A DNA stretch of 56,430 bases from Acidimicrobiales bacterium (GTDB lineage: Bacteria > Actinomycetota > Acidimicrobiia > Acidimicrobiales > RAAP-2), in NCBI GenBank assembly GCA_030039755.1, contig JASHUY010000056.1, positions 1 through 56,430 of the forward strand. The letters are read 5' to 3'. The position numbers and the translations under genes were made by a program. The notes below the pieces were generated by a model. It saw only the letters and a program-made list of their open reading frames with translations, searched no databases and was not told the origin of the DNA. The stretch's first letter is position 1, and each line of letters opens with the position of its first letter. This document shows positions 1 to 56,430 of the stretch, in pieces.

Positions 1-1
1 G

Positions 2-517
2 AAGCCCTCGCCGGGACATCTGGCACTCGTCGCGCTCGAGCGCCAGGGCCGTCTCGACCTCCTCGTGACGCAGAACATCGACGGGCTGCACCAACTGGCC
101 GGCAACGACCCCGGGCGCGTCGTCGAGATCCACGGCACGATGCGCGAGGTGGTCTGCATGGCCTGCGGCGAGCGGAGTCCCGCCGCGCCGACGCTCGAAC
201 GTGTGGCCCGCGGCGAGGAGGACCCCGAGTGCCTCTCGTGCGGCGGCATCCTCAAGTCGGCGACCATCAGCTTCGGCCAGTCCCTCGTCCCGGCGGACCT
301 CGCCCGGGCGGAGGGGGCGGCGAGGCGGGCCGACCTGCTGCTCGCCGCGGGCACGAGCCTCGGTGTCCACCCGGCTGCCGGAATGGTGCCCCTCGCGCTG
401 GGCCACGGCGTCCCGGTCGTCATCGTGAACGCCGAGCCCACCGCCTTCGACGACGTGGCCGATGCGGTCGTGCACGGCTCGACGACAGACGTGCTCCCGG
501 CCGTCGTCGGAGGCTGA
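2..517 (+). CDS. Sir2-family NAD-dependent protein deacylase, 5' end cut by the window edge
   Basis: The frame is open from base 2 to the TGA ending at 517, so the N-terminal part (first Rossmann strand, GAGxS loop) lies outside the window. Visible sirtuin motifs, in order, are TQNIDGLH (NAD/ribose site), IHGT with the catalytic histidine, two zinc cysteine pairs (CMAC and CLSC), the GTSL loop and NAEPT. The family removes acyl groups from lysines using NAD and makes nicotinamide and O-acyl-ADP-ribose in the cytoplasm. The zinc pairs and compact length fit a bacterial CobB-type enzyme. Substrates cannot be read from the sequence. The next gene converges on it from the minus strand. Confidence 0.9.
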   Translation, partial: KPSPGHLALVALERQGRLDLLVTQNIDGLHQLAGNDPGRVVEIHGTMREVVCMACGERSPAAPTLERVARGEEDPECLSCGGILKSATISFGQSLVPADLARAEGAARRADLLLAAGTSLGVHPAAGMVPLALGHGVPVVIVNAEPTAFDDVADAVVHGSTTDVLPAVVGG

Positions 518-704
518 CCTCGCTCTCGGGCTGCTCCGACCGCCGCGGGAAGAACGGTTCGTCCCCCTGCAAGGTCTGCGGCCCGGTCAGCCCAGCCGTT
601 CTTCGATCCGGGTCGTGCGGATCGTGAGCTGCTCGAGGACCCGGGTGTGCTGCTCGAGGGTCGACGCCCGCCGCGTCCCACCGTCCCCGAAGGAAGGCGT
701 GTCG
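518..704. other. Intergenic gap between convergent sirtuin and MBL genes
   Basis: No convincing gene. A minus-strand frame (587-826) ends in an amphipathic, coiled-coil-like stretch (LEQHTRVLEQLTIRTTRIEE). It has no good start of its own, and its first half is the shadow of the MBL gene. It could be a lost C-terminal tail of the MBL protein or chance. Confidence 0.4.
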
Positions 705-1673
705 CTACGGGCGTCGCGCCGTCTCGTGCGCGGCGCCGTTCGAGCGCGCGACGCCGGCATCGTCGTCGCGCGCCGCGACTGCCGGGACGTCGTCGGCGAG
801 CGGCAACGTGAGGACCATTCCTTCACGCGCCGCGATCACCGGCACGCCGGGCTCGCCGAGGCCCGCGACGATCGCGTCGATCTGCTCGTCCGTCCGGTGC
901 GGGTCGTGGTGGAAGAGGGCCACCGCCTTCGCACCTGCTGCGACGCCGAGCCCCACCGCGTACTCGAGTGCGCTGTGCCCCAGGAACGCGAGGGCCGGCA
1001 TCTCCGCAGCGGTGTGCTGGGAGTCGTGGACCAGAAGGTCGACGCCGTGCGCGAGGGACATCGCCGCGGCGTGGTACTCGCCGAGCCCCCCTGGTCCGGG
1101 CCCGAGCGCGAGCGGCTTGTGGTCCGGCAGGTACGCGATCGACGACGAGTCGTCGGTGACGCGGTAGCCGAAGGTGCGGCTGCCCTTGTGGGGGATCTCC
1201 TCGGCCAGGACGCTGAACCCTTCGAGCTCGATCGTGCCCGGTTCGATCCCGGTGACCGACCAGGCCTCGCCGAGTGTGCCGATCGGCACGGGAAAGTGCG
1301 GGGGTGAGAAGGCACGGTTCATGACCGTCTCCGCGTCGGCGGAGCCGCCCTGCCCGGGGACGTAGACGTCGACCCGGTGCCCGGGCATGTAGGCCTCCCG
1401 GAGGAACGGGAGCCCGTGCGTGTGGTCCCAGTGGAGGTGCGTGATGCACACGCTTCCTCGGAACGGTTCGCCTCCGAGGACCCGCTCGAGGTTGATGAAG
1501 CCGGTCCCTGCGTCGAGGACGAGGTGGGGAGCCTCGCCGCGGGCGGCCGCCTCGGCATAGCTCAGCGCCGTCCCCCGCCCGATGCCGACGCAGGACGTGG
1601 CGGTGCCGTAGCGCTGGTATTCGACGCCGGAGACCGGAGTCGAGCCACGGCAGCCGAAGAAGAAGATGTTCAT
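705..1673 (-). CDS. MBL-fold metallohydrolase, last gene of the peptide-export operon
   Basis: A 322-residue metallo-beta-lactamase-fold protein. The metal motif THLHWDH is intact and further ligands are supplied by later His/Asp residues (HDSQHT, LFHHDPH). The N-terminus GCRGSTPVSG...RYGTATSCV belongs to the subgroup that usually reads GSxPVxGxxxxRYGGNTSCV, often annotated only as MBL-fold hydrolase or putative phosphodiesterase. It starts 31 bases after the exporter stop on the same strand, so it is probably cotranscribed. The exporter has cyclic-nucleotide-binding domains, so a phosphodiesterase acting on the same nucleotide would make sense, but this is inference. The C-terminal 25 residues are low-complexity. 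Confidence 0.8.
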   Translation of the reverse strand: MNIFFFGCRGSTPVSGVEYQRYGTATSCVGIGRGTALSYAEAAARGEAPHLVLDAGTGFINLERVLGGEPFRGSVCITHLHWDHTHGLPFLREAYMPGHRVDVYVPGQGGSADAETVMNRAFSPPHFPVPIGTLGEAWSVTGIEPGTIELEGFSVLAEEIPHKGSRTFGYRVTDDSSSIAYLPDHKPLALGPGPGGLGEYHAAAMSLAHGVDLLVHDSQHTAAEMPALAFLGHSALEYAVGLGVAAGAKAVALFHHDPHRTDEQIDAIVAGLGEPGVPVIAAREGMVLTLPLADDVPAVAARDDDAGVARSNGAAHETARRP

Positions 1674-1703
1674 TGGGAGGACGGTCCTCGGGTCGGTCCG
1701 GGC

Positions 1704-4700
1704 TCAGAGGTCGAGCTGCTGGGCAGTCAGGAGAAAATACAGCCCTCGCCGGGCTACCAGCTCGTCATGGGTACCCTGCTCGACGAGACGGCCCCGGTCG
1801 AGGACCAGGATCAGGTCGGCGTGACGAACGGTCGAGAGGCGGTGGGCGATGATCATGGCGGTGCGGTCCCCGAGCAGGCGCCCCAGGTTCTCCTGGATCG
1901 CACGCTCGGACTCCGCGTCGAGCGCGCTCGTGGCCTCGTCGAGGACGAGGAGCGCCGGCCGGCGGTAGAGCGCCCGCGCGATGGCGAGACGCTGGCGCTG
2001 GCCGCCCGAGAGCGCAAGGCCCGACTCCCCCACCTTCGTCCCGTAGCCGAGCGGCAGCCGCTCGATGAAGTCGGCCGCGTTGGCGAGCTGCGCGGCCTCG
2101 CGCACGAGCGCGGGATCGAGCGGCGACCCGAAGGCGATGTTCGCCTCGATCGTGTCGGAGAAGAGGTACGTCTCTTGCAGCACGAGCCCGATGTGGCGGC
2201 GCAGCTGGCGGTGGTCGAGCTGGGCGGCGTCGACGCCGTCGTAGCTCACCGTGCCCGACGTCGGCGTCACCAGGGCGGCGACACAACGCGCGAGCGTCGT
2301 CTTGCCCGACCCGCTCCTCCCCACGACGGCGACGGTGGTGCCCGCGGGGATGTCCACCGAGATCGAGTCCAGCACCGGCGGCGAGCCCTCGCCGTACGCG
2401 AAGGTGACGTCCTTCAAGGTCACATGCCCGGAGATCGACGGGACCGGCAGGAGGCGCGACCGGTCCTCGCCTTGCTCGGGCTCGGTGTCGAAGACGTCCT
2501 GCGCGCGGTCCGTGAGGGTCCGGGCCTGCTGGAAGCTGTCGGCGACGACGACCAGCTCCTGCATCGGCGCGGTCGCCAGGGCGACGAGCGTCACGCACGC
2601 GACGAGGCCGCCGATCGTGAGGGTATGGCCGTCCACCTCGGTGATCCCGATCCCGAGGAACGCCGCGAGGAGCCCGAACCCGATCCCCTGGGTGAGCGCG
2701 CCGTACACGGCGCGGAGACGGTCCACTCCGACCTGTCGCGCGTTGAGCGCGACCTGGTGGACGACGAGCGCCTCCTGCAGCGGCTCCTCCGCGGCGAGCG
2801 CCTTGGCGGTCTCGATGCCCTTCACCACCTCGACCTGACGCGACGCGTACCGGCCCGCCTCCTCCTCGAGCGACGCGGTCGCGGGGACGAGCCGCGCGAT
2901 CGACCAGCGGGTGATGAAGAGGTAGACGGGCACCGCGACGACGAACACGATCCCGAGGACCCTGCTGTAATAGAAGAGCAGCGCGACCGACGCGAGCAGT
3001 TGCGCGCCGAGCGCCAGGCCGACCAGCCCGACGTCCATCACCGCGCTGCGGGCCATGCTCAGCCCATCGAGCCGGCGCTGCAGGTCGCCCGTGCGACGCG
3101 ACGTGAAGTACGCGAGCGGGAGCGACAAGAGCCGCTCCGAGAGGAGCTGCAAGCCGTCGCGGTCGAGCGCCGCCGACGTGCGGAGGAGCAGCAGCCGCTG
3201 GCCGAGCGTGCCCACGGTGAGCACGAGGGTGACGCCGGCGAGGACCGCCAGCACCGTGCCCAGATCTGCGCCGTGCCCCTTGTCGATGTGTGTGATCACC
3301 ACCTGGATCACGACCTCGAGGCTGAGCTCGACCGCGCTCAGCACCACCGCCATCGCCGCGACCACGCCGACTCTCGGGAGGTGGGGCATCACGAGCCCCC
3401 GGAGCCACCCCATGCCCTGCAGCCGCGAGCCACCGCGCACGAAGTCCGCGCCCGGCTCCGCCTCGATGACGTAGCCGCTCCACGCGTCGCGGAACTCCTC
3501 GGGGGTGACGCGGCGATGGCCGAGACCCGGATCGTCGAATGTCACCTGCTTGGGGCTCGTGCGGGTCACGACGACCCAGTGGTCTCCCGCCCAGTGCGCG
3601 ATGAAGGGAACGGGCAGACGCTCGAGCGCGGACTTCGAGGCCTTGAGCACCCGCGCGTCGAAGCCGATGCCCCGCGCGGCGTTCAGGATCCCCGCCGCGC
3701 TCGTCCCGTCGACGGTCGTCCCCACCAAAGTCCGCAGCCTCGAGAGCGGCATGCGCTTCCCGTGGTACTGGCACACCATCGCGAGGGCCGCGACGCCGCA
3801 GTCCATCTCGTCGATCTGGCGGATCACCGGGCGGCGGCGGACCCGGCGGCGGACCGGGGCTGCTCCGGCGGGCGCGGACCCGGCCGCCTGGGCGTCCGTC
3901 GTGGCCTCCTCGACCTCCACACCCTCGAGCCCGGGTGCGGCCCCCCGTCGTGCGCCCGGTGCTCCCGTCGTCTGCCCTGCGGCCAGGTCGACGTAGGAAC
4001 CGAGCGCCACCCCGATGCCCGGCCCTGATGCCGAGCCGCCGGAGCCGGCGAAGTCGAGCGGGACTCGCACGGCCTCGCGTTGCTGGTACACGGCGGCGAG
4101 GTCGTGCAGCGCCTTTTCGAGCTCGGGGTGCGTGGCGACGACCTCGTCGAGGGCACGCCGTCCCAGCCGGAGCAGCCGCGCGTCGGTGATCGCTTCGACC
4201 GTCTCCACGTTCGTCGTCTCGGCAATGAGCGCCGCTTCGCCGATGAGGTCGCCACGCCGCACGTAGCGCGGGAACGCACCTTCGGTGTCCTTCTTGACGA
4301 CGAGCCGGCCCTCCTCGACGAGGTAGAGCGCGCCGCTCGGAGCCCGAGGATCGCTCGGGTCCGCTCCACCGGCTCCTGGTCCCGCCGCGCCCCGCCCCAC
4401 CTCCGCGCCCGGCCCCACGTTCTCGCCCGGCCCCACGTTCTCACCCGGCCCGCCGATCAACGTGCGCTCCCCCGCCGACAGCTCGACCGGCTCGAGGCGG
4501 TCCACGAGCTGGGGAAGCGCCGAGCCCGCAACCCGCGCGAGCGGTGACGCCAGCCTCAGCAGATCACCGATCTCGTGGCGACGACGGATGCGCGACAGGT
4601 TCTCCTTCACCGTCGGCTGGGTCGCCGCCAGCGCCCGGACGACCGACGCGTCGAGCCGCAACGCGCTCCCCGGCGACGCGGCACGGACGGTGGAGGTACG

Positions 4701-4985
4701 GGCACCTTCCCGCAGGAGCGCGCCTTCGCCGAACGTCGCTCCGGGTTCGAGCGTCGCGAGCGTCACCTCGTTGCCGTCGGCGCCCTCCCGGACGACCCGC
4801 ACGCGTCCGTCCGTGAGCGCCCAGTAGGAGTCCGCCGGATCGCCCTCCCGCATGAGGACCGCCCCGAACTCGAAGTCGACCCGCTCGAAAGCTTCGACCA
4901 CCAGGCGCCGGACCTCGGGCGGAAGGTCCGCCAGGAGCTCGACGCCGAGCGGGTCGAGCGTCGCGGCGTTGGTCGGCTCAGGCAC
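1704..4985 (-). CDS. Peptidase-containing ABC exporter with two cyclic-nucleotide-binding domains
   Basis: A 1093-residue membrane protein. Order: CNB domain 1 (about 20-135; FGEGALL and the ART arginine, a canonical phosphate-binding cassette), CNB domain 2 (about 150-310; IGEAAL keeps the Glu but lacks the Arg, and is interrupted by GPGENV repeats), a basic linker, C39 peptidase (about 385-515; catalytic Cys396 in MDCGVAAL, His in GDHWVVV, Asp in FDDPG), six-helix ABC membrane domain (about 530-810) and nucleotide-binding domain (Walker A with Lys895, LSGGQ, Walker B LLVLDEATSALD). C39 exporters cut leaders after Gly-Gly and pump out the core peptide. The 54-aa precursor upstream in the same operon ends its leader in GG, so it is the likely substrate. 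Its ATG overlaps the end of the parvulin-like gene by 8 bases. The CNB domains suggest export gated by cAMP/cGMP, not demonstrated. Confidence 0.93.
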   Translation of the reverse strand: MPEPTNAATLDPLGVELLADLPPEVRRLVVEAFERVDFEFGAVLMREGDPADSYWALTDGRVRVVREGADGNEVTLATLEPGATFGEGALLREGARTSTVRAASPGSALRLDASVVRALAATQPTVKENLSRIRRRHEIGDLLRLASPLARVAGSALPQLVDRLEPVELSAGERTLIGGPGENVGPGENVGPGAEVGRGAAGPGAGGADPSDPRAPSGALYLVEEGRLVVKKDTEGAFPRYVRRGDLIGEAALIAETTNVETVEAITDARLLRLGRRALDEVVATHPELEKALHDLAAVYQQREAVRVPLDFAGSGGSASGPGIGVALGSYVDLAAGQTTGAPGARRGAAPGLEGVEVEEATTDAQAAGSAPAGAAPVRRRVRRRPVIRQIDEMDCGVAALAMVCQYHGKRMPLSRLRTLVGTTVDGTSAAGILNAARGIGFDARVLKASKSALERLPVPFIAHWAGDHWVVVTRTSPKQVTFDDPGLGHRRVTPEEFRDAWSGYVIEAEPGADFVRGGSRLQGMGWLRGLVMPHLPRVGVVAAMAVVLSAVELSLEVVIQVVITHIDKGHGADLGTVLAVLAGVTLVLTVGTLGQRLLLLRTSAALDRDGLQLLSERLLSLPLAYFTSRRTGDLQRRLDGLSMARSAVMDVGLVGLALGAQLLASVALLFYYSRVLGIVFVVAVPVYLFITRWSIARLVPATASLEEEAGRYASRQVEVVKGIETAKALAAEEPLQEALVVHQVALNARQVGVDRLRAVYGALTQGIGFGLLAAFLGIGITEVDGHTLTIGGLVACVTLVALATAPMQELVVVADSFQQARTLTDRAQDVFDTEPEQGEDRSRLLPVPSISGHVTLKDVTFAYGEGSPPVLDSISVDIPAGTTVAVVGRSGSGKTTLARCVAALVTPTSGTVSYDGVDAAQLDHRQLRRHIGLVLQETYLFSDTIEANIAFGSPLDPALVREAAQLANAADFIERLPLGYGTKVGESGLALSGGQRQRLAIARALYRRPALLVLDEATSALDAESERAIQENLGRLLGDRTAMIIAHRLSTVRHADLILVLDRGRLVEQGTHDELVARRGLYFLLTAQQLDL
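4393..4446. repeat. 18-bp in-frame tandem repeat inside the exporter gene
   Basis: Two near-identical 18-bp units (4411-4428, 4429-4446) and a degenerate third (4393-4410) encode repeated GPGENV/GPGAEV hexapeptides. They form a flexible insert inside the second cyclic-nucleotide-binding domain. Unit number could vary without changing the frame. Confidence 0.75.
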
Positions 4986-6090
4986 GCCAGGTCACCCAGC
5001 GGTCGACTGCGGCCTGCTTGCGCTCTTCGACGCAGGTCGCCGACGCGAGGGCCTCGTCGTCTGCGTCGCTCGCGCTCGGGTGCCGGCGGGCCCGTACGAC
5101 CACGACGAGGCCCGGGTCGTCCGCTGTGCCGACCATGACGGGGCTGTCGAGGGGCGCGGAGACCGCGATGGCGCGCGTGCGCGCGTCGAGATCCTCGGCA
5201 CGTACCACGGCGTCACCGCACTCCGCGCGCGCGAGCTCGGCGGTGGCGGCGAGCGACACGCCGTCGTCGCGCATCGCCGCAACCGCTTCGCGCGCCGCGT
5301 CGGCCGTTCCGAAGTCGGTCCACTCCATCGCGACCTGCACCCATCCCGCGGCGTTGGTCGCGATCGCCCGTTCGATCTCTGTGCGCGGCACCGGCGTGCG
5401 CTCCAGCTCCTCGCATGCCTCCCTGAGGGCTTCGAAACGGCGATCCTGCGGCGGAGGCGTCCCGCCGGAGCGTGCGGCCCACGCACCGAGCGCGCGTGCA
5501 AGCTCGGCGGCCGCCTGCTCGAGGTCCCCCGAGCACACCGCCTCGACCCAGGTCGCCTGCTCGTCCGCCGTCCGTGTCAAGCGCGACGGCGGTGTCTGGG
5601 CCTCGAGGCGGAGCGTGCGGTCGAGCCAGTCCACCCACTCCTCCTCGGAGATGCCCCAGTGCGCGAGCCAGCGCAGCAGGTCCTCACCGGCGACGAGGCG
5701 GCGGGCCCGTCGGAACCGCTGTGCCTCCGCCCGGAGCTCGTCTGCCGACGGTCCTGCGGCTCCCGCGGCTGCGAGCGTCATGCCCTCGGCCGTCCGTCGC
5801 CTCGCCGCCGCCCACTGCCCTCCATCCTTCATCCAGTCGACGACGTCCTCCCAGACGAACACGCTCCCGCACGAGGCGATCACCGCCTCGCGCAGCGGCG
5901 CTCCGGGGAGCACCTCGGAGATGGCGGCGTCCAGGTCCCTTGCCCTAGTCGAAGGCGCGGTCGCTCCGGTGGCGGTCGCCGTCGCCGGGGCCGAGGAGAT
6001 CGACGTGCGCGACTTGGGGGGAGATTCGGCAGGTGCGAGGGTGGCGGGACCCTCGGGATCCTGTTTCGCCGACCGGCTCCTGAATGGCAT
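4978..6090 (-). CDS. Parvulin/SurA-like peptide maturation protein
   Basis: 370 residues. The first 50 are a low-complexity Ala/Thr/Ser linker. Residues about 55-200 are helical and Trp-rich, like a SurA N-domain. The last part has the order of a parvulin (PpiC) domain: an acidic DFGTADAAREAV segment, DGVSLAATAELA, then LDSPVMVGTADDPGLVVVV before a final helix. There is no signal peptide, so it should act in the cytoplasm, perhaps presenting precursors to the exporter or isomerising their Pro residues (core A contains GPR twice). ATG at 6090 follows GGGGGTG. It sits between precursor and exporter and overlaps the exporter start, so the pair is translationally coupled. The assignment rests on domain order; overall similarity to known parvulins is weak. 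Confidence 0.6.
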   Translation of the reverse strand: MPFRSRSAKQDPEGPATLAPAESPPKSRTSISSAPATATATGATAPSTRARDLDAAISEVLPGAPLREAVIASCGSVFVWEDVVDWMKDGGQWAAARRRTAEGMTLAAAGAAGPSADELRAEAQRFRRARRLVAGEDLLRWLAHWGISEEEWVDWLDRTLRLEAQTPPSRLTRTADEQATWVEAVCSGDLEQAAAELARALGAWAARSGGTPPPQDRRFEALREACEELERTPVPRTEIERAIATNAAGWVQVAMEWTDFGTADAAREAVAAMRDDGVSLAATAELARAECGDAVVRAEDLDARTRAIAVSAPLDSPVMVGTADDPGLVVVVRARRHPSASDADDEALASATCVEERKQAAVDRWVTWRA

Positions 6091-6145
6091 CGGACACCCC
6101 CGCCCGGCCCGCCCGCTCGTCGGACCGCGCCGTCATTGCACCACA

Positions 6146-6239
6146 CTTGTCTCTGCGCTGCGCTACTTGTCTCTGCGCTGCGCATCACTCGCTGCGCTGC
6201 GCCCGCTCGCCACGCACCACGTCGCTGCGCTGCGCTCCG
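6146..6239. repeat. 20-bp tandem repeat between precursor A and its export genes
   Basis: Units at 6146-6165 and 6166-6185 are near-identical, 6186-6205 is diverged, and a partial copy follows at 6222-6239. All contain CTGCGCTGCG, whose GCGC-T-GCGC core is an inverted repeat. The array lies in the leader of the parvulin/exporter mRNA. Function unknown; it could slow or attenuate transcription into the export genes. Confidence 0.75.
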
Positions 6240-6267
6240 GGCCCGGACAGCGTGCCCGTACGCGCCG

Positions 6268-6295
6268 GTGCGGCCACCGGGGGCGGTGGCCGCAC
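6268..6295 (-). terminator. Strong hairpin after precursor A
   Basis: A perfect 12-bp stem (GTGCGGCCACCG at 6268-6279 pairing with 6284-6295) closes a GGGG loop, 64 bases past the precursor stop. No U-tract follows on the minus strand, as is common for actinobacterial terminators. Its GTGCGGCC/GGCCGCAC core recurs after precursor B. Partial termination here would give much precursor mRNA and little machinery mRNA. Confidence 0.7.
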
Positions 6296-6358
6296 GCACG
6301 CTGAAGCTGCTTGGCGGCGCCTGACCGGCAGCCGCCGTTGGAGGTTCCTGAGCGGTCC

Positions 6359-6523
6359 CTAGGAGAAGTGCTTGCCGTGCTTGAACCTCGGGCCCATGTC
6401 CTTCCTCGGGCCCAAGTCGGCCCTGACCTCTCTGCCGGACCCGCCCTTCACGTTGTCGGCCTCTTCCTCTGTGGCCTCGAGATCCTCCACCAGCTCGTCT
6501 TTGATGTCCTTCGGAGTGGTCAT
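6359..6523 (-). CDS. Double-glycine leader peptide precursor A
   Basis: 54 residues. ATG at 6523 is preceded by an AGGGGG site; a longer frame back to 6580 would run over the promoter -10, so the short start is preferred. Residues 1-28 are an acidic leader ending in DLEATEEEADNVKGG. The 26-residue core is basic, has GPR twice, ends KHGKHFS and contains no Cys. Leaders ending in Gly-Gly are cut by C39 exporters, and one lies downstream in the same operon. The core has no Cys for lanthionine or thioether rings and no modifying cyclase is nearby, so it is probably a secreted signal or antimicrobial peptide, perhaps unmodified. The leader is shared with precursor B at 19289-19435 while the cores differ. 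Confidence 0.8.
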   Translation of the reverse strand: MTTPKDIKDELVEDLEATEEEADNVKGGSGREVRADLGPRKDMGPRFKHGKHFS

Positions 6524-6580
6524 GGCGTGTGCCCCCTTTTGCTTACGAGATCTTCTGGTCGAACTTCCTTCGCCGGACAA

Positions 6581-6640
6581 ATGCTACGGCGGGTGGCGAA
6601 GGCCGTCTATCGGCTCGCTGACACTCGCCGCGACCTCCGG
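6581..6640 (-). promoter_or_regulatory. Promoter and direct-repeat operator of precursor A
   Basis: On the minus strand: -35 TAGACG (6609-6604), a 17-bp spacer and -10 TAGCAT (6586-6581), putting the start near 6574 with a leader of about 50 bases. Just upstream of the -35 are two heptamers, CAGCGAG (6620-6614) and CGGCGAG (6630-6624), with a 10-bp period, so on one face of the helix. The arrangement is conserved in front of precursor B. Heptamers upstream of a weak -35 resemble activator sites. Confidence 0.75.
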
Positions 6641-6686
6641 CTGACAAATGCTGGCATACCAGGGACGACCGTTCGCGCACAGCCGC

Positions 6687-7907
6687 TCAGTACACGCGGA
6701 TCAGGCTCGGCCCCGGGGAGTCGGGGCGGAGACGGCGGGCGGCGTCCTCTACAAGGTCGTGTCCGAGACCGGGGCGCTCGGAAGCCACCAGGTAGCCGTC
6801 CCGCCAGACGAAGGGGGGGTCGGTGAGCTCGTCGTAGATCCCGTCGAAGCGCTCGATCCCCTCCAGGATGAGGAAGTTCTGCGAGCAGAGCGAGAGCTGC
6901 ACGGAGGCCGCGGCGATCATCGGGCCGCCGTACACGTGGGGAGCGACCTGGACGTAATGGGGCTCGGCCATGGTGGCGATCTTCTTGGCCTCGGTGATCC
7001 CGCCGACGAGGCCGACGTCAAAGTTCCAGATCGACGCCGCGCGGTGCGAGAGGAGGCGGGCGAAGTCGTACTTGGAGGTGAGCCGCTCCCCCGTCGTGAT
7101 CGGGATGCTGGTGGCCCGTGCGACCCGGCCGAGCGCCGCCATGTTCTCGGGGGGAACCGGTTCCTCGAACCAGAGCGGGTCGTACCGCTCGATCCGCCTG
7201 GCGAAGCGGATGGCGCTCGCAGGGGTCATCTGGCCGTGGGTGCCGATCAGGATGTCCGCCGCGTCCCCGACCTCCTGGCGGATGGCGGCGACCACCGCCT
7301 CGGCGGTGGAGAGCGCGCTCGGGGAGAACTGGAGCGGCACGGTCTGACCGAGCCCCTGGTCCTCGCTGACGTCGAGCGAGAACGGATCGAGCTTCACGGC
7401 GGTGAAGCCGAGATCGACGTAGTGCCGGGCGCGCCGGGCGGCGAAGGCCGGGTCGAGCCACAGGCTGCGGAAGCTGCCGGCGGCGGCGTCGGCGTCGGCG
7501 GCGTAGAGGTACGTGTAGGTCCTCACCTTGTCTCGGACCCGCCCGCCGAGCAGCTGGTGGACAGGCCGGTCGAGGTCCTTGCCGACGATGTCCCAGCACG
7601 CCATGTCGAACGCGGACAGCATCGCCAGCTTGGTCTGCTCCGGAGCGTGGCTGTAGCCGGCGCGCCCGTAGATCTTGTCGAACAGCTCCTCGGCGTTGTA
7701 CGGGTCGTGGCCGACGAGCGCCTGGTCGGCGAGATCCTCGAGCATGGCGACCACGACCGGCCAGCGGTAGGCGGACGACAGCAGCATCATCTCGCCGTAG
7801 CCGGAGATCCCGGCGTCGGTGTCCAGCCGCATCACCATCCAGAGCCGGCCGCCGCGCTGGGGGGGAGGGAGCGCGATCGGGAACACCTCGTAGCCGGTGA
7901 CCTTCAT
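6687..7907 (-). CDS. Enolase-superfamily (mandelate racemase/muconate lactonizing type) sugar-acid enzyme
   Basis: 406 residues with the full family layout: N-terminal capping domain (to about 125), then a barrel with the acid/base lysine in TAVKLDPF, metal-site glutamates in WFEEPVPPEN and TGERL, and a C-terminal HVYGG. The closest patterns I recall are galactonate/gluconate dehydratases and galactarolactone cycloisomerases. The usual first metal ligand, Asp in Dx(H/N)G, here reads G222-T-H224-G, so the ligand set may be altered or supplied by His224. It is divergent from the sugar ABC operon at 8144 and probably acts on the acid sugar which that importer brings in. Substrate not assignable. 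Confidence 0.85.
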   Translation of the reverse strand: MKVTGYEVFPIALPPPQRGGRLWMVMRLDTDAGISGYGEMMLLSSAYRWPVVVAMLEDLADQALVGHDPYNAEELFDKIYGRAGYSHAPEQTKLAMLSAFDMACWDIVGKDLDRPVHQLLGGRVRDKVRTYTYLYAADADAAAGSFRSLWLDPAFAARRARHYVDLGFTAVKLDPFSLDVSEDQGLGQTVPLQFSPSALSTAEAVVAAIRQEVGDAADILIGTHGQMTPASAIRFARRIERYDPLWFEEPVPPENMAALGRVARATSIPITTGERLTSKYDFARLLSHRAASIWNFDVGLVGGITEAKKIATMAEPHYVQVAPHVYGGPMIAAASVQLSLCSQNFLILEGIERFDGIYDELTDPPFVWRDGYLVASERPGLGHDLVEDAARRLRPDSPGPSLIRVY

Positions 7908-8048
7908 CTCTCGCCCACATGTGGCATCTTTGCCTCGAACGTGCCGGACGCGGTGTCGCCGCCCGGACGAACCGGGAGACCGGGAGCGTGGGCGCCCTGC
8001 GTCGAGAGCGCCGGCTCGAGGGTCTCATCGCATGACGCGAAGAATCGA

Positions 8049-8078
8049 TTTACTTGCGGGTCGAGCCCGGCCTAGATT
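8049..8078 (+). promoter_or_regulatory. Probable sigma70-type promoter of the sugar-uptake operon
   Basis: TTTACT (8049-8054) and TAGATT (8073-8078) are separated by 18 bp, about 65 bases before the ATG at 8144. The divergent region 7908-8143 also holds the palindrome CACATGTG near 7919-7926, a possible operator between this operon and the enolase-family gene. Confidence 0.5.
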
Positions 8079-8143
8079 ACGGGGCGCACGCAGTCGTTCA
8101 CGTACCACGTACTCCGACCGCAAGGTCGAAAGGGGGGAGTGAG

Positions 8144-9379
8144 ATGCTCCGACGAAACGTCCTGCGGCCGAAGGTCCTCGCGGGGGCCACGGCTCTGGGC
8201 GCAGCGGCGATGCTGGTGGTGGTGCTTGCGCCGATGGCCAGCGCGAGCCGTGCCACCCCGAAGTCCGGTGTCACACTGACGGCTCTCGGCAAAGAGGTGA
8301 AAGCGCTCGAGACATTGCCGCCTTTCAAGGGCATCACATACTACGGGGGCGTTCTGAAGAACGCCTCGAAGCTAAAGGGCGACAAGGTCATGGTCGTGCC
8401 CGGCGACAGCGAGCTCCAGGCGTGCACAGAGATGGGCAAGGCCGCGGCGAGCTTCTTCACCGCAGCCGGCTTGAAGCCGACCGTCTTCTCGACCAAGGGC
8501 GGCGTGACAACACTGACCACTGCGGCGAAGGACGCGGTCTCCGAGAGCTACCAGGCGATCCTCTACGAGTGCGACTTCAGCGCGACAGAGGTCGTGCCGG
8601 CGATCGCCACAGCGGAGAGCCACGGCCTCAAGGTCATCGGCTGGGGCAGCACGCTGAAGGCGGACAAGGAGGCCCACCTCGAAGGGTCTCTGAACACAAC
8701 ACTGGGGCTGGTCGCGAGGAACGGAGTGGAGCAGGCCGTCTACGAGCACCAGGGCAAGCCCTTCCAGGCCATCATCATCGAGTCGAAGGCGGTCGGCACC
8801 TCACCTCCCGCGACGGCCGCGCTGCTCACAGAGCTGAAGACGCTGTGCCCGAAGTGCAAGTACACAATCATCACAGCCAACGTCACAACGTGGTTCACGA
8901 CGCTCTCGAGCGCCACCGAGTCGGCGCTCCTCCGTGCCCCGAAGGCGACAGTCATCTTCGACGAGTTCACCGGTGAGCTGACAGGCGTGCTCGCCGGCAT
9001 CAAGGGCGTGCACCGCACAACGACGGTGAAGACGTTCATGGGCTACGGAGGCGGCACCGCGTACCTCGAGGACCAGTCCAAGGGCGTCGGCGCCACGGTG
9101 ATCGCCGGCCAGATCGAAGAGGGCGTGGTCTGGTGCGGTTACGAGGACGTGATCCAGACCGCTCGCGTGCTCCTCGGCGAGCCGGCGCTCCCGGTCGCGA
9201 AGTTCACAGGCCCGCGGCGCCTGATCACGCCGCAGAACGTGGGCTCCGTCCTCGCGACGGGCGGTTTCGGCACGACGTTCGTGAACCAGTTCCGCAAGAT
9301 GCTCGGGCTCGGGCCGCTCTCGGGCTCCGCGCTGACCAAGGCCGCCACCCTCACAGGGGCGTTGACGGCCAAGTCCTGA
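8144..9379 (+). CDS. Sugar ABC transporter, periplasmic-binding-protein type (ribose/autoinducer class)
   Basis: 411 residues. ATG at 8144 follows AGGGGGGAG. A long signal peptide (hydrophobic AGATALGAAAMLVVVLAPMASAS) should be cut after an Ala-Ser-Ala site. The mature part has the two-lobe type-1 binding fold: VMVVPGDSELQACTEMG, then VIGWGST, then AIIIESKAVGT. It is first in the operon with the dual ATPase at 9500 and permease at 11228. The extracellular domain captures a ligand for import; identity unknown, probably a sugar or sugar acid given the dehydratase and dehydrogenase nearby. Codon use stands out: I count about 19 ACA among 49 Thr codons, against none noticed in the next two genes. 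Confidence 0.88.
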   Translation: MLRRNVLRPKVLAGATALGAAAMLVVVLAPMASASRATPKSGVTLTALGKEVKALETLPPFKGITYYGGVLKNASKLKGDKVMVVPGDSELQACTEMGKAAASFFTAAGLKPTVFSTKGGVTTLTTAAKDAVSESYQAILYECDFSATEVVPAIATAESHGLKVIGWGSTLKADKEAHLEGSLNTTLGLVARNGVEQAVYEHQGKPFQAIIIESKAVGTSPPATAALLTELKTLCPKCKYTIITANVTTWFTTLSSATESALLRAPKATVIFDEFTGELTGVLAGIKGVHRTTTVKTFMGYGGGTAYLEDQSKGVGATVIAGQIEEGVVWCGYEDVIQTARVLLGEPALPVAKFTGPRRLITPQNVGSVLATGGFGTTFVNQFRKMLGLGPLSGSALTKAATLTGALTAKS

Positions 9380-9389
9380 CCCTGCGAGG

Positions 9390-9423
9390 GGCCCGAGGAG
9401 GGGCGCAGATCCCTCCTCGGGCC
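9390..9423 (+). terminator. Intra-operon hairpin after the sugar-binding protein gene
   Basis: GGCCCGAGGAGGG (9390-9402) pairs perfectly with 9411-9423 around an 8-base loop, 11 bases past the binding-protein stop. With no U-tract and cotranscribed genes downstream, it more likely stabilises the 5' mRNA or causes partial termination, so binding protein exceeds transporter. Confidence 0.75.
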
Positions 9424-9499
9424 TCCGAGGGACCACCGGATCTCGCAACGGGACGGTGCGGGTGAGGCGACGGGACACGAGCGGCCAGGCAGGCATGGG

Positions 9500-11212
9500 A
9501 TGAGCGGGCAGTTCGAAGGCCCGGAGCGGGCGCCGTCCACCGTGGAGCACGAGCAGCGAGGTGGTGGTCGCGACCCCGTGCCGGCACTCGTGGTGCGGAA
9601 GATCTCCAAGTCCTTCGACCGCACGAGAGCGCTCGACGACGTCGACCTGACGATCAACCGGGGCGAGGTGCTCGCGCTGGTGGGCCAGAACGGGTCCGGC
9701 AAGTCCACGCTCGTCAAGGTCCTCTCCGGGTACCACGAGCCCGAGCCGGGCGGCGAGCTCACGATCGAGGGCGTCGACGTCCCGCTGCCGCTCCCGCCCG
9801 GCAAGGCGAGCGAGATCGGCCTCAGCTTCGTGTACCAGGACCTCGGGCTCAGCGGTGGCATGAGCGTGCTCGAGAACCTGAACCTCAGCTCGCGCAGGCG
9901 GCGCGGTCTCGGCGCCTGGTCGCCGATCTGGTGGCCACGGGAGCGTCGCCAGGCGAACGCGGTCTTGAAGCTCTACGAGGTCTCCCTCGATCTCCGCACC
10001 CGTGCCCGCGACCTCGCCCCCGTCGACCAGGCCCGTCTCGCCATCGTCCGCTCCGCGAACGACCTCCGTCAGTTCCAGGCGAGCCGGGGGGACCGTTGCT
10101 CGATACTCGTGCTCGACGAGCCCACCGTCTTCCTGCCTGAAGAGGACGTCCGCTTCCTCTTCGACCTCATCAGGACGATCGTGAACTTGGGGGGAAGCGT
10201 CCTGTTCATCTCGCACGACCTCGCGGCGGTCAGGGAGATCGCCGACCGGACGGTGGTGTTCCGCGACGGCCGCAAGGTCGCCGAGGTCCTGCGCGGCGAG
10301 GTCGACGAGGAAGAGCTCGTGAACCTCATCGTCGGCACGGCGACGACGCGGAGGTCGGCCACGCCCGAGGGCGCCGGAATTCCCGCCGAAGCCACGAGCC
10401 GTCCGGCGGCGCAGCAACCCGTGCAGGCGAATGGAGGCGGCCTCCCCCCGCCGACGCCACCGCGGCCGGAGCGGGTCATCAGGATCGACGGACTGGCGGG
10501 CGGTCGCCTGCGCGAGCTGTCCCTCACCCTCGCCGCCGGCGAGATCGTTGGCCTCGCGGGCCTGATCGGATCGGGAGCAGAAGACGTGCCGTACCTGCTG
10601 TTCGGCGCGCTGGCGGCTGCCGCGGGCACGCTCGAGGTCGATCGTGAGATCCTGTCCATCCCGCGGATCACGCCGAGCGAGGCGGTCCGCAGGCACCTCG
10701 CACTGATCCCCGCGGACCGCAAGCAGTTCGGCCTCGGCCTTTCGCTGGACGTCTGGGAGAACATGGTGATGCTCGTCCAGGGCGACTACTTCCGCCGCGG
10801 GCTCTTCCGCCGCGACGAGCTCGTGGAGGTCGCGGAGCGGGGCGTCGACGACTTCGGCATCAGGCCGCCCCGCGTCGACGTGCGGGCGAATGCGCTCTCC
10901 GGGGGGAACCAGCAGAAGCTGCTGCTCGCCAAGTGGCTCCTCGCGCGACCCCGGTTGCTGGTCGCGCACGAGCCGACCCAGGGCGTCGACGTGGGCGCGC
11001 GTCGTGACATCTACCGTCTCGTACGCGGAGCCGCAGAAGCCCAGGCGATGGCCGTGGTCTGGGTCACCACCGATTACGACGAGATCGCGGAGGTGTGCGA
11101 CCGCGTCGTGATCGTCTCGAAGGGACGGCAGTCGGGCGAGCTCCGGGGCGCCGAGATGAGCGACGACTCGATCAGCGCCGCCGTGTTGCGGCAATTCGAG
11201 GAGGTGGGGTAG
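9500..11212 (+). CDS. Dual-domain sugar ABC ATPase (RbsA/MglA type)
   Basis: 570 residues, two fused ATPase domains. Domain 1 has Walker A GQNGSGKS, Walker B ILVLDEPT and the H-loop SHDLA, but its signature region reads LAPVDQARLA instead of LSxGQ. After a Pro-rich linker (about 295-330), domain 2 has a degenerate Walker A (GLIGSGAED, no Lys) and an intact LSGGNQQK signature. In this family one composite site is commonly degenerate, so function is expected. It powers import by the permease at 11228 with the binding protein at 8144. Confidence 0.92.
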   Translation: MSGQFEGPERAPSTVEHEQRGGGRDPVPALVVRKISKSFDRTRALDDVDLTINRGEVLALVGQNGSGKSTLVKVLSGYHEPEPGGELTIEGVDVPLPLPPGKASEIGLSFVYQDLGLSGGMSVLENLNLSSRRRRGLGAWSPIWWPRERRQANAVLKLYEVSLDLRTRARDLAPVDQARLAIVRSANDLRQFQASRGDRCSILVLDEPTVFLPEEDVRFLFDLIRTIVNLGGSVLFISHDLAAVREIADRTVVFRDGRKVAEVLRGEVDEEELVNLIVGTATTRRSATPEGAGIPAEATSRPAAQQPVQANGGGLPPPTPPRPERVIRIDGLAGGRLRELSLTLAAGEIVGLAGLIGSGAEDVPYLLFGALAAAAGTLEVDREILSIPRITPSEAVRRHLALIPADRKQFGLGLSLDVWENMVMLVQGDYFRRGLFRRDELVEVAERGVDDFGIRPPRVDVRANALSGGNQQKLLLAKWLLARPRLLVAHEPTQGVDVGARRDIYRLVRGAAEAQAMAVVWVTTDYDEIAEVCDRVVIVSKGRQSGELRGAEMSDDSISAAVLRQFEEVG

Positions 11213-11227
11213 CTGGACACGTCACTC

Positions 11228-12280
11228 GTGCAAGAGAGCGGGAGCGGGCCTGTTCCGGAGACTCCCGGGGAGCGGGAGCGGCGCACCGAGCAGACCCTAC
11301 GGGGCGGCCTGGCTCGCATGAGCCACGGCCTGGACCGGTACGCGCTCATCATCGCGTTCGTCGGGATCCTCATCGGGTTCAGCGCGGCCGACTCGTCGAC
11401 CTTCGACACCGTCGCGAACCTCTCGAACATCCTGGGCTCCCAGGCGGTGCTCTTCATCCTCACGGTCGCGGTGCTCCTCCCGACGATCATGGGCGACTTC
11501 GTCGATCTCTCCCTCGGCGCGTCCCTGGGGCTCTCGGCGATGACGATCGCCGTCTTGAACGTGAACCACGGCGTGCCGATCGTCTATGCGTGCCTTGCCG
11601 GGGTGGGTGCGGCAGTCGTCGTCGGCCTGGTCAACACGGTCTTCGTCGTCTACTACGGCAACGACCCGTTCATCATCACCCTGGGCGTGATGACGGTCGT
11701 CGAAGGCGTCACGTACATCATCTGCAGCAACGCCACCGTCGGAGTCGTCTCGACGGGCTTGTCGAACTGGATCTACACGAACACGTTCCTGTCGATCCCG
11801 CTCGAGTTCTACTACGCGCTCGCGATCTTCGTCGTGGTCTGGTACGTGCTGAGCTTCACGCCGGTGGGCCAGAAGGCGCTCGTCATCGGTCAGTCGCGGG
11901 AGGTCGCCCGCCTGAGCGGCTTCCACGTGAACCGCCAGCGCGCGTGGGCGTTCATCATCGCCGCCGCGATCGCCGGCATCGCCGGCATCGCGTACGCGGG
12001 CACGTACGGCTCCGTCGACCCCACGGCGGGGAGCGTGTACATCCTCCCGGCGTACGCGGCGGTCTTCCTCGGCGCGACCGCGATCCATCCGGGACGGATG
12101 AACGCCCTCGGCGCGCTCATCGCCGTCTACTTCCTTGCGGCCGGTACCGCCGGACTCGAGCTCCTCGGGGCGCAGGCCTACGCCCAGCAGATCTTCTACG
12201 GTGCAGCGTTGGTGGTGGCCGTGGCGTTCCCGACGGTGACCCGCAAGCGCATCTTCAAGCGGCGGAGGGCACCGGCGTGA
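11228..12280 (+). CDS. Sugar ABC transporter permease (RbsC type)
   Basis: 350 residues with a hydrophilic N-terminal stretch of about 35 residues, then roughly eight to ten membrane segments. The family loop appears as GDFVDLSLGASLGLSAM near the third helix and again near YGSVDPTAGSVYILPAYAAV. The start is GTG at 11228, 15 bases after the ATPase stop; an in-frame ATG at 11318 just before the first helix is an alternative. It forms the channel with the ATPase encoded just upstream. Confidence 0.92.
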   Translation: MQESGSGPVPETPGERERRTEQTLRGGLARMSHGLDRYALIIAFVGILIGFSAADSSTFDTVANLSNILGSQAVLFILTVAVLLPTIMGDFVDLSLGASLGLSAMTIAVLNVNHGVPIVYACLAGVGAAVVVGLVNTVFVVYYGNDPFIITLGVMTVVEGVTYIICSNATVGVVSTGLSNWIYTNTFLSIPLEFYYALAIFVVVWYVLSFTPVGQKALVIGQSREVARLSGFHVNRQRAWAFIIAAAIAGIAGIAYAGTYGSVDPTAGSVYILPAYAAVFLGATAIHPGRMNALGALIAVYFLAAGTAGLELLGAQAYAQQIFYGAALVVAVAFPTVTRKRIFKRRRAPA

Positions 12281-12402
12281 GCGGGGCGCCCCGCCCCGAG
12301 CTCCCGCCACTGACCGGCTCCGCCAACGCCGTCGACGGCGGGTTCGCCACCTGAGCCGAGACGGCCCCGTAGAGCAAGTACGAGCACGAGAAGGAGACGC
12401 CG

Positions 12403-13509
12403 ATGCGTGCGGCCGTGCTGGAGGCGCCGAACCGCCCTCTCCAGATCGAGGACCTGGCAGAGCCCTCGCCCGGCCCGGGCGAGGTGCTAGTGGCCACGAC
12501 GGCGTGTGGCGTCTGCCACACCGACCTGCACGTCATGAAGGGGGAGGTGATCTTCCCCACCCCCGCGGTGCTCGGCCACGAGGTGTCGGGAGTGGTCGCG
12601 GCCGTGGGGAACGGGGTGGAGACGGTCCGGGTCGGCGACCGCGTGGTCGCCAGCTTCATCATGCCGTGCGGCTGGTGCCGGCACTGCGTCCGCGGCGCCG
12701 AGGACCTGTGCGAGACGTTCTTCTCCTTCAACCGGCTGCGGGGAACGCTCTACGACGGGCAGACGAGGCTGCGGCGTGCCGACGGGTCGACGGTCGCCAT
12801 GTACTCGATGGGAGGTCTGGCGGAGCGCTGCGTCGTGCCGGCAACCGACGTCTTCCGCGTGCCGGACGCGTTGACGCTGCGGGACGTCACCACGCTCGGG
12901 TGCAGCATGCTGACGGCGTACGGCGCGGTCCACAACGTCGCCGCCCTGCGGCCCGGGGACGACGTGGCGGTGGTCGCCGTCGGGGGGGTGGGGTCCGCCC
13001 TCGTGCAGATGGCCGTCGCCTACGGCGCTGCACGGGTCATCGCCGTCGACGTGAGCAGGGAGAAGCTGAAGGCCGCCGAAGCGCTGGGGGCCACCCACAC
13101 GGTCGACGCCAGCGCCGTCGACCCCGTCGACGCGGTCCGCGCCGCCACGGAGGGTCGCGGGGTCGCGGTGGCCTTCGAGGCGCTGGGCAGCGCCGCCACG
13201 TTCGCCGCCGCCTGCGGCATGGCCGACGACGGCGGGGCGGTGGTGGTCATCGGCATCGCGCCCGCCGGCGTCACCGGCGCGGTCGACCTGTCCAGGTTGC
13301 CCAGACGCAAGCTCCGGATCCTCGGGTCGTACGGGGGTCGGCCCCGCGCCGACATGCCCGCGTTGCTGCGTCTGGTCGAGCGGGGTGTGCTCAGGCCGCA
13401 GGCCCTGGTGACGCGCCACTTCGACCTCGCCGACGCCGACGCCGCCTACCAGGCGCTCGCGCGCGGCGAGATCGTGGGTCGCGCCCTCGTCGACGTGGGC
13501 CCCGGTTGA
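12403..13509 (+). CDS. Zinc-dependent alcohol dehydrogenase (MDR family)
   Basis: 368 residues. Catalytic zinc ligands are visible in CGVCHTD and GHE, and the four-cysteine structural zinc lobe as CGWCRHCVRGAEDLC. The NAD(P)-binding fold has AVGGVGSALVQMA followed by VIAVDVSREKL, where the Asp after the second strand favours NAD. ATG at 12403 follows AGAAGGAG. It lies 122 bases downstream of the sugar permease on the same strand and its stop overlaps the proposed TTG of the next gene. Role: oxidising a hydroxyl of an imported carbohydrate or its product, or the reverse. Substrate unknown. Confidence 0.92.
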   Translation: MRAAVLEAPNRPLQIEDLAEPSPGPGEVLVATTACGVCHTDLHVMKGEVIFPTPAVLGHEVSGVVAAVGNGVETVRVGDRVVASFIMPCGWCRHCVRGAEDLCETFFSFNRLRGTLYDGQTRLRRADGSTVAMYSMGGLAERCVVPATDVFRVPDALTLRDVTTLGCSMLTAYGAVHNVAALRPGDDVAVVAVGGVGSALVQMAVAYGAARVIAVDVSREKLKAAEALGATHTVDASAVDPVDAVRAATEGRGVAVAFEALGSAATFAAACGMADDGGAVVVIGIAPAGVTGAVDLSRLPRRKLRILGSYGGRPRADMPALLRLVERGVLRPQALVTRHFDLADADAAYQALARGEIVGRALVDVGPG

Positions 13510-14924
13510 CCGGCCGCACCGCCGCAGGAGACGCCCGAGCTGGAGGAGGAGCGCCGACCGCCGTCGCCGAGCCCGGCCGGTCCACCCCGGTCCTCGGGGA
13601 GTTCGACGTGGTGGTGGTCGGCGGCGGGCCGGCCGGCATCATGGCCGCCGCCGCGGCCGCCCGGACCGGGCGCTCGACGGTCCTGCTCGAGCGGTACGGG
13701 TTCCTCGGGGGTGCGGGGACTGCCGGTGGGCTCAGCACCTTCTGCGGCCTGCACGCCAGGGTCCACGGCGAGGACCGCCGCGTCGTCCACGGCCTCTCGG
13801 ACGACCTCTACGGGCACCTCCGTCTGCTCGACGGGCTCGCCCCCGAGCACCTGACGATCAACGACAGGATCCTGGCGCAGGCCTTCGACATCTCCGCCTA
13901 CAAGCTCGCCGCCGACCGCCTGGTCACCGGCTGCGGGGCGACGATCGTCTTCCACGCGCTCGCTGTCGGCGTCGTGCTGCGCGACGGGTCCTCGATCGAC
14001 GCGGTGCTGGTGGAGTCGAAGTCTGGGCGACGCGCGGTGCGGGGCCGCGTCTTCGTGGACGCCTCCGGGGACGCGGACGTGGCGGCCTGGGCCGGAGCGC
14101 CGTTCGAGAAGTCTCCCGGCCTGCACGGGATGCTCTACCCGTCGCTCATGTTCCGGATCAACGGGGTCGACGCGACGGCCGCAGGGGAGAAGCCCTGGCG
14201 CACCGCCGAGCGGCTCATGGACGAGGCGGAGGCGGCGGGCACCCACCACTTCCCCCGGAAGCGGCCGATCGTGCGGCCGCAGCGCAACCCCCTCGAGTGG
14301 CGGGCGAACCTGACCCAGCTCTCGAACGCCGACGGCAGCGCCGTCGACGGCACCGACGTCCTTCAGATGACCCACGGCGAGCTCCAAGGACGCGAGCAGG
14401 TCTTCGAGGCCTTCTCTTTCATCAAGCAGAACGTCCCGGGGTTCTCCGGCGCGTACGTGGTCGACATCGCGCCGCAGATCGGCATCCGCGAGACCCGCCG
14501 GATCGTCGGCGCCTACCAGCTGAGCGAGGACGACGTGCTCGACTGCGTCGACTTCGAGGACGCCATCGGGGTGAACGGCTGGCCGGTCGAAGCACACGTC
14601 GCCGGCACCGTCGAGTTCCGTTGGCAGCGCGGCGAGCAGTCCCGCGGCTTCAACCAGCTCCCTTACCGGATGCTGCTCCCGCAGGGGATCGACAACCTCT
14701 TCGTGACCGGGCGGTGCGCGTCGATGACCCACGAGGGCCAGTCCTCCGCCCGGGTCACCGGTCCGTGCTTCGTGATGGGCGAGGCCGCCGGCACGGCGGC
14801 CGACATGGTGCTGAGCGACGGCGGCACCACGAGAACGGTCGACGTCCCGACGCTCCAGGCGCGTCTCGAGAAGAACGGGGTCTTCCTCGGAGATCACGCC
14901 GCGCAACCTGGTACCGTGCGATGA
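13506..14924 (+). CDS. FAD-dependent oxidoreductase (FAD_oxidored-like)
   Basis: The recognisable protein starts at EFDVVVVGGGPAGIMAAAAA, a Rossmann FAD site; before it lie about 30 low-complexity residues. The start is uncertain: TTG at 13506 overlaps the dehydrogenase TGA, while the frame stays open far upstream as a shadow of that gene. Later motifs are YGFLGGAGTAGGLSTFCG, VFVDASGDADVAAWAG (second FAD contact) and the C-terminal NLFVTGRCASMTHEG...GEAAGTAA. This pattern is typical of the FAD-dependent family found with sugar-acid operons. Length about 470 residues is normal. It ends ATGA, close to the selenoprotein gene. Confidence 0.85.
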   Translation: MTGRTAAGDARAGGGAPTAVAEPGRSTPVLGEFDVVVVGGGPAGIMAAAAAARTGRSTVLLERYGFLGGAGTAGGLSTFCGLHARVHGEDRRVVHGLSDDLYGHLRLLDGLAPEHLTINDRILAQAFDISAYKLAADRLVTGCGATIVFHALAVGVVLRDGSSIDAVLVESKSGRRAVRGRVFVDASGDADVAAWAGAPFEKSPGLHGMLYPSLMFRINGVDATAAGEKPWRTAERLMDEAEAAGTHHFPRKRPIVRPQRNPLEWRANLTQLSNADGSAVDGTDVLQMTHGELQGREQVFEAFSFIKQNVPGFSGAYVVDIAPQIGIRETRRIVGAYQLSEDDVLDCVDFEDAIGVNGWPVEAHVAGTVEFRWQRGEQSRGFNQLPYRMLLPQGIDNLFVTGRCASMTHEGQSSARVTGPCFVMGEAAGTAADMVLSDGGTTRTVDVPTLQARLEKNGVFLGDHAAQPGTVR

Positions 14925-14977
14925 TCCGCAGCGCGCCCGCCATGTTGCGCGCGCCGTCAGGAACGAGGAGGCACGCT

Positions 14978-15520
14978 TTGTCACCGCTGTTGGAGGAGAT
15001 GCTCGACCCCACCGGCTCGCGGAGCGTGAGCGGCGACGCCCGCCTGGCACCCCGCAGCCACCAGCTTCGGGGAAAGACGGTGGGCCTGCTCAACAACACC
15101 AAGCCGAACAGCGCGAGGCTGCTGGAGCAGCTGGCCGAGCTGCTGGGGGAACGCTACGAGCTCGCCGAGGTCCTGATGTTCTCGAAGCCCTCGTTCGCGG
15201 TGCCGGCCGACGACGCGCTGCTCGGCCAGATCGCGGAGAGGTGCGACTACGCGCTGGCCGGGGTGGGTGATTGAGGCTCCTGTAGCGCGGCCAGTTTGGC
15301 CGACGGGATCCTCCTCGAGCGGCGAGGCGTGCCGGCGGTGTCGGTCTGCACCGACAAGTTCCGGATGACCGCTGAGGCGATGGCGCGCCTGCACGGCTTC
15401 GAGGGCTACCGCTTCGTCACCGTCGCCCATCCGATCGCAAGCCTCGAGCTCCCCGAACTGGCGAACCTCGCTGCGGGCGCGCTCGACGAGGTCCTCGCCA
15501 TCCTCGGGGTCACCCGGTGA
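14978..15520 (+). CDS. UGSC-family selenoprotein, with in-frame TGA read as selenocysteine
   Basis: The frame is interrupted only by TGA at 15272-15274. Reading it as Sec gives GVGD-U-GSCS followed by LADGILLERRGVPAVSVCTDKF and VAHPIASL, which is the family signature UGSC and its usual flanks. Both halves are in the same frame. TTG at 14978 is chosen because AGGAGG lies 6 bases before it; ATG at 14921 (overlapping the previous stop) and ATG at 14999 are alternatives. From 14978 the protein has 180 residues with Sec at 99. A hairpin follows the TGA in the position of a bacterial SECIS. Function is unknown but redox chemistry is expected. The next gene, its usual partner, overlaps by GTGA. Confidence 0.88.
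15272..15302 (+). promoter_or_regulatory. Sec codon TGA and candidate bacterial SECIS hairpin
   Basis: After TGA (15272-15274), CGGCCA (15288-15293) pairs perfectly with TGGCCG (15297-15302) around a GTT loop. The loop G is 20 bases past the TGA, within the range of bacterial SECIS elements, whose apical loop usually carries a G and a U. The lower stem is imperfect. Confidence 0.7.
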
Positions 15521-16740
15521 CGGGCGACACGACCGCCGGCGACACGACCGCCGGCGACACGACCGCCGGCGACGCGACCGCCGGCGACGCGACCGCGGTC
15601 GACACGCTGATCGACCACCGGCAGGTCCGCCGGGCGATCGAGCACTACTACGAGCAGGGCTTCACCGACGGCCTTCCGGTGGTGCCGCCGACCGAGTCGT
15701 ACCTGGCGGAATTCCTGGCGCAGGTGGACCGGTCGCCCGACGAGGTCGTCGCCACCATGCCGCACCTGAACCGGCAGTGCACCGTGCGCGTGGCGGCGAT
15801 CAACTCGATCATGGCGGGGTGCCTGCCCGAGTACTTCCCGGTAGTGGTCGCGATCCTCGACGCGTTGCGCGTCGACGTCGGAGCCCGCGGCGCGACCCGC
15901 TTCTCGAGCGGGCTCTGGCAGAGCACGACCGGCACCGTGCCGATCACCGTGGTGAACGGGCCCGTGCGCCTCCGCCTCGGGTTCAACTGCCAGGGCAACA
16001 TCTTCGGCCCCGGCTTCCGCCCGAACGCCACGATCGGTCGGACGCTCCGGCTGATCGCGCTGAACGCCCTGGGACTGAAGCCCCACGTCCTCGACCAGTC
16101 CACCCAGGGGACGCCCGCGAAGTACACCTGCTGCGTCGCCGAGAACGAAGAAGAGAGCCCCTGGGAGCCGCTCTCCGTCGAAGCCGGCTACGGCCCCGAT
16201 GCGAGCACCGTCTCGTTCATGATGATGCGGTCCACCATGCACATCGAGGCACGCTCGGCAACCCGCCCCGAGCACCTGCTGAACGACGTCGCGAACTCGG
16301 TCGGGCGCACCGGCGTGCTCTACTCGGAGAAGACCGCCTGCCTCGTCGTCGTGAGCCCCGAGCACGCGCAGCTCCTCGCCTCGCAGGGCTGGGGCAAGAA
16401 CGACGTCAAGGAGTACCTGGCGGCCAACGCCCAGTGCACCCGGGAAGCCCTGGAGCGTGCGGGCAAGACCGGGATCTCGAGGGACATGCACTGGCTGGTG
16501 CCGAGCGACCATCCCGACGCCCTGGCAGGCGAGGAGCCGCACTTCGAACTTCGAGGTGGAACCGAGGTCCACCACGTCCTCAGCTCACCCGACGACGTCG
16601 TCGTCATCGTCGCCGGCGCGGCCAACGCCGGGGTCTCGACGGTGGTCGAGCTGATGGGCGGCTCCTCGGCTCCGAGCGGTCGCGGGGGTGGCCGGGTCCC
16701 CGCCATGAGCGAGATTCTTCTCAGGGGGGCATCTGCTTGA
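15517..16740 (+). CDS. Large partner protein of the UGSC selenoprotein
   Basis: 407 residues starting at GTG 15517, overlapping the selenoprotein stop. Residues 3-27 are five repeats of GDTTA/GDATA. The body begins HYYEQGFTDGLPVVPPTE and contains NSIMAGCLPEYFPVV, TGTVPITVVNGP, FNCQGNIFGPGFRPNATIGR and several conserved cysteines (KYTCCVAE). I know this family as the protein regularly encoded next to UGSC proteins; its activity is not known to me. No signal peptide or membrane span is visible. The pair probably forms one enzyme acting on a product of the carbohydrate pathway upstream. Confidence 0.75.
   Translation: MTGDTTAGDTTAGDTTAGDATAGDATAVDTLIDHRQVRRAIEHYYEQGFTDGLPVVPPTESYLAEFLAQVDRSPDEVVATMPHLNRQCTVRVAAINSIMAGCLPEYFPVVVAILDALRVDVGARGATRFSSGLWQSTTGTVPITVVNGPVRLRLGFNCQGNIFGPGFRPNATIGRTLRLIALNALGLKPHVLDQSTQGTPAKYTCCVAENEEESPWEPLSVEAGYGPDASTVSFMMMRSTMHIEARSATRPEHLLNDVANSVGRTGVLYSEKTACLVVVSPEHAQLLASQGWGKNDVKEYLAANAQCTREALERAGKTGISRDMHWLVPSDHPDALAGEEPHFELRGGTEVHHVLSSPDDVVVIVAGAANAGVSTVVELMGGSSAPSGRGGGRVPAMSEILLRGASA
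15523..15597 (+). repeat. 15-bp tandem repeat, five units
   Basis: Five head-to-tail copies of GGCGACACGACCGCC (the last two with GCG for ACA at the third codon) encode GDTTA/GDATA at the start of the selenoprotein partner. Copy number could change in frame, altering N-terminal length only. Confidence 0.9.
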
Positions 16741-16996
16741 TGCACCCTGTTGCGTCACGTAGACCGTGCATACAAAGCCGCCGAACCTCGCGACCTCCAC
16801 AGACACGACGTCTCCCGACGCCGCGTGCGTCGGAGGGTCAGTTCCCGGGTGGACTTCAGCGGCCAGCGCAACAACGACATCGGATCGCCACGGGCGTCGT
16901 CGGGACGAACGAGATCGTCGCGGATTCTGCCAGCTCCACACATCCAGGAAACACGACGGTGTGCGCAAACGCACGGATCGTTTACCCGCGAGCCGC
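16741..16996. other. Intergenic region between convergent genes
   Basis: 256 bases with no plausible gene. GC falls here from the level of the selenoprotein operon toward that of the next gene, so the edge of a foreign segment may lie in this gap. No clear terminator hairpin was found. Confidence 0.5.
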
Positions 16997-18907
16997 CTAC
17001 TCCCAGTAAAATGTCGCAGGTGTGAACGTACCGACCGGATTAAGGGGCGTCACGCCTTCGAGACCCTTACGAATCTCGTCAAGTGTAACTGCCGTCGGTT
17101 GCCATATGACAGGTAATACTTTCTCAATATAATTTTCGTACTTTTCCAACCCAACGTCCGTCGTCAGCGAGTCTCGGATCAGTTCGTCCGCCGTAGCTGT
17201 CTTGAAACTGCCCAGGTTCGACACAGCGCCCGAGGCAAACGACTCTTCACCTGTCGGATAGTAGTCGGGGGCGCCATAGAGCCACGCCCACCCAATTGTC
17301 CAACTATCCAGTTCCCACGTGCACGACGAGCCGGTACAGCGTATTGCTTCACCTTCTATCGTGTCATAGCTAGAGCTGCTCAGCGTTATATGGATACCTG
17401 CCTGTGACCATTCTGCAGACTCTGCATCCATCATGCTCTCGATGGCCTTGTCACCTGACGCGTAGCGTAGTGTGAATGCAAGTTTTGCACCCTTCTTGAT
17501 CCCCTTGCCACAGTGACCTGGCCCCGTGCCTGGGTTCTGACAAGTACTCGTACCATCGGGCACTATCTTCCATCCGTGCGAGCTCAGTAGATTCCTCGCC
17601 GCAGAGGGATCGTACGGGTACGGATTCCTGAGCTCTGTTTTTGAGGTATAGGAATTTTTCGGTAGCGATGGTACGGGCCCGTAGGTGGGATAGGCATATC
17701 CTTTGTAGACACGATTCACATAGAGTGTCTGGTCCACTAAGCGTTGAAATGCTTGACGAATGTAGAGTTGTTTGAAGATAGAACCGGCGTTCCCTGTGTC
17801 TCCCGTAGAATTGAAGTTAGGTTGAATGAAAGCGTACGCAAATAGGTAATCCGGCGTAGCCACATATGTCCTTAGCCGCGGGTTGTTTCTACCCGGAACA
17901 ACTGGTTCCCCTGCTCTGCCTGCACGCCTCGCCGGCGCGACGATCTCTGTAACCGGAAGATAACCATAATCAATAGTTCCAGTCGCGAGCGCATTGAACT
18001 CAGAGGACCCAGACGTGAACGGTTCCTGGATATACTTCTCGATACGAGGTTTATTTGGACCCGAGTAGCTGGGGTTGGGCTTGAATACCGCCGGTGCTGT
18101 CGGACCGAAAGATGTCAGCTCCCATGGCCCGTCGACAACCTTCCACAACGGATTCGTCGCATAGCGCGGCAGCGCGTCAATCGTTGTCTTGGGTTTTGTT
18201 GGGTTAAATCCTGCCTGTTCTGATAGGAAGTCATACACGGCCTTGCACGCGCGCGGGTCCGTCCCAAACGGCGCCTTTGCACAACCACCGGATCCAGCAC
18301 CTGCAGACATCGAGGTTTTTGTCCACGCCAGTGGCATCGGGACTATGGAAGACAGTTGGGTACTGAGGAACCATCGAGGATTGAGTGGTTGGTCGAGCGT
18401 GATGGTTAGGGTGGTCGAGCTTGTTGCCTTTACGGACGTTATGGTTGTAGGAATTGAAAGTCCGCCCGGCACCCAAGCTGCATAAGCTGTAGGAGCCATT
18501 TTCGACATGTTGAGCCAGAACATGATATCTACGGTGTCAAGCTCTTCCCCATCGGACCATTTGTACGGTTTGAGAGTTAACCGGACCCTCTTATCCCCAT
18601 CGGAAAAGACCGGTGTCTTTGCTAGAGATAAGTTCCTATTAAGGTTCAGGGTCCCCGGACTTCCGAAATAGTAGAGCGGGCGGAACATGAGACGCTGAAA
18701 CTGTGTGTTCGCCTCGGTGTAGTAAGCCGATGAAAAATACGGAAAGATATAATTTGGCGGTTCACCTGGTGCCTCAGCAAAGGTGACCGTGGATCTTGTG
18801 GCAGTTGCCGCACCGCTTGACGGAGCAAGTCCGACAACACCGAGTACTGCGACACTCGCTCCTATGGCAGCAGAGCCCAGTCTTCTCAGAAACCAAGAGC
18901 CATACAT
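16997..18907 (-). CDS. Orphan oligopeptide-type ABC solute-binding protein (family 5), lower GC
   Basis: 636 residues from ATG 18907, chosen because TGGGGGTC lies about 8 bases upstream; a TTG 15 bases earlier is the alternative. Signal peptide: RRLGSAAIGASVAVLGVVGLAP, with cleavage around SGAATA. The mature protein has family features: early SSAYYTEANTQFQRLMFRPLYYF, KWSDGEELDTVDIMFWLNM, PNPSYSGPNKPRI and a C-terminal WLYGAPDYYPTGEE. No permease or ATPase gene adjoins it, so it must borrow a transporter or act as a receptor. Codons use many T/A third bases, unlike all neighbours, suggesting transfer from a lower-GC source. Confidence 0.87.
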   Translation of the reverse strand: MYGSWFLRRLGSAAIGASVAVLGVVGLAPSSGAATATRSTVTFAEAPGEPPNYIFPYFSSAYYTEANTQFQRLMFRPLYYFGSPGTLNLNRNLSLAKTPVFSDGDKRVRLTLKPYKWSDGEELDTVDIMFWLNMSKMAPTAYAAWVPGGLSIPTTITSVKATSSTTLTITLDQPLNPRWFLSTQLSSIVPMPLAWTKTSMSAGAGSGGCAKAPFGTDPRACKAVYDFLSEQAGFNPTKPKTTIDALPRYATNPLWKVVDGPWELTSFGPTAPAVFKPNPSYSGPNKPRIEKYIQEPFTSGSSEFNALATGTIDYGYLPVTEIVAPARRAGRAGEPVVPGRNNPRLRTYVATPDYLFAYAFIQPNFNSTGDTGNAGSIFKQLYIRQAFQRLVDQTLYVNRVYKGYAYPTYGPVPSLPKNSYTSKTELRNPYPYDPSAARNLLSSHGWKIVPDGTSTCQNPGTGPGHCGKGIKKGAKLAFTLRYASGDKAIESMMDAESAEWSQAGIHITLSSSSYDTIEGEAIRCTGSSCTWELDSWTIGWAWLYGAPDYYPTGEESFASGAVSNLGSFKTATADELIRDSLTTDVGLEKYENYIEKVLPVIWQPTAVTLDEIRKGLEGVTPLNPVGTFTPATFYWE

Positions 18908-19211
18908 TGCCACGACCCCCAAGTACGCACACCATCTGTGGATAGATTTCGTGATGGTAATGGCTGGCGTAGCCTCGAGCGAAATCGGGGAACGTTGGAT
19001 CTTTGGATCTCAGCGGGGAGTGACCATGGCGAGCAGGTCCCAGTTGAACTTGCCGTCGCCGAGCAACGAGCGAATCCGGTAGCGAACGTGCGTCCCAGCG
19101 AGTCCCCTGTAGAGACGTCCACTATTCGATAATGCTCGTGACCAGGTCGTTCCTGTCACATGGTGCGCGTCGACTGGATACTGCGCCCGCCGAGCCAGCG
19201 CCGCCACGCGG
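18908..19211. other. Intergenic region upstream of the orphan binding protein
   Basis: About 300 bases without a supported gene. It must contain the minus-strand promoter of the gene starting at 18907; I cannot place a convincing -35/-10 pair. The composition shifts to high GC toward the precursor B terminator. Confidence 0.4.
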
Positions 19212-19239
19212 CAGTGCGGCCGCCGCCACGGCCGCACTG
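19212..19239 (-). terminator. Terminator-like hairpin after precursor B
   Basis: CAGTGCGGCCG (19212-19222) pairs perfectly over 11 bp with 19229-19239 around CCGCCA, 50 bases beyond the precursor B stop. No U-tract. It shares GTGCGGCC/GGCCGCAC with the hairpin after precursor A. Confidence 0.7.
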
Positions 19240-19288
19240 ACACTCGCCCGGATCGTGGACGATGCCTCGATCCGGTGACCCCTCCGCC

Positions 19289-19435
19289 CTACTTCGAGTG
19301 GTGGATCTTCCTCTTCCTCCTCGAGGACGCGAGCTCCCGGAGGGGGAGCATCCCGCCCTTGACGTTCTCCGCCTCTTCCTCGGTGACCTCGAGGTCCTGT
19401 TCCAGCTCGGTGTTCCGGTCCTTCTCCTCGGTCAT
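19289..19435 (-). CDS. Double-glycine leader peptide precursor B
   Basis: 48 residues. ATG 19435 follows a very strong GGAGGAGGAGGG site. The 28-residue leader ends DLEVTEEEAENVKGG, matching precursor A in length and in nearly every residue of the last fifteen. The 20-residue core MLPLRELASSRRKRKIHHSK is strongly basic, has no Cys and one Pro. It has no exporter of its own; the C39 exporter at 1704-4985, about 14 kb away, recognises this leader type. The CRP-like gene upstream on the same strand could control it. A secreted cationic peptide or signal is likely. Confidence 0.8.
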   Translation of the reverse strand: MTEEKDRNTELEQDLEVTEEEAENVKGGMLPLRELASSRRKRKIHHSK

Positions 19436-19496
19436 CTGCCCTCCTCCTCCGGCCGCTGCCCGAATCTCCGCCCCCAAGCTCTCCCCCGGCACGGCA

Positions 19497-19546
19497 ATGG
19501 TAAGGGCGTTCCGGAACCCCGTCTATCGCCTCGCTGACTCTCGCTG
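19497..19546 (-). promoter_or_regulatory. Promoter and direct-repeat operator of precursor B
   Basis: On the minus strand: -35 TAGACG (19525-19520), a 17-bp spacer, -10 TACCAT (19502-19497), start near 19490. Two exact CAGCGAG heptamers (19536-19530 and 19546-19540) have a 10-bp period directly upstream. Sequence, spacing and distance to the start codon match the promoter of precursor A. Confidence 0.78.
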
Positions 19547-19586
19547 CGAGCTTCGGCCCACTGAGCCGGGGCCGGGGCCCGCGCGT

Positions 19587-20249
19587 TCAGTCCCGTTCGG
19601 CGCGCTTCGCCAGCGCGTCGGGATCGACGAGCTCCACGCGTCCCCGCCCCACCCGCACCCAACCCCTCTCCTCGGCCTGCCGGAGCACCTTGTTCGTGGT
19701 GGGCCGGGTGGTCCCGGCGAGCTCGGCGAGGTCCTCTTGGGTGAGCGGCACGACGGAGCCGGGTACCTGGCCGTCCCAGACCTTCGCCGCCTCCAGGAGT
19801 CGACGGATGACACGGGTCTCGACAGGCGTGTACATCGCCTCGACGAGCGAGTCCGAGAGGCGCCGGACTTGCTCGCCGAGCGCCTTCAGCAGCAGCTCGC
19901 TCACCGCGGGAAAGCGTTGGCGCAGCTCCTCGAACTCGCCTTTCCGGACCGAAAGGGTCTCGGAGCGCTCGAGGGCGACGATGCTCGCGCTCCGCTGGGG
20001 CCGCGCCCCGTCGAGGAGCGCGAGGATGCCGAAGTAGTCCCCGGGCCCGATGAGCGCGAGCATCGCCGTCACGCCCAGGGACGTCTCCACCCGGACGCAG
20101 AACCGGCCGCTCGCGACGAAGTGAAGGGTGTCCCCGGGGTCGCCGCCGTGGAACACCACCTCGCCCTTCTCGAAGCGACGACGCCGGGCGAGGGAGAGGA
20201 ACCGGCGCCGCTCGTCCTCTGGGACCGAATCGAGAAGCTGCCATTCCAC
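19587..20249 (-). CDS. CRP/FNR-family transcriptional regulator
   Basis: 220 residues from GTG 20249 (VEWQLLDSV). N-terminal cyclic-nucleotide-binding fold (about 5-120): KGEVVFHGGDPGDTLHFVASG, then GDYFGILALLDGARPQRSAS. The Arg-Ser pair that holds the phosphate is present, but the ribose-binding Glu of FGE is replaced (FGI), so cAMP binding may be lost or altered. A dimer helix follows, then a C-terminal winged helix with LTQEDLAELAGTTRPTTNKVL as recognition helix. It lies directly upstream of the precursor B promoter on the same strand and is a candidate regulator of both precursors, whose operators are not classic CRP palindromes. The start is uncertain because no clear ribosome site is seen. 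Confidence 0.85.
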   Translation of the reverse strand: MEWQLLDSVPEDERRRFLSLARRRRFEKGEVVFHGGDPGDTLHFVASGRFCVRVETSLGVTAMLALIGPGDYFGILALLDGARPQRSASIVALERSETLSVRKGEFEELRQRFPAVSELLLKALGEQVRRLSDSLVEAMYTPVETRVIRRLLEAAKVWDGQVPGSVVPLTQEDLAELAGTTRPTTNKVLRQAEERGWVRVGRGRVELVDPDALAKRAERD

Positions 20250-20335
20250 AGCAGAATTGTGGCACTCCGGGTGGCTGCGCGCTCGGACTCTGCGCCGGCG
20301 CGCCAGCTCCGACGAGGGACCGGCGAAAGGTGCTA

Positions 20336-20446
20336 CTACTCCCCGAGCTTGCGGCGAGGCCTGAGGGCGAACCACCAGATGCTCGCCATGGTGCCGAGCA
20401 GGCCGACGACCGCGACGATCGGCTTCAGGAGCTTCCGCTTCGCCAC
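20336..20446 (-). CDS. Small single-span membrane protein
   Basis: 36 residues from GTG 20446: a basic start (AKRKLLKP), one hydrophobic helix IVAVVGLLGTMASIWWFAL and a basic tail RPRRKLGE, a typical small bitopic inner-membrane protein. It lies 86 bases upstream of the CRP-like gene on the same strand and may be cotranscribed. The ribosome site (AGGGTGG) is weak. No family recognised. Confidence 0.4.
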   Translation of the reverse strand: MAKRKLLKPIVAVVGLLGTMASIWWFALRPRRKLGE

Positions 20447-20598
20447 GCCGGCCACCCTACCGGAGGTGGCGACGCCATCCTCACGCACGAGGTCGACAGG
20501 TGGGCGGGCCGACGAAGATCCCCTGGGGCGCTGGCTATATTGAGCGGACGCTCGAAGAAGGCAGGGCGGCCACATGCCGTCGGACCAAGGAGGGGCCC

Positions 20599-22053
20599 GT
20601 GGGGGGTTTACGCAGGGGCTTGATGCTCGGCGCCGCCGGAACGATGCTCGTCGCAGCAGGGCTCATCTCCGCGGGAGGCGCGAGCGGGGGGACGACGACG
20701 TCGCGTTCGGGGGCCACGCACGCAGGCGTGCTCCTGCACCCGATGGTCCGGTTGGTGGGCACTTCCACGTCGACCAATCCGCCGACCGAGGAGTACTGCC
20801 TGACGAACTACGGCATCCTCTGCTACGGGGCGCCGCAGATCGAGACGGACTACGGCCTGCCGTCCCTGTACCGCGAGGGGCTGGACGGGCGCGGGGAGAC
20901 GATCGTCATCGTCGACTCCTTCGGCGCGCCGGACATCCGTCAGGACCTGGCGGTCTTCGACAAGGCCTACGGGCTCACAGCGCCACCCCATTTCACAATC
21001 CTCAAGTACGGCCCCGTGCCCGCGTACACACCGGCCACGCCGACAGCGACAGGCTGGGCGGACGAGACGACCCTCGACGTCGAGTGGTCCCACGCGATCG
21101 CGCCGGGCGCCAACATCCTCCTGGTCGAGACCCCGACCGCCGAGACCCTCGGGGTGGCGGGCTTTCCGACAATGGTGAGCGCCGAGAACTACGTGATCGA
21201 CCACCACCTCGGCGACGTCATCAGCCAGAGCTTCGGTTCCGGCGAAGCGACGTTCAGCGCGCCCGACACAATCCTCGGCCTCCGCAGCGCCTACGAGAAC
21301 GCCTACCGGAACGGGATCACCGTCCTCGCGGCGGCCGGGGACACAGGGGCTGCGTACGCGGAGACACTCACAAAGCGGCACTACTTCAAATTCCCCGACG
21401 TCGGCTGGCCGGCGTCCGACCCGCTCGTCACGGCGGTCGGCGGCACGCAGCTCATCCTCAACGCGCGTGGGGTCCCCGTCGCCCCGGTCAGGGTGTGGAA
21501 CGACACGAGCCTCTTCGAGGGCCCGGCCGCAGGCGGCGGCGGGCTCTCCACCGTCTTCACCCGCCCCTCCTACCAGGACAGCGTCGAAGGAGTCGTGGGG
21601 GCCCGGCGCGGCGTGCCCGACATCTCCATGAGCGCGTCGGTCTCCGGCTCGGTCAACATCTACCTGAGCGGGGTCGCGACCGGGAACGGCTGGACCCAGA
21701 TCGGTGGCACGAGCGAGGCCTCTCCCCTCTTCTCCGGCATCGTGGCGATCGCGGACCAGCTCAACACACATCACCCGCTCGGGATGATCGACCCCGCCCT
21801 CTACGCGATGGAAGCCGCGCACGACCCGGGGATCGTCCCCGTCGCGATCGGGACAAACACCGTCTACTTCACAACAGCGGGGAAGACGATCACGATCCTG
21901 GGCTACCAGGCGGGCGCCGGGTACAACCTCGCGGCGGGGGTCGGCACCGTCACAGCCCCTGCCTTCGTGCACGAGCTCGTGCAGACGGTGCACCAGGTGG
22001 GGACCAACGTCACGTACAGCGACTCGCCCACAACCTTCCTGCCGGTCGGCTGA
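20599..22053 (+). CDS. Secreted S53 (sedolisin/kumamolisin-type) serine-carboxyl peptidase
   Basis: 484 residues. GTG 20599 is chosen because AAGGAGGGG lies 4 bases before it; the frame is open further upstream. A signal peptide (RRGLMLGAAGTMLVAAGLISAGGA) is followed by a short linker. Catalytic motifs: DETTLDVEWSHAIAPGA supplies the Glu/Asp pair, SQSFGSGEATF the oxyanion region, and GGTSEASPLFSG the nucleophile Ser of GTSxxxP. The calcium site should lie near the C-terminal AGAGYNLAAGVG. It lacks the long N-terminal pro-domain of many sedolisins. Family members are endopeptidases or tripeptidyl peptidases active at acid pH, suggesting protein use outside the cell. About 16 ACA Thr codons. 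Confidence 0.9.
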   Translation: MGGLRRGLMLGAAGTMLVAAGLISAGGASGGTTTSRSGATHAGVLLHPMVRLVGTSTSTNPPTEEYCLTNYGILCYGAPQIETDYGLPSLYREGLDGRGETIVIVDSFGAPDIRQDLAVFDKAYGLTAPPHFTILKYGPVPAYTPATPTATGWADETTLDVEWSHAIAPGANILLVETPTAETLGVAGFPTMVSAENYVIDHHLGDVISQSFGSGEATFSAPDTILGLRSAYENAYRNGITVLAAAGDTGAAYAETLTKRHYFKFPDVGWPASDPLVTAVGGTQLILNARGVPVAPVRVWNDTSLFEGPAAGGGGLSTVFTRPSYQDSVEGVVGARRGVPDISMSASVSGSVNIYLSGVATGNGWTQIGGTSEASPLFSGIVAIADQLNTHHPLGMIDPALYAMEAAHDPGIVPVAIGTNTVYFTTAGKTITILGYQAGAGYNLAAGVGTVTAPAFVHELVQTVHQVGTNVTYSDSPTTFLPVG

Positions 22054-22097
22054 CGGCCCCCGCGCCGGGGTTGGCCTCGGGCGGCCCGGCTGGAGCG

Positions 22098-22955
22098 TCA
22101 GGCGGCCCGGCCAGGGTGGAGCACGCGATAGGCGGGAGGGAACATCCGGAGCCGGTCGGGCAGCGGCTCGGTCGCCGCGCGCAGGGCCACGAGCAGGCTC
22201 ACGTAGCGCGCCTGGTCGAGCGCCGTCCAGCGGACCCGCCACACGCGGCGCACCGCGTCGGGGAACGCGCCGAAGAGGAGCGTGCGCGACGGGCGCGCGA
22301 GGACCCGGGCGAGCGCCGCGTTGACGGGCCGCGGCCCGGGCCACGGCAGCGCACGGAGATGGTCGCCTGCGAGGACCGCACGGCGAAGCTGCTCGGTCCC
22401 GGGGTTCGGGCGGAGCATCGTCGCGACGCCGCGGTCGACGTACGCACGCAGGCCCCGGAGGTCCGCGGGCATGTCCGGCTCGCGCACGCCGTAGAGGACG
22501 CCGATCCGGCGCGTCTCCGCGTAGAAGGCTTCGAGCTCGCGACGCGGCCACGGCCCGCAGGTCACCTCGACCGCGTACAACAGGGCCTCTGCGGTCGTGA
22601 GGTGGACCCACGTCCAGACGTCACGGTGCCAGGGGTGGTACGGCCGGCCGTCGTAGCCCACGCCTCCCAATGGGCGGTGCAGCTCTCGCAGCGCCGCCGC
22701 GGCGGAGGTGCGGTCCTCGCCGAAGAAGAAGCGCAGGGCGTGCTGCGTGGTGCGCGCCGCCCGTCCCCACGGGTCCTCCAAGACCGAGGAGTGCTCGGCG
22801 AGCGCGCGGGCGACCGTGGGGTGGCCGCCCTGCAGCCCGATCGCCCGCGCGTAGAACGGGACGAAGACCCGCCACTGCGCGAGCTGCCGGGCGAGCGGCC
22901 GTGTGCGGGGCGCGCTCAACTCGGTGACGCCGCCAGGAACGTCGGTGCCGGCCAC
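22098..22955 (-). CDS. MpaB-like oxygenase-domain protein (DUF2236)
   Basis: About 285 residues; GTG 22955 is the most likely start, with GTG 22976 possible. Features of the family: PFYARAIGLQGGHPTVARAL near the N-terminus, a conserved His cluster DGRPYHPWHRDVWTWVHLTTAEALLYA, and a C-terminal RLRMFPPAYRVLHPG. The fold is all-helical and some members bind haem or oxidise hydrophobic substrates; the actual reaction here is unknown. It follows IleRS on the same strand after 100 bases and converges with the S53 peptidase gene. Confidence 0.8.
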   Translation of the reverse strand: MAGTDVPGGVTELSAPRTRPLARQLAQWRVFVPFYARAIGLQGGHPTVARALAEHSSVLEDPWGRAARTTQHALRFFFGEDRTSAAAALRELHRPLGGVGYDGRPYHPWHRDVWTWVHLTTAEALLYAVEVTCGPWPRRELEAFYAETRRIGVLYGVREPDMPADLRGLRAYVDRGVATMLRPNPGTEQLRRAVLAGDHLRALPWPGPRPVNAALARVLARPSRTLLFGAFPDAVRRVWRVRWTALDQARYVSLLVALRAATEPLPDRLRMFPPAYRVLHPGRAA

Positions 22956-23025
22956 GCGCCTCGAGCGTAGGGGCACGTGCTGCGACGACGGCGGATCCCG
23001 CTCCCCCGAACGCCGCTCCCCCGCT

Positions 23026-23061
23026 CCCGGCTCCCCGGCTAGACCCGGCTCCCCGGCTAGA
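23026..23061. repeat. 18-bp tandem duplication over the end of ileS
   Basis: Two identical units, CCCGGCTCCCCGGCTAGA, at 23026-23043 and 23044-23061. The second contains the ileS stop (complement of CTA, 23057-23059). So the stop codon and its context are duplicated, a possible safeguard or replication slippage. Confidence 0.85.
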
Positions 23062-26000
23062 CCTTGTCGAGCCAGGCCACGACGCGCTCGTCCCCGTCGA
23101 CCGAGAGGGAGGCCGCCTCGCCGCGCCCGGGGCCGCCGGCCACCTCGACGGCGAGGACCTCGAGGCCCACCGCCCCGAAGAGCCCGGGATCGACGCCCGT
23201 GAGCCACAGGTGGATCCGGTCGGAGACGTCGAGCCCGCGCTCCTTGCGCAGGTCCTGGACGTGGCGGACCACTTCGCGCACGAGCCCGCGGCGACGGAGG
23301 TCGTCGTCCAGGGTGAGGTCGAGCGCCACGACGGCGCCCCCCTGCCGCGAGACGGCGAAGCCGGCCTGCCCGCGCACCCGCACCTCGACCTCGTCGGGCC
23401 CGAGCGCCACCGGGCCGGTCGGCAGCTCGACGGTCACCGCCTGCCCCGCCTCGAGGGCGGCCGCGGCAGCACCCGCGTCGATCGCCGCGAGCGCCGCCCG
23501 GACCTCCTTCGCCGCCTCTCCGAGCCTCGGTCCGAGCACGCGGAAGTTCGGCACCAGCTCCAACGAGAGGACCTCCCCGAGCTCGCCGAGCTCGTCGGCC
23601 TCGACGACCGCGTCGACGTTGAGCTCCGCGGCGACGACCTCAGAGAGGATCGACGGCGACCCCGGTGCGAGAAAGACCAGGGCGCGGGAGAGCGGCTGGC
23701 GCACCTTCACCCCGGCTTCGCTCCGCGCGGCCCTGCCCAGCGAGGACAGCTGGACGGCCAGCTCCATCTCCGCTTCGAGCTCGCGGTCGATCGCCGACGA
23801 ATCGGGCTCCGGCCATGTCCGCAGGTGCACCGAGTCGCTCTCCGCGGCCGCGGGATGGAGCTCACGCCACAGGCGGTCGGCGACGAACGGGCAGAACGGC
23901 GCGAGCATCAGCGAGACCGTGACGAGCGCCTCGTAGAGCGTCGCCTGCGCAGCCAGCGCGTCCGCCGGCGGGGCGTCGGGGTCCGTTCGCCAGAAACGCC
24001 GCCTGCTCCGCCGCACGTACCAGTTGGACAGGTCGTCGACGAGCCGGCCGAGGGCCGACGCCGCCTCGAGGGGCTCGTAGTCGTCGAGCGCCCCGGTCAC
24101 GACGTCGAGCGTCGACATCACCCGAGATCTCGCCCAGCGGTCCAGCACGCCCCGCTCCATCGGGGCGGGCACCGCGGGATCGTCGGGGTCGAAGCCGTTC
24201 AGGGACGCGTACGTGGTGAAGAAGCTCGCCGTGCTCCACAGCGTGAGGAGCGTGTCGCGCATCGAGGTGTCGATCGCTCCCGCGCTGACGCGCGTGGCCG
24301 TCCACGGGGAGCCCTGCGAGAACATCCACCACCTGAGCGGGTCCGCGCCGCGGCTGTCGACGAGCTCCCACGGGTCGATGACGTTGCCGAGCGACTTCGA
24401 CATCTTGCGACCACCGGCGTCGACGATGTGGCCCAGGACCATCACGTGACGGTACGGCGCCTCGCCGAAGACGAGGTCGTTGACCGCGAGGAGCGAGTAG
24501 AACCAGCCACGCGTCTGGTCGATGGCCTCGACGACGAAATCGGCGGGGAACCTGAGCTGCTCTTCGAAACCGGGGAGGTGCGGGTAGCCGACCTGCGCGG
24601 CCGGCATCGACCCGGAGTCGAACCACGCGTCGATCACCGGCTCGACACGGCGCGCCGTCGCGGCCGGCAGATCCTGCCCGACGCGGCCGGTGTCCGGGTG
24701 GACAGCCGGCTGGGCGTCGGACGCCCGCGCGCAACCCGGGCAGGGGAAGACGACCTCGTCGATCGTGGGACGGTGCGGGTCGACGTCGGAGAGGTCCCGG
24801 CCGGCGAGGTCGGCGAGCTCGCTCATCGAGCCCACGCAGGTGACGTGACCTGTGTCGCAACGCCAGATCGGCAGCGGCGTCCCCCAGTAGCGGTCACGGG
24901 AGAGCGCCCAGTCGACGTTGTTCGCGAGCCACTCGCCGAACCGGCCGTCCTTGATGTACGCGGGGTGCCATGCGACCTTCTCGTTCGCCGCGATCAGGTC
25001 GGCCTTCCGCGAGGACGTCGCCACGTACCAGCTGGGCTTCCCCCAGTAGATCAGCGCCGTTCCGCACCGCCAGCAGTGTGGATAGGTGTGGGTGTACAGA
25101 TGGCGCCGCAGCAACGACCCCTTCGCCTCCAGGGCGTCGTTCACGAGGTCGTTGGTGTCGCGCACCGGACGCCCCGCGAAGGGCGCGCCCGCGGCCGGCG
25201 TGAACCGGCCGTCCGGACCGACGGGGTTGAGCGTCGGGAGCCCCTCCGCCTTCCCCACCTCGCGGTCGACCTCGCCGAAGGCAGGCGCGAGGTGGACGAG
25301 CCCGGTGCCTTCGTCGGTCGTCACGAAATCGGCGAGCACCACGCGCCAGCCACGTGCCGCGTCCTCGCCCGGAGGGATCGCCACCGCGCCGAACGGCCGC
25401 TCGTAGCGGAGCCCCTCCAGGTCCCGGCCGCGCAGCCGCCACGTCGCCCGCGCCGCCGCCCCCTCGCCGAAGACCTCGTCCGCAAGGTCCTCGGCGGCGA
25501 CCATGCCGTCGACCACGACGTAGTCGAGGTCCGGATGCGCGGCGACGCCGGTGTTGGACAGGAGGGTCCAGGGGGTGGTCGTCCAGACCGCGAGCCACCG
25601 GGCGTCGCCGAGCGCGGAGGGGTCGGGGTCGACGAGCGCCAGCTTCACGTACGCCGATTCGTCCTCTTCGTCCGTGTACACCTCGGGCTGGCCGAGCTCG
25701 TGACTGGAGAGGGCCGTCCCGCAGCGCGGGCAGTAGGGGACGACCTTCAGATCCTCGTAGAGGAGTGTCCTGTCGAAGAGCTGCTTCAGGTACCACCAGA
25801 CCGACTCGATGTAGGACCGGTTGAAGGTCCAGTACGCGCCGTCCATGTCCGTCCAGTAGCCGATGCGCTCGGTGAGCGCCTTCCAGTCCTCGACGTAGCC
25901 GAGGACCGACTCCCGGCACAGCCGGACGAACTCGGCGATCCCCACGTCCTCTTCGATCTGGCGCTTGCTGTTGACGCCGAGGCGTTTCTCCACCTCGACC

Positions 26001-26278
26001 TCGACGGGGAGCCCGTGGGTGTCCCAGCCGGCCCGCCGCTCCACGAGGAACCCCCGCATCGTGCGGAAGCGGCACAGGAGGTCCTTGTAGACGCGGGCCC
26101 ACACGTGGTGGAGGCCCGGGCGGTTGTTGGCGGTCGGCGGCCCCTCGTAGAAGACCCACGGGTCGGCTCCGCGGCGGCGGTCGACGGAGCGTTCGAAGAC
26201 TCCGAGCTCGCGCCAGCGCTCGAGCTCCGCGGCTTCGAGGGCGACGAAGTCTGCGACAGGGGGAAGCGGGCGGAACAT
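23057..26278 (-). CDS. ileS: Isoleucyl-tRNA synthetase
   Basis: 1073 residues from ATG 26278. Class I synthetase: the HIGH box appears as GLHHVW, followed by AGWDTHGLPVEVEVEK. The editing domain has WTTTPWTLLSNTGVA and the DEGTGLVHLAPAFGEVD region. DWALSRDRYWGTPLPIW and the KMSKS loop (GRKMSKSLGN) complete the catalytic core, followed by the anticodon-binding region (YEPLEAASALGRLVDDLSNWYVRRSRRRFW). Length and motifs fit the longer, eukaryote-like type common in actinobacteria, which tends to be less sensitive to mupirocin. It is essential housekeeping. The Nudix gene is divergent 71 bases away. Confidence 0.97.
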   Translation of the reverse strand: MFRPLPPVADFVALEAAELERWRELGVFERSVDRRRGADPWVFYEGPPTANNRPGLHHVWARVYKDLLCRFRTMRGFLVERRAGWDTHGLPVEVEVEKRLGVNSKRQIEEDVGIAEFVRLCRESVLGYVEDWKALTERIGYWTDMDGAYWTFNRSYIESVWWYLKQLFDRTLLYEDLKVVPYCPRCGTALSSHELGQPEVYTDEEDESAYVKLALVDPDPSALGDARWLAVWTTTPWTLLSNTGVAAHPDLDYVVVDGMVAAEDLADEVFGEGAAARATWRLRGRDLEGLRYERPFGAVAIPPGEDAARGWRVVLADFVTTDEGTGLVHLAPAFGEVDREVGKAEGLPTLNPVGPDGRFTPAAGAPFAGRPVRDTNDLVNDALEAKGSLLRRHLYTHTYPHCWRCGTALIYWGKPSWYVATSSRKADLIAANEKVAWHPAYIKDGRFGEWLANNVDWALSRDRYWGTPLPIWRCDTGHVTCVGSMSELADLAGRDLSDVDPHRPTIDEVVFPCPGCARASDAQPAVHPDTGRVGQDLPAATARRVEPVIDAWFDSGSMPAAQVGYPHLPGFEEQLRFPADFVVEAIDQTRGWFYSLLAVNDLVFGEAPYRHVMVLGHIVDAGGRKMSKSLGNVIDPWELVDSRGADPLRWWMFSQGSPWTATRVSAGAIDTSMRDTLLTLWSTASFFTTYASLNGFDPDDPAVPAPMERGVLDRWARSRVMSTLDVVTGALDDYEPLEAASALGRLVDDLSNWYVRRSRRRFWRTDPDAPPADALAAQATLYEALVTVSLMLAPFCPFVADRLWRELHPAAAESDSVHLRTWPEPDSSAIDRELEAEMELAVQLSSLGRAARSEAGVKVRQPLSRALVFLAPGSPSILSEVVAAELNVDAVVEADELGELGEVLSLELVPNFRVLGPRLGEAAKEVRAALAAIDAGAAAAALEAGQAVTVELPTGPVALGPDEVEVRVRGQAGFAVSRQGGAVVALDLTLDDDLRRRGLVREVVRHVQDLRKERGLDVSDRIHLWLTGVDPGLFGAVGLEVLAVEVAGGPGRGEAASLSVDGDERVVAWLDKV

Positions 26279-26349
26279 TGGTCGCACGAGCCTACCGGCG
26301 CCGCGCCCGGCGCCCGGTGGGCCTGCCGGCGTGTGGCACGCTCGCCGCT

Positions 26350-26877
26350 GTGCCCGACGCCGACCGGCTCGACGAGGACCCCGACAGCGCCGGCCCGGGC
26401 GCGACGGTCCGCCGCAAGGTCGCACGGGTGCTGCTCGTCGACGACGACGGCGCCGTCCTGCTGCTGTCCGGCCGTGACCCGGAGACCCCCTCGGCGACGG
26501 AGTTCTGGTACACGCCGGGCGGCGGGGCGGAACCGGGCGAGTCGCTGCGCGACGCGGGGCGCCGCGAGGTGCACGAGGAGACCGGCCACGTGGTCGGCGA
26601 CCTCGGGCCCGTGCGCTGGCGACGCGAGACGTCCTTCGCCTTCGCCGGCTACGCGTTCGAGCAGGACGAGTCGTACTTCGTGGTGCGCACGTCGCGCTTC
26701 GAGGTGCACCCCGTGACCTTGACCGAGCTCGAGCGCCGGTCGACGACCGGGTGGCGGTGGTGGCCGCTCGGCGAGCTGCGCGGGACCGACGCCGTCGTCT
26801 ACCCCGGTGAGCTCGCCACACTCCTCGCCGCGGTCGAGGCCGGCGAGCCGTTCCCGGGACGCCCGTCCGGCTCCTGA
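26350..26877 (+). CDS. Nudix hydrolase
   Basis: 175 residues from GTG 26350. The Nudix box is complete: G-GAEPG-E-SLRDAGR-REVHEETGH, matching GX5EX7REUXEEXGU, with the Glu residues that hold Mg. An N-terminal strand (KVARVLLVDDDGAVLLLSGRD) and a C-terminal TTGWRWWPLGEL complete the fold. It hydrolyses a nucleoside diphosphate-linked compound; which one cannot be told. Its last 79 bases overlap, on the opposite strand, the end of the E1-type gene. Confidence 0.88.
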   Translation: MPDADRLDEDPDSAGPGATVRRKVARVLLVDDDGAVLLLSGRDPETPSATEFWYTPGGGAEPGESLRDAGRREVHEETGHVVGDLGPVRWRRETSFAFAGYAFEQDESYFVVRTSRFEVHPVTLTELERRSTTGWRWWPLGELRGTDAVVYPGELATLLAAVEAGEPFPGRPSGS

Positions 26878-29336
26878 CACGCATCGGGACGGTCGCGTCG
26901 GCTCAGGGCAACCAGGGCGGCGTTCACGATCGCCGCGGCGTCCAGGCGGAAGTGGTGGAACAGGTCTCCAACCGAACCTACCTGGCCGAAGGCGTCGACG
27001 CCGAGCGGCACGACCGGCACGCCATGCGCCGAGCCGAGCCAGCTCAGCGTCTGGGGCGCGCCGTCGTGGACGGTGACGATCGGCGCGGCGCGCTGCGACG
27101 CCGGGAAGAGCCGGTCCAGGTGCGTCGGCGGCGGCGCGGTCCCGGCCCGGTCAACCGCCGCGACCAGCCCGCCGCGCCAGGTGCGGTAGAGGAGATCGGC
27201 CGAGGTCACGTCCACGACGTTGGCAGCGACGCCCTCGTCCGCCAGACAAGCGGCGGCCTCGAGCACCTCGGGGAGCACGGTCCCGCAGCCGACGAGGTGC
27301 ACGGCCGGCCCGCCAGGCACCCGCCGAGCCCCGTCGACGAGGCGGTAACCCCCCGCGAGGACGTCGGCCCGGAGTCGCTCGTCGCCGATCTCTTCTCGCA
27401 GCGTCTCGAAAGGTGATTGGTCGACGGGGCGGGTCGACAGACGCAGATACGTGGAGCAGCCCTCGGGAACAAGCGTGGCACGGATCGCCTCGCAGAGCGC
27501 CCAGTCCACCGCGGTCGCGTAGGCGAGCTCACGGAACATCACGCCCGGCAGCTCGGTGCCGACGGACGGCGTGATGATCGACTGGTGCGCACCACCCTCA
27601 TAGCCCAGGGCGACTCCCGCCGGCGTGCCTACGACGACGAATCGGCCACCCGCGTAGAGGCTGTAGATGAACGCGTCCAACCCTCGCAGCACGAACGGGT
27701 CGTACACGGTGCCGATGGGCACGAGAGGCTCGCCGAATGTCTCCGCCGCGACCCCGAGCTGGCCGAGAAGGAGGAAGAGGTTCATCTCCGAGAGGTCGAG
27801 CTCGAGGTGCTGCCCCGACGGGCCCAGCGTCCAGGCCAGGAGCTGGTTGCCCGTCTCCGGCTCCGACCGTGCGTCGGGGGCGAAGACCCCGACGCGGTTC
27901 ACCCAGCCTCCGAGGTTCGTGGAGATCGTGACGTCCGGCGAGGCCGTCACGATCCGCGCGGCCAGAGGCGAGGAACGCGCGATCTCTGCGAGCGACCGGC
28001 CGAACGCCTCCTGCGTAGAGGTGATCTTGCCGATGTGCGCGTTCGTGTACGCGGCCGCGCGGGAGGAGAGATCCTGCCGCACGAGCCTCGGTCGGTCGAG
28101 CCGTCGCCGGACCTCGTCGAGCAGGCGCCCTTCGGGTGATGCAAGGTCGAACCGGTCCCACTCGTTCGCATGCTCGAGACCGCTCGCGCGGCGAAGCTCG
28201 CTGATCTGCATCTCCGTCAGCAGGGCGGCATGGTTCAGCCGGTCGCCGGCGATCGGCAGGCCCCACCCTTTCACCGTGTAGGCGAAGACGACCGCGGGCC
28301 GATCGCCTCGCACGGCGTGAAAGGCTTGCAACAGCTCGCGCATGTCGTGGCCGCCGAGATCGGTCAGGACCGCGCGTAGCTCGTTGTCGGGGACGTCCTC
28401 CACCGCCCGCTTCACCGCGGGGTCGGCACCGGCGAGGAACCGGTCGCGCAGTTGGTCGGTCGGCACCGTGAACAGCGCCTGGTAATCCTCGTTGGCCATC
28501 TGATCGATGTGCCGGCGCAGGGAGTCACCACCCGGCGCGCCGAAGCGCTGTTGAAGTTGTCCGCCGTACTTCGCCTCGATCACCTGCCAGTCGTTCGCCT
28601 CGAAGAGCTTCTCGAGCCGCGCCGCCTTCACACCCGGAACCACCCGGTCGAGGCTCTGACGGTTCAGGTCCACGACCCACAACACATTCGTGAGCCCTTG
28701 GACGACGGGGTCGGCGATCGCCTCCCAGACGTTGCCCTCGTCGAGCTCTGCGTCGCCGACGAGAGAGACGAACCGGCCCGCGGCGCCACCACCACCCGGG
28801 TCCCCGGTGCCGAAGTGGAGGCGTACGTAGCGCTCGGTGACCGCGCCGAAGATCGGGGCGACCGCGCCGAGGCCCACCGACCCGGTCGAGTAGTCCACCG
28901 GGTCCGGGTCCTTCGTCCTGCTTGGATACGATTGCAGACCGCCGTACGCACGCAACTCGGTCAGATACCGGCGGTCCAGGTTGCCGAGCAGGTACTGCAA
29001 CGCATGGAACACGGGTGACGCGTGCGGCTTCACCGACACCCGGTCGTCCCGGCGGAGGAACCCGCACCACAGGGCGGTCATCAGCGACACCATCGACGCC
29101 GACGAGGCCTGGTGACCGCCGACCTTGAGCCCGTCGGGCTTCGCCCGGTCGTGGTTGGCGTAGTCGACCATGCGCACGGCGAGCCAGAGCACCCGCGCGG
29201 CGATGTGGTCCAGGACGTCGACGCCGGCGACGTCCCCGGCGCCGGTTGCGGTCCGTTGGCACCCGCCCACCGGCGCGTCCACGGAGCACCTGGAGTCAGT
29301 ACCCGCCGTGAGTTCCTGCATCTCTCGTTCCTGCAT
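26799..29336 (-). CDS. Thiamine-diphosphate enzyme related to homodimeric pyruvate dehydrogenase E1/transketolase
   Basis: 845 residues. An N-terminal ThDP-binding half has GHQASSASMVSL, KPHASPVFHALQYLLG, GGLQSYPSRTKDPD and the cofactor motif GDAELDEGNVWEA...NVLWVVDLNRQS. The middle pyrimidine domain has ASPDVTISTNLGGWVNRVG, SEMNLFLLLGQLG and GGAHQSI, and a C-terminal domain starts at VHLVGCGTVLPEVLEAA. The order is that of AceE-type E1, but it is slightly shorter and sits in a catabolic operon without E2/E3, so it probably decarboxylates a particular 2-oxo acid. Starts at 29336 and 29321 lie in a 15-bp duplication and overlap the PfkB gene end. The last 26 residues are antisense to the Nudix gene. 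Confidence 0.8.
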   Translation of the reverse strand: MQEREMQELTAGTDSRCSVDAPVGGCQRTATGAGDVAGVDVLDHIAARVLWLAVRMVDYANHDRAKPDGLKVGGHQASSASMVSLMTALWCGFLRRDDRVSVKPHASPVFHALQYLLGNLDRRYLTELRAYGGLQSYPSRTKDPDPVDYSTGSVGLGAVAPIFGAVTERYVRLHFGTGDPGGGGAAGRFVSLVGDAELDEGNVWEAIADPVVQGLTNVLWVVDLNRQSLDRVVPGVKAARLEKLFEANDWQVIEAKYGGQLQQRFGAPGGDSLRRHIDQMANEDYQALFTVPTDQLRDRFLAGADPAVKRAVEDVPDNELRAVLTDLGGHDMRELLQAFHAVRGDRPAVVFAYTVKGWGLPIAGDRLNHAALLTEMQISELRRASGLEHANEWDRFDLASPEGRLLDEVRRRLDRPRLVRQDLSSRAAAYTNAHIGKITSTQEAFGRSLAEIARSSPLAARIVTASPDVTISTNLGGWVNRVGVFAPDARSEPETGNQLLAWTLGPSGQHLELDLSEMNLFLLLGQLGVAAETFGEPLVPIGTVYDPFVLRGLDAFIYSLYAGGRFVVVGTPAGVALGYEGGAHQSIITPSVGTELPGVMFRELAYATAVDWALCEAIRATLVPEGCSTYLRLSTRPVDQSPFETLREEIGDERLRADVLAGGYRLVDGARRVPGGPAVHLVGCGTVLPEVLEAAACLADEGVAANVVDVTSADLLYRTWRGGLVAAVDRAGTAPPPTHLDRLFPASQRAAPIVTVHDGAPQTLSWLGSAHGVPVVPLGVDAFGQVGSVGDLFHHFRLDAAAIVNAALVALSRRDRPDACQEPDGRPGNGSPASTAARSVASSPG

Positions 29337-30276
29337 CTTTCTCGGTCACGGTCGATCGGCCCGTCGCGAAGGCCGAGCGTGAGGACACCGAGGGGTCGAG
29401 CTTTCCGGGGGGCATGCCGTCGGCGCCAAGCCTCAGCGGCCCGTCGAGACGTGGCATGGCACCGACCTCTCCGAGGCACGCTTGCGCTGCCATGCGCGCA
29501 AGTTCGGGGCCTCCGACGATCCAACCGGCGGCAAATGCGTCACCAGCCCCGGTGGTGTCCCGTACCGTCTCTGCGTCGAGCGCCGCCCAACTCCTCTCAC
29601 CCGAGTCGTCCTGGAGCACGAACCCGTTGCGCCCGAGTTTGACTACCAGGCTCGTGCCGTCGATGTGACCAACGGCTCGGCGCTCCGCCTCGTTCGAGAA
29701 GACCACGTTCGGCGAACAGGCGCGAATCCGCCGGATCGACTCAGCCGCACCGATCGACTCCACGAGCGTCGCGGCCGACACGTCCACGCTCACCGTGGCG
29801 CCAACCCGGTGTGCCAGGTCGGCAGCGACGAGCGCGGCCTCACCGTCATCGGCCCCGAAGAGCGAGTAGCCCGAGACGTGCAGCCAGTCGCAACCTCGGA
29901 ACCACGCCGCTTGAACGTCGCTCGCACGAAGGCGGGCAGCCGCACCCCGGTCCGAGACCATGGACCGCTCTCCGCCGGGAGTCACGAGCGACACGATCGT
30001 TCCCGTGGATGCCTCGCCGCCAGCCTGGCCCGGTCCCAGAAGCTCGACGCCGTAGCGAAGGAGCAGGCCTGCGACGAGGTTACCGGCAAGGTCGGCTCCC
30101 ACGTTCGACAGCACGGCCGCCCTCGCGCCGAGCGCGCTGCACCAGGCGGCGACGTTGCTTGCCTGGCCACCGTTCGAAAGCGAGATACGGCCCGGGACGT
30201 CGTCGCCGACGACCGGAAGCCTCGAAAGTTCGACGACCACATCCACGACCGCGTCGCCGATAGTGCAGACGAACAT
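29296..30276 (-). CDS. PfkB-family carbohydrate/nucleoside kinase, candidate pseudouridine kinase
   Basis: 326 residues. PfkB features: N-terminal GDAVVDVVVELSRLP, substrate glycines SNGGQASNVAAWCSALG, and the catalytic anion-hole motif DTTGAGDAFAAG with the base Asp. It phosphorylates a sugar or nucleoside hydroxyl with ATP. The pseudouridine-5'-phosphate glycosidase three genes upstream in the same run suggests the PsuK role, making pseudouridine phosphate. Substrate residues cannot be checked by eye. The C-terminal tail (VTEKDAGTRDAGTHGGY) extends across the start of the E1-type gene, with 41 bases of overlap. Confidence 0.8.
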   Translation of the reverse strand: MFVCTIGDAVVDVVVELSRLPVVGDDVPGRISLSNGGQASNVAAWCSALGARAAVLSNVGADLAGNLVAGLLLRYGVELLGPGQAGGEASTGTIVSLVTPGGERSMVSDRGAAARLRASDVQAAWFRGCDWLHVSGYSLFGADDGEAALVAADLAHRVGATVSVDVSAATLVESIGAAESIRRIRACSPNVVFSNEAERRAVGHIDGTSLVVKLGRNGFVLQDDSGERSWAALDAETVRDTTGAGDAFAAGWIVGGPELARMAAQACLGEVGAMPRLDGPLRLGADGMPPGKLDPSVSSRSAFATGRSTVTEKDAGTRDAGTHGGY

Positions 30277-30371
30277 CGCGCGGACCTCGGCTAGCTCCGC
30301 TCGTCGAACAGCGCGCAGAGGCGCCTGTCGTCGACGCGGGAATCAAGCATCGAAGCACCAGCTCGTCGCGC

Positions 30372-31385
30372 TCACCCTCGGCCCGGAGTGACACTCGCCC
30401 GATATTTTCCATAGACGAACTCCGAAGTCATGACTCCGTGGTAGCTGCGTTCGAGCGAGCCCGACACGTATCTCTCTGCGACGGCGTCGCGCTGCACAAC
30501 GTCGTCCGTGAACGGGTACACGACCGCGTCCCAGTTCGGCTGATGAAACATCGCGAGAGAGATCTCCCCATCAGGGTCGACGTCGTCCACCGTGACCACG
30601 CGGTGCAGCGTCGACAGCCAATGACCTCCGGTCCAGCGCATCAACAGGTCGCCCAGGTTGACGACGAAACCTCCGTCCGGGACGACGACGTCGACCCACT
30701 GCCCCGTTATCGATTCTGCTTGGAGCCCGGTCAGGCCCGGACGCTTGTGGAGAATCGTCCAGGTTCCGTAATCGGTGTGCGGCGACGCCGGGTACTGATC
30801 GACTTTCAAGTTGGGACGAGGCGGGTAGTGAAGCACCCGAAGTGCCGAGGTGGGGCGCCCGCTGCAGCCCTCGAAGAAGCTCTCAGCCAGCGAGAAGGCG
30901 ATCGCCGTAAGTCTCATGAGGTCTGCCGCGAGGGAATTCAGGGCGCGATAGTAAGCCCGAAGATTGTCGCCCAGTTCTCGAGGTCGGTCGGGCCACACGT
31001 TCGGAGCGAAGGCGATGCCGGAGGGCTCGAACCGATAGTAAGGCTCAGTCCCTACGTCAAGAGGACCGATCGAAAAGGACTCCTTGTAGTCGGGAGCGGC
31101 CCGGTAGGCGGTGGTTGCACTCAAGATCTCGCCTTGAACAGGCACGTAGCCGCGGCCGTCATTCGTCGGCCGGCTGAACTCGAGCTTCTCTTCGAGTGGG
31201 AGGCTGAAGAATTCGCGGACCGACGCCCGCGTCCGCGCGACGAGCTCCGGATCGATCCGGTGACCGACGACGGCGAAGAATCCGATCTCGCGACACGCCT
31301 GATCGATCTCCTTGGCAACCGCGAGTCGGCCAGACTTCCCACCCTCGAAGAAGGGAGCGAGGTCGATGGTTGGAACTTCGTTCAT
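30372..31385 (-). CDS. 2-oxoglutarate/Fe(II)-dependent oxygenase (isopenicillin N synthase-like)
   Basis: 337 residues. N-terminal DIOX_N part: PTIDLAPFFEG and CREIGFFAVVGHRID. The C-terminal jelly-roll holds the iron triad: HxD in SPHTDYGTWTIL and the distal His in STLHRVV, followed by EISLAMFHQPNWD where the RxS 2OG motif is normally found. Such enzymes hydroxylate, demethylate or desaturate small molecules using O2 and 2OG. In this operon it could remove or modify a methyl or side chain on the imported compound. It is 84 bases downstream of the SelA-like gene. Confidence 0.9.
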   Translation of the reverse strand: MNEVPTIDLAPFFEGGKSGRLAVAKEIDQACREIGFFAVVGHRIDPELVARTRASVREFFSLPLEEKLEFSRPTNDGRGYVPVQGEILSATTAYRAAPDYKESFSIGPLDVGTEPYYRFEPSGIAFAPNVWPDRPRELGDNLRAYYRALNSLAADLMRLTAIAFSLAESFFEGCSGRPTSALRVLHYPPRPNLKVDQYPASPHTDYGTWTILHKRPGLTGLQAESITGQWVDVVVPDGGFVVNLGDLLMRWTGGHWLSTLHRVVTVDDVDPDGEISLAMFHQPNWDAVVYPFTDDVVQRDAVAERYVSGSLERSYHGVMTSEFVYGKYRASVTPGRG

Positions 31386-31469
31386 AGAAGGCTCTTTCCT
31401 CTGCGCAAGCTGGTCGACGGCGTCACCGCGCGACGCGGCGTTCGGACTGAACCCCGGAAGGCGACCAAC

Positions 31470-32603
31470 TCAACACGAGGATGACACGGAACCGACGAGG
31501 ACTTCTCGGAGCCTCGCGGCGACGACCTCGGCCTCGGCGTCCTCGGAGAGCGTATCGGGCGTGAGGTACACGGACTCCCCTTCGCCGCGCAGGACGGCAA
31601 CCCGAGGATCTCCCTCGTAGCACCGCCGCACGAGCTCGTCGCGACGTAGGCGGGCACCGGTCTCGAGGCAGAGGTGGAGCCGGGGCACTGGTTGGCCGGC
31701 GTGGTTGGGGAACGCCCTCCGGACCGTCACGCCCGGCACGCTCTGAAGCTCGAACGTCCAGCGCTCGACGATTTCCTCGTATCGCTTGGCGAGGAGTGCA
31801 TGGTCGAGCTCGGTGAAGCGGTGAACCGCCGCGATCAGGCCGCAGATCTCCTGCTTGCCGACCCGGAGTGCCCGGGCGAGGTAGGCGTGCGGCGCTCCGT
31901 TGGCTCGCGCCGCTTCGATGAGGTCGCGGCGCCCGACCATGAGTCCGCTCGCGAGCGGGCCTCGAAGTGCCTTGCCGCCGCTGAACAGTGCCAGGTCCGC
32001 ACCAAGCTCGCTCGTAAAGTGCCAAAGGTTGTGCAACGGCGGAAGCTGCGCGGCAGCGTCGACGATGACCGGTACCCCCGAGGCATGGGCGCGAACGATC
32101 GTCTCGTCGAGCGTGAGGGTGGTGTCGGGCAGCCAGCTGCCGGCCACCCACAACACGGCGGCCGGGGAGTCCTCGAGCGCTGCCTCCAGCTCCCAGGGAA
32201 GCGTGTACATCGCATTGCCGATTTCGAGGATCCTTCCACCCACGAGCTCGACCGCGCGGTCGTATGGGATCCGGTGAGCACGGTGCATGACGACGGTCCG
32301 ATCGAGCCCCCGGCCCTCTGGCAGCCGGGCGATGCGGGCAGGATCGCCGCCGGTGATGCACGCGAGGGTGGCCAGGGCGATCGCCGCAGCGCAACCGCTC
32401 GTCACGTAGGCGGCCTCGTTGCGGGTGAGGTCGGCGAGTACCTCGCCTGCGGCGACCTGGAGCTCGTCCAAGTCGACGGGACGGCTGGCTGCAGAGGCCA
32501 TCGCCTCGACGACCTCGACGGGCAGGGAGCAACTGCCAAGGTGGCTGAAGAACCCCGCCGCGTTGACTATCGTGCGCACGCCGAGCTTGCCGTAGACGTC
32601 CAT
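31470..32603 (-). CDS. SelA-like PLP-dependent enzyme (aminotransferase-V fold)
   Basis: 377 residues from ATG 32603, with GAGGAGCAG before it; the frame extends further only over the preceding gene. It begins GVRTIVNAAGFFSHLGSCSL and has AAYVTSGCAAAIALATLACITG, then VIVDAAAQLPP and SGGKALRGPLASG with the PLP Lys211. This is the pattern of the SelA/DgaE-like family. True SelA is longer, with an extra N-terminal domain, and acts on tRNA. This one lies in a catabolic operon and more likely performs an elimination or ammonia-lyase reaction on an amino-sugar or amino acid. It is 26 bases downstream of psuG. Confidence 0.82.
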   Translation of the reverse strand: MDVYGKLGVRTIVNAAGFFSHLGSCSLPVEVVEAMASAASRPVDLDELQVAAGEVLADLTRNEAAYVTSGCAAAIALATLACITGGDPARIARLPEGRGLDRTVVMHRAHRIPYDRAVELVGGRILEIGNAMYTLPWELEAALEDSPAAVLWVAGSWLPDTTLTLDETIVRAHASGVPVIVDAAAQLPPLHNLWHFTSELGADLALFSGGKALRGPLASGLMVGRRDLIEAARANGAPHAYLARALRVGKQEICGLIAAVHRFTELDHALLAKRYEEIVERWTFELQSVPGVTVRRAFPNHAGQPVPRLHLCLETGARLRRDELVRRCYEGDPRVAVLRGEGESVYLTPDTLSEDAEAEVVAARLREVLVGSVSSSC

Positions 32604-32629
32604 CACCTGCTCCTCAGCCCCACGACGTC

Positions 32630-33586
32630 TCACCGAGGTACCCGCGCGCGACTGATCGGCGTAGTAGCCCACGAGTTCGCGATCTTTGCCGCAAGCGCGG
32701 TGTTCGCCCTCACGGCCGCAAGGTTCGCCTCGAGCGAGCCCTCGCTCGTCCCCTTCCGCATGAAGTCGAGCAAGAAGGGGGTCAACGCCTGTCCGCGCAC
32801 GCCGCCACGCTCGGCGGCGGCAAGCGCCTCATCGAGAACCTCGTCGTGCAGGCTGGGATCGAGCTGTTCGGACAGCGACACAGGGTTGGCGACCACGAGG
32901 GCCGAGGAGATGCCGAGCTCGTCCTGCTTGCGCATTATCGAGGCGACCGCGTCCGGAGTGTCGACGGACCAGTCGAGCGCCTCGCCGGAGCTCGTAATGT
33001 AGAAGCCGGGGAACATCTCCGTCCGGTATCCGACGACCGTGACGCTGAGCGTCTCGAGGCGCTGCAAACTGGCGGGCACGTCGAGGATTGACTTGATGCC
33101 AGCGCACACGATGGTGATCGAGCAGCGGCTCAGGACCTCGAGATCGGCGGACTCGTCCCACGACGCCATCCAGTCGCGGTGGACGCCTCCGAGTCCTCCG
33201 GTGGCGAAAACTCTTATCCCTGCGAGTCCTGCCAAGTACGCCGTCGCAGATACCGTCGTCGCGCCGCTCGCCCCGGACGCCATCGCTGCGGGGAGATCTC
33301 GCAGCCCAAGCTTGCGGAACCCTTCCTCCGATGCGACGCGCACTAGCTCTGCTTCCGTCAGGCCGATCCGAGCGACGCCGTCCAGGACGGCGACCGTGGC
33401 CGGACAGGCGGAGCCGGAACGTACGAGATCTTCGAGCTCGAGCGCGACCTGAAGGTTTCGCGGCTTCGGTAACCCGTGCGAGATGATCGTGGACTCGAGC
33501 GCGACGACCGGCAGACCGGCGTCGATCGCGATGCGCGCTGCTTCGGCGACCACGACTGCGGGGCTGAGCCCATTGTCGGACTTCAT
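32630..33586 (-). CDS. psuG: Pseudouridine-5'-phosphate glycosidase
   Basis: 318 residues matching the PsuG/IndA family throughout: ALESTIISHGLPKPRN (catalytic Glu), CPATVAVLDG, ASGASGATTVSATAYLA, VFATGGLGGVHRDW (active-site His), CAGIKSILDVPASLQRLETL (Schiff-base Lys), VVGYRTEMFPGFYITSSG and a C-terminal ANPVSLSEQLDP. The enzyme breaks the C-C glycosidic bond of pseudouridine 5'-phosphate to uracil and ribose 5-phosphate. The active-site residues look intact. It is in a long operon with a THI5-type importer and a PfkB kinase, consistent with salvage or catabolism of a C-nucleoside from outside. Confidence 0.94.
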   Translation of the reverse strand: MKSDNGLSPAVVVAEAARIAIDAGLPVVALESTIISHGLPKPRNLQVALELEDLVRSGSACPATVAVLDGVARIGLTEAELVRVASEEGFRKLGLRDLPAAMASGASGATTVSATAYLAGLAGIRVFATGGLGGVHRDWMASWDESADLEVLSRCSITIVCAGIKSILDVPASLQRLETLSVTVVGYRTEMFPGFYITSSGEALDWSVDTPDAVASIMRKQDELGISSALVVANPVSLSEQLDPSLHDEVLDEALAAAERGGVRGQALTPFLLDFMRKGTSEGSLEANLAAVRANTALAAKIANSWATTPISRARVPR

Positions 33587-33645
33587 CTGCCTCCTCTCTT
33601 TGCGTTCACGCTAACGTCCGGAGAGTCGGCGTCGCCGGCACGGCA

Positions 33646-34770
33646 TCAGATACCGAATCTCGACGCCGAGAACGGACCAAGGTCGACCTCGCAGGGAAGC
33701 CCGAGGATCGTGCACGCCATCGCCTCACCGAGCGCGGGGGCGAACTTGAAGGCTCGGCCGCAGCAGCCTCCGACCGCGTACACCGGACCGCGCCGGGCGA
33801 TCCTTCCGGCCACGAAGTCTCCGTCGACGCTCTGGCCGATGACACAGGCGAAGCTCCGCTCCGGGCGCGCGTAGCCGGGTAGCACCTTCTCGCAGAACTC
33901 GCGATGTGCCAGTAGCTCGGCGTCGCTCGGCGGCTGGCGCACCCGACCCAGCGCCGGGCGTGACGCCTCGCCCCCTGCGCCGACCTTGATCTCTTCGCCC
34001 TCGGCCAGAAACCACCCGGCGACCGAGCCGTCGTAGATGACAATCGGGAGAGGACTCGCGGGGGAGGTCGGCCGAACGCTGCGGCGTACCCAGACGACGC
34101 AGAGACGTTTCGGGACGACGATCGCCGCAAACTCGGGCAACAGGTCTTGGAGGAACGGCCCGGTCGCGACGAGCACGCTTCGCGCTCCCACCGTTCTGCC
34201 GTCTCCCAAGGCGACACGCACTCCCTCCCCGGACCGCTCGATCGACTTCACCTCGGTCCGTTCGAGCAGGAGCGCGCCTGTCAGCGAGGCAAGTTGGGAT
34301 ATCTGTTCCAGCGCGTGGCGCGCGCGGACCACGCCGGCTCGTTCGTCGAAGATGCCGACGAGTCCGGGTTCAAGCTCGATCCCGCCTGAGAAGCGCGGCG
34401 CAAGCTCCTCTGCCGGCAAGAAGTCGACAGAGGAGCCTGCAGCCGCAGCGCTGAGCATTGCGCCGAGGATCAGCTCGGACTCCTCGAAGCCGAGCAGTAC
34501 GCCTCCAGTCCGTTCGACGAGCCTCGTGCCCGTCTGGGCCTCGAGGAGCGCCCACCCGGTATCGGCGACTTCGGCGACCGCGCGGTACTGCGCCCCCTCG
34601 TGGACGACGGTCCGGAAGATCCTCGTTTCTCCAGTCGAAGCACCCCACGGACCGGCGATCTCGTCTCGATCGAGGGCGACGACCTCCGCACCGTGACGTA
34701 CGAGTTGGAGGGTGGTCATCAGTCCCAGCACGCCGAGGCCGATGACGACCACGTCCGCCCGGGTTTCCAT
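33646..34770 (-). CDS. FAD-dependent amine/amino-acid oxidase (sarcosine oxidase-like)
   Basis: 374 residues. FAD fold at the N-terminus (DVVVIGLGVLGLMTTLQLVRHG...VVALDRDEI), an SxGxTRIFR-like GASTGETRIFRT, and the C-terminal GGCCGRAFKFAPALGEAMA flavin contact. In monomeric sarcosine oxidase, FAD is bound to a Cys upstream of that last motif; here SFACVIGQSVDGDF provides a Cys at the matching place. The family oxidises secondary or N-methyl amines and some amino acids, giving H2O2. It lies just downstream of the binding protein gene, so it probably acts early on the imported substrate. Confidence 0.87.
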   Translation of the reverse strand: METRADVVVIGLGVLGLMTTLQLVRHGAEVVALDRDEIAGPWGASTGETRIFRTVVHEGAQYRAVAEVADTGWALLEAQTGTRLVERTGGVLLGFEESELILGAMLSAAAAGSSVDFLPAEELAPRFSGGIELEPGLVGIFDERAGVVRARHALEQISQLASLTGALLLERTEVKSIERSGEGVRVALGDGRTVGARSVLVATGPFLQDLLPEFAAIVVPKRLCVVWVRRSVRPTSPASPLPIVIYDGSVAGWFLAEGEEIKVGAGGEASRPALGRVRQPPSDAELLAHREFCEKVLPGYARPERSFACVIGQSVDGDFVAGRIARRGPVYAVGGCCGRAFKFAPALGEAMACTILGLPCEVDLGPFSASRFGI

Positions 34771-34794
34771 CGGCTCGCGCTCAGCCTCCCCTAC

Positions 34795-35802
34795 TCAGTG
34801 GTTACCGATGTAGACGTTCGTGAAGTACTTGTCAGCCGGGAACACCTTCTTCAGGCTGCCGATGCCCTTCAATGCCGTCGCAAGTGCACTCCACTCCGAC
34901 GCCTGACCCACGAAGAACCCCTGCTTGCTCTGAAGCACAGCTGACGTCGCCTCCCATTCGGCGATGTTGTGCGCGGTGCTGTACCCGGTTGTGCCGTGGA
35001 AGTACTTCGAGTAGAGCGACACGGCTGTGGTGGGGTGCGCCATCGCCCATTGCGTGCCCCTCAGGGTCGCGTTGAGAAACGCCGTCGTGAGTGACTTGTG
35101 CGAGGCCAGCCACTTCGTGTTCCCGATGTACGTCCAGATCGGCGTGTTGGGTGCCCCGACCTGCGTTGCGAGCAACTGGTCGGCTGCGTGCTTCGTCGTC
35201 TGCTTGTAATCAACGGCTCCGAAGTTCGTCGTCGAGGTGGCGAAGTCGATCTTGTGATCGACGAGGATCGGGATGTCTGTGTTCGTGACAAAGACGATCT
35301 TCACCTTGTTCGCTGTGACGTGGAAGTACTTGGCATAGAACACCAGCATGGCGTTGCTGAAACTTGTTGTGTACGCGCCAACCCCCCCGCCTTCGTACGT
35401 CTGGGCATCCACCTTCTGTCCCGGGTTCCAAAAGAGTCCGTAGTTGTTCTCATTCGATTCATTGGCGATCGTGATGATCGGGAGACCGGCCTGTATCGCG
35501 TCCATCGTTGTGACCACCGTGCTCGCCCCAAGATCGTCCTTACCGAGCCCGACCAGGTCCTCGTCGGTCGAGTTCGTCGGTGGCAGCGTCACGTCGAGGT
35601 TGATTCCCGCCGCTTGGTAAAAGCCCTTCTCGATCGCGGTCGTGATCGGGATTGCCAGAACGTTCGGCGACGACCAGCTCGCAACGAACGTCACCGTCGT
35701 CAGAGAGGTAGCCGACGCTCCAACACTTAGAGCAGACAGACAGCCTGCGAGTACGACAGCACCTCCGATTGCGGCTACGAGGCGCTTTGAGCCCTTTCTC
35801 AT
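34795..35802 (-). CDS. ABC solute-binding protein, NMT1/THI5-like
   Basis: 335 residues from ATG 35802, preceded by GAGGGGAATCAAC. Signal peptide with LVAAIGGAVVLAGCLSALSVGASA; the Cys in VLAGC could be a lipoprotein site. The mature protein has TFVASWSSPNVLAIPITTAIEKGFYQAAGINLDV, the standard opening of the NMT1/THI5 class, and GVGAYTTSFSNAMLVFYAK. Relatives bind pyrimidines (thiamine precursor), riboflavin, taurine, nitrate or sulfonates. With psuG in the operon, a pyrimidine-type ligand is attractive. GC is a little lower than average. Confidence 0.87.
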   Translation of the reverse strand: MRKGSKRLVAAIGGAVVLAGCLSALSVGASATSLTTVTFVASWSSPNVLAIPITTAIEKGFYQAAGINLDVTLPPTNSTDEDLVGLGKDDLGASTVVTTMDAIQAGLPIITIANESNENNYGLFWNPGQKVDAQTYEGGGVGAYTTSFSNAMLVFYAKYFHVTANKVKIVFVTNTDIPILVDHKIDFATSTTNFGAVDYKQTTKHAADQLLATQVGAPNTPIWTYIGNTKWLASHKSLTTAFLNATLRGTQWAMAHPTTAVSLYSKYFHGTTGYSTAHNIAEWEATSAVLQSKQGFFVGQASEWSALATALKGIGSLKKVFPADKYFTNVYIGNH

Positions 35803-35910
35803 GTTGATTCCCCTCACTTGTTGCTCCTCCTCCTATATCTGAGACCAGCGGTTCGCGCATGCGATCGATCGACCATCATCCGAGCGCCCCACAAGTACCT
35901 CGCCCGAGGT

Positions 35911-36867
35911 CTAGCGAAGCACCCCCTGCACAACGCTCCGATCTGCCGGAGGTTGCAACGGCGCTGCGGTGGCCACGCCTGCGGCGAAGGTGCTTCCCGG
36001 CGCCCCAACCCGGGTCGTCACGGAAGGGGCACCTCCCGAGACGAGCCGACGGCGAAAGCGGGATCGCAGTAACCCTCGCGCGGTCGACCTCCGGCGCCAC
36101 GGGATCACGAAGCGCTCCAGCAAGCTCATCAGCAGAAAGCCCGCGATACCGATGCCCGTCAGCATGATGACTTCTCCGAACACCGCCGGGGTGTTGAGCG
36201 CCGACTCCTGAGTCAAGATGTTGTTGCCGAGGCCTCGCGTCGCCGTCGCGGTCCACTCGCCGATGACCGCCCCGGTGACGGCGAAGGTCGCGCCAATTCT
36301 CAGCGCCGCGCAAAGTGGCCCCAAGGCGGACGGCAGCTTCACGAGCGCAAGGAGACGTAGCCGACTCGTCTCGATCGACTTCACGAGGGCGAGCATCTCG
36401 GGATCGACGCTGTTCAAGGCCGAAAGCATGTTCACGACGATCGGGAAGAACACGCAGAGCCCGACGATGACGAGCTTCGGAAGCATCCCGAAGCCGAGGA
36501 TGATGACGAGTGGAGGGGCGATCGCGACGATTGGAGCCGCCTGGCTCGTGATGATGAGCGGGTACAGGGTCGTGTTGAGGACCTTCACCTCTGACATCAG
36601 GACCGCGAGGAACACGCCCACCCCGACGCCCACGAGGAACCCCAACACGACCTCGGAGAGCGTCTGGAAGAACAGTGGTTGCAGTTGCGACCAGTCGTCC
36701 CAGACGAACGCCACGGTGCTCTCAGGCGTCGGGATCACGTACGGCGGGACGTTGAAAAGCTTGATGACCGCCTCCCAGAGCAGGACCGCGACGACGATCG
36801 CGACGATCGGCCGAGCGGCGAAGGGAAGGGTTCGCCGCCCCCAGGAGCGGGTCCGGTCGCCGCTCAC
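35911..36867 (-). CDS. ABC transporter permease (SsuC/TauC/ThiX type)
   Basis: 318 residues from GTG 36867, which overlaps the ATPase stop (GTGA). A hydrophilic start (GDRTRSWGRRTLPFAARP) is followed by six to seven membrane segments. The ATPase-contact loop appears as FPIVVNMLSALNSVDPEMLALVKS...KLPSALGPLCAALRIG, diagnostic of this group. The C-terminus has an extra tail of about 45 residues. The long open frame upstream of 36867 is only the shadow of the ATPase gene. Confidence 0.92.
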   Translation of the reverse strand: MSGDRTRSWGRRTLPFAARPIVAIVVAVLLWEAVIKLFNVPPYVIPTPESTVAFVWDDWSQLQPLFFQTLSEVVLGFLVGVGVGVFLAVLMSEVKVLNTTLYPLIITSQAAPIVAIAPPLVIILGFGMLPKLVIVGLCVFFPIVVNMLSALNSVDPEMLALVKSIETSRLRLLALVKLPSALGPLCAALRIGATFAVTGAVIGEWTATATRGLGNNILTQESALNTPAVFGEVIMLTGIGIAGFLLMSLLERFVIPWRRRSTARGLLRSRFRRRLVSGGAPSVTTRVGAPGSTFAAGVATAAPLQPPADRSVVQGVLR

Positions 36868-37688
36868 GATGCCGGCCCGAGCGTTGCGAAGGCGGGGTCC
36901 GTCACCTCCTCGTAGAGGCCCCGGTGGCTGTACAAGATCTCCATCGCCTGACGCTTGTACGCAATGAATTCTTCGGACGTCGTGACGACGACGCCCCGCG
37001 GCCGCTCCAGGTCCACACGGATCTCCGCCGCGATGGCAGCGGGTCGACGGCTCATGACGAGCACGCGGTCGCTCAGGAAGACGGCCTCCTCGATGTCGTG
37101 GGTGATGAACAGGATCGTCCCCTGCATCTCGGCCCAAACAGCGAGCAACCACTGCTGGAGCTGCACTCGGGTCTGCGCGTCAAGGGCGCCGAACGGCTCG
37201 TCGAGCAGCATGATCGGACGTCCGAGCGCGAGAGTCCGCATCAGCGCCACGCGCTGGCGCATGCCTCCGGAGAGCGTGTGCGGGTAGTTGTCGAGAAAGG
37301 CGCTCAGCCCATAGTGGCGCGCCATTTCCGCAGCTTCGACGAGTTGGCCCTTCGACACTCGCCCCTTCAGCGCTGCCCCGAACGTGATGTTGCCGAGGAC
37401 CGTGCGCCACGGAATGAGCAGATCCTTTTGGAACATGTAGCCGACGTGGCCGGACCGACCCGTAATGTCCCGGCCCTCCAGCATGACCCGCCCGGACGTC
37501 GGCTCGACGAGGCCAGCGACGATATTCATGAGCGTGCTCTTACCGCAGCCGGACGGCCCGACGATCGAGACGAACTCCCCACGAGCGATCTTCAGGTCGA
37601 TGGGGGTGAGCACTTCCACGCCACCGAAGCTGCGCGACACGTCCCGTAGCTCGAGCAGGCAGGTGGCGGCCTCTCGTGTCGGTTCCAT
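36864..37688 (-). CDS. ABC transporter ATPase (SsuB/TauB/ThiZ type)
   Basis: 274 residues from ATG 37688, where GAGG lies about 8 bases upstream; GTG 37715 is an alternative. Walker A GPSGCGKS, Q-loop MFQKDLLIPW, signature LSGGMRQRVALMRTLA, Walker B IMLLDEPFGALD and H-loop ITHDIEEAV are all complete. The MFQKD..L.PWR sequence is characteristic of the nitrate/sulfonate/pyrimidine uptake group. It energises the permease whose start it overlaps. Confidence 0.94.
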   Translation of the reverse strand: MEPTREAATCLLELRDVSRSFGGVEVLTPIDLKIARGEFVSIVGPSGCGKSTLMNIVAGLVEPTSGRVMLEGRDITGRSGHVGYMFQKDLLIPWRTVLGNITFGAALKGRVSKGQLVEAAEMARHYGLSAFLDNYPHTLSGGMRQRVALMRTLALGRPIMLLDEPFGALDAQTRVQLQQWLLAVWAEMQGTILFITHDIEEAVFLSDRVLVMSRRPAAIAAEIRVDLERPRGVVVTTSEEFIAYKRQAMEILYSHRGLYEEVTDPAFATLGPAS

Positions 37689-37723
37689 GCCGCGACCTCG
37701 GGGGACTTCGGTCACTGCGCCAG

Positions 37724-39172
37724 CTAGGTCTCGAGTTTTGCGGAGACCGTTAGCGCGTTCTCGAGGTCCGCCTTGAGGTCCACTGGCGACTCGAGACCGA
37801 CGGAGATCCGGATCATCCCGTCCTTGACGCCCATCTGTGATCTCTCCGCCTCCGAGAGGTCGAGAAACGCCATCGTTGCCGGAGCTTGGGCGACGCTACG
37901 AACTCCGCCGAGCGAGGCGGCGAAGGCGACGAGTTGCAGGCTCTTCAACAACCGTACGGCGACCGCTTCGTCGGAGACCTTGAAACTGAGCATCGCGCCA
38001 CCGCTCGCGAATTGACGCAACGCGAGATCGTGCTGCCGATGCGACTCGAGTCCCGGATACCAAACCGCCTCCACCTCTGAGTGCTCCTGCAAATACTGTG
38101 CAATCTCAAGCGCGGTGCGCGCCTGGGCTTCGAGACGAACGGGCAGGGTCTGGGTGCCGCGGAGCAGCAGCCAGGCGTTGAAGGGAGAGAGCGCTCCACC
38201 AAGCTTGGTGAAGGTGCTCCACCGGACTTCTTCCAACCACCCCTCGGGAAGAAGGCCCGGCGTGAGGGTGATCGTACCTCCGAGGGCGTCGTTGTGCCCT
38301 CCGATGAACTTCGTCGCGCTCTCGACAACGAGATCAGCACCGAACACGTGCGGCCGGCACACGGCCGGGCTCGCGAACGTGTTGTCGCATATCGCGACCA
38401 CACCCCGATCGTGCGCCAAGTCTGCGAGAGCACGGATGTTCGCCACTTTCATGGTCGGGTTGGCGATCGTCTCGAAGTAGAGAGCCTTGGTCTCTGGTTT
38501 GAATGCCCGCTCGACCGCCTCGAGGTCACTCGTATCGACGAAGGTCGTACTTATGCCGAAATTCGGGAGCTTGTGGAGCAGGAACTCATGCGTCGTGCTG
38601 TACGTGGTCCAATCGGCGACGATGTGGTCACCCGTCTTGAGCAGTCCGAAGAGCGTCACCGCAATGGCTGCCATGCCCGAGGCGGTCGCAAGACACGAGT
38701 ACGCACCTTCGAGTCTGCACATCTGCTCTTCGAAGCGGTACTCGGTCGGGTTGCCGCAGCGAGCGTAGATGTTCACCTCTCGACGCTCGCCGGCGACCAC
38801 CTGGTCGTAGAGATCGTCGGCATACTGGTACGTCGACGACATGTAGATCGGGTAGCTGATGGACTGCGACGCCGGCTCGGGTTCCTGCATGACCGCTGCC
38901 GTTCTCAGATCTTGTTCGAGATAGCGATCCTTCGGCACGCGACTGCTCCAATGGCTCAGGCGGGACACCCGCGGCAGCGGCCACTTCCCCCCACGAACGT
39001 CGTCCGTTGGTGAGGGATCGTACAGTGCGTGTTCAGGTAGGTCCAAGACGAAACGGTGCGGCCAGATAAGCGCGTCCTTATGCAATTCCAGGCGGATCGC
39101 GTCCTGCTCCACCCTCGTTGCAAGACCAAGCCGCTGGGCGCGCCGGTCAGCAGGAGTCGGCGAGGATGGCAC
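37724..39172 (-). CDS. Cystathionine gamma-synthase/lyase-family PLP enzyme with N-terminal extension
   Basis: 482 residues. From about residue 100 it follows the Cys/Met-metabolism family: SSTYQYADD, YARCGNPTEYRFEEQM, SCLATASGMAAIAV, CDNTFASPAVCRPHVFGADLVVESATKFIGGHNDALGG (PLP Lys288) and FAASLGGVRSVAQAPATM. Members break or form bonds at the gamma carbon of homoserine- or cysteine-like amino acids. The first 90-100 residues are an unusual extension (LPEHALYDPSPTDDVRGGKWPLPRVSRLSHW). GTG 39172 overlaps the LysR end by 26 bases. It heads the catabolic operon, so a gamma-cleavage of the imported compound is possible. Confidence 0.85.
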   Translation of the reverse strand: MPSSPTPADRRAQRLGLATRVEQDAIRLELHKDALIWPHRFVLDLPEHALYDPSPTDDVRGGKWPLPRVSRLSHWSSRVPKDRYLEQDLRTAAVMQEPEPASQSISYPIYMSSTYQYADDLYDQVVAGERREVNIYARCGNPTEYRFEEQMCRLEGAYSCLATASGMAAIAVTLFGLLKTGDHIVADWTTYSTTHEFLLHKLPNFGISTTFVDTSDLEAVERAFKPETKALYFETIANPTMKVANIRALADLAHDRGVVAICDNTFASPAVCRPHVFGADLVVESATKFIGGHNDALGGTITLTPGLLPEGWLEEVRWSTFTKLGGALSPFNAWLLLRGTQTLPVRLEAQARTALEIAQYLQEHSEVEAVWYPGLESHRQHDLALRQFASGGAMLSFKVSDEAVAVRLLKSLQLVAFAASLGGVRSVAQAPATMAFLDLSEAERSQMGVKDGMIRISVGLESPVDLKADLENALTVSAKLET

Positions 39173-40046
39173 TGACCTCCCGGGCCACCTCTTCGATCTG
39201 GACGAGTTCGGTCCGCTCGTCGCCGGCTCGACGCACGAACACCAGTGGTACGCACACCTCGCGATCGGCTACCGGCACAAAGGCAAGTCCAGGGGTGCGA
39301 AGCGTGGCGGTGGAGCGCGGCAGCAGACTGAAGGTGGTCCCGTCAGACAAGAGGTAGGAGCGGACCATGGCGCGCCGCGGCCCCCGCACGAGGCGTGGGC
39401 GGATGCCCGCCTGCTCGCAGATCCACAACAGGTGGTCGTAGTAGTCCGGCGCCGTCTCTCGCGGCCAGATCAGGAGCGCCATCTCGGCGAGTTGAGCCAA
39501 GTGGATCTCCGAGGCCGACGCCAAGGGATGATGCGCGGCGAGGGCCACCACGAGCGGCTCCTCGACGAGCAGGTCGAACATCAGCCCTTGCTCCGCGGTG
39601 GGGCAGTGGGCGAGCCCGGCGTCGTAGCGTCCGGCCCGCACGCCGGGCCCGACCTCACCGGTATCGACCTCGCGCTCGTCGATTGCGACCTTGGCGAGTC
39701 GCTCCTCGATCACCGGGAGCAACCTGGGCATCAGCTTGTTGCCGACGCTCGGCGTGAAGGCGAGCACCATCGGGTGACGGTCCAACGCGGCGATGCGGCG
39801 TGCCGCGTCCACCCCGCGATCGACCAGCGCGAGGCCGGCGGCCACACTCCGGACAAGCTCCTCGCCCGCAGGGGTGAGCACCATCCCGCGCGCCCCCCGC
39901 ACGAACAGCTGGACGCCCACCTCGCGCTCGAGCCGCCGGATGTCCTGGGAGAGGGAGGGCTGCGAGACGAAGAGGCGGGCCGCCGCGCGCCCCACATGGC
40001 ACTCCTCGCTGACCGCGACAAAGGAGCGAAGCAGCCGAAGCGACAC
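39147..40046 (-). CDS. LysR-family transcriptional regulator
   Basis: 299 residues if started at GTG 40046, giving the typical VSLRLLRSFVAVSEECHVGRAAARLFVSQPSLSQDIRRLE helix-turn-helix at the very N-terminus; the frame extends upstream but without family similarity. The effector domain contains MVLAFTPSVGNKLMPRLLPVIEERL and HHPLASASEIHLAQLAEM. Being first in the minus-strand run and overlapping the PLP enzyme, it is probably the pathway-specific regulator and part of the transcript. No clear T-N11-A operator was located. No good ribosome site precedes 40046. Confidence 0.87.
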   Translation of the reverse strand: MSLRLLRSFVAVSEECHVGRAAARLFVSQPSLSQDIRRLEREVGVQLFVRGARGMVLTPAGEELVRSVAAGLALVDRGVDAARRIAALDRHPMVLAFTPSVGNKLMPRLLPVIEERLAKVAIDEREVDTGEVGPGVRAGRYDAGLAHCPTAEQGLMFDLLVEEPLVVALAAHHPLASASEIHLAQLAEMALLIWPRETAPDYYDHLLWICEQAGIRPRLVRGPRRAMVRSYLLSDGTTFSLLPRSTATLRTPGLAFVPVADREVCVPLVFVRRAGDERTELVQIEEVAREVSAILADSC

Positions 40047-40367
40047 GCTGATGGGGAGAGGGACGTGACCCCCCTGCGGATTGTCGTGGACCGGCGGAAT
40101 CACCGGCACCACAAGATACGTGGTCGCCGTGGCATGCGTCGCCTGACGCACCGGGTGCACCCGATCTCGGCTGTCTGAACCTGACGAGATCTCCCTCAGA
40201 TCTCGGGGCCCTCGAGTGCGGTCGCAGGTCAGCTCGTCGGGATGCAAACGCACTCATCGCCGAGATCTGCGCACTGCCACGAGCCAGCGGTCGCGGCGTC
40301 GAGGAACTGCGGAACTGCGGTACGACGGCGCCTCGCTCTTGCCCCGCGAGATCCGTCGGGGGTCCGC
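40047..40367. other. Intergenic region between the LysR and TetR genes
   Basis: 320 bases with no supported gene. The upstream part of the LysR frame continues through it without family similarity. It should contain the LysR-operon promoter and the end of the TetR transcript; no convincing hairpin or -35/-10 pair seen. Confidence 0.4.
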
Positions 40368-40958
40368 CTACTCGCGCCGCGGGCCGAGCTCGGGCTCGTG
40401 AGGTTCCGGTCGACGCTGGACGGGAGACGAGACGAGGGTGTGGAAGGCGCGCGAGGTCCGGCCGACGTCACCGGTGGCGATGAGATCGAGCTGCAGGCCC
40501 ACCACTCCCCCGATGAGGAGGGTGGCTTCGACCTCCGCCTGCTCGCGCGACAACCCCGCTTCGACGTACCTCTCGACCCAGAGGTGGTGCCAGTCCCGGA
40601 ACACCCTGTTGGCCAACGGCCCGTCACGCGACCGCCGTCCCTCCTCGAGGAGGATCTCGAAGTCGAGCCGCAGCAGCTCCCGGTTCTCGAGGCACCACTG
40701 CCAGGGTGAGAGGAGGTCCCCCTCGGCGAGGCACTTCTCGGCGAACTCCCGCTGCCGTCGCTCGACCTCGGCCACGACGGCACCCAGGAGCTGCTCCTTC
40801 GAGCCGAAGTAGTAGACGAGCGGGTACGTGCTGATGCCGAGCCAGGCCGCGAGCGAACGGAACGTCGCCTTGGCGATCCCGTGCTCCGCCAGGTAGTCGA
40901 TGACTCCCTGGAGCAGCTCGTCTCTGGTCGTCGAAGGCGTGCGGGCGGGGCCTACCAC
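40368..40958 (-). CDS. TetR-family regulator, divergent from the amine oxidase operon
   Basis: 196 residues from GTG 40958, chosen because AGGAAGG lies 6 bases upstream; GTG 41000 is an alternative. The helix-turn-helix is TTRDELLQGVIDYLAEHGIAKATFRSLAAWLGISTYPLVYYFGSKEQLL. The C-terminal ligand domain contains REFAEKCLAEGDLLSPWQWCLEN. It faces the amine oxidase/Opp operon across about 140 bases with shared promoter elements, so it very likely represses that operon and itself, released by an amine or its aldehyde. Confidence 0.9.
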   Translation of the reverse strand: MVGPARTPSTTRDELLQGVIDYLAEHGIAKATFRSLAAWLGISTYPLVYYFGSKEQLLGAVVAEVERRQREFAEKCLAEGDLLSPWQWCLENRELLRLDFEILLEEGRRSRDGPLANRVFRDWHHLWVERYVEAGLSREQAEVEATLLIGGVVGLQLDLIATGDVGRTSRAFHTLVSSPVQRRPEPHEPELGPRRE

Positions 40959-40980
40959 CTCGTTCCTTCCTGTGGCTCCA

Positions 40981-41035
40981 TTGACCTCGACCAACGGCAC
41001 CTGTTAGAAAAACATTTGTTATCAGCCCGGGTCAA
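40981..41035. promoter_or_regulatory. Divergent promoter region of the tetR and amine oxidase genes
   Basis: Plus strand: TTGACC (40981-40986), 17 bp, TTAGAA (41004-41009), start near 41016. Minus strand: TTGACC at 41035-41030 faces the other way, but its -10 is weak. The AT-rich stretch GTTAGAAAAACATTTGTTATC between them is the natural place for the TetR operator. Confidence 0.55.
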
Positions 41036-41100
41036 GAAAGGGGGGCGAGTGGCCTGGACCGAGCTCGGCAACGCTCCATCTGCCGTCGGAGGATACGCCG

Positions 41101-43146
41101 GTGCAGGTCGCTGAGCAGGAGGTGACGGCGACGCGTCATCCCCTCGAACCGCTCTCGGCCGACGAGATCGAGGCGGCGGCTGCCATCTTGAGGGGGCAGC
41201 GCGATCTCGGAGAGCACGCGCAGTTCGTCTACGTCACCCTGATGGAGCCGCCGAAGGACCGGGTCTACGCCTTCGATACCTCCGACTGCGCTCCTCTCGA
41301 CCGGGAGGCATTCGTCGTCCTGCGCGAGCGCGCACAGTGCGTGGTGTACGAGGCGGTCGTGTCCCTCACCGCACGAGAGGTCCTCTCGTGGCGGGAGGTC
41401 CCCGGGGTGCAGGCGCCGATCACCGAGGACGAGATCGCGCAGTACGAGCAGATCGTGAAGAGCGACCCCCGCTGGCAGGAGGCCATGAGGCGGCGGGGGG
41501 TCACCGACTTCAGCCGGGCGAGGCTCGATCCCTGGCCGGCCGGCTACTACGGACCGGCAGACGCACCCGAGCGGGTCCGGCTCCTCCGCCCGCTCACCTG
41601 GGTGGGGAGTGGGGCAGAGGGGGACAACGCCTACGCGAGACCGGTCGAGGGGCTGATCGTGCGGTTCGACCTCGGTCGGATGGAAGTGGACGAAGTCGAG
41701 GACCACGGCGTCGTCCCTCTCGCGCCACATTCAGGCAACTTCACAGCTCGGGGGATCAGCGCACCTGGCAACTTCCCGAGCTTCGGCCAAGGGCCGCGGA
41801 CCGATCTGCGACCGGTCGAGATCGTCCAGCCTTCGGGCCCGAGCTTCGAGGTCTCCGGGCACGAGGTTCGTTGGCAGCGTTGGCGACTTCACGTGGGTTT
41901 CACGCCCCGCGAGGGCCTCGTCCTGCACGACGTCGCCTATGTCGACCGGGGCGAGGTCCGGCCGATCCTCTACCGTGCCTCGCTCTCGGAGATGTTCATC
42001 CCCTACGGCGACCCTTCGCCCACCCACTACCGCAAGAACGTGTTCGACATGGGTGAGGCGGGCATCGGGCTGTTCGCCAACAGCCTGGAGCTCGGCTGCG
42101 ACTGCTTGGGCGAGATCTATTACTTCGACGGATGGGTGAACGACGGCCTTGGCCGCGCCGTACGGATCCCCAACGCGATCTGCATGCACGAAGAGGACGA
42201 CGGCGTGCTCTGGAAGCACACCGACTACCGGTCCGGGAGGGCGGAGGTCCGCCGCTCGCGTCGTCTCGTGCTCTCGATGTTCACGACGGTCGGGAACTAC
42301 GACTACGGCTTCTTCTGGTACTTCTACCAGGACGGGTCCATCGAGTACGAGGTGAAGCTGACCGGCGTGATCTCGACGGGATCCGTGCAGACCGGTGAGC
42401 AACCCCGGTACGGCACCCTGGTCGCGCCCGGCGTCTACGGGCCGAACCACCAGCACATCTTCTGCGTGCGTCTCGACATGGGGGTCGACGGGCCGAGCAA
42501 CACCGTCGTCGAGTGCGACTCGGTCCCGGTCGACCCCGAATCGGACAACCCCCACGGCAACGCCTGGGAGGTGTCGCGCACGCCGCTCCGACGGGAGTCC
42601 GAGGCACAGCGCCTGGCGGACACGAACGTGGGCCGCTTCTGGAGGATCGAGAACCCCAATCGCCGCAACGCTCTCGGCGGCCCGGTCGCGTACCGGCTGG
42701 AGCCCGGCCCCAGCACGCCGCCCCTGCAACGGCCCGACACCTACGCGATGAGGCGGGCGCAGTTCGCGACCCGGAACCTCTGGGTGACGGCGTACGACCC
42801 GGACGAGCGCTTCGCCGCGGGCGCCTACCCGTACCAGCACCCGGGAGGCGCCGGTCTGCCCGAGTGGGTCAAGGCCGACCGGCCGCTCGTGAACAGCGAC
42901 GTCGTGCTGTGGCACACGTTCGTCGCGCACCACGTCGTCCGGCCCGAGGACTGGCCGGTGATGCCGGTCACGACGGCCGGCTGCAAGCTGCGGCCCGACG
43001 GGTTCTTCGACGGCAACCCGAGCCTGGACGTACCCGAGCCGGCGAGCCACTCCTGCGATCACCACACGGCAGGTGCACATGTGACCGAGGCGGGTCACGC
43101 TGGAGACGACGCTCTCGAGCGGACCCGCGGGGGGAGGTTGTCATGA
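41101..43146 (+). CDS. Copper amine oxidase (primary-amine oxidase)
   Basis: 681 residues from GTG 41101, with GGAGG 8 bases upstream. N-terminal N2/N3 domains start at LEPLSADEIEAAAAIL. In the large C-terminal domain, the TPQ precursor is Tyr400 in TVGNYD, the copper ligands are His450 and His452 in NHQH plus a later His (probably in WHTFVAHHV), and the catalytic base is the Asp in KNVFDMGEAG. Such enzymes oxidise primary amines to aldehydes with release of NH3 and H2O2. There is no signal peptide, so this one is cytoplasmic. It overlaps the binding protein gene (ATGA), tying amine oxidation to uptake by the transporter. All key residues are present. Confidence 0.95.
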   Translation: MQVAEQEVTATRHPLEPLSADEIEAAAAILRGQRDLGEHAQFVYVTLMEPPKDRVYAFDTSDCAPLDREAFVVLRERAQCVVYEAVVSLTAREVLSWREVPGVQAPITEDEIAQYEQIVKSDPRWQEAMRRRGVTDFSRARLDPWPAGYYGPADAPERVRLLRPLTWVGSGAEGDNAYARPVEGLIVRFDLGRMEVDEVEDHGVVPLAPHSGNFTARGISAPGNFPSFGQGPRTDLRPVEIVQPSGPSFEVSGHEVRWQRWRLHVGFTPREGLVLHDVAYVDRGEVRPILYRASLSEMFIPYGDPSPTHYRKNVFDMGEAGIGLFANSLELGCDCLGEIYYFDGWVNDGLGRAVRIPNAICMHEEDDGVLWKHTDYRSGRAEVRRSRRLVLSMFTTVGNYDYGFFWYFYQDGSIEYEVKLTGVISTGSVQTGEQPRYGTLVAPGVYGPNHQHIFCVRLDMGVDGPSNTVVECDSVPVDPESDNPHGNAWEVSRTPLRRESEAQRLADTNVGRFWRIENPNRRNALGGPVAYRLEPGPSTPPLQRPDTYAMRRAQFATRNLWVTAYDPDERFAAGAYPYQHPGGAGLPEWVKADRPLVNSDVVLWHTFVAHHVVRPEDWPVMPVTTAGCKLRPDGFFDGNPSLDVPEPASHSCDHHTAGAHVTEAGHAGDDALERTRGGRLS

Positions 43147-44819
43147 CCACACGATTCCGCACCCGTGCACCGTCTTCACGCGTGCGTGCGTACGGCGCGC
43201 TCCTGACCGCCGCCGCGGTCCTCGTCGGCTGGTGCGGGATGTCGTCGGCGACCGCGAAGGGGGGCTCGACGAGCCGGCCCGCCCCCGTCCACCTCGTGAC
43301 CACAACGCCGTCCCCGAGGGGTGACCTGTCGTCTGCGACGTGGGACCTCCCCTACGGCCAGCCGACATCGCTCGACTACGTAAAGGCCGGCACATTCTCA
43401 CCGGACATCCTGGTCGAGAACATGTGCACAGACCTCGTGCGGCTCACTCCGACCTGGCAGTACAAGCCCAGCCTCGCGAAGTCCTGGAAGTACACGAACT
43501 CGACGACGCTCGTCTTCACAATCCGCCAGGGCGTCCACTTCTGGAACGGGCACGAGCTGACCTCGGCCGACGTCGCGTACAGCATGCTCCGCAACATGAC
43601 AGCGAAGGACGCCCCCGTGAACGGCGTGTTCTACAAGTTCGTGAAGAGCATCGCCGTCACCGGCCCCTTCCAGGTGACCGTGCACTTCACCAAGCCCGAC
43701 GAGCTTTTCATCAAGGAGATGGCGACCGTCGCCGGAGCCATCGCCGAGAAGTCGTACATCGAGGCAAAGGGTTCCTCCTACGGCACCGCCACCGGCGGCG
43801 TCATGTGCACCGGCCCCTACGAGCTCACAACGTGGAGCTCGGGGAACGACATCGTCCTGAAGGCGAACCCCAGCTTCTGGACACCGGGCTACAGGCCGAA
43901 GATCAAGACGATCACGGTGAAGTTCATCACGACAACGTCGACGCTCGCGAGCGAGCTGCTCACCGGCGAGATCACAGGCACCTACGAGGTCCCCGCGCCC
44001 GCCTACCCTGAGCTCGAGTCGGCGACCTCGGGGAAGCTGTACTTCGGGAAGAGCCTGAAGGTCCTCGGGTTCGGACCGATGACACCGAACGGTCCCCAGA
44101 CGAACCCGAAGATCCGCCAGGCCCTCAGCCTGGCGATCAACCGGCCCGCGCTCGCCTCGGTGCTCTACGAGGGTGCTGCGGTGCCCGAAAAGACCCTCAC
44201 GCCCGTGACCGCGTGGACACCCGCCGAGGAGTCCGTCTACGAAGCGGCCTACGCGAAGCTGCCTTCGCTGGCTCCGGACCTCGCCGAGGCGCGAAAGCTC
44301 GTCAAATCGGTCCCGGACCACACGCGGACCATGACCATGGCGCTGCTGGCGGGGACACAGACGATGGCCGAGGCGGCGACCGAGGTCCAGCAGGCAGCCA
44401 CGTCCATCGGGCTCAGCGTGAAGCTGGACGAGCTGCAGACGACCTCCTTCCTGGACGCCCTCTACGAGCCCCAGTACCGCAAGGGGCTGGACTTCTTCTT
44501 CTCGACCGGCTACCTCGACGTGACCGACCCGCTCGACTATCTCTCGGAGTTCATCGGGAAGACAGCGGACTTCAACTGGGCCCACTACGTGAACGCGACG
44601 GTCACACAAGACGTGACAAAGGCGTTCAGCACCTTCACAGACGCGGCCCGCGCCCACCTCATCACCGAAGCGCAGGCGGTCTACACGAGCGACGAGTTCT
44701 ACATTCCGCTGCTGGGCCCGGACGAGGCGCTCTTCATGAACAAGAAGATCACCGGGGCTCCTGCGTCGTTCGCGTACATCTACGAACCCTGCCTCGCCAA
44801 GCTGGGGGCCGCGAAGTGA
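43143..44819 (+). CDS. Oligopeptide-type ABC solute-binding protein (family 5)
   Basis: 558 residues from ATG 43143, overlapping the oxidase stop. Signal peptide with AYGALLTAAAVLVGWCGMSSATA. The mature protein follows family 5: PTSLDYVKAGTFSPDILVENMCTDLVRLTPTWQYKPSLAKSW, VFTIRQGVHFWNGHELTSADV, NPKIRQALSLAINRPAL, and a C-terminal FYIPLLGPDEALF. Family members bind peptides, nickel, opines or other amines. The amine oxidase start of the operon suggests an amine-containing ligand. ACA is used very often for Thr, unlike in the oxidase gene before it. Confidence 0.92.
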   Translation: MTTRFRTRAPSSRVRAYGALLTAAAVLVGWCGMSSATAKGGSTSRPAPVHLVTTTPSPRGDLSSATWDLPYGQPTSLDYVKAGTFSPDILVENMCTDLVRLTPTWQYKPSLAKSWKYTNSTTLVFTIRQGVHFWNGHELTSADVAYSMLRNMTAKDAPVNGVFYKFVKSIAVTGPFQVTVHFTKPDELFIKEMATVAGAIAEKSYIEAKGSSYGTATGGVMCTGPYELTTWSSGNDIVLKANPSFWTPGYRPKIKTITVKFITTTSTLASELLTGEITGTYEVPAPAYPELESATSGKLYFGKSLKVLGFGPMTPNGPQTNPKIRQALSLAINRPALASVLYEGAAVPEKTLTPVTAWTPAEESVYEAAYAKLPSLAPDLAEARKLVKSVPDHTRTMTMALLAGTQTMAEAATEVQQAATSIGLSVKLDELQTTSFLDALYEPQYRKGLDFFFSTGYLDVTDPLDYLSEFIGKTADFNWAHYVNATVTQDVTKAFSTFTDAARAHLITEAQAVYTSDEFYIPLLGPDEALFMNKKITGAPASFAYIYEPCLAKLGAAK

Positions 44820-44867
44820 CCGACGTCGCGCAGATCGGCTGCCCTTCTCGGCGCGAGCCTCGCTGGA

Positions 44868-44907
44868 GCGTCCGGAGCTCCTAGTTGCATTGCGGAGCTC
44901 CGGACGC
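44868..44907 (+). terminator. Intra-operon hairpin after the oligopeptide-binding protein gene
   Basis: GCGTCCGGAGCTCC (44868-44881) pairs perfectly over 14 bp with 44894-44907 around a 12-base loop. It stands about 50 bases after the binding-protein stop and 136 before the permease. As in the sugar operon, it probably protects the upstream message or causes partial termination. Confidence 0.75.
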
Positions 44908-45043
44908 CGAGGCACAGCCGGACGATCCTGCCTGTGACGTGGAACCGGTCACCGAGCTGCAGATGTCAACGAGCGCCGCAGGCGTCCAGGTGGCACCATT
45001 GGCCGTGGACCGGGCCCTCACCGCGAGCTGAGGGGCGGGGGGA

Positions 45044-45979
45044 ATGGTTCGCGTCCTTGTCGAGCGCCTCGTCGGGCTGGTCCTCACCCTTCTCGTCGGG
45101 AGCTTCCTCATCTACGGGGCCATGTACCTCGCGCCCGGGACACCTGCCGCCGTCGTCGCGGGCGGGCACGCCACTTCGTCCGAGCTGCAGTCGATCAGGC
45201 ACCAGCTCCACCTGAACGAGCCGTTCTTCGTCCGGTACTGGGACTGGCTCGACGGCGTCCTTCACGGGAACCTCGGGAGGTCGTTCGTCTACCGGGAGCC
45301 GGTGACCCTGTTGCTGTCGGGCCGGGTGATGAACACCGTCTTCCTGGTCGTCTTCGCGGCCCTGCTCATCATCACCGGCGGCGTGGTCCTCGGTCTTTTG
45401 GCCGCGCTGCGCCGGCGGCTCGGCATCGTGATCACCGCCGGCATGAGCGTCGGGCTCGCCGTCCCGTCCTTCGTCGCCGCGATCGTCCTGATCAGCGTCT
45501 TCGCGGTGGACCTCAAGTGGTTCCCCGCCGCCAGCACGGGCACAGGTTTCTTCGGGCAGCTGCACCACATGACGCTTCCGGCGATCGCCCTCGCGCTGTC
45601 GTGGCTCGCGTTCACGGGGCAGCTCACGAAGGCGGCCGTCCGGGAAGAGCTCGCAAAGGACCAGGTCGAGACGGCACAGAGCCGGGGGATCAAACCCCGT
45701 CACGTCGTCACCCGCCACGTGCTGCGCAACGCCCTCATCCCCATCACCACCGTGTCGGGGATCACGGTCGCGGGCCTCATCGCCGGGGACGTCGTCGTCG
45801 AGCAGGCGTTCGGGATCAACGGGCTGGGTTCCTTCCTCGTGCAGGCCGTCGAGCAGAAGGACTTCGCGTCCGTCCAGGCGGTGGCGCTCATCCTCGTGAC
45901 CGCGTTCGTCGTCGTGAACGGCATCGTCGACGTGGGGAACCGCTTCCTCGACCCGCGTCTGCGGGAACCGGTGGTCTGA
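45044..45979 (+). CDS. Oligopeptide/dipeptide ABC permease 1 (DppB/OppB type)
   Basis: 311 residues from ATG 45044, with GGCGGGGGGA before it. First helix LVGLVLTLLVGSFLIYGAMYLAPG, then the long periplasmic loop with HLNEPFFVRYWDWLDGVLHGNLGRSFVY, then five more helices. The ATPase-contact (EAA) loop is VETAQSRGIKPRHVVTRHVLRNALIP. It forms the channel with the protein encoded at 45981. Confidence 0.94.
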   Translation: MVRVLVERLVGLVLTLLVGSFLIYGAMYLAPGTPAAVVAGGHATSSELQSIRHQLHLNEPFFVRYWDWLDGVLHGNLGRSFVYREPVTLLLSGRVMNTVFLVVFAALLIITGGVVLGLLAALRRRLGIVITAGMSVGLAVPSFVAAIVLISVFAVDLKWFPAASTGTGFFGQLHHMTLPAIALALSWLAFTGQLTKAAVREELAKDQVETAQSRGIKPRHVVTRHVLRNALIPITTVSGITVAGLIAGDVVVEQAFGINGLGSFLVQAVEQKDFASVQAVALILVTAFVVVNGIVDVGNRFLDPRLREPVV

Positions 45980-45980
45980 G

Positions 45981-46844
45981 GTGGCCACGGCCGCAGCCGC
46001 CAAGGAGCAACTCTTCCCCTCCGCGCGCCGGCGGCGGAACCTCGACCCGGTGATCCTGGCGGCGGGCGCCTTCATCGGCGTGCTCGTCCTCGTCGCCATC
46101 CTCGCCCCGTGGATAGCCCCCTACAACCCGAACGCCGCGACAATCCTCGCGGCGAACCAGGGGGTGTCCGCGGCACACTGGCTCGGAACGGACCCGACGG
46201 GGCGCGACCTGCTCTCCCGGCTGATCTGGGGGGCGCGCCTCAGCCTGCTCGGACCTGCGCTGATCGTCCTCATCGCGACCGCCCTCGGCACGGTGCTCGC
46301 GATCGCGTCCGCGTGGATCGGCGGCCTCTTCGACCAGCTCGTCTCCCGGGTGATGGACCTGCTCTTCGCGTTCCCCGGCCTCGTGCTCGCCATGATCGCC
46401 GTCGCGATGTTCGGCAAGGGCCTCGTCGCGCCCGTCGTCGCCCTCTCCATCGCCTACACGCCGTACATCACGCGGGTCCTGCGATCCGCCGCCTCGCGAG
46501 AGCGGAGCCTCCCCTACGTCGCCGCCTGCTACGTGGGCGGCGTCTCGGCACGGTCCATCTGCTCACGGCACCTGCTGCCGAACGTCTTCCCGTTGCTCCT
46601 CACCCAGTCGACCATCTCGTTCGGGTCCGCGCTCGTCACACTGGCCGCGGTGTCGTACCTCGGGCTCGGGATACAGCCGCCGACGGCCACATGGGGGTTC
46701 ATGGTCTCGACAGGCCAGTCCTCCATCCTCGCCGGCCATCCCGCCGAATCCCTCGAGGCGGGGATCCTCATCGTCGTCACGGTGGTCGCCTTCAACCTGC
46801 TCGGCGACCGGCTGGCCGGCCGCCGATCGCTCCAGGCGCTGTGA
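45981..46844 (+). CDS. Oligopeptide/dipeptide ABC permease 2 (DppC/OppC type)
   Basis: 287 residues from GTG 45981, two bases after the first permease stop. A basic N-terminus (SARRRRNLDP) leads into the first helix, followed by HWLGTDPTGRDLLSRLIWGARLSL, the standard DppC signature, and the contact loop YVAACYVGGVSARSICSRHLLPNVFPLL. Six membrane segments in all. It ends in GTGA, the start of the ATPase gene. Confidence 0.94.
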   Translation: MATAAAAKEQLFPSARRRRNLDPVILAAGAFIGVLVLVAILAPWIAPYNPNAATILAANQGVSAAHWLGTDPTGRDLLSRLIWGARLSLLGPALIVLIATALGTVLAIASAWIGGLFDQLVSRVMDLLFAFPGLVLAMIAVAMFGKGLVAPVVALSIAYTPYITRVLRSAASRERSLPYVAACYVGGVSARSICSRHLLPNVFPLLLTQSTISFGSALVTLAAVSYLGLGIQPPTATWGFMVSTGQSSILAGHPAESLEAGILIVVTVVAFNLLGDRLAGRRSLQAL

Positions 46845-47848
46845 CGCTCCTCGAGGTCGATCACCTCTCACTCGACCTCCCGGTCGACCGGGAACCCCGG
46901 CGGATCATCCACGACGTCACCTTGGAGCTTGACGACGGCGAGGCAGTCGGGCTCGTCGGCGAGTCCGGCGCCGGCAAGTCGATGACCTCGCGCGCCGTGA
47001 TCCGGCTCCTCCCGCAAAACGCACGAATCGGCGGGGACATCGTCTTCGACGGTCGCTCCGTGCTCGCGATGGACCGCAGGCTCCTCGCCACCTACCGCTC
47101 GAGGGACGTCGCGATGATCTTCCAGGATCCGAAGTCCCACATCAACCCCGTCCGGACGGTCGGTGCGTTCCTGATCGAAGCGCTCGTCGAGCGAGGCGAT
47201 CGGCGCGCCGACGCCCTCGCCGTGGTCAGCGAACTGCTCGACACGGTCGGCATTCGCGAGATCCCACACCGATTGCGCCAGTACCCGCACGAGCTGTCGG
47301 GCGGCATGTTGCAGCGCGTGATGATCGCGGCCGCGCTCGCGGTCCAGCCGCGCCTGTTGCTCGCCGACGAGCCGACGACCGCCCTCGACGTCACCACCCA
47401 GGCGAACGTGATGGCGCACCTGGACGTGCAACGGCGGAACCGGGGGCTCGCGATGCTCTTCGTGACCCACGACCTCGAGCTGGCGGCATCCGTGTGCGAT
47501 CGCATCGCAGTGATGTACGCAGGGTGTCTCGTGGAAGTGTGTGCCGCGTCGAGCATCCACGACCGGGTGCTGCACCCCTATACCGCCGGCCTGCTCGCAT
47601 CCCGACCCCGTGTGACGAGTCGCACCGCCCGCCTGCCGGTCATCCCGGGGCGCCCGCAGGCTGCGTACGAGCTCGGGGAGGGGTGCCCGTTCCTGTCGCG
47701 CTGCCCGTACGCGCTGGACATCTGCCGCACGACGCGACCGGAGCTGCGGGTCGTCGGCTCCTCGAGAGTCGCGTGTCACCGGGCGGAGGAGCTGAGCGGG
47801 TGCCTGACCGACGGCCGGGCTGCGGACCGGCCGGGCGTGCATGCCTGA
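46841..47848 (+). CDS. Oligopeptide/dipeptide ABC ATPase 1 (DppD/OppD type)
   Basis: 335 residues from GTG 46841, overlapping the permease stop. Walker A GESGAGKS, Q-loop MIFQDPKSHINP, signature LSGGMLQRVMIAAALA, Walker B LLLADEPTTALD and H-loop VTHDLE. The C-terminal peptide-transporter domain has the Cys-rich CPFLSRCPYALDIC, which in relatives binds an iron-sulfur cluster. The frame open upstream of 46841 is a shadow of the permease gene. Confidence 0.94.
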   Translation: MTLLEVDHLSLDLPVDREPRRIIHDVTLELDDGEAVGLVGESGAGKSMTSRAVIRLLPQNARIGGDIVFDGRSVLAMDRRLLATYRSRDVAMIFQDPKSHINPVRTVGAFLIEALVERGDRRADALAVVSELLDTVGIREIPHRLRQYPHELSGGMLQRVMIAAALAVQPRLLLADEPTTALDVTTQANVMAHLDVQRRNRGLAMLFVTHDLELAASVCDRIAVMYAGCLVEVCAASSIHDRVLHPYTAGLLASRPRVTSRTARLPVIPGRPQAAYELGEGCPFLSRCPYALDICRTTRPELRVVGSSRVACHRAEELSGCLTDGRAADRPGVHA

Positions 47849-48695
47849 GACGGCCCCGCCGGCCGTCGAGGTCCGCAACCTCGTGAAGGTGTTCCACCTC
47901 CGCCGGGCCCGAGGGGCGCGGCGCCGCTCGGTGAAGAGCCTCGTGGCGGTGGACCACGTCTCGTTCTCGGTCGGGCAGGGCAGGTCGCTCGCGGTCGTGG
48001 GCGAGTCGGGGTCCGGAAAGACGACGCTCGCCCGGATGGTGGTCGGCCTCGAGCGCCCGACGAGCGGGGAGATCGCCGTCGGGGGACGTGAACGGCGCTC
48101 GACCCGGGTCGGTTCCCGCGAGCGGCGGCACCGGGCCCGCGAGGTGCAGATCGTCTTCCAGGACCCGTACTCGTCGCTCGACCCGCGCCAGACGGTGGGT
48201 CGCTGCATCGAGGAGATGCTCCGTCTCCACTTCGACGCGGACCGGGCGGGTCGTCTCACCCGCGTCGCCGAGCTGCTCGACCAGGTGGGGCTCGACGAGC
48301 GTCACGCGCCCGCCTACCCGAGGGCCCTGTCAGGCGGGCAGCGCCAGCGGGTGGCGATCGCCAGGGCGCTCGCCTGCGAACCGAGGGTGCTCATCTGCGA
48401 CGAGGCCGTCGCGTCCCTCGACGTCTCGATCCAGGCGCAGGTGCTGAACCTGCTCTCCGACATACGCGACAGGATCGGCGTCAGCTACCTGTTCATCTCC
48501 CACGACCTCGCCGTCGTCCGGCAGGTGAGCGACGAGATCCTCGTCATGAAGAACGGACGGGTCGTCGAGCACGGCCCCACCGACCGGGTGCTCGACGAGC
48601 CCGCCGACACGTACACGAAGCTCCTGCTCTCGGCCATTCCCAGGCCTGGGTGGCACCCGGTCGCCGAGTCGGATCCCCAGCCCGTCGCCACATAG
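47841..48695 (+). CDS. Oligopeptide/dipeptide ABC ATPase 2 (DppF/OppF type)
   Basis: 284 residues from ATG 47841, overlapping ATPase 1 by 8 bases. Opening VEVRNLVKVFHLRR, Walker A GESGSGKT, Q-loop IVFQDPYSSLDPRQTVG, signature LSGGQRQRVAIARALA, Walker B VLICDEAVASLD (DEA instead of DEP, which occurs in this subfamily) and H-loop ISHDLAVV. It completes a five-protein importer with the binding protein and permeases. It ends shortly after the ATPase core and lacks the Cys-rich tail of ATPase 1. Confidence 0.94.
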   Translation: MPETAPPAVEVRNLVKVFHLRRARGARRRSVKSLVAVDHVSFSVGQGRSLAVVGESGSGKTTLARMVVGLERPTSGEIAVGGRERRSTRVGSRERRHRAREVQIVFQDPYSSLDPRQTVGRCIEEMLRLHFDADRAGRLTRVAELLDQVGLDERHAPAYPRALSGGQRQRVAIARALACEPRVLICDEAVASLDVSIQAQVLNLLSDIRDRIGVSYLFISHDLAVVRQVSDEILVMKNGRVVEHGPTDRVLDEPADTYTKLLLSAIPRPGWHPVAESDPQPVAT

Positions 48696-48752
48696 GCGCC
48701 GGAGCCGCACGGGCACCGGGAGAGGAGGGGCCACACAAGTCGTGACCCGGGT

Positions 48753-48779
48753 CCGTACCTGCGCAGTACGGTCAGGGGC
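48753..48779 (+). promoter_or_regulatory. Inverted repeat and possible near-leaderless promoter of the DinB gene
   Basis: CCGTAC (48753-48758) and GTACGG (48766-48771) form a perfect inverted repeat. TACGGT (48767-48772) is a TANNNT -10 placed 7 bases before the ATG, the spacing of leaderless actinobacterial genes. CAGGGG before the ATG could instead be a ribosome site. Confidence 0.45.
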
Positions 48780-49316
48780 ATGACCGAACCCGAGTGGACC
48801 GCCCCGATGCCCGAACGTGCAGAGCCCGACCTCGTCAGCACAGAACGGGTGGCGCTCGACCAGTGGGTCGACTACCACCGCGCCACCCTGCTCACCAAGT
48901 GCGGGGGACTGACCGCCGAGCAGCTCAAGCGCCGCTCCGTGCCGCCGTCGGCCCTCTCCCTCCTCGGCCTCGTGCGCCACATGACCCTCGTCGAACGCTG
49001 GTGGTTCCGCATGCACGCCGCGCAAGAGGACGTCCGCCTCCTCTACACAGTCGAGGAGAGCTCGACAGCCGACTTCGACGATCTCGACGACGCCGACGCC
49101 GCGGCCAACCTGGAGGCCTACCGGGAAGAGCTCGACGCCGCCCGGGCGGCCGTGGCAGGAAAGAGCCTGGACCTGGTCGTGCCGAGCCGCGGCGACCACC
49201 CCGAGCGCACCCGGGACATCCGGTGGATCTACCTGCACATGCTGGAGGAGTACGCGCGCCACAACGGCCACGCGGACCTCCTGCGCGAGTCGATCGACGG
49301 CGCGACCGGGGACTGA
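48780..49316 (+). CDS. DinB-superfamily (DUF664-type) protein
   Basis: 178 residues from ATG 48780. A four-helix-bundle protein with the three metal-site histidines expected of the family: LLGLVRHMTLVERWWF, then the C-terminal WIYLHMLEEYARHNGHADLL. Many actinobacterial relatives are thiol-dependent enzymes using mycothiol or bacillithiol, but the substrate here is unknown. It stands alone after the Opp operon. It is the one clearly cytoplasmic gene with several ACA codons. Confidence 0.88.
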   Translation: MTEPEWTAPMPERAEPDLVSTERVALDQWVDYHRATLLTKCGGLTAEQLKRRSVPPSALSLLGLVRHMTLVERWWFRMHAAQEDVRLLYTVEESSTADFDDLDDADAAANLEAYREELDAARAAVAGKSLDLVVPSRGDHPERTRDIRWIYLHMLEEYARHNGHADLLRESIDGATGD

Positions 49317-49643
49317 GCTCACCCCGACCGCGTGCGATTCGCAGGATTGCGATTCGCAGGGTTGCGATTCGCAGGATTGCGAACTGCGCACGACGACGGC
49401 ACCTCCACCTCGTGGACCCGTACTTCGCCGCATGGCTACGGCGCGTATGACCGGTGCTGGGGGGAGCCGGCCGTGGCGCATCGAGGCGCACAGGATCGAC
49501 ATGATCGCCGACGACGAACGCCGCGGGAGGCCGTCCGACATGTTCTCGATCTGGTTCGCCGCGAACGCCAGCGTGCTCGCGGCACCTACGGCGGCTACCC
49601 GCGACCTGCCCGTCCGGCGGCGAGCTCGAGCGCGCGCCGGGGA
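49317..49643. repeat. Intergenic region with 15-bp tandem repeat, three units
   Basis: Three units of GATTCGCAGGATTGC (49336-49350, 49351-49365 with one change, 49366-49380) follow the DinB stop directly. The rest of the gap has no supported gene; plus-strand open frames there are shadows of the TetR gene. Confidence 0.8.
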
Positions 49644-50255
49644 TCAGCCCATCGCCACGCCGGCCCGCAGGAGCGCGAGGACGAGGAGGGTCATCGCCCG
49701 GCGGGTGCGGACCGCCGAGAGCCGTTGGACGCGGCGCAGCCGGTCCCAGGAGTCGAAGGACAAGCCTGCGAGCAGCAGCTGGAAGAGATCGCCCGAGCAC
49801 GGGGCAACGGCGCCTCCCGCTCCCGCCGTGCCGGCGAGCTCGGAGCCGAACGTCACACGGACGTGCTCTGCGAGCGTCGAGTCGGCGATCGCGAGCGCCC
49901 CGGGGAGGGAGGGCATCGACTGCGCCATCGCGCGGGCCGCTCGCCACATGGGCGCGATCACCTCGTACGTGCGGGCCCACTGGTGCACGGTCCGCTCGAC
50001 CCGCTGTGCCATGGGGCTTTTCGCGTCGATGGGTGCCAGCCCGTCGACGTGCTCGACGGTCAGGCGGACGACCGCCAGCCGGTAGATGTCCTCGAGGCTC
50101 TCGAAGTGGTGGAAGACGAGACGGAGCGATACCTCCGCACGCTCTGCGACGGCCCGCGCCGTCGGCGCGGCCGTCCCGTCAGCGACGAGCTCGACGAGGG
50201 CGTCGGCGATCCGACGTTGAGAGTCCCGGCCCCGTTGGGTCGTCCCGCGCGGCAT
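49644..50255 (-). CDS. TetR-family regulator
   Basis: 203 residues from ATG 50255 (MPRGTTQRGRDSQRR), the normal position just before the DNA-binding domain. The helix-turn-helix is DSQRRIADALVELVADGTAAPTARAVAERAEVSLRLVFHHFESLEDIYRLAV. The ligand domain ends in helices rich in Leu and Arg. The neighbour upstream is a PAS-LuxR gene on the same strand. Target genes unknown. Confidence 0.88.
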   Translation of the reverse strand: MPRGTTQRGRDSQRRIADALVELVADGTAAPTARAVAERAEVSLRLVFHHFESLEDIYRLAVVRLTVEHVDGLAPIDAKSPMAQRVERTVHQWARTYEVIAPMWRAARAMAQSMPSLPGALAIADSTLAEHVRVTFGSELAGTAGAGGAVAPCSGDLFQLLLAGLSFDSWDRLRRVQRLSAVRTRRAMTLLVLALLRAGVAMG

Positions 50256-50436
50256 TACGGCGTCCCTGCCAAGACGCCCCCTGAGGTCCTGCAGCGCACC
50301 GGCCCGCGCGGCGCGACCGGGGTCGCGCGCTGCACGTGCACGCCATACATCATCGAGGGCTCCTGGCGGGATCAGGACGGGCAGATCGCCGCTTTCCCTA
50401 GATGAAGCGTCCGAATCACCCTCGAAGGCCACCCCG

Positions 50437-51618
50437 TCAGCCGGGGGTGATCGTGCCCGTGTCGCGCCTCGTCTCCCGGAGCTTCGCGAGCAGCTCCGGC
50501 TGGGAGTGCACGCCGAATTTCTGGAAGATCGCCGAGAGGTGGTTCCTCACGGTGCTCTGGCTGAGGTAGAGCTCGGCGGCGATCTGCGGCACCCGCTCTC
50601 CACGTCCGAGGCGCGAGAGGATCCCCCACTGGCGGGCCGTGAGGTCCCCGAGGTCCGGCATCGCCCGGGTGCCCGCCTGGGCGGGCAGCTCGGCCACGTC
50701 CGCGAGGATCCGGGCCGCACGCACCTCGGCACCGATCCGCTGCAGGCGGAGCTCGAGCTCGCGCACGCGTGCCGAGGGGTCCTTCGCCACGCGGGGGTCG
50801 ACCCCGCCCACCAGTGCGAAGACCCTCCGCCCGCCGTCGCCCGGCTCTCGTCGAGGTTTGCCGCCGATGGCGCGCCCGGCGGCCATCGGGGCATAGAGGA
50901 CCCACACGTCGACCTCGGCGCTCCCGGGACAGCGCAGCCTGCCCCTCCGCGGAGGCTCGGTTGGCAGAGGTTCGGTTGGCAGAGGCTCGGCCCTCGGAGG
51001 CTCTGCGCGGGTCGCCGAGCCTCGGCCGGCCGGTCCCACGCCCGGCGCGCCGGCGCGATCGTCTACGGGTTCGACCAGGTCCACGAGTGACCGGCCGACG
51101 ATGTCGTCGGCGCACAGGTTCGAGAGGTTGGCGACATCCTTGCTCACCGCCTCCACCCGCCAGTGGCGGTCGGCGATGCCCACGACGATGGTGCAGAGCG
51201 ACCGCCACGGCGCGGTCGGGTCACGTCCGGCGCGACCGAGCTCGCCCATCGGCAGGGCGAGCGAGATGCCGCCGCGGCACCCGTCGACTGTCACGGTCCG
51301 CGACCACACCCACACCGGGACGAGCGTCCCTGTGCCGCGGCGGAGGGTCCGGCGCGACCGGCCCTCGTCCACGACCCCCGACTCCAAGGCGGCGAGCATC
51401 GTGGCGACGGCGTTGCCGGGTCCCGAGAAGAAGTCGGCGAGCCTCCTCCCGATGATCCGGTCTGCAGGCAGCCCCACGAGGTCCTCCATCCTGGGGCTGA
51501 CGAGCACGATGGTCCCCTCGGGCGCAGTCCAGACGGAGAACGGCGCATCCGACCCTTCGAGCGCGAGCCGGACTTCCTCCTCGCTGCCCTCGACGGCCGC
51601 CGACTCCATCTGTGGCAT
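50437..51618 (-). CDS. PAS-domain LuxR-type transcriptional regulator
   Basis: 393 residues. Residues about 20-130 form a PAS domain (FSVWTAPEGTIVLVSPRMEDLVGLPADRIIGRRLADFF), a second PAS-like segment lies at about 145-185 and a variable linker with PLPTE repeats at about 205-225. At the C-terminus is a LuxR helix-turn-helix: LTARQWGILSRLGRGERVPQIAAELYLSQSTVRNHLSAIFQKFGVHSQPELLA. There is no receiver domain, so a small ligand or redox signal bound by PAS is expected. The linker repeat is encoded by 15-bp units near 50945-50990. Confidence 0.9.
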   Translation of the reverse strand: MPQMESAAVEGSEEEVRLALEGSDAPFSVWTAPEGTIVLVSPRMEDLVGLPADRIIGRRLADFFSGPGNAVATMLAALESGVVDEGRSRRTLRRGTGTLVPVWVWSRTVTVDGCRGGISLALPMGELGRAGRDPTAPWRSLCTIVVGIADRHWRVEAVSKDVANLSNLCADDIVGRSLVDLVEPVDDRAGAPGVGPAGRGSATRAEPPRAEPLPTEPLPTEPPRRGRLRCPGSAEVDVWVLYAPMAAGRAIGGKPRREPGDGGRRVFALVGGVDPRVAKDPSARVRELELRLQRIGAEVRAARILADVAELPAQAGTRAMPDLGDLTARQWGILSRLGRGERVPQIAAELYLSQSTVRNHLSAIFQKFGVHSQPELLAKLRETRRDTGTITPG

Positions 51619-51959
51619 CGCGCCGCCCTCCCGTCTGGCGGAAGCCGATGGGAGCCCAAATCATCGCGCTGAAGCAGGGGCGGACGCCGCGTCAATCGCT
51701 AGTGGTGGCGCGCGTCAGCGCGTCGGTGCATTCAGCAGCAACGAGGACGGGTCGTTGAGGTAGAGCCCGAACGTCCAGACGAAGGCATTCCGGCGCCGAG
51801 CGTCGGAACTACGGGGGATCCCTCGTCCCCCGGTGAGGTTGTTAAGGCCAGGCGCGATCGCGCTTGTATATCTACATACTATACAGTACAGTGACGGGGG
51901 TGAAGGACCTTGGCCGCAAGTCAGCGGCTCACTCCGAGGCTCGGTGAGCCCGGCACGAA
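51619..51959 (+). promoter_or_regulatory. Intergenic region with the AT-rich promoter of the toxin-antitoxin-like island
   Basis: No gene supported. An AT-rich block at 51863-51892 (TTGTATATCTACATACTATA and on) contains TATATC and TATACA hexamers, the inverted repeat GTAT-ATCTAC-ATAC and the direct repeat ACAGTACAGT. In this GC-rich DNA it is the obvious promoter/operator, and the ribbon-helix-helix antitoxin is the likely autorepressor. The exact -10 cannot be fixed. Confidence 0.5.
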
Positions 51960-52250
51960 GTGGCAGCACAAAGAGGAGGGTACTTCCTCCCCGAATTCGA
52001 GTGGGACGAGAACAACGAAGAGAAACTCCTCAAGAGCCACGCGGTGTCGGCGTGGGAGGTCGAACAGTGCTTCGCCAACCGGCACACCAAGCGCCGTCAC
52101 GGAGACGCTCTGCTGATGCTCGGCAAGACGGACGGTGACCGGATGCTCTTTCTCGTTTACGAGCAGAAGAGCACAGGGGTCATCCGCGTGTACAGCGCCC
52201 GCGACATGACGGAGAAGGAACGGCGAACGTACCGCCGCTACGCAAGATGA
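51960..52250 (+). CDS. BrnT-like toxin (RelE-fold ribonuclease family)
   Basis: 96 residues; GTG 51960 is the only start before the conserved part. The pattern is BrnT-like: FEWDENNEEKLLKSHAVSAWEVEQCF, a central RRHGDALLMLGKTDGDRMLFLVY, and the closing IRVYSARDMTEKERRTYRRY, where the Arg and final Tyr/Arg residues are typical of the ribonuclease surface. BrnT toxins cut mRNA and are blocked by BrnA. The next gene overlaps its end by 4 bases (ATGA) and begins with ribbon-helix-helix modules, so order (toxin first) and coupling match brnT-brnA. GC is lower than in surrounding genes. Confidence 0.75.
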   Translation: MAAQRGGYFLPEFEWDENNEEKLLKSHAVSAWEVEQCFANRHTKRRHGDALLMLGKTDGDRMLFLVYEQKSTGVIRVYSARDMTEKERRTYRRYAR

Positions 52251-53236
52251 ACATCCCACCGACAAGCAAGATGACGAACACTCGCTGGGATGAGCTCCTG
52301 GACCACGATTGGTCCGAGTCGTGGGACTCGCTCCCCGAAGCACCGGCTCTCGTGCCCGGGCCCAAGTCGGCACAGATCACGTTACGGATGCCGCGGTCGC
52401 TCGTCGAACGAGTGAAGCGCGTCGCGGCAGCACGTTCACTGCCGTACCACGCGCTCGCTCGCTCATGGATCGCCGAGGCGCTCAGGCACCCGCAGACGAC
52501 TGACCTCGTCGAGTACGAGAGCGAGCCGCAGTCTGAGCAGCTCAACATCAAGCTCGACCGGGCAGTCCTCGATCGGCTGAAGGAGCGCGCGCATGAACGG
52601 GGCGTTCCATACCATCGCCTGGCTCGGATTTGGATCGAGGCGGAGACCACCCTCGCTGAACAGGCCCTCGGCTTCGATTCGACGGCGGTACGACCGCCAC
52701 CTATGAAGGAGCTGATGGTCCTCCTCCTCCACGCGACGAACCGTGAGGGTGAGTCCGCCATTCGAGGGATGACCCGCCTCCAAAAGCTTCTCTTCGTCGT
52801 CGAACAGCAGCTCAAGGCGAAGAGCTCCTTCTACGCCTTCAACTTCGGACCGTTCAACGAGGAAGTCAACGACACCGCCCACGCCCTCGAGGTGGCTGGC
52901 TTCATCAAGAACTCCGAGGCACAGTCCCCCGGTCCGCCGTCGTTTCGCGAAATGATGTCTTCGGTCTCCCGCCGAGCCAGCTCCGCAGAAAGCGGAACGA
53001 CGGTTGTCGAGTTCGCGCTCAGTGACAAGGGTCATGAAGCTGCAGAGCGTCTACGTCACTCTAGTGCCGCGTACGAACAACTCTTTTCGTTCGTCGAGTC
53101 CGTCAAGCAAGAGTGGGACACGTCTGACGTCAGGGATCTCGTAGCACGGGTATACGAGACGTATCCCGCGTATACGGAGAAATCCGTGATCCAAGAAGAG
53201 GTCGAACTTCATCGCAGGCGTCGCAAATCGAGCTGA
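52247..53236 (+). CDS. Antitoxin-like protein: two ribbon-helix-helix modules fused to a C-terminal domain
   Basis: 329 residues from ATG 52247. Two homologous BrnA/CopG-like modules: QITLRMPRSLVERVKRVAAARSLPYHALARSWIAEAL (about 44-80) and QLNIKLDRAVLDRLKERAHERGVPYHRLARIWIEAE (about 98-135). The rest (about 150-325) is unlike BrnA: MTRLQKLLFVVEQQL followed by YAFNFGPFNEEVNDTAHALEVAGFI. This resembles the Panacea/SocA (DUF4065) or winged-helix layout in which a KL motif is followed by an aromatic-GP motif. Being 3-4 times longer than BrnA with two DNA-binding modules in one chain is unusual. Antitoxin role is inferred from position; the extra domain may bind the next protein. Confidence 0.7.
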   Translation: MNIPPTSKMTNTRWDELLDHDWSESWDSLPEAPALVPGPKSAQITLRMPRSLVERVKRVAAARSLPYHALARSWIAEALRHPQTTDLVEYESEPQSEQLNIKLDRAVLDRLKERAHERGVPYHRLARIWIEAETTLAEQALGFDSTAVRPPPMKELMVLLLHATNREGESAIRGMTRLQKLLFVVEQQLKAKSSFYAFNFGPFNEEVNDTAHALEVAGFIKNSEAQSPGPPSFREMMSSVSRRASSAESGTTVVEFALSDKGHEAAERLRHSSAAYEQLFSFVESVKQEWDTSDVRDLVARVYETYPAYTEKSVIQEEVELHRRRRKSS

Positions 53237-53239
53237 AGC

Positions 53240-54490
53240 ATGGCACCACTGCACCACATCGTCCGGATTCGTCAGCCCGACGACTTTCAATACATTCGAG
53301 CCGGTCTCATGGACGAAATAGTTGTCAATGCCAACCAGCTCGAGAACAGTGTGCAGTCAACTGCGGCGGTCCTCTGGAGGTCGACGTTGCAATTCAGTGT
53401 TGACCCGGTGCTCTGGCGGTTCCAGCTTCCGGCCTGGTCCGACAACGGGAAGGGTGACGTCAAGCGGAACTACAAGCGGTTGGGCGCCGCCTACGCTCGG
53501 GGAACGGGACTCACGCTCGGTCCCACGCCGATGGTCGACGTCGTGGCAACCGACGAGCAGTGGCGGATGATCGCCCGAAACGCCGTGACTTACCAGCGTG
53601 ACCGGCTCCTGAGCGTACCCACGCAACTCGAGCTCCTCGATGACCTTCGGGAGCTGCGTCCGAGCCGGTTGGTTGCACCCGCCCTCGTCGCATTCAGCGA
53701 GAACGAGGACCGGCTGAACCGACTCATGGTGGAGGCGTCCGCTGAAGCAGTTGGCCAAGCTGTCGGCGCACAGGTCATCATCCCCGTGGAACGTCTTTTG
53801 GACCGCGCACAGCTCGACGCAACCCTTGCGGCCGCCCCGTCGGATGGCGTCAACGCCTACCTCATATGGACTCCCAAGATCACCGAGGAAAGACTCATCG
53901 TCGGGGACACGATGTTGTCCGCCCTGATCTACGCGGTCACCACGCTGGCAGAGCGCGGGATCGCCGTTGGTCATCAGTACGCGAACTACGCGATCTTCAC
54001 TCTCCATTCTGCTGGGCTGGCAGCGGTGACGCACCACCTCGGTTGGACCGATCACGGCGAGCCGGCCGAGGAACAGGGACCGCGGACTCGCTCCTGTCAG
54101 CTGTACGTTCCCGGTGTCCGTCACTGCTTGAAGTTTCCCGAAGCGAACATCTTGGGACGGTCACTGAGCCCAGAAGATTACGTGGAGCATTTCTGTGATT
54201 GCGCCTTCTGTGCAGGAGCCTTTCAAGACGGTCTGCACCCTCTCGACATCTTGTTGGGGATGCACTCCGTCGCTGTCGGCGACCACGTCCGATGGACGCC
54301 GACGTCTCAGGCTGTCGGTGCCAATACCTGGCACTTCCTCCTCAATCGTCGACTCGAGGTCGACGCGTTCTCACGATCCCCTGCCTCCGACGTGCTCGCC
54401 CGTGACATTGAACGTGCCGCCTCTCTGAACCGCCTTGGGGATGTCAACCGGCTCGAGCACCTCGCCAACGGCTTGCCGGCCGCCTCGTAG
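53240..54490 (+). CDS. Unknown protein with a CxCxxC cluster, possibly a TGT/DpdA-like TIM barrel
   Basis: 416 residues from ATG 53240, 3 bases after the antitoxin-like gene, so cotranscribed. No clear family. Alternating strand/helix segments such as LVAPALVAFSENEDRLNRLMVEAS, AYLIWTPKIT and ERGIAVGHQYANYAIFTLHSAGLAAVTHHLGW look like successive units of a TIM barrel. Near the C-terminus is HFCDCAFCAG, a CxCxxC, with later His residues (NTWHFLL), similar to the zinc site of tRNA-guanine transglycosylases and DpdA. If so, it would exchange a base in RNA or DNA. No signal peptide or membrane span. Its 3' end overlaps the HAD gene by 120 bases. Confidence 0.45.
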   Translation: MAPLHHIVRIRQPDDFQYIRAGLMDEIVVNANQLENSVQSTAAVLWRSTLQFSVDPVLWRFQLPAWSDNGKGDVKRNYKRLGAAYARGTGLTLGPTPMVDVVATDEQWRMIARNAVTYQRDRLLSVPTQLELLDDLRELRPSRLVAPALVAFSENEDRLNRLMVEASAEAVGQAVGAQVIIPVERLLDRAQLDATLAAAPSDGVNAYLIWTPKITEERLIVGDTMLSALIYAVTTLAERGIAVGHQYANYAIFTLHSAGLAAVTHHLGWTDHGEPAEEQGPRTRSCQLYVPGVRHCLKFPEANILGRSLSPEDYVEHFCDCAFCAGAFQDGLHPLDILLGMHSVAVGDHVRWTPTSQAVGANTWHFLLNRRLEVDAFSRSPASDVLARDIERAASLNRLGDVNRLEHLANGLPAAS

Positions 54491-55165
54491 AGAGACGAGA
54501 CGCCGCCAGAGGTCCTCGTCCGCCTCCTCCAGCGAGGACAGGACGGCGTCGGCGATCGCGAACGCCGGGTCGTCGCGCTCCCCCGCCGCAGGCACCGCAA
54601 CGCAGGTCATGCGCGCCGCCTTCGCCGCCAGCACTCCCGCAGGCGCGTCCTCCCATACGAGGCAGCGGTCGGGTTCGACCCCCAGGCGTGCCGCGGTGGT
54701 GAGGAACACGGCCGGGTGGGGCTTGCCGTAGGGCTCGTCCTCGGCGGAGTGGGCGAAGGCGAACTGGGAAGCCAGCCCGAAGCGCTCGAGCACGAAGGAG
54801 ATGAGCCGGTGCTCGGAGGACGAGGCGAGCGCGAGCAGGAGCCCGTGGTCCCGGCACAGAGAGATCGCGGTCCCGACACCGGGCTGCAACCGTCCCTTCA
54901 CCCCGATCAGGTCGATGACGCGGTCCACGATCTGCCGCGCCACCTCGTCGGTGGACGGCCCGTCCCAGGGGAACCGGTCGTGCCAGGCGCGCGTCACCTC
55001 GCGGACGAAGACCCCTTTCGTCCGTCGAGGATCACCCTGCGCGACCGGGACGCCGAGCGCGCCGAGCACCTCCACCTCCGCGTCGTGCCACAGCGGCTCG
55101 GAGTCGACGAGCAGCCCGTCCATGTCGAAGATCGCCGCCCTGAACGGCGACGCGCCGTCGTCCAC
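54371..55165 (-). CDS. HAD-superfamily hydrolase (phosphatase/phosphomutase type)
   Basis: 264 residues. Motif I DMDGLLVDSEPLW has both catalytic Asp residues, motif II is ALASSSEHRL, motif III Lys in YGKPHPAVF, and motif IV WEDAPAGVLAAKAA. The cap between motifs I and II is the helical type of beta-phosphoglucomutase and hexitol/2-deoxyglucose phosphatases. It dephosphorylates a small sugar phosphate. The family usually ends soon after LEEADEDLWRRL; here about 40 more residues are read antisense through the end of the island gene, suggesting its original end was replaced. Confidence 0.87.
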   Translation of the reverse strand: MDDGASPFRAAIFDMDGLLVDSEPLWHDAEVEVLGALGVPVAQGDPRRTKGVFVREVTRAWHDRFPWDGPSTDEVARQIVDRVIDLIGVKGRLQPGVGTAISLCRDHGLLLALASSSEHRLISFVLERFGLASQFAFAHSAEDEPYGKPHPAVFLTTAARLGVEPDRCLVWEDAPAGVLAAKAARMTCVAVPAAGERDDPAFAIADAVLSSLEEADEDLWRRLVSLRGGRQAVGEVLEPVDIPKAVQRGGTFNVTGEHVGGRGS

Positions 55166-55205
55166 TCACATCCTCCTCGCGAGCTTGCGTACGCACTTTT
55201 GGGTA

Positions 55206-55234
55206 TTGACGGCGTGCCCGTCGTTGCCTACAAC
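55206..55234 (+). promoter_or_regulatory. Sigma70-type promoter of the secreted repeat protein gene
   Basis: TTGACG (55206-55211), 17 bp, TACAAC (55229-55234); start expected near 55241, giving a leader of about 97 bases to the ATG at 55338. It is the best consensus match seen in the window. Confidence 0.65.
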
Positions 55235-55337
55235 GTTGCCACGCCCATCGATTGCGGTGGGACGCGAGAAGAGCCGGGCGGGGTCGGCAGAGGACCGGGC
55301 GGACGGTCCACCTCGCTTGGCGGAAGGCGAGGGCCAA

Positions 55338-56420
55338 ATGGCTGGTCGGAAGACCGCCCCGTGGCGGGTCGGCATCTCGGTGATCGCGGCGTCGGCCGCC
55401 GTCGCCGCGTTCGGGTTGGCAGGCGCGGCCGGTGCGGGCCCGGCGGCGCCACGCCCGCCCGGTCCCTCGGCGACCATCGACGCCGAGACGGTCTCCCCCT
55501 ACGGCCCGATCCTCGTCGCGACATTCACAGGGCACAAGCTGTCGCTCTACGAGATCTCGAGCGACCACCCGCCGGTGTTCGGCTGCACGACGGTCGTCGA
55601 GCCGACGTTCGAGGGGACATTCCCCTGCACCGGGCCCTTCGCGTTCGCGACACCGACAACGTCGGAGTGGCCCGCGCTCACCTCGACAGGGCCCGTCGTC
55701 GTGGGTCCCGGTGTGAACCGCTTCCTCGTGGGGACGGTCCGGCGTCCCGGGGTCGGGAACCAGGTCACCTACGCCGGCCACCCCCTGTACCTCTTCCCGA
55801 CACCGACAAGGGCGCCGACAACATTCTTCGGAGAGGGCTTCCTCGAGACCGTGCTCCCGGTGCCGCCGTGGCACGGGCTGTGGGACCTCGTGTCGGCGGC
55901 GTCCGGCAACCCCGCGAGCGGCGACGCGGTTCTCGAGCCGGGGACCACGCCGACGCACGGGACGGTCCTGTCCGTGAAGGAGTACCCGGGCGTCGGCGGG
56001 TTCGCGATCGCGGTCTACGAGTTCTGCCCGGGACAAGCCGGTCCGGGTCAGGGCCACGGCCCGTGGGCCGTTCCCCTGGGGTGCAAACCCGGGGGGCTGC
56101 CCTCCGCGCCCGGCTCGCCGCCACTGTCGGTCGGGCCGCCGGGGCTCGGCACAGCCAACTGGATCCCCGTCCTCACCCAGGGTGCGCCCACGGCCGCCGG
56201 CGGCGTGACGGCGGGGAGCCTCGGGACCGTGCGCACCTCCGAGGGGACACAGGTGACGTTCGACGGCCGCCCGCTCTACATCTACTCGAGCGAGATGGCG
56301 GTCTGGACACCGCCCTACGACCCGTCGTCCCCGACGTCCCCGTTGACGACGGGAACCGCGGGCAACGGCGCGGGCGAGCCCGGCCCCGGCGGGACGGCCA
56401 CGCTGATCCCGCTGTCCTGA
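55338..56420 (+). CDS. Secreted protein with PF03640-like lipoprotein repeats
   Basis: 360 residues from ATG 55338. Signal peptide: VGISVIAASAAVAAFGLAGAAGAGPAAP. Two or more repeats with the pattern VGTVRRPGVGNQVTYAGHPLYLF and LGTVRTSEGTQVTFDGRPLYIY, as in COG4315/PF03640 proteins (TY.G.PLY.F). The Pro/Gly-rich linkers and C-terminal tail look extracellular. Function unknown; members are exported, sometimes lipid-linked, but no lipobox Cys follows the signal here. About 12 ACA Thr codons, in line with other exported proteins in the window. It ends 10 bases before the window edge. Confidence 0.8.
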   Translation: MAGRKTAPWRVGISVIAASAAVAAFGLAGAAGAGPAAPRPPGPSATIDAETVSPYGPILVATFTGHKLSLYEISSDHPPVFGCTTVVEPTFEGTFPCTGPFAFATPTTSEWPALTSTGPVVVGPGVNRFLVGTVRRPGVGNQVTYAGHPLYLFPTPTRAPTTFFGEGFLETVLPVPPWHGLWDLVSAASGNPASGDAVLEPGTTPTHGTVLSVKEYPGVGGFAIAVYEFCPGQAGPGQGHGPWAVPLGCKPGGLPSAPGSPPLSVGPPGLGTANWIPVLTQGAPTAAGGVTAGSLGTVRTSEGTQVTFDGRPLYIYSSEMAVWTPPYDPSSPTSPLTTGTAGNGAGEPGPGGTATLIPLS

Positions 56421-56430
56421 TCCCGCCGTC

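What the first reader, a model, noticed from the sequence alone, without database searches (positions are those of the whole stretch)
14978..15520. UGSC selenoprotein with in-frame TGA and SECIS-like hairpin
One frame gives GVGD-TGA-GSCS, exactly the UGSC family signature, with family-like sequence on both sides and a CGGCCA-GTT-TGGCCG hairpin centred 20 bases after the TGA. An automatic annotation would split it into a short truncated ORF and a separate ORF at 15296. Sec-using actinobacteria are uncommon, so this is informative for the lineage.
Basis: partly seen in the sequence, partly recalled or inferred. Interest (0 to 1): 0.85.

Follow-up and report, generated by a model that had tools for sequence, protein, structure and literature searches.

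The report
Selenocysteine-containing UGSC protein and its partner
This bacterial gene uses a stop codon (UGA) to insert selenium-containing selenocysteine into a protein of a known but functionally uncharacterised family, and it sits beside a conserved, unnamed partner gene that may help reveal what the pair does.

Summary
Window 14978-15520 (+) is one frame with TGA at 15272-15274 in GVGD-U-GSCS. Read through, it matches Pfam UGSC (E 1.7e-60) and passes NCBI's cut-off for "UGSC family (seleno)protein". The hairpin fits the published bacterial SECIS model. It covaries across 55 Sec-codon homologues (99.1% of cells paired) but hardly exceeds shuffles across 59 Cys homologues. The same draft genome holds tRNA-Sec, selB-selD-selA, a second UGA paralogue and a Cys paralogue. 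Three relatives keep the TGA, with purifying selection behind it. "Uncommon" is wrong for this class: 193 of 296 genomes have tRNA-Sec, though no other genome of the window's own family in that sample had a match.

The family has been known since 2008: a new member of a known kind. Not seen in the papers I looked at: a family without a Pfam model lies next to 104 of 113 UGSC genes; UGSC resembles the Sec domain of GrdB/PrdB reductases; the predicted fold is Rossmann/flavodoxin-like, not thioredoxin-like. Function is inferred.

The parts
14965..14971 (+). probable ribosome-binding site (GAGGAGG), 6 bases before the TTG start
   Evidence: read from sequence; also present in relative L024
14978..15520 (+). 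UGSC family selenoprotein gene, TTG start, 180 residues with Sec at residue 99, TGA terminator at 15518-15520
   Evidence: PF24696 E 1.7e-60, NF041046 159.5 bits over cut-off 125; start position conserved; pN/pS after the UGA 0.20-0.24 against three relatives
15272..15274 (+). in-frame TGA read as selenocysteine (U99)
   Evidence: at this codon 50 rows have TGA, 5 TAG and 59 TGC/TGT (114 rows, the window included); Sec machinery in genome
15281..15283 (+). TGT codon of the invariant Cys102 (UGSC motif, U-x-x-C)
   Evidence: Cys in 85 of 85 aligned homologues
15288..15302 (+). bacterial SECIS apical hairpin: 6-bp stem CGGCCA/TGGCCG, loop GUU, 19 bases between UGA and loop
   Evidence: covariation in 55 Sec-codon rows, hardly above shuffles in 59 Cys rows; -20 kcal/mol for the 41 nt; fits the model quoted from PMC13188914
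15517..16740 (+). partner gene, 407 aa, GTG start overlapping the UGSC stop (GTGA); family without a Pfam or NCBIfam model
   Evidence: partner family next to 104 of 113 UGSC hits, same strand (window's own copy not counted); no convincing Pfam and no NCBIfam match in 62 members
13509..14924 (+). FAD-dependent oxidoreductase (PF12831), exact start not determined; directly upstream of UGSC
   Evidence: PF12831 E 1.2e-107; same family in 6 of 144 neighbour proteins of UGSC in other loci
12403..13509 (+). zinc-dependent alcohol dehydrogenase family gene in the same run of genes
   Evidence: ADH_N, ADH_zinc_N; commonest family among neighbours of UGSC, 10 of 144 proteins
9500..12280 (+). ABC importer genes upstream: ATPase with two ABC stretches (9500-11212) and permease (11228-12280)
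   Evidence: PF00005 and PF02653

Best explanation
The locus is a genuine bacterial selenoprotein gene of the UGSC family. Shown here by sequence: UGA codon 99, a covarying SECIS hairpin behind it, the set of Sec genes in the same assembly, and conservation on both sides. Follows from established knowledge: SelB carrying Sec-tRNA binds the hairpin and the ribosome inserts Sec instead of stopping. Inferred, about 35%: UGSC is the selenocysteine subunit of a two-protein catabolic enzyme with the partner encoded at 15517-16740. In that reading the Sec selenolate, at the start of the helix after strand 3 of a Rossmann-like domain, attacks an electrophilic carbon of an imported substrate and Cys102 resolves the intermediate, by analogy with the related Sec domain of GrdB/PrdB. 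The neighbouring FAD oxidoreductase or thiols would reduce the Se-S bond again.
For: UGSC profiles match across the UGA. TGA is conserved in three close relatives; codons after it are under purifying selection (pN/pS 0.20-0.24, uncorrected). Hairpin: contiguous stem of 6 or more bp in 47 of 50 TGA rows and 5 of 5 TAG rows, against 5 of 59 Cys rows; covariation score 0.458 against a shuffle mean of 0.123, 0 of 500 reaching it, and slid versions at most 0.052. The Cys paralogue of the same genome has only 4 contiguous pairs there and folds otherwise. Machinery. Of the 95 UGSC genomes of the class that the cut listing let me sort, 77 of 84 with a UGA copy (the window's genome included) have tRNA-Sec, against 3 of 11 with only in-frame copies. 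For the two-protein reading: partner beside 104 of 113 UGSC hits; the partner's start overlaps the UGSC stop in all three cassettes of this genome; hhalign with two sets of GRDB Sec domains at E 3.5e-6 and 1.4e-4, Sec aligned to Sec in both, scores 44.5 and 33.9 against at most 21.7 and 19.4 in 150 column shuffles each, and 40.7 for the first with Sec and Cys masked; catabolic neighbours.
Against: No protein or selenium measurement exists here, and no reads. The 71-nt fold around the hairpin is not more stable than shuffles (z +0.47); the 41-nt fold is (z -2.45), but that of the second Sec paralogue is not (z -0.69). Three of 50 TGA rows (L099, L101, L131) lack the 6-bp stem at the fixed place. 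The Cys rows' covariation score was reached by only 1 of 500 shuffles, so some pairing tendency exists without Sec. SelB's piece on C137 scores 227.6 bits, below its cut-off of 242.25. 7 of 84 UGA-UGSC genomes have no tRNA-Sec match. Against the functional part: the GRDB link is remote (hhalign probability 87.6% and 52.3%). With single sequences, one of 350 background neighbour proteins scored 29.6, above 4 of 9 long-type and 7 of 10 short-type GRDB members. The partner shows no similarity to GRDB or to the GrdE family PF09338. UGSC itself does not match PF07355.
Confidence: 0.95

Rival explanations
1. The TGA is a sequencing or assembly error, or a real nonsense mutation, in an ordinary Cys (CGSC) gene; the gene is either normal or a pseudogene.
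For: 59 of 114 rows have TGC/TGT at the site. The assembly is a fragmented draft (247 contigs, 70% complete).
Against: Relatives L024, L025, L026 from separate assemblies have TGA and an unchanged hairpin; a second paralogue in the genome has the same arrangement; selection after the TGA is purifying; the Sec genes are present.
Confidence: 0.02
2. The genome reads UGA as a standard amino acid (for example Trp or Gly) throughout.
For: The frame is open through one UGA.
Against: A Sec-type tRNA with anticodon tca is present; homologues have Cys, not Trp or Gly, at the site; neighbouring genes end at TGA: the FAD oxidoreductase at 14922-14924, UGSC at 15518-15520, and the alcohol dehydrogenase and the partner.
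Confidence: 0.005
3. It is a selenoprotein, but works as a thiol oxidoreductase of the thioredoxin/peroxiredoxin kind (as guessed in 2008), acting alone; the partner is only a co-transcribed neighbour.
For: U-x-x-C motif as in thioredoxin-like selenoproteins; [quoted passage not shown]
Against: The confident model (pLDDT 91) has strand-helix repeats of the Rossmann/flavodoxin kind, and many of the best-ranked solved structures are of that kind, although a missing match excludes nothing. The partner is adjacent in 104 of 113 cases, downstream in 78 and upstream in 26.
Confidence: 0.25
4. UGSC and its partner form a hydratase/isomerase-like or other non-redox catabolic enzyme, with Sec as a nucleophile but no reduction of a bond.
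For: The partner model's best solved match, though weak, is the two-subunit fumarate hydratase of M. jannaschii (Z 6.2, 191 residues, rmsd 5.3); neighbours in other loci include aconitase X, MaoC and dihydroxy-acid dehydratase families.
Against: Z 6.2 is within what unrelated models reach, by the tool's own note; only one Cys of the partner is invariant (Cys102, 62 of 62; Cys206 in 55 of 62), too few for the usual three-Cys iron-sulphur site (recalled).
Confidence: 0.3

Closest known systems
UGSC-containing selenoprotein family (Pfam PF24696, NCBIfam NF041046; described in PMC2398784, 2008)
   Same: Profile match over nearly full length, UGSC motif, Sec/Cys alternation
   Different: Nothing of substance; this is one more member. 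Described here in addition: conserved adjacent partner family and a predicted non-thioredoxin fold
UAG-decoded Sec in Geodermatophilaceae, including UGSC proteins (Mukai et al. 2016 as cited in PMC5330540; passages of the latter seen)
   Same: Same gene family and same hairpin; five of our loci have TAG at the site
   Different: The window uses UGA, and its genome's tRNA-Sec has anticodon tca
GrdB/PrdB selenoprotein subunits (Pfam PF07355, GRDB) of glycine and D-proline reductases
   Same: Strand-U-x-x-x-helix-E-x-x-G-I-P-strand layout; hhalign E 3.5e-6 and 1.4e-4 with Sec on Sec
   Different: UGSC does not match PF07355, lacks the N-terminal part, and its partner is not detectably GrdE
Bacterial SECIS elements (model in PMC13188914, passage seen)
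   Same: 3-nt loop starting with G, 6-bp stem, 19-nt spacing, MFE below -7.5 kcal/mol
   Different: In this family the apex A-GTN-T is nearly invariant among Sec-codon rows

Membership tests
UGSC family (PF24696 / NF041046) | profile score over the curated cut-off | tested here: met
   204.5 bits against 25; 159.5 against 125
UGSC family (PF24696 / NF041046) | U/C-G-S-C motif | tested here: met
   GVGDUGSCS
Bacterial selenoprotein gene | in-frame UGA aligned with Cys in homologues, with conservation on both sides | tested here: met
   59 Cys rows against 50 UGA rows; pN/pS 0.20-0.24 after the UGA
Bacterial selenoprotein gene | bSECIS hairpin fitting the published constraints | tested here: met
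   loop GUU, 6 bp, 19-nt spacing, -20 kcal/mol against the model quoted; covariation
Bacterial selenoprotein gene | selA, selB, selC, selD in the genome | tested here: met
   the SelB piece on C137 is below its curated cut-off, its gene being split over two contigs
Bacterial selenoprotein gene | selenium in the protein | not testable with these tools
   needs mass spectrometry or 75Se labelling
GRDB family (PF07355, GrdB/PrdB) | match to the Pfam profile | tested here: not met
   only PF24696 was found at E up to 0.001; note that the PF07355 model ends just before the Sec site
GRDB family (PF07355, GrdB/PrdB) | homologous Sec domain | tested here: inconclusive
   hhalign E 3.5e-6 and 1.4e-4, above 150 shuffles each, but remote, and one background protein outscored 11 of 19 single GRDB members
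Thioredoxin-like selenoproteins | thioredoxin fold | tested here: inconclusive
   predicted Rossmann/flavodoxin-like order of strands and helices, many listed matches of that kind; absence from the list does not exclude
GrdE / PF09338 (for the partner) | profile similarity | tested here: inconclusive
   hhalign probability 0.1%, E 0.76: nothing found

The most novel reading that the evidence does not exclude
UGSC and its unnamed neighbour form an obligate two-protein selenoenzyme, distantly related through the Sec domain to the GrdB/PrdB reductases known from anaerobes but used for catabolism in a broad range of actinobacteria, with Sec and Cys versions of the same enzyme side by side in one genome. 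If so, the function of one of the commonest orphan selenoprotein families becomes directly testable.
Probability: 0.35. Interest if true: 0.65.

Novelty: new member of a known kind. Interest (0 to 1): 0.42.

Why it matters
UGSC is among the most abundant selenoprotein families in the Global Ocean Sampling data (PMC2398784, passages), and the passages of the papers seen here give it no function. Automatic annotation would break the gene at the UGA. The analysis gives a concrete handle: a conserved partner gene, a probable remote relationship to reductases whose Sec subunit binds the substrate, a predicted fold different from the one suggested in 2008, and a genome with Sec and Cys paralogues for comparison. 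It also shows that tRNA-Sec is widespread in this class while not found in the sampled sister genomes of the window's own family.

Tried and rejected
Error, pseudogene and code reassignment were tested as far as sequence allows and rejected. Partner as GrdE or as part of GRDB: no signal. Partner and UGSC against solved structures by sequence: nothing convincing (with the larger alignments best E 0.17 for UGSC over residues before the Sec site, and 2.3 for the partner). Fold search of the partner: no match at E 0.001 or better; best VIA Z 6.2, not interpretable. Fold search of UGSC: no Foldseek match at E 0.001 or better; 47 of 1000 aligned chains at Z 8 or more, the first a designed protein, so only the general fold is taken from it. 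The partner was not found beside the GRDB loci. Neighbour genes point to catabolism but not to one substrate.

Sampling limits. The 80 named loci are the best of 197 from a scan whose two peptide patterns included a Cys-containing one, so their Sec/Cys ratio is biased; 29 further loci are best matches of the class search. Class genomes were sorted into UGA and non-UGA from a match listing that was cut: 95 of 106. The tRNA-Sec search of the class used stricter filters and E up to 1e-9. The neighbour scan used 144 of 148 listed proteins from 25 loci, with a crude gene caller of my own, and shows the first 25 of 80 families; the four left out were to stay under the size limit. Row counts leave out duplicate loci (L019, L020; also L017, the window's own copy). 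One search counted partners on the same strand only; two of the 9 UGSC hits without one (L109, L115) were seen with only 1500 bases on each side, and L042 ends at the gene. L142 was not extended past the UGA. 350 of 578 background proteins were used. The column-shuffle controls were 150 per set. A protein reference used for the second Sec paralogue was one base too long; the extra base was not translated.

Full report
What is there. The frame from 14978 to 15520 on the + strand contains one TGA, at 15272-15274, and ends at a second TGA. Read with TGA as U it gives 180 residues with the motif GVGDUGSCS. Residues 7-177 match Pfam PF24696 'UGSC' (204.5 bits, E 1.7e-60), and NCBIfam NF041046 'UGSC family (seleno)protein' is passed (159.5 against 125 bits). 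Mechanical ORF calling stops at 15274 and offers a separate TTG ORF at 15296, whose start lies inside the hairpin. A start codon stands at the place of the window's TTG in four relatives (TTG, GTG, GTG, ATG), and GAGGAGG stands six bases before the window's start.

The hairpin. Thirteen bases after the TGA come CGGCCA, GTT, TGGCCG. A 2026 review gives the bacterial SECIS constraints as a 3-9 nt loop, a 4-16 bp stem, G in the first two loop positions, 16-37 nt from UGA to loop, and MFE at most -7.5 kcal/mol (PMC13188914, passages seen). The window has loop GUU, 6 bp, 19 nt and -20 kcal/mol for the 41-nt stretch. At the fixed place, a contiguous stem of at least 6 bp occurs in 47 of 50 TGA rows (the window included), 5 of 5 TAG rows and 5 of 59 Cys rows; the three TGA rows without it are L099, L101 and L131. 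On 55 gapless Sec-codon rows, 99.1% of cells pair, four of six pairs show changes on both sides, and the covariation score is 0.458 (shuffle mean 0.123, 0 of 500 as high; slid versions at most 0.052). In 59 Cys rows 73.2% of cells pair against 71.2% in shuffles, with a covariation score of 0.206 against 0.162 that 1 of 500 shuffles reached. Against this, the longer 71-nt fold is no more stable than shuffles, and the 41-nt fold of the second Sec paralogue has z -0.69.

Machinery and relatives. The window is contig C114 of a draft genome of 247 contigs, about 70% complete. The draft contains tRNA-Sec, 67.2 bits against a cut-off of 47, called by ARAGORN with anticodon tca. SelD and SelA lie in tandem on C26, both over cut-off. 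SelB on C137 is open at the contig end; its last 167 bases (14483-14649) are identical to C26 38-204, and in that register the selB frame goes on to a stop at C26 428, overlapping the start of selD at 427. So selB-selD-selA is very probably one operon. The SelB piece on C137 scores 227.6 bits, below its curated 242.25. Contig C75 holds two more UGSC genes: one with TGA and the hairpin, one with TGT, with 4 contiguous pairs at that place and another predicted fold. Relatives L024-L026 keep TGA; compared with the window, codons after the UGA show pN/pS of 0.20-0.24, against 0.27-0.35 before it. UGA is a normal stop in neighbouring genes, for example at 14922-14924.

Distribution. In 296 genomes of the window's class, 106 have UGSC and 193 have tRNA-Sec. 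Of the 95 UGSC genomes that the cut listing allowed me to sort, 77 of 84 with a UGA copy have tRNA-Sec, against 3 of 11 with only in-frame copies. No genome of the window's own family other than its own is listed with a match in either search; 18 such genomes are listed without one in both. So Sec use is common in the class and apparently sporadic in the family.

The partner. Directly after UGSC, overlapping its stop, begins a 407-aa gene (15517-16740). The three UGSC genes of this genome are each followed at once by a member of this family. Among 113 UGSC hits in fetched loci, counting the same strand only, 78 have it just downstream, 26 just upstream and 9 not at all; of these 9, L042 ends at the gene and L109 and L115 were seen with 1500 bases on each side. 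None of 62 members has a Pfam match better than E 0.014, nor any NCBIfam match at 0.01, and no solved relative was found by sequence. Its model (mean pLDDT 88.6) matches only weakly, best the two-subunit fumarate hydratase (Z 6.2). Invariant residues include Cys102, Thr137, Gly148 and Arg175. PMC2398784 mentions a UGSC fusion with 'Unknown_1' (passages); whether that is this family could not be checked.

Fold and remote kinship. UGSC is predicted with high confidence (pLDDT 91) as alternating strands and helices, with U99 between strand 91-97 and helix 100-115. Many of its best-ranked solved-structure matches are CheY-, flavodoxin- or Rossmann-like; the thioredoxin fold suggested in 2008 is not what the model shows. 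Profile comparison with the Sec domain of actinobacterial PF07355 (GrdB/PrdB-type) proteins gives E 3.5e-6 for the short type and 1.4e-4 for the long type, with Sec on Sec in both. The scores of 44.5 and 33.9 compare with at most 21.7 and 19.4 in 150 column shuffles each, and the first stays 40.7 with Sec and Cys masked. Single-sequence comparison is less clean: the best of 350 background proteins reaches 29.6, while PF07355 members range from 15.1 to 35.5, 11 of 19 of them below 29.6. UGSC itself is not a PF07355 member, and the partner shows no link to GrdE. I therefore file UGSC as a probable distant relative, not a member.

Surroundings. Upstream in the window lie ABC importer genes, a zinc alcohol dehydrogenase and an FAD oxidoreductase. 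Near the C75 cassettes lie oligopeptide-type ABC importer genes, a zinc alcohol dehydrogenase, a short-chain dehydrogenase and an aldehyde dehydrogenase. In 144 neighbour proteins from 25 other loci the commonest families are zinc alcohol dehydrogenases (10), AMP-binding enzymes (7), IclR regulators (7), FAD_oxidored (6), short-chain dehydrogenases (6) and aldehyde dehydrogenases (5) (first 25 of 80 families shown). This is a catabolic context. From it and the GRDB likeness I infer a two-protein enzyme in which Sec attacks a substrate carbon and Cys102 resolves; I give this part about 35%, and it is not shown.

What is known. The family (PMC2398784, 2008), its listing with an accession (PMC13188914; PMC9312934) and UAG-decoded copies in Geodermatophilaceae (PMC5330540, citing Mukai et al. 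2016, which I did not read) are in print. Searches for UGSC in the paper library showed no title or abstract opening on a function of this family. Of the eight papers I saw passages of five (PMC2398784, PMC13188914, PMC5029168, PMC9312934, PMC5330540) and only the listing of the other three; of PMC1794560 I saw passages. The finding is a true, well-supported new member of a known kind, with useful leads on function.

Noticed in passing
L028, L029, L031, L033, L034, position 6283: Geodermatophilus and Blastococcus UGSC genes have TAG at the Sec site with the same hairpin; UAG-decoded Sec in this family is already in print (PMC5330540).
   Followed up: yes
L133-L141, L143-L152: The Pfam model PF07355 (GRDB) ends at or just before the Sec site: all 19 hits that I extended have an in-frame UGA within the next three codons, followed by conserved sequence. 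The model seems to have been built on proteins truncated at UGA.
   Followed up: partly
window 15520-15600: The start of the partner gene carries a 15-base tandem repeat (GDTTA units); in relatives L024-L026 the same place has repeat-like stretches of other sequence, and L027 lacks it.
   Followed up: no
G000 against its family: No other genome of the window's own family is listed with UGSC or tRNA-Sec (18 listed without a match), so the Sec trait was either lost in the sisters or gained here.
   Followed up: no
L114 1774-1818: A UGSC gene with TGC (Cys) keeps an 8-bp stem at the SECIS place, which looks like a relic of a recent Sec-to-Cys change.
   Followed up: no
L043, L067, L068: L043 has a partner-family gene on each side of UGSC; L067 and L068 carry extra copies further downstream.
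   Followed up: no
JAJZMD010000146.1 (L025 and L093): In a related assembly a Sec-type and a Cys-type UGSC gene lie about 20 kb apart on one contig, which suggests that the window genome's set of paralogues is not a binning mistake.
   Followed up: no
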